Of a stretch of DNA of 40,138 bases, positions 1-40,138 are shown one piece after another (position 1 is the first letter of the stretch; every line of letters starts with the position of its first letter). The notes below the pieces were generated by a model. That model did no database searches and was not told the origin of the DNA. It saw only the letters and a list, made by a program, of their open reading frames with translations. The DNA is from Flavobacteriaceae bacterium (lineage in GTDB: Bacteria; Bacteroidota; Bacteroidia; Flavobacteriales; Flavobacteriaceae). The translations under genes were made by a program, and so were the position numbers. Location: contig JANTFO010000009.1 of the NCBI GenBank assembly GCA_024763365.1, forward strand, positions 1 through 40,138, given 5' to 3'.

Positions 1-19
1 ACAATCATTACAAATAAAC

Positions 20-35
20 TAAATTTGTACCTTTG
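20..35 (+). promoter_or_regulatory. Candidate -7 promoter elements for the Crp/Fnr gene
   Basis: Two adjacent matches to the Bacteroidota -7 consensus TAnnTTTG are visible: TAAATTTG at 20-27 and TACCTTTG at 28-35. The second would start transcription near position 40, about 30 bases before the ATG at 70. No TTG at the expected -33 distance can be seen this close to the window edge, so which element is used is open. Confidence 0.5.
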
Positions 36-69
36 TATGTTGAAATCATTTTGATTCAAATACTTAAAG

Positions 70-702
70 ATGAAAAAAAAATTAAAAGATTTTTTTGAAC
101 ACCAGTTTGAAGAAGCACTCATAGATGAAATTATCGATGCCGGTGAAGTAAAATTTTACAGAGAAGGCGAATACTTATTGAATATTAATGAAAATGTAAA
201 TTTTTTTCCATTTCTACTCAATGGTGTTTTTAAAGTTTTGCGAGAAGATAAAAATGGAAATGAAGTGGTGATGTATTTTCTGGAAAGAGGAGATACCTGT
301 GCCTGCGTATTTATCAATTCTTTAAATGCTCAAAAAACCTGTATCAGGGCAGTTGCTGAAACCGACTCGGAAGTGATTCTTATACATGTAAATAAATTTG
401 ACGATTGGATGGTGAAATATCCTTCTTTTAGAAATTATGTGCTAGAGAGCTACAATTTACGGCTTAAAGAAATGATGGAAGCAATTGATACTTTGGCTTT
501 TAAAAAAATGGACGAAAGGTTGTTAAAATATTTGCGAGATAAAGTGCAGGTTTTAAGAACTACCTCCTTAAACACAACACACCAAGATATAGCTTATGAT
601 ATGAACACTTCCAGAGTAGTCATTTCCAGACTTTTAAAGCAACTTGAAAACGAAGGGAAAATCAAGCTCAAAAGAAATAATATTGACATTTTATCAATAT
701 AG
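70..702 (+). CDS. Crp/Fnr family transcriptional regulator
   Basis: This 210-residue protein has the Crp/Fnr layout: an N-terminal cyclic-nucleotide-type beta-barrel sensor (about residues 20-115), a long dimer helix (about 118-145) and a C-terminal winged helix-turn-helix (about 168-205, with THQDIAYDMNTSR followed by VVISRLLKQLE). Family members bind DNA as dimers and respond to small molecules, redox state or oxygen. Cys77, Cys79 and Cys91 cluster in the sensor domain, but this is not the classical FNR four-cysteine iron-sulfur set, so the signal cannot be named. The start at 70 fits the promoter-like boxes at 20-35. It converges on the lipoprotein gene with only three bases between stops. 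The target genes are not identifiable from the window. Family assignment is secure; the regulon is unknown. Confidence 0.9.
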   Translation: MKKKLKDFFEHQFEEALIDEIIDAGEVKFYREGEYLLNINENVNFFPFLLNGVFKVLREDKNGNEVVMYFLERGDTCACVFINSLNAQKTCIRAVAETDSEVILIHVNKFDDWMVKYPSFRNYVLESYNLRLKEMMEAIDTLAFKKMDERLLKYLRDKVQVLRTTSLNTTHQDIAYDMNTSRVVISRLLKQLENEGKIKLKRNNIDILSI

Positions 703-707
703 TTTTT
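680..707 (+). terminator. AT-rich hairpin at the end of the Crp/Fnr gene
   Basis: A perfect 7-bp stem (ATATTGA 680-686 with TCAATAT 694-700, 7-base loop) is followed by AG and five Ts. It contains the last codons and overlaps the stop codon. The stem has little GC, so termination efficiency is doubtful. It may also act on the convergent transcript. Confidence 0.4.
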
Positions 708-1167
708 AATAATTTGTGATCTGTAAAATATTACCGTAACCTGTCACCTTGTATTCTCTGGCAAAATAAGACACATCCGCAGAATAGCCTCCCTCAAAAA
801 TATTAAATACACTATCATCACATGAACAAACTAATTGACTGTTTTCAAAAACCATAGGTGAACAAGTATTCACATCCAGGTGTGGACACGCCCTATCAAA
901 AGCAATATATTTAGACCCCTTATTATAAATAAAAACACCTTGCACGCCATAACCTTCTGAAACCGGCGTATAAGCCCAACTTCCAACAGCTTGCAAATCA
1001 ATATAGGCAGGTAAACTTAAATCTATCGTAAAATTTACAGCAACATCCGGTAATAAATCCCTATAAGGTTCCTCTCCACAAGAAATAAAAAACAAACTCA
1101 AAACTAAAAATACTATAAACTTTTTTATCCCTGCTAGACTTTTGATTTTTAATGAAATATACTCCAT
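706..1167 (-). CDS. Rieske-like lipoprotein with a His-to-Asp change in the second ligand motif
   Basis: The 153-residue product begins with a lipoprotein signal peptide (hydrophobic stretch about 17-28, lipobox ending at Cys30 in FFISC), so it is probably an envelope lipoprotein. The rest resembles a Rieske-type fold: CPH at 94-96 and, after a further Cys102, CSCDD at 114-118 followed by VFNIFEGG, which parallels the usual C-x-x-H-G-S-x-F-x-x-x-x-G. The histidine expected in the second motif is Asp117. A canonical 2Cys-2His [2Fe-2S] site is therefore incomplete; the protein may hold an altered cluster, another metal, or none. Related flavobacterial lipoproteins, as I remember them, carry a similar CxCDD motif, so this is probably a family trait and not a local mutation. 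The gene lies between the Crp/Fnr gene and greA on the opposite strand. No biochemical role can be assigned. Confidence 0.75.
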   Translation of the reverse strand: MEYISLKIKSLAGIKKFIVFLVLSLFFISCGEEPYRDLLPDVAVNFTIDLSLPAYIDLQAVGSWAYTPVSEGYGVQGVFIYNKGSKYIAFDRACPHLDVNTCSPMVFENSQLVCSCDDSVFNIFEGGYSADVSYFAREYKVTGYGNILQITNY

Positions 1168-1182
1168 ATACTAAAATTTCCT

Positions 1183-1190
1183 TATATTTG
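1183..1190 (+). promoter_or_regulatory. -7 promoter element for greA
   Basis: TATATTTG matches TAnnTTTG. It predicts a start near 1194-1197, leaving a leader of about 95 bases before the greA ATG at 1292. I find no TTG at the usual -33 spacing. Confidence 0.5.
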
Positions 1191-1196
1191 CCCTAT

Positions 1197-1228
1197 AAAT
1201 CTCACCTATCATTGGGTCGAGATTTTTT
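1197..1228 (+). promoter_or_regulatory. Terminator-like hairpin in the greA leader
   Basis: AAATCTC (1197-1203) pairs with GAGATTT (1219-1225), extended inward by ACC/GGT with one bulged C, and the stem runs into six Ts (1223-1228). It has the shape of an intrinsic terminator placed at the very start of the predicted greA transcript. It could be an attenuator, the end of antisense readthrough from the Crp/Fnr gene, or a 5'-stabilising hairpin. Confidence 0.55.
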
Positions 1229-1291
1229 GTACTTATAGCGTTAAATAGTAAACGCCTAAAATAAACTAATATTTTAAAATTTTGTTGAAAG

Positions 1292-1768
1292 ATGGGTAAA
1301 TATTCATATTATACAGAAGAGGGATTACAAAAATTAAAAGAAGAACTAAATTATTTAGAACATACAAAACGCCCTGAGGTGTCACAAGCCATTGCTGATG
1401 CCAGAGATAAAGGTGACCTTAGCGAAAATGCAGAATATCACGCTGCTAAAGAAGAGCAATCTTTATTAGAATTCAAAATCATCCAACTTAAAAATACGAT
1501 TGCTAATGCCAGAGTCATTGATGAGTCTCAATTAGATACATCAAAAGTATTGATCTACTCAAAAGTTAAAATGAAAAATCTTAATGTTAACAAAGAAATG
1601 ACTTATACTTTGGTAGCCGATAGAGAGGCTGATCTTTCTCAAGGGAAAATATCTGTTAAATCTCCTATTGGAAAAGGTTTACTCGGAAAAGAAATTGGAG
1701 AAATAGCTGAGATAAAAGTGCCTAATGGTACTTTAAAACTGGAAATATTAGACATTTCACGTGACTAA
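1292..1768 (+). CDS. greA: Transcription elongation factor GreA
   Basis: GreA binds the secondary channel of RNA polymerase and stimulates cleavage of backtracked transcripts. The 158-residue length and layout fit: an N-terminal antiparallel coiled coil (about 1-75) with the tip sequence ADARDKGDLSENAEYHAAKEE, in which the D-x-x-E-N-A-E-Y signature carries the acidic tip residues, then a C-terminal FKBP-like domain (about 80-158, with SPIGKGLLGKEIGE). The start MGKYSYYTEEGL is a usual GreA start. Ten bases separate it from the HIT gene, so the two are probably cotranscribed. The leader holds a terminator-like hairpin, which may control expression. Confidence 0.97.
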   Translation: MGKYSYYTEEGLQKLKEELNYLEHTKRPEVSQAIADARDKGDLSENAEYHAAKEEQSLLEFKIIQLKNTIANARVIDESQLDTSKVLIYSKVKMKNLNVNKEMTYTLVADREADLSQGKISVKSPIGKGLLGKEIGEIAEIKVPNGTLKLEILDISRD

Positions 1769-1778
1769 ATAAATCATT

Positions 1779-2171
1779 ATGGCAACCATATTTACCAAAA
1801 TTATCAAAGGCGACATTCCTTCTTATAAAGTAGCGGAAAATGAAAATTTTTATGCCTTTTTGGACATTAATCCCAATGCCAAAGGCCATACCCTGGTTGT
1901 ACCTAAAAAAGAAGTTGATAAAATATTTGATCTGGATGAAAACACTTATAAAGAGCTGATGTTATTTGCCAGACGTGTTGCTATGGCTATTGAAAAGAGT
2001 GTTCCCTGTAACAGGGTCGGTATAAGCGTAATCGGTTTAGAAGTGCCTCATGTTCATGTACATCTGATACCGCTTAATAAAATGGAAGAAGCTACTTTTA
2101 CGTCTAAGGTAGAACTATCTCCTGAAGTATTTGAGGCTACAGCCCAAAAAATCTCATCAAACTTTAGGTAA
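1779..2171 (+). CDS. HIT family nucleotide-binding hydrolase
   Basis: The 130-residue protein is a histidine-triad protein of the HinT/Fhit-like branch, which hydrolyses nucleoside phosphoramidates or related nucleotides. The defining motif HVHVHLIPL places the triad at His91, His93 and His95, and the N-terminal part TIFTKIIKGDIPSYKV is typical of bacterial members. It lies ten bases downstream of greA. Its 3' end overlaps the convergent histidine kinase gene by 15 bases (2157-2171), so each stop codon lies inside the other gene. The exact substrate cannot be read from sequence. Confidence 0.95.
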   Translation: MATIFTKIIKGDIPSYKVAENENFYAFLDINPNAKGHTLVVPKKEVDKIFDLDENTYKELMLFARRVAMAIEKSVPCNRVGISVIGLEVPHVHVHLIPLNKMEEATFTSKVELSPEVFEATAQKISSNFR

Positions 2172-3302
2172 CCTAATACAGATTGTAGTACCTTTTTCCA
2201 ATTCGGAATCTTTAACAAATATTTTACCGAGATGGAAACTTTCAATGATCCGTTTTGAAAGTGACAAGCCTATCCCCCAGCCTCTCTTTTTGGTGGTATA
2301 ACCCGGTTCAAAAATTTGTTTAAATTTATTTTTTGCTAAACCCTTACCCGTGTCATAAACACAAACTATTGCATCTTGATTCTTATCCAAAATCTCAATT
2401 TTGAGTTTACCTTTACCCTCCATGGCATCAATAGCATTTTTAACCACATTCTCAATCACCCAGCCGTATAACTCTCTATTGAGTTTTACGGCTATTTCCG
2501 CTTTCTCACTGAAAAAATTAAAATCTATCTGCTGTGAACTTCTGGATTCCATGTAGGTCAAAACATCTTGGGTTACTTCAACTAAATTATCTTTGATTAG
2601 TGCTGTTGTTGAACCTATCTGTGAAAATCTGTTTGCAATAGTATTCAAGCGATTGACATCTTTTTCAATTTCATCAGCTATACCGGCTTGAGATTCATTT
2701 TCTCTTAAAATGGTAACCCAACCCATTAAAGAACTCAACGGAGTGCCAATTTGATGAGCCGTCTCCTTCGCCATTCCGGTCCACAGCTGATTCTGAGCCG
2801 CGATTCTGTTGGATTTGCTATACAAAAACAAAAGTGCAAAGAACAAAACCAAGATTAGCAGTAAAGCCAGCGGATAATATTTCAGATTGGTTAAGACTTC
2901 TGAGTCCTTATAATAAATTAAATGCCTTACATTTTGAGATTGAACGATCAAAGGCGGATTTTGAGTTTTCATCAAAGCCAATTGATCTTCCAGATAATTG
3001 TTATTGTTTTTCTTCTTCCGCTCATCTAAATTTTTATCCATAATTATAGTGCCTGAATGATCAGTCACAATCATGGGAATGCTGGCATTCGTTTCTAAAA
3101 TTTTGGTTTCTAAAGTTATATTATCATTAGGCCCCGCCGCATTAAGCTTTTTGTATGCCAAAGCCAAAATTTCCATTTTTGTTTTTTCCTCTTTACTAAA
3201 ACGTTGAAAAAAAACATAGGTATTCCATAATATCAAACTGACAATAGCAAATGATATAATGATGATGAACCAGCGTATTATTCTTTTGTTGTTTGTAAAC
3301 AT
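2157..3302 (-). CDS. Membrane sensor histidine kinase
   Basis: The 381-residue protein has two transmembrane helices (about 9-33 and 142-161) framing a periplasmic region of roughly 105 residues, and then a kinase core. The phospho-acceptor motif is AKETAHQIGTPLSSL with His183. The ATPase domain follows, with N-box NVVKNAIDAM, G1 box DTGKGL, F-box-like FEPGYTTKK and G2 box GWGIGLSL. It autophosphorylates and would pass phosphate to a response regulator, but no receiver gene is adjacent, so the partner is unknown. The H-box has HQIGTP where many kinases have HELRTP, as in a group common in Bacteroidota. It is encoded 99 bases downstream of rpe on the same strand and overlaps the convergent HIT gene by 15 bases. 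The sensed signal is unknown. Confidence 0.92.
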   Translation of the reverse strand: MFTNNKRIIRWFIIIISFAIVSLILWNTYVFFQRFSKEEKTKMEILALAYKKLNAAGPNDNITLETKILETNASIPMIVTDHSGTIIMDKNLDERKKKNNNNYLEDQLALMKTQNPPLIVQSQNVRHLIYYKDSEVLTNLKYYPLALLLILVLFFALLFLYSKSNRIAAQNQLWTGMAKETAHQIGTPLSSLMGWVTILRENESQAGIADEIEKDVNRLNTIANRFSQIGSTTALIKDNLVEVTQDVLTYMESRSSQQIDFNFFSEKAEIAVKLNRELYGWVIENVVKNAIDAMEGKGKLKIEILDKNQDAIVCVYDTGKGLAKNKFKQIFEPGYTTKKRGWGIGLSLSKRIIESFHLGKIFVKDSELEKGTTICIRLPKV

Positions 3303-3401
3303 AAGCCTTTTCTAAACTACGAATTTAACGAAATAATGGGCTGAATGTTGTTTTTTCATACTTCATCTATACTAATCTTCCCTTTGCTTTCATTTGGCGA
3401 C

Positions 3402-4064
3402 TCAAGATATTTCCCGGATCATTTTTTTAATGGTTTTGGCTGGATCTTCAGACTTAAAAATAGCCGAACCGGCGACAAAAATATCTACTCCGGCATCCGA
3501 AAGTTGTTTAATATTTGATAAAGAAACACCACCGTCTACCGCTACTTCTAAAGATTGACATTGTTGATTTTTAAGCATTCGTTGTAATTGAACCAATTTA
3601 TCATAAGAAGAAGCAATAAATGATTGGCCGCCAAAACCCGGATTAACCGTCATGATCAACACCAAATCCAAATCACATAATACATATTCCAAATGACTTA
3701 ATGGGGAATGCGGGTTGAGTGAAACACCCGCTTTAATTCCATAAGATTTTATTTGTTGTATTACTCTATGTAAATGGGGGGTAGCTTCAGCATGTATCGT
3801 TATGTAATCGGCACCGGCTTTTGCAAAAGCATCAATATATTTCTCGGGTTCAGTTATCATCAAATGTACATCCAGGGGTAATTTCGTTACTCTTTTGATG
3901 GACTTTACCACTGGAGGACCAATGGTGATATTGGGCACAAAATGACCATCCATTACATCAATATGAATGAGATGCGCACCCGCTTTTTCTACCATTTCGA
4001 TATCTCTTTGCAGATTGGCAAAATCTGCAGAAAGGATAGATGGGGCTATTTTCTTTAACTTCAT
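3402..4064 (-). CDS. rpe: Ribulose-phosphate 3-epimerase
   Basis: Rpe interconverts D-ribulose 5-phosphate and D-xylulose 5-phosphate in the pentose phosphate pathway. The 220-residue TIM-barrel shows the family landmarks: PSILSADFANL near the N-terminus, HIDVMDGHFVPNITIGP with the metal-binding His and catalytic Asp, DVHLMI, MTVNPGFGGQ, and VDGGV with the second catalytic Asp, followed by GSAIF for phosphate binding. It starts five bases after the transketolase stop codon, so rpe and tkt form an operon of adjacent pathway steps: Rpe makes the xylulose 5-phosphate that transketolase uses. Confidence 0.97.
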   Translation of the reverse strand: MKLKKIAPSILSADFANLQRDIEMVEKAGAHLIHIDVMDGHFVPNITIGPPVVKSIKRVTKLPLDVHLMITEPEKYIDAFAKAGADYITIHAEATPHLHRVIQQIKSYGIKAGVSLNPHSPLSHLEYVLCDLDLVLIMTVNPGFGGQSFIASSYDKLVQLQRMLKNQQCQSLEVAVDGGVSLSNIKQLSDAGVDIFVAGSAIFKSEDPAKTIKKMIREIS

Positions 4065-4069
4065 CGTGT

Positions 4070-6046
4070 TTAATTTAATGCTAATGCAGCTTCTACAACT
4101 TTAGCAGCTGTAATACCTAATTCTTCATATAAAGTAGCAATGGGTGCAGATGCTCCATATCTGTCCAACCCGATAATATTGCCATCTAAGCCAACGTATT
4201 TATACCATGGCAAGCTGGCCGCTGCTTCCACTGCTATGCGTTTTCTGATTTTTAAGGGTAAAACTTCCGATTTATAAGATTCGTCTTGTTGTTCAAATAA
4301 CTCCATAGAAGGCATAGACACTACCCTAACTTTTTTTCCTTTCTGATTCAATATTTCTTTTGCTTTCAAAGCGATATGCACTTCAGAGCCACTGGAGATT
4401 AATATGTATTCAAAACTTTCATCTTCAGTTAACACATATCCTCCTTTAGCCGCATGTGTGCAATAACCTACCTTTTTATCATCACGACTAATAACAGTAA
4501 GGTTCTGACGTGTTAAGATCAAGGCTGTTGGCCCTTCATTTCTATTTAAAGCAATTTGCCAGCCCACACTGGTTTCATTAGCATCCATCGGTCTAAAAGT
4601 AACCAAATTTGGGATTGCTCTTAAAGCAGCTAAATGTTCTATAGGTTGATGTGTGGGGCCATCCTCTCCTAAACCAATAGAGTCATGAGTTAATACATAA
4701 ATAACTGGCAATTCCATTAACGCAGCCATACGCATTGCAGAACGCATATAATCTGAAAACACGAAGAAAGTACCTCCATAGGGAATGATACCTCCATGGA
4801 GTGCCATTCCATTCATCATGCCTGCCATACCAAATTCCCTAATACCATAATGTATATAGTTCCCATCTCGATGATTCGAATCATAAGCCGTGTGATGAGA
4901 AGTCATGGTATTATTGGAAGGAGTTAAATCTGCCGAGCCTCCTATCAATACTTTTAATTGTGGGACTAAAACATCCAATACTTTTCCGGAAGCTTTACGG
5001 GTTGCCATAGATTGTCCAAATTCAAAATAGGGAAACTCAATTTTGGGTATTTCTTTCGATAACATTCGAGAAAATTCGGTAGCTAATTCAGGAAAATTCT
5101 CTTTATACGAATCAAATAATGAATTCCAGTTTTCCTCTAAAGATGATCCCGTTTTAATAACTTTATGCGTATGTTCTAAGACTTCTTCCGGCACATAAAA
5201 TGCTTCAGGTGGTAAACCGAGATGTTTTTTACTCAATAATACTTCCTCTTCACCTAAAGGTGATCCATGAACTGATGAAGTACCCTGTTTGTTTGGACTT
5301 CCATAACCTATCAGGGTTTCACAGATAATAATAGATGGTAAATCGCTTTCTTTGGCTTGGCTAATGGCTTTTCTTATTTCATCAGGCTTATGTCCGTCTA
5401 CTAATTGCACATCCCATTGGTAAGCTCTAAAACGTTCTTCTACATCAGTAGCACTTGACATTTCAGTGGAACCATCAATAGTGATCTGATTGGAATCATA
5501 TAGAGCTATCAATTTATTCAATTTTTGATACCCGGCAAAAGAACAGACTTCATGTGAAATACCTTCCTGTAAATCACCATCACCAAGCATTACATAAGTA
5601 TAATGATTAACAATTTTGTGGCCTTTCCGGTTAAATGTGGCCGCAAGATAAGATTCTGCCCAAGCCATCCCTATAGCATTTGCCAAGCCTTGTCCCAATG
5701 GCCCGGTAGTAGTCTCCACACCTGGTGTATCCTGATGCTCGGGGTGTCCCGGCGTTTTACTATGCCACTGCCTGAAATTCTTTAAATCATCCAAACTCAA
5801 ATCATAACCGTACAAATACAACAAACTGTACAACAACATACTCCCATGCCCGCCGGAAAGTACAAAACGGTCACGGTCAAACCATTTAGGGTTTTTTGGA
5901 TTAAACTTGATGAACTCATCAAAAAGAACTGAAGCTACATCGGCCATGCCCATAGGCAAACCGGGATGTCCTGAATTAGCTTTTTGAATAGCATCCATTG
6001 ACAATCCTCTTATTGTGTTCGCAATTTGTTTTATGTGATTATCCAT
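4070..6046 (-). CDS. tkt: Transketolase
   Basis: Transketolase moves two-carbon ketol units between sugar phosphates and uses thiamine diphosphate. The 658-residue length is normal for the full-length bacterial enzyme. Visible motifs include NSGHPGLPMGMAD near the N-terminus, GPLGQGLANAIGMA, the thiamine-binding stretch beginning GDGDLQEGISHEV, the central HDSIGLGEDGPTHQPIEHL and the C-terminal RYGASAP. The N-terminal HIKQIANTIRGLSMDAIQKA supports the start at 6046. A -7 promoter element lies upstream at 6088-6095, beside a MITE-like repeat. It is the first gene of the tkt-rpe unit. Confidence 0.98.
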   Translation of the reverse strand: MDNHIKQIANTIRGLSMDAIQKANSGHPGLPMGMADVASVLFDEFIKFNPKNPKWFDRDRFVLSGGHGSMLLYSLLYLYGYDLSLDDLKNFRQWHSKTPGHPEHQDTPGVETTTGPLGQGLANAIGMAWAESYLAATFNRKGHKIVNHYTYVMLGDGDLQEGISHEVCSFAGYQKLNKLIALYDSNQITIDGSTEMSSATDVEERFRAYQWDVQLVDGHKPDEIRKAISQAKESDLPSIIICETLIGYGSPNKQGTSSVHGSPLGEEEVLLSKKHLGLPPEAFYVPEEVLEHTHKVIKTGSSLEENWNSLFDSYKENFPELATEFSRMLSKEIPKIEFPYFEFGQSMATRKASGKVLDVLVPQLKVLIGGSADLTPSNNTMTSHHTAYDSNHRDGNYIHYGIREFGMAGMMNGMALHGGIIPYGGTFFVFSDYMRSAMRMAALMELPVIYVLTHDSIGLGEDGPTHQPIEHLAALRAIPNLVTFRPMDANETSVGWQIALNRNEGPTALILTRQNLTVISRDDKKVGYCTHAAKGGYVLTEDESFEYILISSGSEVHIALKAKEILNQKGKKVRVVSMPSMELFEQQDESYKSEVLPLKIRKRIAVEAAASLPWYKYVGLDGNIIGLDRYGASAPIATLYEELGITAAKVVEAALALN

Positions 6047-6087
6047 ATTTAGAAATAAAATTAATTTGGATTTGTTTATTCGATAAA

Positions 6088-6095
6088 CAAAGATA
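6088..6095 (-). promoter_or_regulatory. -7 promoter element for tkt
   Basis: On the minus strand this reads TATCTTTG, a full TAnnTTTG match, about 40 bases upstream of the tkt ATG. A TTG at normal -33 spacing is not seen; the nearest lies in the left arm of the adjacent repeat at 28 bases. Confidence 0.5.
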
Positions 6096-6120
6096 AGTGT
6101 TTCTAATAAACTGTCTTATT

Positions 6121-6282
6121 ATACAAAAGGAATAAATATTTAGTCCAATCTTACTATAAAAATTCCAAATATTTTTTCACCAAAAAGCCTCTTCATAACT
6201 AGGCTATGCCTAAGTTTTTTAACTTAATCTTTGAAATTTTTCTCACACAATCTTTAGCCTAAATATTTATTCCTTTTGGTAT
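6121..6282. mobile_element. MITE-like imperfect inverted repeat (about 162 bp)
   Basis: The left end (6121-6143, starting ATACAAAAGGAATAAA) is repeated in inverse at the right end (6259-6282, ending TTATTCCTTTTGGTAT) with a single extra G. Weaker complementarity continues inward, for example AAAAATTCCAAAT near 6158-6171 against AAAAATTTCAAAG in the inverse of the right half. The centre is the palindrome TAGGCtatGCCTA at 6200-6212. The whole unit could fold into one long hairpin and has no ORF. This is what a non-autonomous miniature inverted-repeat element looks like. I see no convincing target-site duplication. It fills most of the tkt-DUF3127 gap, and TTTTG in its right arm forms the apparent -33 box of the DUF3127 promoter. 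Confidence 0.6.
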
Positions 6283-6308
6283 TAAAAAACATCATTTGAC
6301 TATATTTG
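6276..6308 (+). promoter_or_regulatory. Promoter of the DUF3127-aat-aroA gene cluster
   Basis: TTG at 6276-6278 and TATATTTG at 6301-6308 are 22 bases apart, matching the Bacteroidota TTG/TAnnTTTG arrangement. Transcription would begin near 6313, which excludes the TTG at 6306 as a start codon and supports the ATG at 6336. Confidence 0.65.
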
Positions 6309-6335
6309 CAAAAAACTTTAAACATAAAAATAAAA

Positions 6336-6710
6336 ATGGAAGTAAGCGGACGTATTAAATTAATTGGAGAAACCAAAGAATTTGGTAATAATGGATTTAG
6401 AAAAAGAGAAATTGTCGTGACCACTAATGAGCAATACCCCCAACATATCATGATAGAGTTTACCCAAGATCGCTGTAACTTATTAGATAGTTACAAAGAG
6501 GGTGATGAAGTAAAAATTGATTTTAATTTACGTGGTCGTGAGTGGGTTAATCCGGAAGGTGAAGCCAAATACTTCAATTCATTGAATGGTTGGCGTATTG
6601 ATAAATTAAAGTCGGACACACCACCACCTATGGCACCACCGGACAATATTGAGTTTATAGAACCCTCAAATGAGGAGGAAGAAGACTACAATAACGACTT
6701 GCCTTTCTAG
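6336..6710 (+). CDS. DUF3127 family OB-fold-like protein with an SSB-like acidic tip
   Basis: The 124-residue protein begins MEVSGRIKLIGETKEFGNNGF and matches the DUF3127 family of Bacteroidota. The first ~95 residues have the alternating beta-strand character of a small OB fold (KREIVVTTN, HIMIEFTQD, VKIDFNLRGREW). A proline-rich linker and an acidic run (EEEEDYNNDLPF) follow. The final DLPF closely resembles the C-terminal tip of bacterial SSB (DDDIPF), which recruits replication and repair proteins. A single-stranded nucleic-acid-binding role is inferred, not shown. The start at 6336 is chosen because an in-frame upstream TTG at 6306 lies inside the promoter. It is the first gene of a cluster with aat, a MazG-like gene, a small membrane protein and aroA. 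Confidence 0.85.
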   Translation: MEVSGRIKLIGETKEFGNNGFRKREIVVTTNEQYPQHIMIEFTQDRCNLLDSYKEGDEVKIDFNLRGREWVNPEGEAKYFNSLNGWRIDKLKSDTPPPMAPPDNIEFIEPSNEEEEDYNNDLPF

Positions 6711-6731
6711 TTTTTTTTCGATTTTTTAGCC

Positions 6732-7370
6732 TTGTTTTTGTTAGATACAAATCATGATTTTCCACCTATAGAATTAGCTTCAAAAGAGGGCATACTAGCT
6801 ATTGGTGGTGATTTACATCCTGACAGGTTATTCAAGGCGTATCAAAAAGGCATTTTCCCGTGGTACAATGAAGGTGAGCCCATCGTATGGTATAGCCCTG
6901 ACCCAAGAATGGTGCTTAAACCAAAGGAGGTATACATCAGCAAGAGTATGCGAAAATTGATACGTGATGAGCTTTTTTCCGTGACTTTTAATAAAGCTTT
7001 TAAAGACGTTTTATATCAATGTAAAAACATTAAAAGAACAGGGCAAAATGGCACTTGGATTACCGATGATTTGGAAGCAGCAATGTTGAAATTACACCAA
7101 ATGGGCCATGCCAAATCTGTAGAAGTCTGGCAAAAAGACGAACTGGTAGGCGGACTTTATGGTATTGATCTAGGTAATGTATTCTGTGGTGATAGTATGT
7201 TTAGCCTGGTGAGTAATGCTTCCAAATTTGCTTTTATCAAACTCGCTGAAAAATTAGTTGATGAAAATTACAAATTAATTGATTGTCAGGTATATAATGA
7301 ACATCTATCCAGTTTGGGTGCTTATGAAATACCGAGAGTAGAATTTAAAAAATACCTGCCTTCTTTTTAG
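6732..7370 (+). CDS. aat: Leucyl/phenylalanyl-tRNA--protein transferase
   Basis: Aat adds Leu or Phe from its tRNA to the N-terminus of proteins starting with Arg or Lys, marking them for ClpS/ClpAP degradation in the N-end rule pathway. The 212-residue protein shows the characteristic FPPIELASKEGILAIGGDL, then KGIFPWYNEGEPIVWYSPDPR, GTWITDDLEAAMLKLHQMGHAKSVE, and ELVGGLYGIDLGNVFCGDSMFS. No ATG is available between the preceding in-frame stop at 6708 and the conserved region; TTG at 6732 gives MFLLDTNHDFPPIE, which fits the family N-terminus, so a TTG start is likely. It is 21 bases downstream of DUF3127. Confidence 0.95.
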   Translation: MFLLDTNHDFPPIELASKEGILAIGGDLHPDRLFKAYQKGIFPWYNEGEPIVWYSPDPRMVLKPKEVYISKSMRKLIRDELFSVTFNKAFKDVLYQCKNIKRTGQNGTWITDDLEAAMLKLHQMGHAKSVEVWQKDELVGGLYGIDLGNVFCGDSMFSLVSNASKFAFIKLAEKLVDENYKLIDCQVYNEHLSSLGAYEIPRVEFKKYLPSF

Positions 7371-7399
7371 TATTTTTACCATTTAGACGAAATATTATA

Positions 7400-7732
7400 A
7401 TGGACATGCACATTAAAAATGCACAAAAAGCCGTTGATAATTGGATCAAAGAATATGGTGTTCGCTATTTTGACGAACTCACCAATATGGCCATGTTAAC
7501 AGAAGAAGTAGGCGAAGTGGCCCGTATCATCGCACGTCGCTATGGCGAACAAAGTGAAAAAGAAAGCGATAAAGACAAAGACTTGGGGCAAGAACTGGCC
7601 GATGTACTTTTTGTATTGCTTTGTCTGGCGAATCAAACAGGCATTAATCTACAGCAAGCTTTTGAAAAAAACATGGAAAGGAAAACCAAACGTGACCACA
7701 AAAGACACCGGTCTAATCCTAAATTACAATAA
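7400..7732 (+). CDS. MazG-like nucleotide pyrophosphohydrolase
   Basis: The 110-residue all-alpha protein belongs to the MazG/all-alpha NTP pyrophosphatase superfamily, which hydrolyses (d)NTPs to the monophosphate and pyrophosphate and often cleans up the nucleotide pool. Metal-binding acidic residues are in the expected places: LTEEVGEVARIIA (Glu35, Glu36, Glu39) and QELADVLFVLL (Glu65, Asp68). It is a single-domain short form, not the two-domain MazG. The start could be Met1 or Met3, two codons apart. It begins 29 bases after aat, and its stop is two bases from the next gene. The preferred nucleotide is unknown. Confidence 0.88.
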   Translation: MDMHIKNAQKAVDNWIKEYGVRYFDELTNMAMLTEEVGEVARIIARRYGEQSEKESDKDKDLGQELADVLFVLLCLANQTGINLQQAFEKNMERKTKRDHKRHRSNPKLQ

Positions 7733-7734
7733 GC

Positions 7735-7980
7735 ATGAGTAAACACAACATCAGAGAGCCCTTTTGGAAAACAGCCCTACGCCTGGGTATTTTTTTTATC
7801 ATTGTTGTCCTCTTGATAGAATTGATTTGGGAATTACTATCCTCAGGCAATCTAAATGCTATACGTTCGAGTTTTGATGACGGAACCTGGATCAATTATG
7901 CTATTTCCCGATTAATAATAGGTATTGTTTATGGCCTCACTATGGCCTATTATCTTCGTAAAAATGCAAAACGTAAGTAG
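7735..7980 (+). CDS. Small two-helix membrane protein, unknown function
   Basis: I do not recognise a named family. The 81-residue product has two hydrophobic helices, about 14-35 and 54-74, joined by a polar loop (SSGNLNAIRSSFDDGTW) and ending in a basic tail (LRKNAKRK). By the positive-inside rule both ends are probably cytoplasmic. The gene is packed between the MazG-like gene (two-base gap) and aroA (stop TAG shares one base with the aroA GTG start), so translation of aroA may be coupled to it. Tight packing supports it as a real gene. Confidence 0.75.
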   Translation: MSKHNIREPFWKTALRLGIFFIIVVLLIELIWELLSSGNLNAIRSSFDDGTWINYAISRLIIGIVYGLTMAYYLRKNAKRK

Positions 7981-9206
7981 TGAATAAAACTTTAGACTTT
8001 ACGAAATCTAAAAACATACATGCCCAAATTCATGTCCCGGGCTCTAAAAGCATCGCCAACAGGGCTTTGATCTTGCAAGCTTTCTTGCCTCATCTAATAA
8101 TTAACAACTTGCCTTCAGCAGAAGACACGGGTGTGCTTCAAGAAGCATTGACAAGTAATAAAGAGATTATCGACATTGGCCATGCCGGTACGGCCATGCG
8201 ATTTTTGACAGCCTACTATGCTATACAACCCGAAAAAAATATCCTGCTAACCGGTTCGAAAAGAATGCAAGAAAGACCTGTCAAAATTTTGATTGATGCT
8301 TTACAAGAATTAGGTGCCAAAATAAAGTATACAAACCAAAATGGCTACCCACCTATACAGATTTATGGGCAAGAAATCGCCCAAAACAAAGTGCGAATAC
8401 AGGCCAATGTCAGTAGCCAGTATATTTCAGCTCTGTTGTTGATTGCTCCATTTTTAACCAAAGGTTTGGAGATTGAATTAGTAGGTAAATTGAGCTCAAA
8501 ACCTTATGTGGACATGACTTTGAATTTGCTGGAACAGGTTGGGGTAAAAACTTTTTTCAAAAAGAATGTCATACAAATCTCAAATCTAATATCTCAACCC
8601 ATGTTTTCACAGGGGTCATATCTAAAATTAGAAATTGAACCAGATTGGTCTAGTGCTTCTTACTTCTATAGTTTGGTAGCTTTACATCCAAAAGCGCAAA
8701 TACAACTTGAAGGTTTTAAAACTGATAGCCTGCAAGGTGATAGCATTTTACCCGATTTATATAAAGAATTGGGGGTAAAATCCGAATTTACTAATACCGG
8801 ACTAAACTTAGCTAAACAGAAATTTGAACCTAAAGAATTACTTCATTACGATTTGACCAACAATCCCGATTTAGCCCAAACCATAGCTGTGACTTGTCTT
8901 GGACTTAAACAAGCTTGCCACTTGACTGGTTTACATACCTTAAAGATCAAAGAAACCGACCGTTTAAAAGCATTAAAAAACGAATTGGAAAAATTTGGCG
9001 CCATTGTTACTATTTCAGAAGAAAGTCTTTTACTATCCCCACCCAAAAGCTTACAAGCAAACATTTCAGTTGCTACTTATCAAGACCATCGAATGGCGAT
9101 GGCTTTTGCACCTTTATCTGTTTTGACACCTGTTGAAATTAAAAATGTAGAAGTTGTCAAAAAATCTTATCCGGAGTTTTGGGGGGATTTTGAAGGTGTA
9201 TTTTAA
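7980..9206 (+). CDS. aroA: 3-phosphoshikimate 1-carboxyvinyltransferase (EPSP synthase)
   Basis: AroA condenses phosphoenolpyruvate with shikimate 3-phosphate in the sixth step of the shikimate pathway to aromatic amino acids. The 408-residue protein has VPGSKSIANRALIL (19-32) for substrate phosphate binding, GHAGTAMRFLTA (68-79) in the PEP-binding loop, SSQYISALLL, EPDWSSASYF, KIKETDRL and YQDHRMAMAFA. It is slightly shorter than the E. coli enzyme and has His in place of the usual Asn in the GNAGT loop. The start is GTG at 7980, overlapping the previous stop by one base; no ATG gives the conserved N-terminus. It is the last gene of the cluster. Confidence 0.96.
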   Translation: MNKTLDFTKSKNIHAQIHVPGSKSIANRALILQAFLPHLIINNLPSAEDTGVLQEALTSNKEIIDIGHAGTAMRFLTAYYAIQPEKNILLTGSKRMQERPVKILIDALQELGAKIKYTNQNGYPPIQIYGQEIAQNKVRIQANVSSQYISALLLIAPFLTKGLEIELVGKLSSKPYVDMTLNLLEQVGVKTFFKKNVIQISNLISQPMFSQGSYLKLEIEPDWSSASYFYSLVALHPKAQIQLEGFKTDSLQGDSILPDLYKELGVKSEFTNTGLNLAKQKFEPKELLHYDLTNNPDLAQTIAVTCLGLKQACHLTGLHTLKIKETDRLKALKNELEKFGAIVTISEESLLLSPPKSLQANISVATYQDHRMAMAFAPLSVLTPVEIKNVEVVKKSYPEFWGDFEGVF

Positions 9207-9238
9207 TAATCAATGTCTATACTATCTCTTTATACAAA

Positions 9239-9616
9239 TTAAGGTGATACCGTTTTTATCACAAATCCAACTACATAAGTACCAATAAAACCAACACCTA
9301 TGGTGACCATACGAAGGAGATTACTATCCATAAAAAAATAAGTAGACAGAAAGATCATTGTCCACATCATCGAAAGCGCATAAGTCTTCTGTTTTTTAGT
9401 CAAACCTTTACGATTTTGATAATCAAGAATATATTTTCCCACATAAGGATTATTGATCAATTTTTGGTGTAATTTTTTAGAGCCTTTAAGGTAAAGTCCT
9501 GCTGTAAGGAGCAAAAAGGGAGTCGTTGGCAAGCCAGGCACTACTATCCCAACAAGACCTATGACCAATGAAATGGTTCCCAACAATATTAAAATAGGAC
9601 TTAATAGATTCATCAT
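9239..9616 (-). CDS. DUF454 (YbaN-like) inner membrane protein
   Basis: The 125-residue protein matches the DUF454/YbaN family of small inner-membrane proteins. The signature is GLVGIVVPGLPTTPFLLLTAGLYLKGSKKLHQKL, followed by NPYVGKYILDYQNRKGL. Hydrophobic stretches at about 3-44 (a hairpin), 78-96 and 99-121 indicate about four membrane segments. No function is established for the family. Initiation could be at Met1 or Met2. It stands alone on the minus strand between aroA and queA and converges on aroA with 32 bases between stops. Confidence 0.85.
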   Translation of the reverse strand: MMNLLSPILILLGTISLVIGLVGIVVPGLPTTPFLLLTAGLYLKGSKKLHQKLINNPYVGKYILDYQNRKGLTKKQKTYALSMMWTMIFLSTYFFMDSNLLRMVTIGVGFIGTYVVGFVIKTVSP

Positions 9617-9785
9617 TCACTAATATAAAAGGTGATTATATTGAAATTTTTACTTACAAATTAAATTTCAAAAAAAGCAAGAATACAAAATCTATTTGAG
9701 TTAGTCAAATGCAATTTCTAATCCTTATTTATAGTATGAAATTTAATGATTTACTTAAGCATTTATAATAAAATCCCTGATTTCC

Positions 9786-9817
9786 TTGACTTTGCCCCTT
9801 TGGATGTTGTATATTTG
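9786..9817 (+). promoter_or_regulatory. Promoter of queA
   Basis: TTG at 9786-9788 and TATATTTG at 9810-9817, spaced by 21 bases, form a full Bacteroidota promoter. The start near 9823 gives a leader of about 40 bases. The rest of the 248-base gap upstream (9617-9785) is AT-rich and shows nothing I can name. Confidence 0.7.
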
Positions 9818-9864
9818 CCCGCTCTTAGAAAAAGCCTACTTTTTTAATATACAGAACAAATAAT

Positions 9865-10914
9865 ATGAAGCTATCACAATTTAATTTTGATTTACCAAGA
9901 GAACTTTTAGCAGAATTTCCTGCAGAAAACCGTGATGAAGCACGCCTGATGGTGCTCCACCGGGATACCCAAAAAATAGAACATAAACTTTTTAAAGATC
10001 TAATAGATTATTTTGATGATGGTGACCTAATGGTGGTCAACAACACCAAAGTTTTTCCTGCGCGCCTGATCGGTGAAAAAGAAAAAACCGGAGCCAAGAT
10101 CGAAGTTTTTCTTTTGAGAGAGCTCAATGCCGAAAACCGGCTTTGGGATGTATTAGTAGACCCCGCGAGAAAAATAAGAATCGGTAATAAATTGTTTTTT
10201 GGTGATGATGATAGTTTAATAGCCGAAGTAATCGACAATACCACTTCCCGTGGAAGAACACTACGTTTTCTTTTTGATGGTAGCCACGAAGAGTTTATTG
10301 CCAAAGTGAAAGAATTGGGTATGACACCCCTTCCAAAATACATCAAACGCGAACCAACTGAAGAGGATGCCGAACGCTACCAAACTATCTATGCCAAGCA
10401 CGAAGGTGCCGTAGCAGCCCCTACTGCAGGAATGCACTTTTCCAAACACTTAATGAAACGATTGGAAATCAAAGGCATAGACTTTGCAGAATTGACATTA
10501 CATGTCGGTTTAGGTACTTTTAGCCCCGTAGAAGTTGAAGACCTATCTAAACATAAAATGGATAGTGAACAGATCATCATTTCGAAGGAAGTGGCGAATA
10601 AAGTAAACCAAACCAAAGACCAAAATAAAAAAGTGATCGCGGTAGGAACTACTGTAGTCCGTGCAGTAGAAAGTTCCGTTTCTGCAAATAATCATTTGAA
10701 TGCCGTTGATAAGTGGACTCATAAGTTTATTTTTCCTCCTTACGAGTTTAGTATTCCTGATGCTATGATTACAAATTTTCATACACCAAAATCAACTTTG
10801 ATGATGATGACTAGTGCCTTTGCCGGTTATGATTTATTGATGAAAGCATATAAAGAAGCCGTCAAAGAGAAATACAAATTTTTCTCTTATGGTGACGCCA
10901 TGTTGATTTTATAA
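9865..10914 (+). CDS. queA: S-adenosylmethionine:tRNA ribosyltransferase-isomerase
   Basis: QueA transfers and isomerises the ribosyl part of AdoMet onto preQ1 at tRNA position 34, giving epoxyqueuosine in queuosine synthesis. The 349-residue protein carries the family landmarks: [24 protein letters not shown] at the N-terminus, [65 protein letters not shown] and [20 protein letters not shown] strong promoter precedes it and a bidirectional terminator follows, so it is probably transcribed alone. No other queuosine genes are in the window. Confidence 0.98.
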
Positions 10915-10935
10915 AATCATTAAAAATACTCCATA

Positions 10936-10963
10936 AAAAAATCCCGCTATAGCGGGATTTTTT
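10936..10963. terminator. Bidirectional terminator between queA and tsf
   Basis: A perfect 28-base palindrome: six As, TCCCGCTA, then its exact inverse and six Ts. The GC-rich stem with A and T tracts on either side works in both directions, closing convergent queA (+) and tsf (-). Confidence 0.93.
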
Positions 10964-10982
10964 ACTGTATTTTTCTTACATA

Positions 10983-11954
10983 TTAAGCCAAAGAAATCCG
11001 TTTGAAATCAGACACTTTAACATCACCATAAGTTTTAACATAATCTTCTACACTTAACTTGTCATCTTTGATGAAGTTTTGGTCAAGCAAACACATCTCT
11101 TTATCTAAAGTAGTATTGTCAGCAATAAAACGTTCTACTTTACCGGGAATAATACGATCCCAAATTTGTTCCGGCTTTCCTTCAGTTTTTAATTCTGCTT
11201 TGGCATCTTCTTCTGCTTGTGCGATAACAGCATCTGTTAACTGAGCCTTAGAAATGAATTTAGGTACATTTTTTAAAGTTTTACCCAATCTATGTAACTC
11301 GATATTGTCCTTTTCGATTGCTGCAATTCTAGCTTCTGTTTCAGCAGCTAAGAATTCAGGTGTAAAATCTTTGTAAGACAATGTGGTAGCACCCATAGAT
11401 GCTACTTGCATGGCAAGATCCTTAGTTAATTCTTCTGCTTTGTCAACAACTTTGTCCAATCCTACAATAGCTGCAATCTTATTACCTGCATGGATATAAT
11501 AACCTACATAAGCTGCTTCAATACGCTCAAAACCACCTACTTCAATTTTTTCACCAATCACACCAGTCTGTTCCATAACTTTGTCAGCTACTGTAAGCTT
11601 GTCATCAAACTTAGCTGCCTGAAACGCTTCCATACTAGATACAGAAAGTGCAATTTCTGCAAATTGGTGTGCCAATTTTACAAAGTCGTCATTTTTAGCG
11701 ACAAAATCCGTTTCACAGTTCAATGAAATAACGACTCCTACCGTATTATCTTCATTAACTTTTGCGATAACGGCACCTTCAGAAGATTCTCTGTCAGCCC
11801 GTTTAGCGGCTACTTTTTGTCCTTTTTTTCTTAAAATAGCTATCGCTTCGTCAAAATCCCCTTCGGCTTCTTGAAGGGCTTTTTTACAATCCATCATTCC
11901 GGCACCGGTCATTTTTCTGAGTTTACTAACTTCAGCTGCACTAATTTTTATCAT
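10983..11954 (-). CDS. tsf: Translation elongation factor Ts
   Basis: EF-Ts is the guanine nucleotide exchange factor of EF-Tu. The 323-residue protein begins with the UBA-like domain (ISAAEVSKLRKMTGAGMMDCKKALQEAEGD), continues with RKKGQKVAAKRADRESSEGAV, and has the LNCETDFVAKNDDF core motif that contacts EF-Tu. The C-terminal half is longer than in E. coli (283 residues), with repeated dimerisation-type segments, as in other Bacteroidota. It follows rpsB by 30 bases, the conserved rpsB-tsf order, and ends at a strong bidirectional terminator. Confidence 0.98.
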   Translation of the reverse strand: MIKISAAEVSKLRKMTGAGMMDCKKALQEAEGDFDEAIAILRKKGQKVAAKRADRESSEGAVIAKVNEDNTVGVVISLNCETDFVAKNDDFVKLAHQFAEIALSVSSMEAFQAAKFDDKLTVADKVMEQTGVIGEKIEVGGFERIEAAYVGYYIHAGNKIAAIVGLDKVVDKAEELTKDLAMQVASMGATTLSYKDFTPEFLAAETEARIAAIEKDNIELHRLGKTLKNVPKFISKAQLTDAVIAQAEEDAKAELKTEGKPEQIWDRIIPGKVERFIADNTTLDKEMCLLDQNFIKDDKLSVEDYVKTYGDVKVSDFKRISLA

Positions 11955-11984
11955 TTTTTAATATCTTTTTTTAAATGCTTATTA

Positions 11985-12773
11985 CTATTTTTTTTCACTT
12001 GCTTCTTCTGTGGCTTTTTCCTCTTTTACATCTTTTGATTTAGATTCATTTTCAGCCTTTTCCTGCATCTTCTTTTCTTTAGCTTCTTTCTTATCTGCCA
12101 AACCTTCTGCAATAGCTTTGGTAAGGAAAGAGATCACTTTATCAATAGATTTTGTGGCATCGTCATTGGAAGGAATCACAAAGTCAATGGGCCTGGGGTC
12201 TGAATTGGTATCCACCATTGCAAAAATAGGGATGTTCAATTTATTGGCTTCTTTAATGGCAATGTGTTCTTTTTTGACATCAATAACGATAATAGCACCT
12301 GGTAAGCGTGTCATATCGGCGATGGAACCAAGGTTTTTCTCCAATTTAGCTCTTTGACGATTGATCTGTAATTTCTCTCTTTTGGAAAGCGCATCAAAAG
12401 AACCGTCTTGTTTCATACGGTCAATACCTGACATTTTCTTGACAGCACGGCGTATTGTTTGGAAATTGGTTAACATACCTCCCATCCATCTTTCTGTGAT
12501 ATAAGGCATGTTGACAGACTTAGCATTGTTTTCTATAACTTCTTTAGCCTGTTCTTTTGTTGCGATAAATAAGACCCTTCTTCCTGAAGCAGCAATTTTT
12601 TTTAGTGCCGCTGCAGCTTCATCCATTTTGGCAATTGTTTTGTAAAGATCTATAATATGTACACCATTACGTTCTGAATATACGTAAGGAGCCATATTGG
12701 GATTCCATTTGCGTGTGAGGTGTCCGAAGTGAACACCGGCATCGATCATTTCTTTGATTTGTTCGTTGACCAT
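11985..12773 (-). CDS. rpsB: 30S ribosomal protein uS2
   Basis: uS2 binds the head-body junction of the 30S subunit near S1. The core is unmistakable: KEMIDAGVHFGHLTRKWNPNMAPY, RNGVHIIDLYKTI, ERWMGGMLTNFQTIRR, PGAIIVIDVKKEHIAIKEANKLNIP and VDTNSDPRPIDFVIPSNDDATKSI. I start it at the ATG at 12773 (MVNEQIKEMID), because residues encoded further upstream have no family counterpart. The protein has 262 residues and ends with a Lys/Glu-rich extension of about 35 residues that is probably disordered. It is cotranscribed with tsf. Confidence 0.97.
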   Translation of the reverse strand: MVNEQIKEMIDAGVHFGHLTRKWNPNMAPYVYSERNGVHIIDLYKTIAKMDEAAAALKKIAASGRRVLFIATKEQAKEVIENNAKSVNMPYITERWMGGMLTNFQTIRRAVKKMSGIDRMKQDGSFDALSKREKLQINRQRAKLEKNLGSIADMTRLPGAIIVIDVKKEHIAIKEANKLNIPIFAMVDTNSDPRPIDFVIPSNDDATKSIDKVISFLTKAIAEGLADKKEAKEKKMQEKAENESKSKDVKEEKATEEASEKK

Positions 12774-12850
12774 TTTGTTAAATAAATTTACGTTCCGTTG
12801 AGTTAGCAATAATCCGGTAGCACTCTAAAAGTTAAAAGTTTAAAAGTTTT

Positions 12851-12858
12851 CAAATTTA
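12851..12858 (-). promoter_or_regulatory. -7 promoter element for rpsB-tsf
   Basis: The minus strand reads TAAATTTG, a TAnnTTTG match about 80 bases upstream of rpsB. Between it and the ATG the leader contains a triple AAAAGTT-type repeat (about 12825-12850) and a possible GAGT/ACTC stem, which could be an autoregulatory site for S2. No -33 TTG is seen. Confidence 0.4.
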
Positions 12859-12950
12859 CGACCTCATACTTTTTATAGTAGTCCGAAATATTTGGATGCT
12901 AAATTAAATTTCAACAATAACTGATTAATAATAATTTGATGAATTCTATC

Positions 12951-13337
12951 TTAACGTTTAGAGAATTGGAATTTCTTACGTGCTTTCTTTTGACCGAATT
13001 TTTTACGTTCTACCATACGTGAATCACGTGTTAATAAGCCTTCGGGCTTAAGAATGGCTCTATTTTCCTGATTGATTTCGGTAAGTGCTTTGGCAATGGC
13101 CAATCTAACAGCTTCTGCCTGACCTTTGACACCACCACCTTTTACTGTGGCCATAATATCAAAAGTAACTTCATTACTAGTCAATACCAATGGATGCTTA
13201 ACCTTTGCTTGTAAAGTAGCAACGGGAAAATAATTTTCTAAATCTCTGTTGTTAATTTTAATGTCGCCCTTTCCTTCTTTAAGATATACTCTGGCAACAG
13301 CAGTTTTTCTACGTCCTGTGCTATGTACTACTTCCAT
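12951..13337 (-). CDS. rpsI: 30S ribosomal protein uS9
   Basis: uS9 lies in the 30S head with its tail reaching the P-site tRNA. The 128-residue protein has the expected order: STGRRKTAVARVYLKEGKG, INNRDLENYF, GGGVKGQAEAVRLAIAKAL, LKPEGLLTRDSRMVERKKFGQKKARKKFQFSKR. The final residues are KR, in place of the usual SKR core followed by nothing, so the P-site tail is intact (SKR). It starts one base after the rplM stop, giving the conserved rplM-rpsI pair. Confidence 0.98.
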   Translation of the reverse strand: MEVVHSTGRRKTAVARVYLKEGKGDIKINNRDLENYFPVATLQAKVKHPLVLTSNEVTFDIMATVKGGGVKGQAEAVRLAIAKALTEINQENRAILKPEGLLTRDSRMVERKKFGQKKARKKFQFSKR

Positions 13338-13338
13338 A

Positions 13339-13794
13339 TTACTTCATGTCGTTTAAGTTAAACAATGTAGGTTTTTGCGCTTCTTGATTGTGCGCTGCAC
13401 CTTCATAGACATATAAATTTCTAAAAAGTGCTCTACCCAGTCTGTTTTTTGGAAGCATCCCTCTCACGGCGTTTTCAATAAGTCGATGAGGGTGTTTTTC
13501 CAAAAGTTGGTTAGCTGTTACGCTGCGTTGTCCACCCGGATAACCTGTATGGCGAATGTAGGTTTTATCCTGCCATTTGTTTCCTGAAAGTTGGATTTTC
13601 TCTGCGTTGATGATCACCACATTATCACCACTATCTACATGTGGTGTAAAATCGGGTTTGTGCTTACCTCGTAAAAGCTTGGCAACTTTGGAAGCAAGAC
13701 GACCCAGTGTTTGTCCGTCCGCATCAACCAATAACCATTCTTTATTAACGGTTTGGCTATTAGCCGATACTGTTTTGTAACTCAATGTATTCAC
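13339..13794 (-). CDS. rplM: 50S ribosomal protein uL13
   Basis: uL13 is an early-assembly protein of the 50S subunit. The 151-residue sequence has [43 protein letters not shown] (split here across two strands of the fold), [52 protein letters not shown]. The N-terminal extension [12 protein letters not shown] is usual in Bacteroidota. It heads the rplM-rpsI operon, with a promoter element and a short structured leader upstream. Confidence 0.97.
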
Positions 13795-13864
13795 TACGAT
13801 TGGTTTTTTGTGTTAAACATAATTCTTATTACTCTTCTCTTCTTTAAAAGAGTGCGCAAAAATA
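13795..13864 (-). promoter_or_regulatory. Promoter element and short structured leader of rplM-rpsI
   Basis: The minus strand has TATTTTTG at 13864-13857 (a TAnnTTTG match), then a leader of about 55 bases. Soon after the predicted start, CTCTT and AAGAG can pair around TTAAAG, and ACTCTT can pair with a second AAGAGT further on. A Bacteroidia L13 leader has been proposed in comparative RNA surveys; whether this sequence matches it I cannot test here. Confidence 0.45.
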
Positions 13865-13880
13865 AGGCTTTTTTTTCAAT

Positions 13881-13921
13881 AAAAAAAGCACTGTTTCAAT
13901 ATGTCAAAACAATGCTTTTTT
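13881..13921 (-). terminator. Terminator of the BON-LysM gene
   Basis: Arms AAAAAAGCA-TGTTT-type at 13882-13896 and AAACA-TGCTTTTTT at 13907-13921 pair with one C/A mismatch around a ~10-base loop. On the minus strand the stem ends in a run of seven Us. It lies 20 bases beyond the LysM gene and just before the rplM promoter, so it separates the two units. Confidence 0.85.
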
Positions 13922-13941
13922 AATAAGATAAAGTAGCGTTA

Positions 13942-14394
13942 TTAGTCAATAACCGGGATTCTTAAAACTTGACCCGGATAGATTAAATCCGGACTTTTAA
14001 GCATAGGTTTATTAGCTTCAAAAATCACAGGATACTTCATGGCATCACCATAATAATGTTTAGCTATTTTACTTAAAGAATCACCACTTACTACTGTGTG
14101 GAATTGTGCTTGAGGTTCCTCAACTGCAACTGTCATACGGTCATCAACACTAGCAATACCTTCTGTATTTCCTAAAACCAATACGACTTTTTCACGTGTT
14201 TCTTGAGAATTTGCTTCTCCCCAAACTTTAGCTGTGTCTCCATCTACTTCAATATTTAAGTCACGAACTTCAAATCCTAATCTGTCAACTGCGTCAAAAA
14301 GTTTTGTTGCTTTATCAGCAGCTTCTTCTTCTGTCGATTTGCCTATGCCAAAAACTTTAGCACCGGCATTTTTAATAAATGAAAATAATCCCAT
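13942..14394 (-). CDS. BON and LysM domain protein (YgaU/Kbp-like)
   Basis: The 150-residue protein has the same two-domain layout as E. coli YgaU (Kbp), a potassium-binding cytoplasmic protein: a BON domain (about 20-92, DLNIEVDGDTAKVWGEANSQETREKVVLVLGNTEGIASVDDRM) and a C-terminal LysM domain (about 97-148, FHTVVSGDSLSKIAKHYYGDAMKYPVIFEANKPML and PGQVLRIP). There is no signal peptide (MGLFSFIKNAGAKVFG), which argues for a cytoplasmic protein as in Kbp, despite the peptidoglycan-binding reputation of LysM. It has its own promoter (14430-14460) and terminator. Confidence 0.93.
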   Translation of the reverse strand: MGLFSFIKNAGAKVFGIGKSTEEEAADKATKLFDAVDRLGFEVRDLNIEVDGDTAKVWGEANSQETREKVVLVLGNTEGIASVDDRMTVAVEEPQAQFHTVVSGDSLSKIAKHYYGDAMKYPVIFEANKPMLKSPDLIYPGQVLRIPVID

Positions 14395-14429
14395 ATTTGT
14401 ATTTTTAAGGTTATACTTTTTTAGAGAGG

Positions 14430-14460
14430 CAAAGATAGGCTAAAATATGACTTGACACAA
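14430..14460 (-). promoter_or_regulatory. Promoter of the BON-LysM gene
   Basis: On the minus strand TTG (14460-14458) and TATCTTTG (14437-14430) are 20 bases apart, a full Bacteroidota promoter. Transcription would start near 14425, about 30 bases before the ATG. Confidence 0.7.
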
Positions 14461-14526
14461 AATAGCTATGATAAAATTAAGATAACATACTAGTTTTTTT
14501 GCGTCTTTTCTTACCATATTATATTA

Positions 14527-15099
14527 TTAATAATTATATTTAAGAGCTTCTTTTTCAACTATTTGAGGGAAATACTCATGCTCCAATTTATGAATTTTAT
14601 TAGCTAAGTCTTCTGGACTATCATTAGCTGCTATAACTATTTCTTTTTGAATAATAATGGTGCCTTCGTCATATTTTTCATTTACATAGTGTATGGTGAT
14701 CCCTGATTTTCTCTCCCTGTTTTTAATAACCGCTTCATGTACCCTGCTACCATACATGCCTTTACCACCATATTTTGGCAAGAGTGCAGGATGTATGTTT
14801 ATGATTTTGTTTGGAAAAGATTTGACCACTTTTTGAGGAATTAACCACAAAAAACCAGCTAAGATCAATAAATCTGCTTCTTTTTTCCATCTTTCTAACA
14901 TGATATCAGTTTTGTACAGATCATCTTTACTAAATACTATAGCAGGCACATGCAGATTCTCAGCTCTTTTCAAAACATAAGCATTAGGATTATTAGTATA
15001 TATACCAGAGATTTTTATTTGAGGATGCCCATCAAAATATTTGATCAGGTTTTCTGCATTCGTGCCACTTCCTGATGCTAAAATAGCAATATGTGTCAT
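14527..15099 (-). CDS. purN: Phosphoribosylglycinamide formyltransferase
   Basis: PurN transfers a formyl group from 10-formyltetrahydrofolate to GAR in purine synthesis. The 190-residue protein has IAILASGSGTNAENLI for phosphate binding, ILAGFLWLIP, NIHPALLPKYGGKGMYG with the catalytic Asn-His pair, and SGITIHYVNEKYDEGTIIIQ with the catalytic Asp. The start is placed at the ATG at 15099; the in-frame TTG at 15114 adds only five polar residues. It is divergent from acpP. No other pur genes are in the window. Confidence 0.96.
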   Translation of the reverse strand: MTHIAILASGSGTNAENLIKYFDGHPQIKISGIYTNNPNAYVLKRAENLHVPAIVFSKDDLYKTDIMLERWKKEADLLILAGFLWLIPQKVVKSFPNKIINIHPALLPKYGGKGMYGSRVHEAVIKNRERKSGITIHYVNEKYDEGTIIIQKEIVIAANDSPEDLANKIHKLEHEYFPQIVEKEALKYNY

Positions 15100-15191
15100 T
15101 TTCTTACTTTTCAATCAGGCTTCAAATTACGTAAAAAACATTTTTTGTCATAGCTTTCACAATAAATTAATTCTCTTTTTCAAAAAATTAC

Positions 15192-15199
15192 TATTTTTG
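15192..15199 (+). promoter_or_regulatory. -7 promoter element for acpP
   Basis: TATTTTTG followed by CGCC lies 31 bases upstream of the acpP ATG and matches TAnnTTTG. The predicted leader is about 25 bases. No -33 TTG is seen at normal spacing. Confidence 0.55.
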
Positions 15200-15230
15200 C
15201 GCCATAATTAATTAAAAAATCTATATAATT

Positions 15231-15467
15231 ATGTCAGATATTGCATCAAGAGTTAAAGCCATTATCATAGATAAATTGGGCGTTGATGAAAACGAAGTTA
15301 CTATGGAAGCAAGTTTTACTAATGACTTGGGTTCCGATTCGTTAGACACAGTTGAATTAATCATGGAATTTGAAAAGGAATTTGATATTCAAATACCAGA
15401 TGATCAAGCTGAAAACATAGCTACAGTAGGACAAGCTATAAAATACATTGAAGAAGCTATTAAATAA
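15231..15467 (+). CDS. acpP: Acyl carrier protein
   Basis: AcpP carries growing acyl chains on a 4'-phosphopantetheine arm in fatty acid synthesis. The 78-residue acidic protein has the attachment motif [20 protein letters not shown] with Ser37 as the attachment site, and the four-helix ACP pattern ([18 protein letters not shown] at the start). It is followed by a strong terminator before fabF, so although the acpP-fabF order is conserved, much of the acpP message probably ends before fabF, which fits the large amount of ACP that cells make. Confidence 0.98.
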
Positions 15468-15484
15468 TTAATTAGATACTCAAT

Positions 15485-15518
15485 AAAAGCTATAGGAATA
15501 TCCTGTAGCTTTTTTTTT
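15485..15518 (+). terminator. Terminator between acpP and fabF
   Basis: GCTATAGGA (15489-15497) pairs with TCCTGTAGC (15501-15509) with one wobble and a three-base loop, flanked by four As and followed by nine Ts. This is a strong intrinsic terminator. It may be partly leaky to supply fabF, since I see only weak promoter candidates after it. Confidence 0.88.
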
Positions 15519-15594
15519 GTATAAAAAAAAACCTATCTTTACGGGTAATTTTTGAGTGCCTGAGTATAAACTTTGAGATAAAAATTTCTTTACA

Positions 15595-16845
15595 ATGAAT
15601 AAAAGACGTGTTGTAGTCACCGGACTTGGAGCCATTACACCTCTCGGAAAAAATATCCAAGAATATTGGGAAGGTTTAATAAATGGTAAAAGTGGTGCTG
15701 CTCCCATCACTTTATTTGATGCCACAAATTTCAAAACCCAATTTGCTTGTGAAGTAAAAGATTTTGATCCCAAAGAATATTTTCCCCCGAAGACAGCTCG
15801 TAGAATGGATCGTTTTACGCAGTTTGCGATGATTGTGGCTGAAGAAGCTGTTCAAGACTCAAAAATGGATCTTGAAAAGGAAGATCTCAATCGAATAGGT
15901 GTTATTTGGGGAGCTGGTATTGGAGGACTCAAAACTTTTCAGGATGAGGTAACCTCTTTTAATAAAGGTAATGGCATACCCAGATTTAGCCCATTCTTTA
16001 TTCCCATGATGATTGCTGACATAGCACCCGGACATATTTCCATTAAATACGGATTTAGAGGTCCAAACTTTACTACTGTTTCAGCCTGTGCTTCTTCTTC
16101 AAACGCTATTATTGACGCCTTAAATTATATCAGATTTGGCTATGCCGATGTGATGCTTACAGGTGGATCTGAAGCTACGATTTTTGAAGCCGGAGTAGGA
16201 GGATTTAATTCTATGCAAGCCATGTCAACTCGTAATGATGATCCTACCACTGCCTCCAGACCTTTTGATAAAGACCGGGATGGATTCGTCATTGGTGAAG
16301 GAGCCGGCGCACTGATTTTGGAAGAATATGAACATGCTAAAGCAAGAGGGGCACATATCTATGCAGAAGTTATTGGTGCTGGATTATCTGCTGATGCCTA
16401 TCATATTACTGCCCCTCACCCAGAAGGTTTAGGTGCAAAATTGGTGATGGAGAACTGCTTAAGAGATGCGGACATAAAACCCGAAGATGTGGATATGATC
16501 AATGTACACGGTACCGCAACGCCTCTGGGAGATATAGCAGAGGTTAAAGCCATTCAAAGTCTTTTTGGCGAGCATGCTTACGATATGAATATAAATTCGA
16601 CTAAATCAATGACTGGCCATTTGCTGGGTGCTGCAGGAGCCGTTGAATCTATAGCTTCCATATTGAGTATTATAAATGACACTGTTCCACCTACCATCAA
16701 TCATTTTACAGATGATGATAATTTAGACAACAAACTTAATTTTACCTTTAACAAAGCCCAGGAACGAGTAGTAAATATAGCCATGAGTAACACCTTTGGT
16801 TTTGGAGGACACAATGCTTGTATCGCCTTTAAAAAGTTCGAATAA
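15595..16845 (+). CDS. fabF: Beta-ketoacyl-ACP synthase II
   Basis: FabF condenses malonyl-ACP with acyl-ACP in each elongation cycle of fatty acid synthesis. The 416-residue protein has the Cys-His-His triad: VSACASSSNAI (Cys165), NVHGTATPLGD (His305) and KSMTGHLLGAAGAVE (His342). The N-terminal RRVVVTGLGAITPLG and C-terminal NTFGFGGHNACIAF are typical of KAS II. The gene overlaps the likely rnc start by 32 bases, so the two are probably cotranscribed and translationally linked. Confidence 0.97.
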   Translation: MNKRRVVVTGLGAITPLGKNIQEYWEGLINGKSGAAPITLFDATNFKTQFACEVKDFDPKEYFPPKTARRMDRFTQFAMIVAEEAVQDSKMDLEKEDLNRIGVIWGAGIGGLKTFQDEVTSFNKGNGIPRFSPFFIPMMIADIAPGHISIKYGFRGPNFTTVSACASSSNAIIDALNYIRFGYADVMLTGGSEATIFEAGVGGFNSMQAMSTRNDDPTTASRPFDKDRDGFVIGEGAGALILEEYEHAKARGAHIYAEVIGAGLSADAYHITAPHPEGLGAKLVMENCLRDADIKPEDVDMINVHGTATPLGDIAEVKAIQSLFGEHAYDMNINSTKSMTGHLLGAAGAVESIASILSIINDTVPPTINHFTDDDNLDNKLNFTFNKAQERVVNIAMSNTFGFGGHNACIAFKKFE

Positions 16846-17605
16846 AACAATCTTGAGTTTAATAGACAAGATATCATTTTCAAAAACTACAGAGAGTAAT
16901 TTATCTACTAAAGACATCAAAAAATTAACAGGTTATAAACCTAAAAACCTGAAGATTTATGAAGTAGCTTTTACACATAAATCTGAGAACAGAACAGATG
17001 TCAATGGGGAAAAGATAAATTACGAACGAATGGAATTTTTGGGTGATGCGCTTTTTGATGCTGCGATTACCGCTTATCTATATCATAACCTACCCAATAG
17101 CAAGGAAGGTGAACTAACCCAAATGCGCTCCAAGATCGTTAGCCGTAAACACTTAAATGAAATAGGAAAGGATCTTAAATTGGTTCATTTTGCCAAAAGC
17201 AGCCATTCTAAAAGAAAATTCAGTTATAATGCTCATGGCGATTTTTTTGAAGCCTTGGTAGCAGCCATTTTTTTAGACAGAGGCTATAATACTATGAATA
17301 AGTTTATTCAAAAAAAAGTGATTGATAAATATGTTGACCTTAACCAACTTATAGGAAAAATAGTTAGTTATAAAAGTATATTTATTGAATGGTGCCAAAA
17401 AAATCAAATGCCTTACAATTACAAATCCTATGAGGATGAAGGCAAGGACAATATCAAGCATTTTGCGGTTAAACTTTATGTTGATAATAAGGTAGCGGCT
17501 AAAGCCAGAGCCACTTCCAAGAAAAAAGCAGAAGAAATAGCCAGTAGGCGAGCTTATTATAAATTTCAGGAAAAGTTTGAACACGATCTCAACATAAGCC
17601 ATTAG
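16814..17605 (+). CDS. rnc: Ribonuclease III
   Basis: RNase III cuts double-stranded RNA in rRNA and mRNA processing. The protein has the catalytic signature NYERMEFLGDALFDAA, MRSKIVSRKHLNEIGKDL, and GDFFEALVAAIFLDRGY with the metal-binding acidic residues, then a C-terminal double-stranded RNA-binding domain (SYKSIFIEWCQKNQMPYNY to KKKAEEIASRRAYYKF). The first ATG, at 16814, gives 263 residues and overlaps fabF by 32 bases; a TTG at 16853, seven bases after the fabF stop, would give 250 residues and is a plausible alternative. It is followed after four bases by the IPExxxVDY gene. Confidence 0.95.
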   Translation: MLVSPLKSSNKTILSLIDKISFSKTTESNLSTKDIKKLTGYKPKNLKIYEVAFTHKSENRTDVNGEKINYERMEFLGDALFDAAITAYLYHNLPNSKEGELTQMRSKIVSRKHLNEIGKDLKLVHFAKSSHSKRKFSYNAHGDFFEALVAAIFLDRGYNTMNKFIQKKVIDKYVDLNQLIGKIVSYKSIFIEWCQKNQMPYNYKSYEDEGKDNIKHFAVKLYVDNKVAAKARATSKKKAEEIASRRAYYKFQEKFEHDLNISH

Positions 17606-17609
17606 AATC

Positions 17610-18083
17610 ATGCGAAAAAGAAAATTATCAATGGATGATCTATTATTGGATTTTCATCTTATAGGTATTCATGCCCATTTGAAAGACTATCGCCTGGCTT
17701 ATTTGATCAATCAGCAAAACAGATTAAATCTGATTAAAACCGAAAGTATAATCAACACGAAGAACAAAGGTGTTTTTTCTGTTTTTGAACATGAAGATCT
17801 AGATCATTATCAAAAATGGTATCTCATTAATAATCATTCTATTATTGAACAAAAAATTGTTCAGGACCATGATCTATTCAGCAATAAGATTACTTTATTC
17901 GAAAAAAAAGTTTTTTTTCTTAAGAAACTAAAAAAAATCCCATTTTTACTAAAAATTGAAGCTGATGAATCTCCAATTTTTTTTGAAAAAATTATCGAAA
18001 ACTTAAAATCTATACCGCAGGTTTATACCGTGGAATCCATAAATTTAAGACAAATTAAAAATATTAACCAACTTATTTTCTAA
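17610..18083 (+). CDS. IPExxxVDY family protein
   Basis: The 157-residue protein matches a Bacteroidota family named after a C-terminal motif, present here in the variant form IPQVYTVES (135-143), where the final residues differ from VDY. The N-terminal part (MDDLLLDFHLIGIHAHLKDYRLAYLIN) and a middle block of short beta strands with many Lys and Phe are also typical. No signal peptide or membrane segment is seen, so it is probably cytoplasmic. No function is known for the family. Position between rnc (four bases upstream) and pyk (13 bases downstream) is conserved in this phylum as I recall it. Confidence 0.85.
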   Translation: MRKRKLSMDDLLLDFHLIGIHAHLKDYRLAYLINQQNRLNLIKTESIINTKNKGVFSVFEHEDLDHYQKWYLINNHSIIEQKIVQDHDLFSNKITLFEKKVFFLKKLKKIPFLLKIEADESPIFFEKIIENLKSIPQVYTVESINLRQIKNINQLIF

Positions 18084-18096
18084 AACTCATTTACGT

Positions 18097-19527
18097 ATGC
18101 CATATCAAAAAAAGACTAAAATTGTAGCAACTTTAGGGCCTGCATCTGCTACCAAAGATATAATACATGAAATGATTGTCAGTGGCGTGAATGTGTTTAG
18201 AATAAACTTTTCTCATGCAGCATACCATGAAGTTTTAACTAAAATTACACATATCCGTGAGCTCAATGTAGAACTCGGTGTTCATGTAGCCATGATAGCT
18301 GACCTTCAAGGGCCTAAATTAAGAGTCGGCAAAATTGAAAAAGGCACTAAACTTAACAAAGGTGATACATTCCTTTTTACCACGCAAGATTGTATTGGAA
18401 ATAACAAACAAGCTTACATGACTTATCAGGCATTTCCTAAAGATGTTAAAATAGGGGAAAAAATCCTAGTTGATGACGGTAAATTACTATTTGAGGTTAC
18501 CGATACAAACAACAAAGACCTTGTTACTACAAAAGTATTACGTGGCGGTAAACTTAAGTCAAAAAAAGGGGTCAACTTACCCAATACTCAGATTTCATTG
18601 CCTGCTTTAACAAAAAAAGATAAAAAAGATGTTGACTTTGCTATTGAAAATGAATTTGATTGGATCGCACTTTCATTTGTGAGAACTGCCAATGATGTAA
18701 AAATGTTAAGAAAATATATTGATAAAAGAAGTGAACATAAAATACCCATCATCGCAAAAGTTGAAAAACCTGAAGCCTTAACAAATTTGGATAAAATTAT
18801 CCCTGTTTGTGATGCCTTGATGGTTGCACGAGGGGATCTGGGCGTAGAAATTCCTATGGAAAAAGTCCCGTTAATCCAAAAAGAAATAGTTCAGGCTGCA
18901 AAAAAGGCTCACAAACCCGTTATCATTGCTACCCAAATGATGGAAACCATGATTACTAATCAAATACCTACAAGAGCTGAGGTAAACGATGTTGCCAATT
19001 CCATAATGGATGGCACTGACGCAGTGATGCTTTCCGGAGAAACCTCCGTTGGTGAATTCCCTGTTGAAGTCATTAAACAAATGCGTAGCATTATCGAAAG
19101 CGTGGAAAATGCACCCCATATCAATATGCCCACTCAAACTATTGATTGTAAATCAGAACGTTTTATTTCCAAAACTATCTGTCACCATGCTACCAAAGTA
19201 GCTAATGATATTCGGGCTAAAGTTATTTCCACCATAACCAATACCGGTTTTACAGCTTTTCAAATCTCTGCAGACAGGCCTCAATCAGTTATTTTGGCTT
19301 TTTCAAATAATCGTAGGGTATTGACCATGCTCAACCTGCTTTGGGGTGTTAAAGCCTATTATTATGATAAAATCACCTCGACAGACGAAACAGTTATTGA
19401 CATCAATCGCATAGCTAAAAATAAAGGCTATTTGGAAAAAGGAGATTATGTCATAAACCTAACGTCTATGCCTATTCGTGATGAAGGGAAAGTGAATACT
19501 TTAAGAGTCACGCAGATAACGAAGTAA
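18097..19527 (+). CDS. pyk: Pyruvate kinase
   Basis: Pyruvate kinase converts phosphoenolpyruvate and ADP to pyruvate and ATP in the last step of glycolysis. The 476-residue protein starts KKTKIVATLGPASATKDII, has NVFRINFSHA, ADLQGPKLRVG, IIAKVEKPEAL, MVARGDLGVEIPMEKVPLIQK and the signature DAVMLSGETSVGEFPVE. The C-terminal regulatory domain (about 350-476) is present. It appears to be the last gene of a fabF-rnc-IPExxxVDY-pyk unit and converges on glnS with 44 bases between stops; no strong terminator is visible there. Confidence 0.98.
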   Translation: MPYQKKTKIVATLGPASATKDIIHEMIVSGVNVFRINFSHAAYHEVLTKITHIRELNVELGVHVAMIADLQGPKLRVGKIEKGTKLNKGDTFLFTTQDCIGNNKQAYMTYQAFPKDVKIGEKILVDDGKLLFEVTDTNNKDLVTTKVLRGGKLKSKKGVNLPNTQISLPALTKKDKKDVDFAIENEFDWIALSFVRTANDVKMLRKYIDKRSEHKIPIIAKVEKPEALTNLDKIIPVCDALMVARGDLGVEIPMEKVPLIQKEIVQAAKKAHKPVIIATQMMETMITNQIPTRAEVNDVANSIMDGTDAVMLSGETSVGEFPVEVIKQMRSIIESVENAPHINMPTQTIDCKSERFISKTICHHATKVANDIRAKVISTITNTGFTAFQISADRPQSVILAFSNNRRVLTMLNLLWGVKAYYYDKITSTDETVIDINRIAKNKGYLEKGDYVINLTSMPIRDEGKVNTLRVTQITK

Positions 19528-19571
19528 TCTTAATATAGATGACTTAAATACATCCTAATATTTCAAAATAT

Positions 19572-21257
19572 TTATTTCTGCTGCTTTTTAGCCCAGGTAT
19601 CTCTTAATGGTACTGTCCTGTTAAACACCAAATTATCTTCGGTAGTGTCCGGGTCTACAACAAAATAACCCAATCTCTGGAATTGGAACCTATCACCGGG
19701 TTTGGCAGTTGCTAAATTAGGTTCTAATTTGGCTTTTTTGTCAATCACTAAAGAATCGGGATTGATAAAATCCAAAAAACTTTTGTCTTTATGTGAATCC
19801 GGGGCTTCATCATTAAATAAGCGGTCGTAAATACGAATTTCGGCCGGGATGGCTTGTTTTGCCGATACCCAGTGTAAAGTTCCTTTAACTCTTCGTTTAC
19901 TAGCTTCAGTACCACTACCACTTTTACTATCAGGATCATAGGTAGCATGTATTTCAAGGATATTTCCAGCTTCATCTTTTACCACAGATTCGCCTTTGAT
20001 GATATAGGCATTTTTTAGTCTAACTTCTTTATCTAAAGTCAATCTAAAAAATTTGCGGTTGGCTTCTTCCTTAAAATCGGCTCGTTCAATGTACAATTCT
20101 CTGGAGAATGGTACTTCTCTACTACCGGCAGACTCATCTTCAGGATTGTTCTCTGCAATTAACCATTCTTCTTTGCCTTCAGGGTAGTTTGTTATAATGA
20201 GTTTTATAGGATCTAAAACTGCCATCACACGGGGAGCTGTTTTATTAAGATGATCTTTAACATGAAACTCCAATAACGCGATATCGGTCACATTATCACG
20301 TTTAGCAATACCGGCTGCCTCGCTGAAATTAATAATAGATTCAGGACTATAACCTCGTCTTCTTAAGCCCGAAATAGTAGGCATACGCGGATCATCCCAT
20401 CCGTTTACATGACCTTCTTCTACCAGTTGAAGCAATTTTCTTTTACTCATCACGGTATAACTCAAATTACGACGAGCAAATTCACGCTGTTTGGGGCGTA
20501 ATAAATCCGGATCTCTCACTTCATCAACATACCAATTATAGAGATCTCGATGTGATTTAAACTCTAGTGTACATATAGAATGAGAGATACTTTCAATGTA
20601 ATCAGATTCTCCATGTGTCCAATCGTACATAGGGTAAATTTTCCATTGATCGCCCGTTCTATGGTGTGTTTTATGTAATATTCGGTACATAATAGGATCG
20701 CGCATATGCATATTTACATGCGACATGTCTATTTTGGCCCTCAATACCCGCTCTCCTTCTTTAAATTCTCCATTTTTCATACGCTCAAAGAGCGCTAAAT
20801 TCTCTTCAACACTTCTATCTCTATAAGGGCTATTTACGCCCGGTTCTGTAGGTGTTCCTTTTTGCGCTGCAATCTCTTCAGAAGTCTGATCGTCTACATA
20901 GGCTTTACCTTCTTTAATTAATTCCACAGCCCAATCATAAAGTTGCTGAAAATAGTCGGAGGCAAAGAGAACTTTATCCCATTCAAAACCCAACCATTCT
21001 ATATCACGTTTTATGGCATCAATATATCGCTGTTCTTCTTTCACCGGATTGGTGTCATCAAAGCGTAGATTGACCGGAGCATTGTATTTTTTGCCCAATC
21101 CAAAATTTAAGCAGATAGAGGCTGCATGGCCTATATGTAAATGCCCGTTGGGCTCGGGAGGAAATCTAAATCTTAATTTTTTAGGATCTAAGCCATTGGC
21201 TATATCTTCTTCGATAATTTGCTCTATAAAATTTAATGAGTCTGTTGTTTTTGCCAT
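19572..21257 (-). CDS. glnS: Glutaminyl-tRNA synthetase
   Basis: GlnRS charges tRNA-Gln directly. The 561-residue protein is a class I synthetase with the HIGH motif in FPPEPNGHLHIGHA (about 31-44) and a KMSKS equivalent VMSKRKLLQLVEEG (about 268). Specific GlnRS features include DDTNPVKEEQRYIDAI, YPMYDWTHGESDYIESISHSICTLEF and the DDPRMPTISGLRRRGYSPE block, followed by the two beta-barrel anticodon-binding domains. Presence of glnS argues that this organism does not depend on the GatCAB route for Gln-tRNA. It stands alone on the minus strand. Confidence 0.97.
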   Translation of the reverse strand: MAKTTDSLNFIEQIIEEDIANGLDPKKLRFRFPPEPNGHLHIGHAASICLNFGLGKKYNAPVNLRFDDTNPVKEEQRYIDAIKRDIEWLGFEWDKVLFASDYFQQLYDWAVELIKEGKAYVDDQTSEEIAAQKGTPTEPGVNSPYRDRSVEENLALFERMKNGEFKEGERVLRAKIDMSHVNMHMRDPIMYRILHKTHHRTGDQWKIYPMYDWTHGESDYIESISHSICTLEFKSHRDLYNWYVDEVRDPDLLRPKQREFARRNLSYTVMSKRKLLQLVEEGHVNGWDDPRMPTISGLRRRGYSPESIINFSEAAGIAKRDNVTDIALLEFHVKDHLNKTAPRVMAVLDPIKLIITNYPEGKEEWLIAENNPEDESAGSREVPFSRELYIERADFKEEANRKFFRLTLDKEVRLKNAYIIKGESVVKDEAGNILEIHATYDPDSKSGSGTEASKRRVKGTLHWVSAKQAIPAEIRIYDRLFNDEAPDSHKDKSFLDFINPDSLVIDKKAKLEPNLATAKPGDRFQFQRLGYFVVDPDTTEDNLVFNRTVPLRDTWAKKQQK

Positions 21258-21319
21258 CTTATAAAAGTATTAAAAAAAAGTGGTCTAAAGTTTTACTTTT
21301 TATTTTCCCACGTCCCATA

Positions 21320-21691
21320 TTAAGAGGTTCTTTTTGATTTATAAACACGCATTCTGTCAAGTAAAATAGCTTCTTGTATTAATTCATTTGTTTGCTGTAA
21401 TGGAATTTCATCTACTTTTTTAAATTGAATACTATAAACTTGTTTTCTTCCCTTGCTGTCCAATAATCCTTGAATATTAGAAAGTTCATTACCCCTTACA
21501 AATGCAAATTCTACTTTGCCATCCTTGGTAGGATTTAAATAACAAATCCAACTTCTACCATAGTAAAATGGAATTTTATATTTGATCTTTGCGACTAAAT
21601 TCAACTCAAGGGTTAACAAATCGTGAAAGTATAACATTACTTCGCGTTGCTGTTCTTCATATTCATATATAAAATTTTCAACTTCAGACAT
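21320..21691 (-). CDS. DUF1801 domain protein
   Basis: The 123-residue protein matches the DUF1801/YdhG-like family: an N-terminal helix pair (VENFIYEYEEQQREVMLYFHDLLTLE), then KIKYKIPFYYGRSWICYLNPTKDGKVEFAFVRGNEL and a C-terminal helix (QQTNELIQEAILLDRM). Family members are small soluble proteins without a settled function. It has its own -7 element upstream at 21718-21725 and is encoded between glnS and the act operon terminator. No signal peptide is seen. Confidence 0.82.
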   Translation of the reverse strand: MSEVENFIYEYEEQQREVMLYFHDLLTLELNLVAKIKYKIPFYYGRSWICYLNPTKDGKVEFAFVRGNELSNIQGLLDSKGRKQVYSIQFKKVDEIPLQQTNELIQEAILLDRMRVYKSKRTS

Positions 21692-21717
21692 ACTTGATCC
21701 CCTCGAAATTCTAATTG

Positions 21718-21725
21718 CAAATATA
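21718..21725 (-). promoter_or_regulatory. -7 promoter element for the DUF1801 gene
   Basis: On the minus strand this is TATATTTG followed by CAATTAG, 27 bases upstream of the ATG at 21691. The next CAA (TTG on the minus strand) is 28 bases further up, longer than usual. Confidence 0.5.
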
Positions 21726-21756
21726 CATCAAGAGATAAAAACCTCATGGACTTCAA

Positions 21757-21786
21757 CAAAAAAAGCTGCCAAAAAAAGCAGCTTTT
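21757..21786 (-). terminator. Terminator at the end of the act operon
   Basis: AAAAGCTGC (21761-21769) and GCAGCTTTT (21778-21786) form a perfect 9-bp stem with an eight-base loop, and the minus strand continues into a run of Us. It starts 24 bases beyond the actF stop and marks the end of the Alternative Complex III operon. Confidence 0.9.
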
Positions 21787-21809
21787 CTAATTTTTTGTCA
21801 TATACCTTT

Positions 21810-23186
21810 CTAATGCTCTAAAGTATAATAATGATAGTCTAAGCTTTCTTTCATATAGGGATTTCCTTTTGCTAATAAAGGCTGTCGGCTCAAAGCACGG
21901 AAACCAACAAATAAGAAAAGTCCGATAAAAAATAACAAGGCTCCTAATTCAGGAATTCCAAAAGTCCAGCTTTCACCCACAGTTGCAGGCATGATCATTA
22001 CAAAGAAATCTACATAATGACCTACTAACAATATTAAACCAATGATAGTGACTATCCAATAGTTTTTCTTAGCATCAATATCCATCAAAATAATTAATGG
22101 GAAAAACAAATTCAGTAATACCATTCCGAAAAACAGATAGTTGTACTGCTCATAACGCTGTGCAAAATATACTGTTTCCTCAGGCATATTAGCATACCAG
22201 ATCAACATATATTGTGCAAACCAAAGGTATGCCCAAAATATACTGAACCCAAACATATATTTTCCTAAATCATGTAAATGGCTTGAATTTACAAATTCTA
22301 AATAACCTTTTCTTTTTAAGTACATAGTCAATAATGCTAAAACTGTGATTGCTGACACCATAGTACTGGCAAATATATACCAGGCAAATAAAGAGCTAAA
22401 CCAATGTGGATCCAGAGACATCACCCAATCCCAGGCCAATCCGGACTCTGTCAACATAAAGAATGCTATAAATATAATAGTATAGGTAAAACCTTTTTTG
22501 TGCGCTGTATAATCCTTAGCTTCATCCTGTTTAAGAGATTTTTTTCTAATAATATACCGTAGTAAAATATAACCTCCTATATAAATGGCCGCACGAATTA
22601 ACCAGGCAGGTATATTCAGCCAAAAACTTTTGCCTTCTAAAATAGGATCATTCTCCGCATGCATCCATACATATAGGTGGTTTAAATCAAATGCTGATGC
22701 CAGCAAGAATAAAAACAATAAAATACCGATAGGTACAATGTTAGCAGAGAAGGCTTCCATAACTCTAAAAAGTACAATTGACCATCCAGCAGAAGCACCG
22801 ATCTGCATGGCATAAAACACCAATATACCTAAGGAGATCATGAATAAGAAAAACATAGCTACAAACAAAGCCGCCCAAGGTCGATTATGCAATTGGTGTA
22901 ATACATGTTCTGCATGACGTTCATCCGCATGAGCCTCTTCTTGATGACCTTTTGTTTCTTCTTTATGAACATCTTGTTGTTTTATGTTTGTACCGATTAT
23001 AGTGTGTTTACTAAAACTGGCATTTTCTAATTGATGAGCCTCTTTGGCTTCACGATGTTCTATTTGCTCTTGCGCATCTTCAATTGTCTTGCTTTTACCT
23101 GATATAAAACCATAAGCCATGCCTATTATTCCTAAGATAATCAAAGCGATAGCTACTATTTTTATTCTTCCTGAAAATTGATACAT
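21810..23186 (-). CDS. actF: Alternative Complex III subunit ActF
   Basis: ActF is one of the two large NrfD-like membrane subunits of the quinol:cytochrome c/oxidase electron transfer complex. The 458-residue protein has one N-terminal helix (about 8-29), a charged, His/Glu-rich soluble segment (about 33-95), and then about nine membrane helices, for example AALFVAMFFLFMISLGILVFYAM and IVPIGILLFLFLLASAF. The order after actE, with a 15-base gap, is the standard actABCDEF order. In solved ACIII structures, ActC and ActF are related and frame the membrane core. It is the last gene of the operon, followed directly by a terminator. Confidence 0.93.
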   Translation of the reverse strand: MYQFSGRIKIVAIALIILGIIGMAYGFISGKSKTIEDAQEQIEHREAKEAHQLENASFSKHTIIGTNIKQQDVHKEETKGHQEEAHADERHAEHVLHQLHNRPWAALFVAMFFLFMISLGILVFYAMQIGASAGWSIVLFRVMEAFSANIVPIGILLFLFLLASAFDLNHLYVWMHAENDPILEGKSFWLNIPAWLIRAAIYIGGYILLRYIIRKKSLKQDEAKDYTAHKKGFTYTIIFIAFFMLTESGLAWDWVMSLDPHWFSSLFAWYIFASTMVSAITVLALLTMYLKRKGYLEFVNSSHLHDLGKYMFGFSIFWAYLWFAQYMLIWYANMPEETVYFAQRYEQYNYLFFGMVLLNLFFPLIILMDIDAKKNYWIVTIIGLILLVGHYVDFFVMIMPATVGESWTFGIPELGALLFFIGLFLFVGFRALSRQPLLAKGNPYMKESLDYHYYTLEH

Positions 23187-23201
23187 AAGTCTGTAATCTA
23201 T

Positions 23202-23744
23202 TTACTTATTTTTTAATTTTTGAACGTATTGAACTACTTGCCATCTCTCTTTTTCTGTCAGTTGAGAGGCATGTGATCCCATCATATTTCTACCATAATA
23301 GATAACGTGATAAATACTACCATCTGTTATGTATGGTCTGTCTTTAAAAGCAGGGACACCAAAAAACTTACCATTTTCTACTAATTTACCTTTTCCATCA
23401 CCTTGTTCACCATGACAAATAGCACAATAAATATTAAACATCTTTTTGCCATTAGCCAAATTTTCAGCATTAGTTTCTAAAGGTGATTGCAAATTTTCCT
23501 TAGCAGATTCATATCCGTCATTATTATTATCGTATCTATATGGCATCTTACCTCTAGCTATAGATCCAGCGGGAGGTGTTTGTGCGGCCATACTATCATT
23601 CATTACTGTATTCAAACCATATGGTTCATAAGGAATGGACACATACATATCTGGTGTATACTGAATATTAGGTTTACTTCTATCTCTAGAGCACGCACTT
23701 AGCAACACTATTGAAGCGATAAGTAATACAACAAGTCTATACAT
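23202..23744 (-). CDS. actE: Alternative Complex III monohaem cytochrome subunit ActE
   Basis: ActE is a membrane-anchored monohaem c-type cytochrome that passes electrons out of ACIII. Starting at the ATG at 23744 gives 180 residues with a clear lipoprotein signal (MYRLVVLLIASIVLLSAC, lipidated Cys18); the longer reading from 23771 would put nine extra residues before it and is less likely. The haem motif is CAICH (Cys107, Cys110, His111), followed by GEQGDGKGKLVENGKF, and the distal Met ligand is probably in GRNMMGSHASQL. The start overlaps the actD 3' end by eight bases. Confidence 0.93.
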   Translation of the reverse strand: MYRLVVLLIASIVLLSACSRDRSKPNIQYTPDMYVSIPYEPYGLNTVMNDSMAAQTPPAGSIARGKMPYRYDNNNDGYESAKENLQSPLETNAENLANGKKMFNIYCAICHGEQGDGKGKLVENGKFFGVPAFKDRPYITDGSIYHVIYYGRNMMGSHASQLTEKERWQVVQYVQKLKNK

Positions 23745-24282
23745 AATGTTCAATTGTTTTATCGGCAACATCTATTTGAAATGCACCTGTTTTTTCTAAA
23801 AATGCTTTTACGTCATCCAAATTATCCTCTACTTCCATTTCTATAACAAAAGTATCATCTGTGGAAGCAGGATAAGGATTTTCTGCTTCCTTCCATGGCC
23901 ATAATTTACTCCTTAAATAAAAAGTGATTACCATAAGATGTGCTGCAAAAAATACTGTCAACTCAAACAAAATGGTCACAAAAGCTAGCATATTTTGTGT
24001 GTAAGTGAAATTTGGTTTGCCGCCAAAATTCTGTGGCCAATCTACAATCATGGTATAATTCGTGATTGCCATGGCAGTAATAAATCCGGTTATACCAAAC
24101 AAAAATGCCGTAATAGCAATACGAGTTCTTTTTAATCCCAAAGCTTTCTCCAAGCCATGAACAGGGAATGGTGTAAATACCTCTTCAATTTCGTAATCCT
24201 TTTTACGTATATCTTTGACAGCATTCATCAATACTTCATCATCTTTATATAAAGCATGTACTTGAAAATACTTTTTAGTCAT
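23737..24282 (-). CDS. actD: Alternative Complex III subunit ActD (DUF3341)
   Basis: ActD is a small membrane subunit of ACIII of the DUF3341 family. The 181-residue protein has a soluble N-terminal domain (YFQVHALYKDDEVLMNAVKDIRKKDYEIEEVFTPFPVHGLEKALGLKRTR), two membrane helices (about 57-79 and 97-121) and a soluble C-terminal tail with a ferredoxin-like strand pattern (DTFVIEMEVEDNLDDVKAFLEKTGAFQIDV). It overlaps actC by eight bases at its start and actE by eight bases at its end, indicating translational coupling that helps fixed stoichiometry. Confidence 0.93.
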   Translation of the reverse strand: MTKKYFQVHALYKDDEVLMNAVKDIRKKDYEIEEVFTPFPVHGLEKALGLKRTRIAITAFLFGITGFITAMAITNYTMIVDWPQNFGGKPNFTYTQNMLAFVTILFELTVFFAAHLMVITFYLRSKLWPWKEAENPYPASTDDTFVIEMEVEDNLDDVKAFLEKTGAFQIDVADKTIEHYV

Positions 24283-25669
24283 GATCTTGGGCTCTTAAAT
24301 TTTTATGATATTCTCCTGTTTTCTTTAAAATAGTTTTTACCTCTGCCTGTGCAATTACAGGGAAAGTACGTGCGTAGAGTAAAAATAATACAAAGAAAAA
24401 TCCTAATGTTCCTATAAATATACCTATATCTACAAAGGTCGGTTCAAAACGAGACCAGGTAGAAGGTAAATGTCCTTTACTCAATACCAATACGATGATA
24501 TCAAATCTTTCAAACCACATTCCGATATTAATCACGATAGAGATCAAGAAAGATAAGATAAAACTCCTTCGAACTTTTTTGAACCACAATAATTGTGGAA
24601 TTATTATATTACAAATAATTAACAACCAAAAAGCCCAAGCATAAGGTCCTGTTGCTGCTCCAACTGACATATAAGTGAAAAACTCATAAGGGCTTCCGGT
24701 ATACCAACCTATAAATAATTCAGATAGATAGGCTACCGCAACAATTCCTCCCGTAAATAATATCACCATATTCATATTTTCGATATGCTTACGGGTAATA
24801 TAATCTTCGAGGTGGGTAACTTTTCTCATCACACCAAGAAGTGTTTGTACCATGGCGAATCCAGAAAAAATAGCTCCCGCTACGAAATAAGGTGGGAAAA
24901 TAGTACTATGCCATCCAGGATTAATAGAAGTAGCAAAGTCCATGGATACGATAGTATGTACTGAAAGCACTAAGGGTGTAGCCAAACCGGCCAAAACCAA
25001 TGATACCTCTTCAAATCTCTGCCAATCTTTAGCACGGCCTGTCCAGCCAAAACTAACCAAACTGTATATCTTTTTTTGGAAAGGTTTGATGGCTCTGTCG
25101 CGTATCATGGCAAAATCTGGTAATAAGCCTGTCCACCAAAAAACTACCGATACGGTTAGATAGGTAGAGATCGCAAATACGTCCCACAAAAGCGGGGAAT
25201 TAAAATTCACCCAAAGGCTACCAAATTGGTTGGGAATTGGTAAAGTAAAATAACCATCCCAAATACGACCCATGTGAATAAGGGGAAACAGACCTGCTTG
25301 AAATACCGCAAAAATCGTCATGGCTTCTGCTGAACGATTGATAGCCATACGCCATTCTTGTCTAAATAAAAGTAAAACTGCTGAAATCAAAGTACCGGCA
25401 TGCCCGATACCTACCCACCATACGAAATTGGTGATATCCCAAGCCCAACCAATATTTTTATGCAGACCCCAAGTACCTATACCGGTTCCAATAGTATATA
25501 CAATAGCTCCTATTCCCCAGAGAAACGCCAGAAGTGCTACAGTGAAAGCTATCCACCAATTTCTATTGGCACGAGTCTCTATGGGCCTGGCTATATCTAC
25601 CGATATATCATGATAGGTCTTTTCACCTAAAATTAATGGTTCTCTATATGGTGATTCGTAATGAGACAT
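24275..25669 (-). CDS. actC: Alternative Complex III subunit ActC (NrfD-like)
   Basis: ActC is the NrfD/PsrC-like polytopic subunit that carries a quinol site in ACIII. I start it at the ATG at 25669 (MSHYESPYREPLILGEKTYHDIS), giving 464 residues; the longer open frame to 25741 only translates the repeat-rich spacer. About ten membrane helices follow, with TNFVWWVGIGHAGTLISAVLLLFRQEWR in the first third and the histidine-containing AMTIFAVFQAGLFPLIHMGR typical of NrfD-like quinol sites. It overlaps actD by eight bases. The 127-base gap from actB is unusual in this tightly packed operon and is filled with AATTCCAA-type repeats. Confidence 0.95.
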   Translation of the reverse strand: MSHYESPYREPLILGEKTYHDISVDIARPIETRANRNWWIAFTVALLAFLWGIGAIVYTIGTGIGTWGLHKNIGWAWDITNFVWWVGIGHAGTLISAVLLLFRQEWRMAINRSAEAMTIFAVFQAGLFPLIHMGRIWDGYFTLPIPNQFGSLWVNFNSPLLWDVFAISTYLTVSVVFWWTGLLPDFAMIRDRAIKPFQKKIYSLVSFGWTGRAKDWQRFEEVSLVLAGLATPLVLSVHTIVSMDFATSINPGWHSTIFPPYFVAGAIFSGFAMVQTLLGVMRKVTHLEDYITRKHIENMNMVILFTGGIVAVAYLSELFIGWYTGSPYEFFTYMSVGAATGPYAWAFWLLIICNIIIPQLLWFKKVRRSFILSFLISIVINIGMWFERFDIIVLVLSKGHLPSTWSRFEPTFVDIGIFIGTLGFFFVLFLLYARTFPVIAQAEVKTILKKTGEYHKNLRAQDHD

Positions 25670-25680
25670 AAAATTGTTTT

Positions 25681-25790
25681 TTAAATTCCAAGTTCCAAAT
25701 TTCAAATTCCAATTACTGCTTCTGCACGAAACAAATTCCAAATTTTTATTACATACTTTTTGTTATTTGGCATTTGAGATTTGTTATTTA
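25681..25790. repeat. Degenerate AATTCCAA-type intergenic repeat between actB and actC
   Basis: The spacer contains tandem variants of AAATTCCAA (25683-25713), another copy at 25732-25742, and repeats of TTTGTTATTT with TTTGGCATTTGAGA between (about 25758-25788). The minus strand can be read through as nonsense peptide rich in WNL, which creates a false N-terminal extension of actC. Similar AT-rich repeat spacers occur widely in flavobacterial genomes. Confidence 0.65.
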
Positions 25791-25796
25791 TATTAA

Positions 25797-28700
25797 TTAA
25801 GCTTCATTTCTTACTTTAACCTGGTATACAACATTTGGCCTGGTCCCTATAAAATCTAACAGGTGATAGGCTCTTTTGTCTTCCACCAATGAGGCTACTT
25901 TGCTATCCTTATCATTTACATCTCCAAAGACCAAAGCATTGGTACTACAGGCATTTACACAGGCAGTACTAAACTCACCATCTTTAATGGTTCTACCTTC
26001 TTTTTTAGCTTCTAAAATAGTAGCTTGTGTCATTTGAATACAAAGCGAACATTTTTCCATGACACCACGAGACCTGACAACAACATCAGGGTTAAGTACC
26101 ATTTTACCATAATCATCATTCATGTGATAATCAAATTCATCATTTTCATTGTAACGGAACCAGTTAAATCTACGCACGCGGTAGGGGCAGTTGTTTGCAC
26201 AGTATCGCGTACCTACACAACGGTTGTATGCCATTTGATTTTGACCTTGTTTTCCATGTGAGGTAGCTGCCACCGGACAAACAGTTTCACAAGGCGCCTG
26301 ATTACAATGTTGACACATCACAGGTTGGAAAGCTACTTGTGGATTTTCTGCCACTCTTTCAACTCCATGGTACATTTCTACTCTTCCCAATCCCTCTTCC
26401 TTTGCTTCCTCAAAAGAAGAAACATCAGATGAATAATATCTATCTATTCTCAACCAGTGCATATCCCGGCTTTTACGCACTTCTCTTTTACCAACAACAG
26501 GAATATTATTCTCAGCATGACAAGCTACTACACAAGCAGCACAACCGGTACATGCCGTTAAATCTATGGACAAGTTAAATTTATGTCCGGTACTATCGTC
26601 ATAAGTTTCCCAAAGGTTGGCTTTTTCTGCCGGCACTCCTTTGTGGTCCATTGAAAATTCATGTTTATGATTCCAATGGTGACTATCTTCATGTTGATAT
26701 TCATGAAATGACACCTCTTTTAAAATGTCATGCCTTCCTGCTAATGTATGGTGTAATTGGATGCATGCAAATTCATGCATACCATTAGGTGCACTTAGAA
26801 TTACATCATTCTGTATATTGTTGAAATTTTTATAAAATGAATAAGCGTTCACACCTACTTTCATTTCTTCTTTCAAACCACTTTTACGTCCATAACCTAA
26901 AGCCAAACCTAAGGAGCCTATTGCTTGCCCCGGTTGAATATATACTGGCACTTTTTCTAAGGTTACCCCATTAACAGTTATATCAATAGTATCCCCGTCC
27001 AGAGCACCATTATCTGCAGTAATATTTTTAATATTTAAATTTTTAGCATCTGTTGGTGACATGGTTAAATAATTGTCCCAAGAAGCTCTGGTTATAGGAT
27101 CTGGCAGTTCTTGTAACCAAGGATTATTAGCCATTTGTCCATCTCCCATTGCATTAGCAGTATATAAAGTAAGTTCGAAATCTTTTGGTTCAAACTTCAA
27201 TAATTCCTCAGCTACTATATTATAATCCACTTCTTGCACTTCAGGCGTGCTGCTTTCATCTTCTATTTCTAATATGGCAAATCCGTCGTGTAAACTTTGG
27301 TTCCAATCACCTTCAAAATTGTCTTTTAAGAATGTTGTATAATCCGATTCATTACCGGTCCATTTTAACAAGGTATCTTGAAATTGACGTGTGTTAAACA
27401 AGGCTTGGATAGTAGGTTGTATTAAGCTATAGCGTCCTCTTTTAGGCATTACATCACCCCATGACTCTAGGTAATGTGGTACAGCTAAGACATATTTCAT
27501 GGCTTTAGCCGTTTCATCCTCATGCATGGCAAAAGCAATACTTAAATCAACTTTTTCTAAAGCCTGAACAAAATTTTCACCTTTGGGTAGTGTATAGGCC
27601 GGATTTGTATTATAGGTTATTAAAGCGCCTACATTTCCATCTGTCATGTCCGCTAATAATTGCTCTACAGCTGCATCATTGCCATGACGTATATTTTTAG
27701 TGACTTTAGTATTAATAACAATTGAACCTAATGCTTTATTAATGGCAAGAGCTATGAGTTGTGCATTTTCATCCTGAATGCCTGTCACAAATACTCCTTT
27801 GTTGCCTGCTTTTTTTAACTTATCGGCAACTTCCTTGATCCTTTCTTCGGAAACTAGTTTGTCTGTTGCAAAATCTTGCCCTGTTATTTCATTGTAAATA
27901 GAAAGTAAGGCCGTAATTTGAGCTGATGGCTTTAATGGAATTCTTATATCGGCATTAGCTCCTGTAAGCGACATATTTGCTTCAAGCTGAATATGTTGAG
28001 ACATTTTGCCATTTTCCGGTTTTCTACCTTCCATATATCCCTTACTAAAACCTCCTCCTTGCCAATCTCCTAAGAAATCTGCACCAACAGATACAATGAC
28101 ATCTGCTTTAGAAAAATCGTAATCCGGAAGTGCTTTTGTCCCGTATAATTTTTCAAAAGCTGAAGTAGCGGCAGACTCAGAAACAGCATCGTACACTATA
28201 TGTTTTACAGGTCCATATTTTTCTGTAAAGTTTTCAACTATTTTCTTCGTAGAAGGGCTAGCACAGGTACCTGTCAATAGTACAACTTGCTTACCTGATT
28301 TAAATACTTCTCTGAGTTTATCGGGTACTTGACTGTCGATTTGCTCCCAAGTAGCCTCTTCTCCGTTAATTTTTGGATTTTGTAGTCTGAAGGTATCATA
28401 AAGAGATAAAACAGAGGCTTGTACTCTGGCATTAGTATGTCCTTCAGCTTCATTATTTGGCTCAATTTTGATTGGCCTGCCTTCTCTTGTTTTCACCAAT
28501 ACATTGGCAAAATCATAACCATCAAAATATGTGGAAGCATAATAGTTTGCCAAGCCTGGGGTAATCTCTTCCGGTTTTATCACATAAGGAATTGCTTTTC
28601 TAACAGGCCCTTCGCAAGATGCAACAGTTGCTGCCGCAGTTGTAAAGCCTAGATACTTTAAAAAATCTCTACGACTGGGTGCAGTGCTTTCCAAACGTTC

Positions 28701-28826
28701 TTTATCACCCAAAAACTCGTCTGTAGGAATTTCTTCAATAAACTCTTTTTGATTCAGGTTATCCACCAAAGAAGTATCTTTTTTCAACTCTTCGGTGCTT
28801 ACCCAATATTTTTTGTTTGGCGCCAT
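25797..28826 (-). CDS. actB: Alternative Complex III iron-sulfur/molybdopterin-like subunit ActB
   Basis: ActB is the large peripheral subunit of ACIII, a fusion of a molybdopterin-oxidoreductase-like domain that has lost its cofactor and an NrfC-like ferredoxin domain. The 1009-residue protein has a Tat motif SRRDFLKYLGF (51-61), then a lipobox ending at Cys71 (TVASC), so export and lipid anchoring are expected. After the large MoPterin-like region (about 90-720), four Cys-rich blocks begin near residue 755: CTGCAACVVACHAENN, CQHCNQAPCETVCPV, CVGTRYCANNCPYRVRRFNW, and CSLCIQMT with CVNACSTNA, fitting three [4Fe-4S] and one [3Fe-4S] clusters. It follows actA by 38 bases. Confidence 0.95.
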   Translation of the reverse strand: MAPNKKYWVSTEELKKDTSLVDNLNQKEFIEEIPTDEFLGDKERLESTAPSRRDFLKYLGFTTAAATVASCEGPVRKAIPYVIKPEEITPGLANYYASTYFDGYDFANVLVKTREGRPIKIEPNNEAEGHTNARVQASVLSLYDTFRLQNPKINGEEATWEQIDSQVPDKLREVFKSGKQVVLLTGTCASPSTKKIVENFTEKYGPVKHIVYDAVSESAATSAFEKLYGTKALPDYDFSKADVIVSVGADFLGDWQGGGFSKGYMEGRKPENGKMSQHIQLEANMSLTGANADIRIPLKPSAQITALLSIYNEITGQDFATDKLVSEERIKEVADKLKKAGNKGVFVTGIQDENAQLIALAINKALGSIVINTKVTKNIRHGNDAAVEQLLADMTDGNVGALITYNTNPAYTLPKGENFVQALEKVDLSIAFAMHEDETAKAMKYVLAVPHYLESWGDVMPKRGRYSLIQPTIQALFNTRQFQDTLLKWTGNESDYTTFLKDNFEGDWNQSLHDGFAILEIEDESSTPEVQEVDYNIVAEELLKFEPKDFELTLYTANAMGDGQMANNPWLQELPDPITRASWDNYLTMSPTDAKNLNIKNITADNGALDGDTIDITVNGVTLEKVPVYIQPGQAIGSLGLALGYGRKSGLKEEMKVGVNAYSFYKNFNNIQNDVILSAPNGMHEFACIQLHHTLAGRHDILKEVSFHEYQHEDSHHWNHKHEFSMDHKGVPAEKANLWETYDDSTGHKFNLSIDLTACTGCAACVVACHAENNIPVVGKREVRKSRDMHWLRIDRYYSSDVSSFEEAKEEGLGRVEMYHGVERVAENPQVAFQPVMCQHCNQAPCETVCPVAATSHGKQGQNQMAYNRCVGTRYCANNCPYRVRRFNWFRYNENDEFDYHMNDDYGKMVLNPDVVVRSRGVMEKCSLCIQMTQATILEAKKEGRTIKDGEFSTACVNACSTNALVFGDVNDKDSKVASLVEDKRAYHLLDFIGTRPNVVYQVKVRNEA

Positions 28827-28864
28827 ATTATTATCTTTCTATTCAGTATTCTTAAAATTATTAA

Positions 28865-30064
28865 TTAGTAGTGACATTTACCACATTCTAAACCACCCAT
28901 ATCTGCCACCGTTGCTCCTTTATGAGCTTTTTGTAGAGCTTCGTATGTTCCTCTATAATAGCCATTATCATCCATATTTACTTCCGTGTCTCTATGACAG
29001 GAAATACACCAATCCATGGTTAATGGTGAAAATTGTTCAACACGGTGCATTTCTTCAACAGGGCCGTGGCAAGTTTGACATTCTAAACCTGCTACATTCA
29101 CATGCTGAGAATGGTTGTAAAAAACAAAATCAGGCAAACTGTGAACCCTTGTCCATTCGATGGGTTTGCCTTCTGAAGTATAGGCAAATTTAGATACATC
29201 CCAACCGGCTGATTCATATACTTTAGCAATCTCAGCATCAAAAAACTCTTTATCGTAATCTCCATAAACTTCACCTTTATACTCTTTGATGAATTTGTGG
29301 CAATTCATACAAACATTCGTGGAGGGAATACCGGAAGTTTTACTATGTTTAGCTGATGAGTGGCAGTATTCACAATCAATGCCATTATCTCCAGCATGTA
29401 CTTTATGTGAAAATTCTATAGGTTGAATGGGCTTATAACCTGTGTCAACCCCTATTTGCAATAAGTAAGCGAATAAAAAATAAGCTACAGTAAATACACC
29501 TATAATCGCAAAAAATATAGCAGCAAAATTTTGTTTTTTCTTAGCAAGGAAATAAACTACAGCTATGAAAATTAAAACAACCAATGGCTGCCACCACCAG
29601 TTACTGTTTTGGGGTTTTAAATCCTGATATATTGGATTACCAGCTCCGGGAACTACCAGAGGTGTTGCCACAGCTTCCACCGCTATTCCTTCATCACCCA
29701 CACTAGTATAGGCAATGATGTTTTGAACATCTTCTTTGGTCAATTGTGGAAAAGGAGTCATTGGAGTTTTGTTGTACTCTTCAAATAGTTTTTTAGCTTC
29801 CGGATTTTTCTGCACCCATTCTGTAGGATTATTGACCATGCTTAAAATCCATTCTTCTGATCGACGTTCTGCTACATTCTTTAACGGTGGTCCGATCAAC
29901 TTGGCATCTAATTGATGACATGCTGTACAATTTGTCATGAACAATTCTTTTCCTTTGGCAGGGTCTGCCTCCTGAGCTTGTAGGGAAAAAGTTAGGAAAA
30001 AGAGGGTTGTGAAGACAAAAGCTAATAAATTTGATACTAAATTGCGTTTTTGCACAATATTCAT
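28865..30064 (-). CDS. actA: Alternative Complex III multihaem cytochrome ActA with an extra N-terminal haem domain
   Basis: ActA is the multihaem cytochrome c subunit of ACIII. The 399-residue protein begins with a signal peptide (to about residue 31, LQAQ) and a monohaem cytochrome c-type domain with CTACH (46-50) and a Met-containing tail (about 98-110). Two membrane helices follow (about 160-174 and 180-204), and then five more haem sites: CEYCH (231), CMNCH (252), CQTCH (329), CISCH (353) and CGKCH (394), the last one residue before the C-terminus. Six CXXCH motifs in all; the basic ActA described from Rhodothermus is pentahaem, so the first domain is an added fusion. It is the first gene of the operon. 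The upstream 216-base gap shows no clear promoter on this strand. Confidence 0.95.
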   Translation of the reverse strand: MNIVQKRNLVSNLLAFVFTTLFFLTFSLQAQEADPAKGKELFMTNCTACHQLDAKLIGPPLKNVAERRSEEWILSMVNNPTEWVQKNPEAKKLFEEYNKTPMTPFPQLTKEDVQNIIAYTSVGDEGIAVEAVATPLVVPGAGNPIYQDLKPQNSNWWWQPLVVLIFIAVVYFLAKKKQNFAAIFFAIIGVFTVAYFLFAYLLQIGVDTGYKPIQPIEFSHKVHAGDNGIDCEYCHSSAKHSKTSGIPSTNVCMNCHKFIKEYKGEVYGDYDKEFFDAEIAKVYESAGWDVSKFAYTSEGKPIEWTRVHSLPDFVFYNHSQHVNVAGLECQTCHGPVEEMHRVEQFSPLTMDWCISCHRDTEVNMDDNGYYRGTYEALQKAHKGATVADMGGLECGKCHY

Positions 30065-30252
30065 TTTGAAAATTATTATCTTATTTGGTATAATTATTTC
30101 ATATCATTAAAAAATAACATGAATTTAACAAAGCGAAAATAATATTATTTGAAAGATTGGCAAACAAAATGCTTTAGCTTGAGATAATTTAGAACTAATC
30201 TAAATAATAATTTTTTAAAATATAAATTAACCTGATTGGTTATAAAATAATG

Positions 30253-30260
30253 TAAGTTTG
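30253..30260 (+). promoter_or_regulatory. -7 promoter element for the SPOR-like gene
   Basis: TAAGTTTG matches TAnnTTTG, 20 bases before the ATG at 30281. A TTG at 30236-30238 is only 14 bases upstream, shorter than usual. The rest of the 216-base gap from actA is AT-rich without a recognisable feature. Confidence 0.45.
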
Positions 30261-30280
30261 TCAAAAAAGAAATTAGAAGT

Positions 30281-30646
30281 ATGTATTATAAAATAATTTT
30301 AGTGGTTATATTAATGATATACAGCGTTTTAACTGTTTTTTCTCAAAACGATGATGCTGAAATGTCACGATTATTGGCTGAAAAAAGAATTGAAAATCAA
30401 CAACAAAAACTAACTTTGGGCTATTGTATACAATTATATAATGGTTTGAATGAGAATTCTGCACTAACTAAACAAATGACTTTTTCAAGTTTTTTCCCGG
30501 ACATAAGAACAAAATTAATTTACGAACAACCTGAATGGAAGGTACAAACCGAAATTTTCCAAACTGAATTAGAAGCCTATCGCTTATGGTTAAAAGTAAA
30601 AGAAGAGTTTCAGGGAACTTTCATTTTTGAAATAAAAAAAGGGTAG
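30281..30646 (+). CDS. Secreted SPOR-domain-like protein
   Basis: The 121-residue protein has an N-terminal signal peptide (hydrophobic to about residue 20, likely cleavage near FSQ) and then a domain of about 75 residues that resembles SPOR: GYCIQLYNGLNENSAL, a central helix region, KTKLIY-type strand (RTKLIYEQPEWKVQTEIFQTELEAYRLWLKV, about 76-106) and a last strand GTFIFEIK. SPOR domains bind denuded peptidoglycan glycans, often at septa. The match is judged by pattern, not by a search. It is encoded alone; its stop codon lies within the hairpin that terminates the converging SQR operon. Confidence 0.72.
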   Translation: MYYKIILVVILMIYSVLTVFSQNDDAEMSRLLAEKRIENQQQKLTLGYCIQLYNGLNENSALTKQMTFSSFFPDIRTKLIYEQPEWKVQTEIFQTELEAYRLWLKVKEEFQGTFIFEIKKG

Positions 30647-30662
30647 TATTTTATTACTACCC
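30634..30662 (-). terminator. Terminator of the SQR operon, overlapping the SPOR-like gene end
   Basis: GGGTAGTA (30641-30648) and TACTACCC (30655-30662) form an 8-bp stem with a six-base loop. On the minus strand it is followed by seven Us, so it works for the convergent DUF2892 transcript. On the plus strand no U tract follows. The stop codon of the SPOR-like gene (30644-30646) is inside the stem. Confidence 0.88.
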
Positions 30663-30684
30663 TAAACCAAATTCTTTTATTCAA

Positions 30685-30894
30685 TTATTCTTTTCTCTTA
30701 CAAGTTTTTATGCCAAATATTGAATAAAGTGGACAAGAGCCCATGAGTGTTGTCAACAACATTATCGCAGCAACTATCCATAATACTATGGGCACCCAAG
30801 AGGCCTCAAAACCTCCTTTCCAAGCAAAATATGCGGCAACTATGGCAATGATAAATCTAATCACTTTGTCTGCAATTCCTACATTTTTTTTCAT
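30685..30894 (-). CDS. DUF2892 small membrane protein
   Basis: The 69-residue protein matches the DUF2892 family (YgaP-type inner-membrane domain): MKKNVGIADKVIRFIIAI, two membrane helices (about 10-30 and 34-52), and the family C-terminus GSCPLYSIFGIKTC with two cysteines (Cys54 and Cys65). In other bacteria this domain is often fused to or encoded near rhodanese and other sulfur-handling proteins, which agrees with its place as the last gene of the SQR-like operon. It follows the HMA gene by 19 bases. Its biochemical role is unknown. Confidence 0.88.
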   Translation of the reverse strand: MKKNVGIADKVIRFIIAIVAAYFAWKGGFEASWVPIVLWIVAAIMLLTTLMGSCPLYSIFGIKTCKRKE

Positions 30895-30913
30895 AATTAA
30901 TAGGGTTTTAGGG

Positions 30914-31192
30914 TTAATTTTCTTTATTTACATCAATTCTACCTACAGCACAACTTATATAAGACTTTATTTTTTGAAATTGTGAGTTTTCAGCAATATT
31001 GACAGGGTAACCTAATTTACTTAACTTTCTTTTGACATCTTCAGTAACCTGTTCGTTATCTGAATCAAAATGCACCGTTGAACTTTCCACCTCAACAGAA
31101 ACATCTTGAACACCTTTAATATGTTTTAAAGCTTTAGTAATAGTATTGGCACACCCGTGACATTTTATATTTTGGACATTTAGTGTTTGCAT
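30914..31192 (-). CDS. Heavy-metal-associated (HMA) domain protein
   Basis: The 92-residue protein is a ferredoxin-like HMA domain with the metal site KCHGCANTI (Cys11 and Cys14), then KALKHIKGVQDVSVEVESSTVHFDSD and VKRKLSKLGYPV as expected, plus a short C-terminal extension with one more Cys. HMA domains bind Cu(I) or similar soft metals; a thiol or persulfide role is possible in a sulfur operon but is inference. The start is the ATG at 31192; a longer reading to 31288 would overlap the upstream gene and has no HMA character. It begins five bases after the stop of the 74-aa gene. Confidence 0.88.
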   Translation of the reverse strand: MQTLNVQNIKCHGCANTITKALKHIKGVQDVSVEVESSTVHFDSDNEQVTEDVKRKLSKLGYPVNIAENSQFQKIKSYISCAVGRIDVNKEN

Positions 31193-31197
31193 AATTT

Positions 31198-31422
31198 TTA
31201 AATTTATGTAACAAATGTAACACAAATGAAGGGAGTTGCCAAAAAAATCTATGAGTGCCCTTTGATCACAATACGCATTACTTTCCAATTGAGTTTAAAG
31301 AATTGGAATATTTGATAAATCATACACCAGCGAGAAAAGCGTACAAAAGCACCGGGCTCTGTAGCAAATGACATATTGCTATAAGGTATATTTTTAGGTT
31401 TACTTTTTAACTTTTGCGTCAT
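31198..31422 (-). CDS. Small 74-aa protein in the SQR operon, unknown function
   Basis: This reading frame runs from ATG at 31422 to TAA at 31198 and fits exactly between the SQR-like gene (33 bases upstream) and the HMA gene (five bases downstream), leaving the operon continuously coding. The product starts MTQKLKSKPKNIPYSNMSF, continues ATEPGAFVRFSRWCMIYQIF and then has an aromatic, basic, amphipathic region (KLNWKVMRIVIKG) with one Cys in RWC. There is no signal peptide and no clear transmembrane helix; a peripheral membrane or partner-protein role is conceivable. I do not recognise a family. Codon use resembles its neighbours, and no other frame in the interval makes a better gene. Confidence 0.7.
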
Positions 31423-31455
31423 CTTTATTGAGTTTAAGTTTTATTTATAAATTTA

Positions 31456-32907
31456 TTATTCAGGAATTAACCACCAAAAAAGTTTGGCTTTGGCCTTGTA
31501 AATGAACATATAATGCATGAAAAGTTTCATCCAATGACCAGCTGTTCCAACCACACCTACCGTGTCTTTAATATTCCTACCCCACTTTGGGTATTTTTCC
31601 CAATCTTGTACAATAGGTCTTACAGTCATCACTGCAGCTTTACCTTTAAATAACCCATAACCAGCAGATACAATACATGCAGCCCCCATAGTAGCCATGG
31701 AAGCTTCGTGGGGATGGTCTTTTTTACCTGTTTTTATTTGATGGATGATATTCTGAGCTACTACTTTACCAATAACTCCAGAGGGCATTCCGGTTCTGGG
31801 TGGTGTTGGGAATATTTTAGTTCCATTAGGACTTTGCATCGGCTTAGACATAGTATGTGGTGGAGCAAATGCTATCCCTGAAGCATACATATTACTATAA
31901 ATAGGGTTTTGGTAAATCAATGGCCAATCAGAGGCTTTCCAGTCTTCATAGGGCTTTGGTGTATAATCGGCATCAACTTTCATCATGGTATTAGCTGCAA
32001 AAATGGTATCAGAAATATCTGATCCGTCTTTTGCAAAGGCTTTCATGCCGGAACCGGCAAATCCGGGGATTAACATTGAAAAGTCAAAATCTTTAACATG
32101 TTTTTCTCCGTCTAAAGTTTCATAATATACTTTACCCTTTTCTAATTTTTGAACACCGGCTCTTTTTATCCATCTGATACCATATTCTTTTAATATAGAT
32201 TCTGTAAATATCTTGGTTGGGGTGATATATCCATTTCTTTTTACATAAGCACCTCCCATCCCAAAATCTCCTAATTCATATTCATTAGAAATCCACCATA
32301 TATCTGCCATATGCGATAGTTTACGTTTGTGTACTTCAAATGCAATGTTTAGCACATATTCAAATGCCGCTCCTTGACAAGTGGCTAAAGGATGACCTGT
32401 ACCAATTAAAATAGTTTGCTTTTGGCCGGCTTCCATTTTCTGTAAGGTATCTTCTAAATTCTTCCATGCATGGGCTGCATGCTCATAGGTGCAAACAGAG
32501 TTAGAATACTCACCCAAGCCTGCTGTAGCTTCAAAATTTAATTTTGGCCCTGTAGCATTGATCAAATAATCATAAGTTACTTTTTCTGATTCACCTTCTT
32601 TCTCTTCGGATACGTATTTGATATTTACGTATGCTTGTTCAATATCTTTATCCCCTTCGGGATGTATAGAAACAGCTAAAGCTTGCTTGTAGTCAATACC
32701 TGCTTTTTTATAAACAGGTGCTAATTTAAATTTAACCTGTTCGGGTTTCATTAATCCAACCCCCACCCATATATTTGATGGTACCCATTGGTAATTACTA
32801 TTGGGAGAAATCATGACGATTTCATGTTTTCTTCTCAAAGATCTACTTAAATAAAGTGCTGCTGTATGACCGGAAATACCGGCTCCTAAGACCAAGACTT
32901 TTGCCAT
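31456..32907 (-). CDS. Sulfide:quinone oxidoreductase-like FAD-dependent oxidoreductase
   Basis: The 483-residue flavoprotein has the FAD dinucleotide motif VLGAGISGHTAALYL (6-20) and YDYLINATGP (112-121). Three cysteines occupy places like those of sulfide:quinone oxidoreductases: Cys139 (NSVCTYEHA), Cys177 in TCQGAAFEY, which parallels the CxGPxYE block with the first redox Cys, and Cys411 in GAACIVSAGYG, which parallels the second. The C-terminus (KLFMHYMFIYKAKAKLFWWL) is an amphipathic stretch of the sort that anchors SQR to the membrane. SQR oxidises sulfide to sulfane sulfur and reduces quinone. The exact subtype and substrate are inferred. It heads an operon with the 74-aa, HMA and DUF2892 genes, and a terminator-like hairpin lies in its leader. 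Confidence 0.82.
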   Translation of the reverse strand: MAKVLVLGAGISGHTAALYLSRSLRRKHEIVMISPNSNYQWVPSNIWVGVGLMKPEQVKFKLAPVYKKAGIDYKQALAVSIHPEGDKDIEQAYVNIKYVSEEKEGESEKVTYDYLINATGPKLNFEATAGLGEYSNSVCTYEHAAHAWKNLEDTLQKMEAGQKQTILIGTGHPLATCQGAAFEYVLNIAFEVHKRKLSHMADIWWISNEYELGDFGMGGAYVKRNGYITPTKIFTESILKEYGIRWIKRAGVQKLEKGKVYYETLDGEKHVKDFDFSMLIPGFAGSGMKAFAKDGSDISDTIFAANTMMKVDADYTPKPYEDWKASDWPLIYQNPIYSNMYASGIAFAPPHTMSKPMQSPNGTKIFPTPPRTGMPSGVIGKVVAQNIIHQIKTGKKDHPHEASMATMGAACIVSAGYGLFKGKAAVMTVRPIVQDWEKYPKWGRNIKDTVGVVGTAGHWMKLFMHYMFIYKAKAKLFWWLIPE

Positions 32908-32933
32908 GCTGTAAATATTTTTTAATTAGTATA

Positions 32934-32963
32934 AAAAACCGAAAAATAAAAAAAATCGGTTTT
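32934..32963 (-). promoter_or_regulatory. Terminator-like hairpin in the leader of the SQR operon
   Basis: On the minus strand AAAACCGA and TCGGTTTT form an 8-bp stem with a 13-base loop, running into six Us, and it ends about 27 bases before the SQR-like ATG. No upstream minus-strand gene exists for it to terminate (the next gene upstream points the other way), so it looks like a leader attenuator. Confidence 0.6.
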
Positions 32964-33027
32964 GTATTTAAATCCTTAACCTTGCGAATATACAATATTA
33001 ATTAATTTTTAATAATTCATGCGTTAT

Positions 33028-33035
33028 CAAAAATA
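33028..33035 (-). promoter_or_regulatory. -7 promoter element for the SQR operon
   Basis: The minus strand reads TATTTTTG, a TAnnTTTG match, which would start transcription near 33021 and give a leader of about 114 bases containing the hairpin at 32934-32963. A TATATTCG near 32987 is a weaker alternative. No -33 TTG is evident. Confidence 0.4.
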
Positions 33036-33061
33036 TCTAAAATGCCATTGTTAAATATATT

Positions 33062-33090
33062 TTGTCTTTATATTGAAAGCAGTATCTTTG
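33062..33090 (+). promoter_or_regulatory. Promoter of the DUF4293 gene
   Basis: TTG at 33062-33064 and TATCTTTG at 33083-33090, spaced by 18 bases, form a full promoter. Start near 33096 leaves a leader of about 17 bases. Confidence 0.7.
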
Positions 33091-33112
33091 GGTTTTAATT
33101 TTTGCTTAAAAT

Positions 33113-33547
33113 ATGATCCAAAGAATTCAAAGTTTATATCTTTTAATAATAATATTAATAAGTGTATTATCTATAATATTCTTAAACTTATGGATGCAAT
33201 CTGACGCTTTAGAAATTAGAGTTCTTTCTTTGTTTCAGAGTGATAACTGGATGTTTAAAACCTTATCAATATTATACTTTCTATCTCCTGTTCTGGCTTT
33301 GATTAGCCTCTTGAACTTCAAATCAAGAAAAAGACAGCTGGTATTAAATAATATCAACGTATTAGCCAATTTATTTTTGTTAGGTTTTCTTGTGTTTTTT
33401 CTATTTAATTTATCCGGAGAAGTGGTAGTTTCTGAGAAGGGTATTGGGAGTTTTCTACCTTTGGCATCAATAGTTTTATTGCTTTTAGCTAATAGGGCTA
33501 TTCGAAAAGATGAAAATCTTGTAAAATCAATAGATAGAATACGTTAG
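33113..33547 (+). CDS. DUF4293 family membrane protein
   Basis: The 144-residue protein matches DUF4293: MIQRIQSLYLLIIILISVLSI at the start and LLLLANRAIRKDENLVKSIDRIR at the end, which are the conserved ends of the family. Four hydrophobic helices (about 7-26, 49-65, 81-100 and 112-127) indicate a small inner-membrane protein. The family is limited largely to Bacteroidota and has no known function. It has its own promoter and terminator and is divergent from the SQR operon. Confidence 0.9.
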   Translation: MIQRIQSLYLLIIILISVLSIIFLNLWMQSDALEIRVLSLFQSDNWMFKTLSILYFLSPVLALISLLNFKSRKRQLVLNNINVLANLFLLGFLVFFLFNLSGEVVVSEKGIGSFLPLASIVLLLLANRAIRKDENLVKSIDRIR

Positions 33548-33573
33548 AGACCTTAACTTAGTATGTTTAGTGT

Positions 33574-33606
33574 AAAACCGTTTCAAAGTATTGAGACGGT
33601 TTTTTT
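33574..33606 (+). terminator. Terminator of the DUF4293 gene
   Basis: ACCGTTTCAA (33577-33586) pairs with TTGAGACGGT (33591-33600) with one wobble around a four-base loop, and seven or more Ts follow. Confidence 0.9.
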
Positions 33607-33646
33607 GTGCTATAAACGATAATATAATTTTTGTATCCTTTCAAAT

Positions 33647-33673
33647 CCTAACCGGTTTTAAAAACCTGTCAGG
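33647..33673. repeat. Imperfect palindrome, possible dispersed intergenic repeat
   Basis: A 27-base imperfect palindrome begins CCTAACCGG, has a T4-A5 centre and ends ACCTGTCAGG; 11 of 13 pairs match. It is between two terminators in the DUF4293/DUF3078 gap and has no U tract of its own. It resembles short palindromic repeats found between genes in flavobacteria. Confidence 0.45.
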
Positions 33674-33682
33674 ACAAAGCAT

Positions 33683-33712
33683 AAAAAAACTGCCTCCAGA
33701 AAGAGACAGTTT
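33683..33712 (-). terminator. Terminator of the DUF3078 gene
   Basis: AAACTGCCTC (33687-33696) and GAGACAGTTT (33703-33712) pair fully, counting one G/U wobble, around a six-base loop; on the minus strand seven Us follow. It lies 20 bases beyond the DUF3078 stop. Confidence 0.9.
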
Positions 33713-33732
33713 AAGTAAATATTTTAATTTTA

Positions 33733-34668
33733 TTAGAAAGCGTAATTCAATCCAATTAACCAGTAAGATTGCATTTTGTTGTCAACATTTTCAAGCGTTG
33801 CATTTTCATCATAATTAACGCTATCTACATTCAAAGCATCGTTAAAGGCTTCTTGTTTGTTTTGTTTTAAACCGAAATCAAAGCCAACACCAATACCTTT
33901 CCATAAAGTGTAACCAAAAGAATTGATCCATGTCCAGTTTGAATAATCTAGTGATTTATAACTGTAAAAACCGGACAGGTTTGTTTTGTAATTAATCTTT
34001 CCTAACTTTTTGGTATAGTCGGCAACAAATTTTGCTCCTGTAGAAGATTCGTACGTGCTACCGTCTTTACTAAATATATGATTATAATTCAAAGGATGCA
34101 CAACCACCACCAAATCTGAAATAGGTGTCCAGGTAGCTCCCAAACCAATATCAAAATAACCCGGATTGTTGAAATTATCAATCACGGTAGTACGATATTC
34201 TCCCAGGGTAGAAGCAGCTAATGTCTTGGATAATTTATAACCGAATAATGAAGTCAAACCAAAAACATCCGTTGCGGCATTAAAATCTTTAGAGTCTGTT
34301 TCATCATCCAGATTGTCTAATTTAACCCAAGATAAATTTACATTAGCAGAATTTCTCCAAAAATACTTCTCTTGTAAAAGGTTGGCATATGCAGAAGTGG
34401 TAAAACCAATGTTACCTGCAGAGGAGTTAGGAGCCCCTTTGGCAAACCAGTTGCTATAACCAGATATATTACCGCCTATAGTTCCGAATGCTCCAAGCTT
34501 CCATCCCGGCATAGCATCTATCTTTGCTTGAATAGCATCTACTTCACCTTGTAATTTACCGATCTCTGTTTTTTTAGCATCTTGTTCTTTTTTTAATGCT
34601 TCTAATGTTTGAGCATTAATGCTGAATACTCCAAACACCAATACTAAACTAATAAATAATTTTTTCAT
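33733..34668 (-). CDS. DUF3078 family outer-membrane protein
   Basis: The 311-residue protein has a signal peptide (MKKLFISLVLVFGVFSINAQ, cleavage near residue 19), then a short coiled-coil segment (about 20-52, LEALKKEQDAKKTEIGKLQGEVDAIQAKI), then repeated amphipathic strands rich in aromatic residues and Gly/Asn (NISGYSNWFAKGAPNSSAG, NLSWVKLDNLDDETDSKDF) and a C-terminal Phe (GLNYAF), all typical of an outer-membrane beta barrel. The block GAPNSSAGNIG and the D-rich loop are DUF3078 features. The N-terminal coiled coil may sit in the periplasm. Function unknown. It has a -7 element at 34693-34700 and its own terminator. Confidence 0.88.
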   Translation of the reverse strand: MKKLFISLVLVFGVFSINAQTLEALKKEQDAKKTEIGKLQGEVDAIQAKIDAMPGWKLGAFGTIGGNISGYSNWFAKGAPNSSAGNIGFTTSAYANLLQEKYFWRNSANVNLSWVKLDNLDDETDSKDFNAATDVFGLTSLFGYKLSKTLAASTLGEYRTTVIDNFNNPGYFDIGLGATWTPISDLVVVVHPLNYNHIFSKDGSTYESSTGAKFVADYTKKLGKINYKTNLSGFYSYKSLDYSNWTWINSFGYTLWKGIGVGFDFGLKQNKQEAFNDALNVDSVNYDENATLENVDNKMQSYWLIGLNYAF

Positions 34669-34692
34669 TTTTTAGGATTTTTAAAATTCGGG

Positions 34693-34700
34693 CAAAAATA
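34693..34700 (-). promoter_or_regulatory. -7 promoter element for the DUF3078 gene
   Basis: The minus strand reads TATTTTTG, a TAnnTTTG match 25 bases upstream of the ATG. No clear -33 TTG at normal spacing. Confidence 0.5.
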
Positions 34701-34747
34701 TAACAATTTGTAAAATAGCGTGTATTTATTTCTAATTATAAATGATA

Positions 34748-35071
34748 TTACATAAAACCAAGAGCTAACTTAGCTTCATCACTCATCAAACTTTGATTCC
34801 ATGGCGGATCAAAAGTAAGATCCAATACAACTTCTTCTATACCTTCTATTGTAGCAACTTTGTCTTTAACTTCTTGAGGTAAACTTTCCGCGACGGGGCA
34901 ATTGGGAGTCGTCAAAGTCATGATAATTTTAACAGCTCTTTTATCCTTGCTCACAAAAACGTCATAAATCAAACCTAACTCATATATGTCAACAGGAATT
35001 TCCGGATCATAGATTGTTTTTAGGACTGCTATAATTTCTTCGGTTAATTTTATGGTGTCTAGATCACTCAT
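34748..35071 (-). CDS. SufT-like MIP18 (DUF59) family protein
   Basis: The 107-residue protein is a MIP18-family protein of the SufT type, involved in assembly or delivery of iron-sulfur clusters. The family core is clear: YDPEIPVDIYELGLIYDV (21-38), IIMTLTTPNCPVAESLPQEV with the conserved Cys58, and VVLDLTFDPPWNQSLMSDEAKLALGFM at the C-terminus. In Bacteroidota such genes often stand in suf clusters; here no other suf gene is nearby. It is divergent from the deoxynucleoside kinase gene, and a 13-bp inverted repeat lies in the shared upstream region. Confidence 0.92.
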   Translation of the reverse strand: MSDLDTIKLTEEIIAVLKTIYDPEIPVDIYELGLIYDVFVSKDKRAVKIIMTLTTPNCPVAESLPQEVKDKVATIEGIEEVVLDLTFDPPWNQSLMSDEAKLALGFM

Positions 35072-35093
35072 TTATAATCATTCTAAATAAGGG

Positions 35094-35101
35094 CAAAAGT
35101 A
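35094..35101 (-). promoter_or_regulatory. -7 promoter element for the sufT-like gene
   Basis: The minus strand reads TACTTTTG followed by CCC, a TAnnTTTG match 23 bases upstream of the ATG at 35071. No -33 TTG at standard spacing. Confidence 0.5.
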
Positions 35102-35138
35102 TAAAAAATTTTAGTCATAGTCGTAAACTATATGATAA

Positions 35139-35200
35139 TTTAAAGTGTTAATAAAAAAATTAGCAGTTTTTATAAAAAGCCGTACTTTTAACACTTTAAA
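35139..35200. promoter_or_regulatory. 13-bp inverted repeat in the sufT/deoxynucleoside kinase divergent region
   Basis: TTTAAAGTGTTAA at 35139-35151 is the exact inverse of TTAACACTTTAAA at 35188-35200, with 36 bases between. A second palindrome, TTTTTATAAAAA, sits near the centre (35167-35178). The right arm overlaps a near-consensus -7 box (TACTTTTA, 35183-35190) of the kinase gene. It could be a paired operator; it has no U tract and is not a terminator. Confidence 0.5.
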
Positions 35201-35221
35201 AAATCTAAAAATTTTTTTAAG

Positions 35222-35836
35222 ATGCATGTAGCAGTTGCAGGAAACATAGGCGCCGGAAAAACTACGCTTACCAGATTATTGTCCAAACACTACAAATGGT
35301 CGGCACATTTTGAGTCTGTTGATGAAAATCCATATTTGGATGATTTCTATGCCGCCATGGAAAGATGGTCTTTTAACTTGCAAGTTTATTTTTTAAATAG
35401 TCGTTTTAGGCAAATTCTTGAAATCAAAGAAAGTGGAAAAAACATAATTCAAGACCGTACCATATACGAAGATGCCCATATCTTTGCTCCTAATTTACAT
35501 GCCATGGGTTTGATGCCTACACGAGATTTTGACAATTATTCGTCTCTTTTTGAGTTAATGGAACGCCTGGTTACAGCTCCGGACCTGTTAATATACTTAC
35601 GTGCCAATATACCAACACTTGTGGGGCAAATACACAAAAGAGGGCGTGATTATGAAAATTCCATCAGTATTGATTATTTGAGTAGGCTCAATGAACGCTA
35701 TGAAGCCTGGATTTCAACTTATAATAAAGGAAAACTCCTCATTATTGATGTAGATAATCTTGATTTTGTGGAAAATCCAGAAGACCTAGGCAGTATCATC
35801 AATCGAATTGATGCCCAAATACATGGATTATTTTAA
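35222..35836 (+). CDS. Deoxynucleoside kinase
   Basis: The 204-residue protein belongs to the deoxyguanosine/deoxyadenosine/thymidine kinase-like family, which phosphorylates deoxynucleosides for salvage. It has the P-loop GNIGAGKTTL (7-16), the substrate-binding ESVDENPYLDDFY, the DR-type motif IQDRTIYEDAHIF, and the lid segment KRGRDYENSISIDYL. The close order of these elements and the length suggest a dGK/dAK-type enzyme, but base preference cannot be read with certainty. The start at 35222 gives the P-loop at the usual distance. The upstream region has a large inverted repeat. Confidence 0.92.
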   Translation: MHVAVAGNIGAGKTTLTRLLSKHYKWSAHFESVDENPYLDDFYAAMERWSFNLQVYFLNSRFRQILEIKESGKNIIQDRTIYEDAHIFAPNLHAMGLMPTRDFDNYSSLFELMERLVTAPDLLIYLRANIPTLVGQIHKRGRDYENSISIDYLSRLNERYEAWISTYNKGKLLIIDVDNLDFVENPEDLGSIINRIDAQIHGLF

Positions 35837-35918
35837 TTTTTATTTAATAAGTGCTCTTTATCTCTACAAGTTTTTTATCACTTTGCCGGCACAACTCACT
35901 TAAAAATCAATTAACTGT

Positions 35919-35947
35919 TTGATATTGTATTTATTATTTTATATTTG
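35919..35947 (+). promoter_or_regulatory. Promoter of the HU gene
   Basis: TTG at 35919-35921 and TATATTTG at 35940-35947, spaced by 18 bases, form a full Bacteroidota promoter. Start near 35953 gives a leader of about 33 bases. Confidence 0.72.
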
Positions 35948-35985
35948 CAGTCCGATTTTTTTAAACAATCAAAAATTAATTAATC

Positions 35986-36276
35986 ATGACTAAAGCAGAA
36001 ATTGTAACGAAAATATCTGATAAAACAGGTTTAGAAAAAAATGAAGTTTTAGCTACTGTTGAAGCATTTATGAATGAAGTTAAAGAGTCTTTAAGTACTA
36101 ATGAAAATGTATACTTAAGAGGATTTGGAAGCTTTATTGTAAAAGAAAGAGCTGAAAAAACCGGTAGAAATATTTCAAAAAATACAACTATTAAAATTCC
36201 TGCTCACAACATTCCGGCATTTAAACCTGCTAAGGTTTTTATCAATGAAGTGAAAAAAAGAGTAGTTGTTAAGTAG
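35986..36276 (+). CDS. HU family DNA-binding protein
   Basis: HU proteins are small dimeric nucleoid proteins that bend and compact DNA. The 96-residue sequence fits throughout: MTKAEIVTKISDKTGLEKNEV helices, EAFMNEVKESLSTNENVYLRGFGSFIVKERAEKTGRNI with the signature GFGSF, then KNTTIKIPAHNIPAFKPAKVFINEVKK with the DNA-intercalating proline region (IPAHNIPAFKP). It has its own promoter and is followed after 33 bases by the small basic gene. Confidence 0.97.
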   Translation: MTKAEIVTKISDKTGLEKNEVLATVEAFMNEVKESLSTNENVYLRGFGSFIVKERAEKTGRNISKNTTIKIPAHNIPAFKPAKVFINEVKKRVVVK

Positions 36277-36309
36277 TTTTTTTATCTAACATTTAATACC
36301 CTATAGTAT

Positions 36310-36402
36310 ATGCCAAGTGGTAAAAAGAAGAAACGTAAAAAAATAGCAACTCACAAACGTAAAAAGAGAAGCAGATTAAACAGACATAAAAAGAAAAAAT
36401 AA
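36310..36402 (+). CDS. 30-aa very basic protein, probable ribosomal protein
   Basis: The product is 30 residues, of which 20 are Lys or Arg (starts MPSGKKKKRKKIATHK, ends RLNRHKKKK). Short peptides with this layout (THKRKK-R-x3-NRHKKKK) are conserved in Bacteroidota and resemble the AURKAIP1/COX24 domain, the family of mycobacterial bS22 and mitochondrial mS38. A small ribosomal protein, bL38, has also been reported in the Flavobacterium johnsoniae ribosome structure; I cannot decide which of these it corresponds to. It lies 33 bases after HU and probably shares its promoter. It is shorter than usual gene-calling limits. Confidence 0.8.
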   Translation: MPSGKKKKRKKIATHKRKKRSRLNRHKKKK

Positions 36403-36504
36403 GCTGTTTCTTCATAGTATGTTCTTTGACATAGAAATCACTTTAGATTTCAAATGCCTTTTTGTATATAGTCATAACAACTTATACAAAACTTCCAAAT
36501 TACC

Positions 36505-36577
36505 AAATCAATCTTTTTGGAATTAAATAATTGATTTTCAGAATAGTTATTCTAGATTTTTAAGATCAATAACTATT
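36505..36577 (+). promoter_or_regulatory. Two hairpins in the RNase G/E leader
   Basis: AAATCAAT (36505-36512) pairs with ATTGATTT (36530-36537), and AATAGTTATT (36542-36551) pairs with AATAACTATT (36568-36577). Both lie in the 263-base gap upstream of the RNase gene, which otherwise holds nothing I can name. No U tracts follow, so they are not terminators. They could be the cleavage-control leader that RNase E-type genes often use for autoregulation. Confidence 0.4.
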
Positions 36578-36665
36578 ATAACAATATGAAACGAAACAGG
36601 CGAATATTTTTAAATCACCTGTAAGTTCCATACGATCACCATATTTATAATATCAAATCAATCGT

Positions 36666-38198
36666 ATGAAAACAGAATTAATCATTAAATCAAACCAAAA
36701 CGATATTGATTTTGCTTTACTTAGAGACGGCAAATTAATAGAACTTCACAAAGACGAAAGTGATAAAACTATTGCCGTTGGAGATATTTTTTTAACGAAA
36801 GTTGGGAAAATACTTTCCGGACTCAATGCTGCATTTGTAAATGTAGGAGATGAAAAAGACGGTTTTTTACACTACCATGACCTTGGACCACAATTGTTGT
36901 CCATGAAAAAATTTTTAAATCAGGTAAGTACTCGTAAACGCAAAGATTTTTCATTAAATAATTTTAAAATTGAAGGGGATATTGATAAAGGCGGAAGCAT
37001 TAAAGATGTTCTTAAAACAGGTCAACCTATTTTGGTGCAGATCGTAAAAGAATCAATATCTACCAAAGGGCCCAGACTTAGTGCAGAGCTCTCTTTTGCC
37101 GGTAGATACATGGTTTTATTACCTTTCTCCGACCGAATTTCAGTTTCTCAAAAAATTATAGACAGAAAAGAAAAAGCCCGCTTAAAAAGGCTCGTAAAAA
37201 GTATCAAGCCAAAAGGATTTGGCATCATATTACGAACAGTAGCCAAGGATAAAAAAGTTGCTGAACTGGACAAAGACCTGCAACAATTACTCAATCAATG
37301 GTATGACATGTGTAAACGATTACACCAAGATGTCAAAAAACCAAAAAAAGTTTTGAGTGAAGTTAACAGAGCTTCTGCTATTTTAAGAGATGTTTTAAAT
37401 GATAGCTTTGCCGGTATACATGTAAATGACAAAACATTATACCAGGAAATCAAATCTTATCTTGAAGATATAGCACCCGATAAAGCATCTATTGTAAAAT
37501 ATTACAATGCTAAAGTCCCTATTTTTCAAAAATTTGGTGTTGACAGACAAATCAAAACCTCCTTTGGCAAGACAGTTTCCATGCCTACCGGGGCTTATTT
37601 GGTCATAGAACATACCGAGGCACTTCACGTCATAGATGTAAACAGTGGCAATCGTTCCAACAAAGCCAAGTCTCAACAAGACACCGCTTTAGAAGTTAAT
37701 TTGATTGCCGCTAGCGAAATTGCCAGACAAATTCGCCTTAGAGATATGGGTGGTATTATCGTTGTTGATTTTATCGATATGCACGCAGCTGCAGACCGAA
37801 AAAAACTATTCGAACACCTTAAAGACGAGATGAGTTTAGACAGAACTAAACACAAAGTGCTCCCACCTAGTAGATTTGGCTTAGTACAGATCACACGCCA
37901 GCGCGTAAGAGAAGAAGTTATCATTGAGACCCGAGAAGAGGATCCAAATAAAGATAATAAGGTCTCCTCTCCTATTTTAATGATAGAAAAACTGGAAAGC
38001 GAACTCCAAGAAATCACCAATAAAGGCAAATACAAAAATATTGCCTTACATGTACATCCCTTTGTAGCCGCTTATTTAAACAAAGGTTTCATTTCAGTTT
38101 CCAGAAAATGGGGATGGAAGTATAAACAAAAAATTCACATCATAGCACGTGATTCTTTTGAATATTTACAGCACCACATTGAGTTAACAAAAAAGTAA
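36666..38198 (+). CDS. rng: Ribonuclease G/E
   Basis: RNase E/G endonucleases cut single-stranded AU-rich RNA in rRNA maturation and mRNA decay. The 510-residue protein has an S1 RNA-binding domain (about 35-110, GDIFLTKVGKILSGLNAAFVNVGDEKDGFLHYHDL), an extended insert typical of Bacteroidota, and the catalytic DNase I-like domain with the metal-binding Asp324 (HVIDVNSGN) and Asp368 (GGIIVVDFIDM), spaced as in E. coli RNase E (303 and 346). The CPxC zinc-link motif of E. coli RNase E is absent; it may tetramerise differently or be RNase G-like. No C-terminal scaffold domain is present. It ends at a strong terminator. Confidence 0.95.
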   Translation: MKTELIIKSNQNDIDFALLRDGKLIELHKDESDKTIAVGDIFLTKVGKILSGLNAAFVNVGDEKDGFLHYHDLGPQLLSMKKFLNQVSTRKRKDFSLNNFKIEGDIDKGGSIKDVLKTGQPILVQIVKESISTKGPRLSAELSFAGRYMVLLPFSDRISVSQKIIDRKEKARLKRLVKSIKPKGFGIILRTVAKDKKVAELDKDLQQLLNQWYDMCKRLHQDVKKPKKVLSEVNRASAILRDVLNDSFAGIHVNDKTLYQEIKSYLEDIAPDKASIVKYYNAKVPIFQKFGVDRQIKTSFGKTVSMPTGAYLVIEHTEALHVIDVNSGNRSNKAKSQQDTALEVNLIAASEIARQIRLRDMGGIIVVDFIDMHAAADRKKLFEHLKDEMSLDRTKHKVLPPSRFGLVQITRQRVREEVIIETREEDPNKDNKVSSPILMIEKLESELQEITNKGKYKNIALHVHPFVAAYLNKGFISVSRKWGWKYKQKIHIIARDSFEYLQHHIELTKK

Positions 38199-38217
38199 AA
38201 CAATAATAGATCGTTAT

Positions 38218-38252
38218 AAAGCCCCGACTTTTAAAAAGTCGGGGCTTTTTTG
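38218..38252 (+). terminator. Terminator of the RNase G/E gene
   Basis: GCCCCGACTTTT (38221-38232) pairs with AAAAGTCGGGGC (38234-38245), a very stable stem, followed by seven Ts. Beyond it, to 38440, the spacer is AT-rich without a recognisable feature. Confidence 0.95.
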
Positions 38253-38441
38253 TTCTTAGTCCCATTTAGAAAACATAAGACCGTTGCAAAACGCATTATA
38301 CAAAAATATTCAAGGCTTGAGAAATTTTTAACCGCAGTTATCTTATTGATAATGAGGATTAAAAAATTTTGATAACGAAGAATATTGAAGCAGAATGCGC
38401 TTAGTTCCAGTTTTTTCACCTATTTTGTAACGATCTTAACA

Positions 38442-38449
38442 TACCTTTG
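38442..38449 (+). promoter_or_regulatory. -7 promoter element for dxs
   Basis: TACCTTTG matches TAnnTTTG, only four bases before the dxs ATG at 38454, which would make the message leaderless or nearly so. TTTTG at 38423-38427 is 14 bases upstream, shorter than usual spacing. Confidence 0.45.
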
Positions 38450-38453
38450 TACA

Positions 38454-40138
38454 ATGCAATACAAACTGCTAAATCATATTAACAGTGTAACCGACTTACG
38501 AAAACTAAACCCTGTGGACTTTCCACAATTAGCAGTTGAATTGCGAGACTACATTATTGATGTGGTCTCGACAAAAAAAGGGCATCTCGGTGCTGGATTG
38601 GGTGTTGTCGAATTAAGCATAGCACTACACTATATTTTTGATACTCCGGAGGATCTTCTCGTATGGGATGTTGGGCATCAAGCATATCCCCACAAAATTT
38701 TAACCAGCCGAAAAAAAGCTTTTTTAACTAATCGACAATATGGCGGTATTGCCGGTTTCCCAAGTAGAGAAGAAAGTGAATTCGATGCTTTTGGTACCGG
38801 ACATTCTTCAACAGCCATCTCTGCTGTGCTTGGAATGGCGTATGCCTCCAAAATTAAAGGTGAAAATAGAAAACATATCGCCGTTGTGGGTGATGCCAGT
38901 ATCGCTTCAGGTATGGCTTTTGAGGCACTGAATCATGCCGGCGTTTCGAATACAAATATTTTAGTTATTCTAAATGACAACCAAATGGGTATTGACCCAC
39001 ATGTAGGAGCCTTAAAAAAATACCTGACTTCAATTAAATCAAAAGATAAATCCGGGCAAAAAAATATTTTTGAAGCCCTAAATTTTAAATATTTCGGGCC
39101 AGTAGATGGGCATGATTTTGAAGCTTTACTACCTAAATTGATTAAATTAAAAAACACAAAGGGGCCTAAACTACTCCATGTTATTACAACAAAAGGCAAA
39201 GGCCTTCCTCAAGCCGAACGTGACCAGATCACCTATCATGCTCCGGGAATTTTTGATAAAAAAACAGGACTCATAAAAGTTGCCTACAACAAAGAGCTAC
39301 CTCCCAAATATCAGGATGTCTTTGGACTAACATTATTGGATCTGGCCAAGAAAAATGAAAAAATTATCGGAATTACGGCAGCTATGCCTACAGGTACCTC
39401 CTTAAAATATATGCTAGAAGCCTTACCCGATCGCGCATTTGACGTAGGTATTGCCGAACAACATGCTGTTACCTTTGCCGGAGGCTGGGCTACCCAAGGT
39501 TATTTACCTTATGTAGCCATCTATTCCACTTTTCTACAACGCGCTTATGATCAGGTGATTCATGACATCGCCTTACAAAACTTACCGGTAGTATTCTGCA
39601 TTGACCGCGCAGGATTGGTTGGTAATGACGGGGCTACCCACCACGGCGTTTTTGATATTGCCTTTTTAAATGCCATCCCTAATATGATCGTGGCTGCACC
39701 CCGTGATGAGATCTATTTACGTAATTTACTTTACACCGCACAAAAAGTTAACCAGCCTATAGCCATTCGTTACCCTCGTGGCAGGGGCATTCATATAGAT
39801 TGGGAAAAGGATTATAAAGCTGTCCCCATTGGTAAAGGAATACAACTTTCCCACGGAAAAGATATCGCCATATTAAGTGTGGGGCCATTTGGCAATTCCA
39901 TTCAAAACATCCTCCAAAAACATCAAGACTGGGAAGTAGCCCACTACGATATGCTTTTTGTAAAACCTTTAGATAAAGAGCTTTTAAATGAAATTGCCCA
40001 AAATCACAAAACAATCATCACTCTTGAGGATGGTGTTTTAAAAGGTGGTTTTGGCCAGGCTGTAACAAGTTGCTTTGAAAAAATAGATGCTAAAATAAAA
40101 GTTCATAATCTGGGGATTCCCGACCGATTTATCACCCA
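38454..40138 (+). CDS. dxs: 1-deoxy-D-xylulose-5-phosphate synthase, partial at the window end
   Basis: Dxs makes DXP from pyruvate and glyceraldehyde 3-phosphate, the first step of the non-mevalonate isoprenoid pathway. The reading frame starts at the ATG at 38454 (MQYKLLNHINSVTDLRKLNP) and stays open to the end of the window, so 561 residues are visible without a stop. Landmarks include KKGHLGAGLGVVELSIALHY, VWDVGHQAYPHKILTSRK, FGTGHSSTAISAVLGMAYA, VVGDASIASGMAFEALNHAG and LNDNQMGIDPHVGAL, then DVGIAEQHAVTFAGG, the pyruvate-site region YSTFLQRAYDQVIHDIALQ and DRAGLVGNDGATHHGVFD. The thiamine motif reads GDA where most enzymes have GDG; I believe this is common in Bacteroidota Dxs. The normal length of 580-640 suggests the end is near. 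Confidence 0.95.
   Translation, partial: MQYKLLNHINSVTDLRKLNPVDFPQLAVELRDYIIDVVSTKKGHLGAGLGVVELSIALHYIFDTPEDLLVWDVGHQAYPHKILTSRKKAFLTNRQYGGIAGFPSREESEFDAFGTGHSSTAISAVLGMAYASKIKGENRKHIAVVGDASIASGMAFEALNHAGVSNTNILVILNDNQMGIDPHVGALKKYLTSIKSKDKSGQKNIFEALNFKYFGPVDGHDFEALLPKLIKLKNTKGPKLLHVITTKGKGLPQAERDQITYHAPGIFDKKTGLIKVAYNKELPPKYQDVFGLTLLDLAKKNEKIIGITAAMPTGTSLKYMLEALPDRAFDVGIAEQHAVTFAGGWATQGYLPYVAIYSTFLQRAYDQVIHDIALQNLPVVFCIDRAGLVGNDGATHHGVFDIAFLNAIPNMIVAAPRDEIYLRNLLYTAQKVNQPIAIRYPRGRGIHIDWEKDYKAVPIGKGIQLSHGKDIAILSVGPFGNSIQNILQKHQDWEVAHYDMLFVKPLDKELLNEIAQNHKTIITLEDGVLKGGFGQAVTSCFEKIDAKIKVHNLGIPDRFIT

Follow-up and report, generated by a model that had tools for sequence, protein, structure and literature searches.

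Does the short open reading frame (ORF) between a flavoprotein gene and an HMA-domain gene in this flavobacterial operon encode a protein, and if so, to which of its neighbors does that protein belong? A sequence-only reading of the window (i.e., the whole 40,138-nucleotide stretch of DNA that was analyzed) had placed a 74-codon frame on the minus strand at 31198–31422, ending five bases from the HMA gene. This frame is not open, since codon 58 reads TAG and codon 73 TAA; the gene is confined to positions 31249–31422 on the minus strand and consists of 57 codons and the TAG stop. The end coordinate given previously was wrong, and 56 nt (31193–31248, minus strand) separate the true stop from the start codon of the HMA gene (ATG at 31192). 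The encoded peptide of 57 residues (MTQKLK...PYSNMSFATEPG...FSRWCMIYQIFQFFKLNWKVMRIVIKGHS) starts at the ATG at 31422, ends in ...IKGHS, and contains the motif EPGAFVRFSRWC that had been picked out before. The 33-nt distance from the stop of the flavoprotein gene to the ATG of the small gene (31423–31455, minus strand) is as first described, and this spacer is in frame in the window. The impression that the peptide has no clear membrane helix also fits, with the most hydrophobic 19-residue stretch averaging 0.32 on the Eisenberg scale; the C-terminal half of the protein is modeled as a helix by AlphaFold. The window protein matches no Pfam or NCBIfam family at E ≤ 1 and, by sequence, nothing in the PDB at E ≤ 10. 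Searches of Pfam and NCBIfam with 47 homologues gave only weak single-member matches (best E values 0.075 and 0.03), and four homologues from other clades have no Pfam match at E ≤ 0.01. The sole PDB profile match, a beta-carbonic anhydrase, is a chance one (E = 3.7).

The large upstream neighbor (31456–32907, minus strand) encodes a flavoprotein of 483 residues that resembles sulfide:quinone reductase (SQR) and is probably of type IV (SqrD). Pyr_redox_2 scores above the Pfam cut-off in this protein, and its highest-ranking matches in the PDB are SQRs, those of Aquifex aeolicus (E = 2.3e-34) and Acidithiobacillus ferrooxidans. Cys139, Cys177 and Cys411 of the window protein align with cysteines of the A. 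aeolicus SQR, which we take to be the three redox cysteines of that type I enzyme, and are invariant in 43 of 43 aligned relatives. A structural model of the window protein has the SQR fold, with Z values of 39.3 to 3t2y and 38.8 to 3hyv (VIA-align). Judged by its sequence, the large gene is an SQR relative with all three SQR cysteines.

Among 60 relatives, with the window's own genome included, 12 match the small peptide at E ≤ 0.01, and these include all six other genomes of the genus; the matches in G007, G046 and G047 are weak (E = 0.001–0.01; two with an internal stop) and are not counted as homologues. A search of named assemblies with the SQR protein gave 121 loci, the best 80 of which were analyzed (record titles: Lutibacter, other Flavobacteriia, Bacteroidales and a few others); loci L002–L007, which repeat L014–L018 and L020, were excluded both from the 80 and from the dN/dS set. 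An intact homologue of the small ORF, 53–61 residues long, follows the SQR gene on the same strand in 79 of these best 80 loci, and the profile match to the small protein begins 11–266 nt past the SQR stop in the 79. In the 80th locus (L091), the first 34 residues of a homologue are found ∼0.8 kb downstream of the SQR gene, where the contig ends. The region between the two genes in L091 includes a repetitive stretch (4459–5254) whose translations are rich in repeated W-K-V-E and G-R-M-E.

Arg31, Gln37, Phe41, Asn45, Gly55 and His56 are invariant in a 47-row alignment of the small protein, and the C terminus reads GHS in 76 of the 79 homologues, GHN in two and GHD in one. Mean pairwise differences at codon positions 1, 2 and 3 of the small gene are 0.32, 0.30 and 0.56, and dN/dS is below 1 (median 0.28) in 168 of the 169 pairs, out of 3321, that have a dS of 0.1–1. 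Purifying selection on the small gene is clear from these comparisons; a chance ORF is ruled out by the homologous frame in 79 of 80 loci together with the codon and dN/dS pattern, and by this sequence evidence the small ORF is a real, conserved protein-coding gene. Cysteine is absent from 25 of the 79 homologues, which makes a role as a persulfide carrier acting through a cysteine unlikely.

The pairing extends well beyond these assemblies. In a sample of 395 genomes from the phylum, in which up to 17 candidates per genome were scored with the small-protein profile and up to four with the SQR (so that extra copies may be missed), the profile matches 97 genomes and the SQR protein matches 107 genomes at E ≤ 1e-20. 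The SQR matches split into two sets: 106 hits scoring 207 bits or more, in 97 genomes, and 11 ordinary SQR genes scoring no more than 99 bits, in 10 genomes that have no other kind; the count of 106 leaves out one 60-residue fragment (G253:C116) as well as the 11 ordinary genes. The small protein adjoins the SQR on the same strand in 103 of the 106 hits. As to the exceptions, in G214 the contig stops 330 bases past the SQR gene and a different contig has the small gene at its end, in G441 a diverged 38-residue partner lies 12 nt downstream of the SQR hit, and in G316 the SQR hit is an N-terminal fragment at a contig edge. By the cut-offs used, 96 of the 97 genomes with this kind of SQR have the small gene, and the 97th is G441 with its diverged ORF. 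None of the 11 ordinary SQR genes (10 genomes) is followed by a similar small ORF. Conversely, the small gene was hit six times with no SQR hit beside it, five times at a contig end and once in G401. The SQR-like gene in G401 (L206) is in fragments and the small ORF there is without its C-terminal part, reflecting either joint decay or an assembly error. The small gene is located directly downstream of this kind of SQR wherever the contig permits a view, a pattern that spans Bacteroidota, FMO-bearing (green sulfur) genomes and three plasmids from other phyla, the last two described below. Conserved adjacency to SQR-like genes and dN/dS below 1 had been set beforehand as the test of the sequence-only reading, and both hold far beyond the window; its proposal of a candidate partner or assembly factor of the SQR is supported as an association, on the strength of gene adjacency.

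Partner length ranges from ∼36 to 61 residues, and in some clades there is little beyond the C-terminal helix. The core shared by 17 wider representatives is Q-x3-[FY]-x3-[NS]-x-K, with the Gln and the Lys present in all 17.

Which genomes carry the pair bears on the class of the SQR. The FMO antenna protein (PF02327), which marks green sulfur bacteria, is found in 92 of the 395 genomes, in families f30, f32, f43 and f64. Of the 97 genomes with both SQR and partner, f32 accounts for 77, and an FMO match is present in 74, which are for that reason probably green sulfur bacteria; 18 further FMO genomes have no match of this SQR. In one FMO-positive genome (G163), the only SQR match at E ≤ 1e-20 is located at 112 kb, presumably close to the expected place of the 117th gene, Chlorobaculum tepidum CT0117. 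On this basis, which includes gene order, the present kind of SQR is likely type IV (SqrD). CT0117 is described as a well characterized type IV SQR in PMC4584964, and SqrD, the type IV enzyme, is given as the source of most SQR activity in C. tepidum in PMC3368242. Diverged second pairs, with an SQR-like protein of 37–42% identity and a partner of ∼38 residues, are seen in FMO-bearing genomes (L124–L133 and L142), beside the main pair in four FMO-bearing genomes and in place of it in eight.

Three full-length SQR relatives from outside the phylum (52–58% identity; tblastn against plasmids, E ≤ 1e-30) are carried by Sulfurovum mangrovi, Candidatus Thiodictyon syntrophicum and Marivivens sp. In three of three, the next gene encodes a "hypothetical protein" of 52–53 residues that scores 47–51 bits with the small-protein profile, and a Shine-Dalgarno-like GGAG precedes the ATG of the small gene in the Sulfurovum and Thiodictyon plasmids. 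Other genes of Candidatus Thiodictyon syntrophicum are named SqrD and SqrF in PMC5944118, a point against the type IV assignment; the plasmid copy is therefore an additional type IV gene unless it belongs to some other type.

The genes that flank the pair are much less constant. An HMA gene is found within 700 nt downstream in 27 of the best 80 of 121 loci (74 of which have enough room), and all 27 have flavobacterial record titles. The small gene is present in 80 of 80 (one of them displaced and cut), and we reject the idea that it is a partner of the HMA gene. The flanking genes vary from locus to locus while the pair of SQR and small gene stays together, which indicates that the small gene belongs to the SQR.

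A possible function is suggested by the C-terminal helices of SQRs. According to PMC9666304, most SQRs have two C-terminal amphipathic helices and those of type VI only one, and Caldivirga SqrC, in which the C-terminal helices are truncated, is cytoplasmic and inactive. Type VI TrSqrF without its C-terminal helix is still membrane bound and partly active (PMC9666304), so such helices are not always essential. We modeled the window SQR and its partner as one chain, linked by the 33 nt that lie between the two genes, with stops read as residues (AlphaFold model 1; mean pLDDT 87.6, pTM 0.87); this joined chain is artificial and forces the SQR and the partner near each other. In model 1, a single C-terminal SQR helix (residues 455–472) is followed by partner helices at 520–527 and 529–551. 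The mean pLDDT of the partner is 84 for residues 521–530, 89 for 531–540 and 75 for 541–550, with values under 50 for the spacer and for the first 18 residues of the partner. Model 2, made from a genome with a 38-residue partner (mean pLDDT 82.3, pTM 0.83), has the same order of helices (SQR 449–466; partner 496–503 and 505–524), with the partner at low confidence (block mean pLDDT 59, 71, 66 and 38).

Structural alignment of model 1 to A. aeolicus 3hyv by VIA-align (Z = 38.8, rmsd 1.9) matches residues 2–416 of the A. aeolicus SQR at 413 positions, and the 3hyv aligned range, of which the alignment gives the end points only, reaches the last partner residue in model 1 and enters the partner in model 2 too. 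All four human SQR entries run into the partner in both models, to residues 545–549 in model 1. As for the 11 A. ferrooxidans and A. aeolicus rows, nine end at or before residue 490 in model 1, outside the partner, and eight run into the partner in model 2. In model 1 the aligned ranges of CoA-disulfide reductases and of an NADH oxidase extend into the partner as well (rmsd 3.3–4.1); because the CoA-disulfide reductases do so, the VIA-align ranges are not decisive. The strongest helical moment falls in the C-terminal helix in the window protein and in one short form, and further toward the N terminus in two others. Mean-field direct coupling analysis (DCA) of 133 pairs (effective number 30 at 80% identity, which is too few) gave inter-protein pairs scattered over the SQR. 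From the models, the partner helix may take the place of the second helix that classical SQRs have at the C terminus.

The small gene is probably an overlooked helper of this kind of SQR, perhaps one that tethers the enzyme to the membrane close to its quinone. In its most specific form, to which we give an even chance, the small ORF would encode a dedicated small subunit of the SQR (most likely type IV) that supplies a second C-terminal helix in trans. The C-terminal helix of the partner, with its conserved Gln-to-Lys core, would dock on the one such helix that the SQR has and so provide the second membrane-lying helix that is in-chain in most SQRs; the two proteins together would grip the membrane surface and give the quinone entrance its shape, and electrons would flow from sulfide to FAD and on to the quinone pool. 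The N-terminal half of the partner (PYS...TEP) is missing from the short forms, and the subunit model leaves that half unexplained. We hold it a reasonable possibility, somewhat short of an even chance, that the type IV SQR is a two-protein enzyme, with its second membrane or quinone helix coming from a separate, unnamed peptide of ∼50 residues.

The association data would be the same if the small protein served assembly or stability, binding the SQR while this folds, takes up FAD or is brought to the membrane, and remaining outside the working enzyme. The variable length of the partner, with the N-terminal half absent in some clades, is what a loosely constrained helper might look like, and the low model confidence for the short form points in the same direction. 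Such a factor nevertheless seems rather unlikely to us, given that Arg31, Gln37 and Asn45 are invariant in 47 rows and the Gln and Lys in 17 of 17 wider representatives, that the helix is modeled with good confidence in the joined chain of model 1, and that no partner hit away from a contig end is found without an intact or broken SQR-like neighbor. It is less probable still, and to our minds distinctly doubtful, that the small protein is a docking adapter coupling the SQR to a further partner, whether a sulfur acceptor or a second quinone enzyme. In its favor, the enzyme has to release its sulfur product, a cytochrome/MopB cluster lies close to the gene in the window, and a thioredoxin or another flavoprotein is encoded close by at some loci; against it, the neighbors differ among loci while the pair persists. 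That the ORF is untranslated, its conservation being due to an RNA element or to chance, is hardly credible in the face of the codon-position pattern, the dN/dS values, the conservation of amino acids across phyla, and the GGAG before the ATG in Sulfurovum and Thiodictyon.

How would a small subunit compare with known SQRs? With type IV SQR (SqrD; C. tepidum CT0117, A. vinosum Alvin_2145) the window protein shares the SQR fold, at Z values of 38–39 to the A. ferrooxidans and A. aeolicus enzymes, and the three SQR cysteines; a second subunit goes unmentioned in the available portions of the literature on the type IV enzyme, whereas here a small gene accompanies the SQR gene. The type I helix pair offers another parallel, since the aligned ranges of both A. 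aeolicus 3hyv and A. ferrooxidans 3t2z enter the partner helix in both models, but in type I both helices are in one chain, whereas here one would sit on a separate protein of ∼36–61 residues. Type VI SQR (SqrF, Thiocapsa roseopersicina) likewise has one C-terminal helix in the main chain and differs in that no small partner is mentioned for it, to the extent that the text of PMC9666304 is available. The literature, in the parts accessible, describes SQRs as monotopic flavoproteins and makes no mention of a second subunit; the open-access literature yielded no small SQR partner in a search that covered few subscription papers, which is weak evidence of absence. If type IV SQR does need a small subunit, clones that carry only sqrD may be inactive or mislocalized, sqrD insertion mutants may be affected in the partner as well, and the pair could be used as a diagnostic mark in SQR surveys. 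Such a subunit would, in addition, give an example from nature of a membrane anchor provided in trans.

Downstream of the small gene, the window contains on the minus strand the HMA-domain (CopZ/MerP-like) gene (30914–31192, 92 residues) and a gene for a YgaP-like transmembrane-domain protein (30685–30894, 69 residues), and a multihaem cytochrome and fused MopB/Fe-S genes (25797–30064) adjoin the SQR operon, in a cluster that resembles alternative complex III. The HMA protein of the window and those at, for example, L016, L019, L022–L025, L030–L032 and L034–L036 share a C-terminal extension, in which a further conserved Cys is found within K-S-[FY]-[VI]-S-C-A-[TVS]-G-[RK], beyond the metal-binding C-x2-C.
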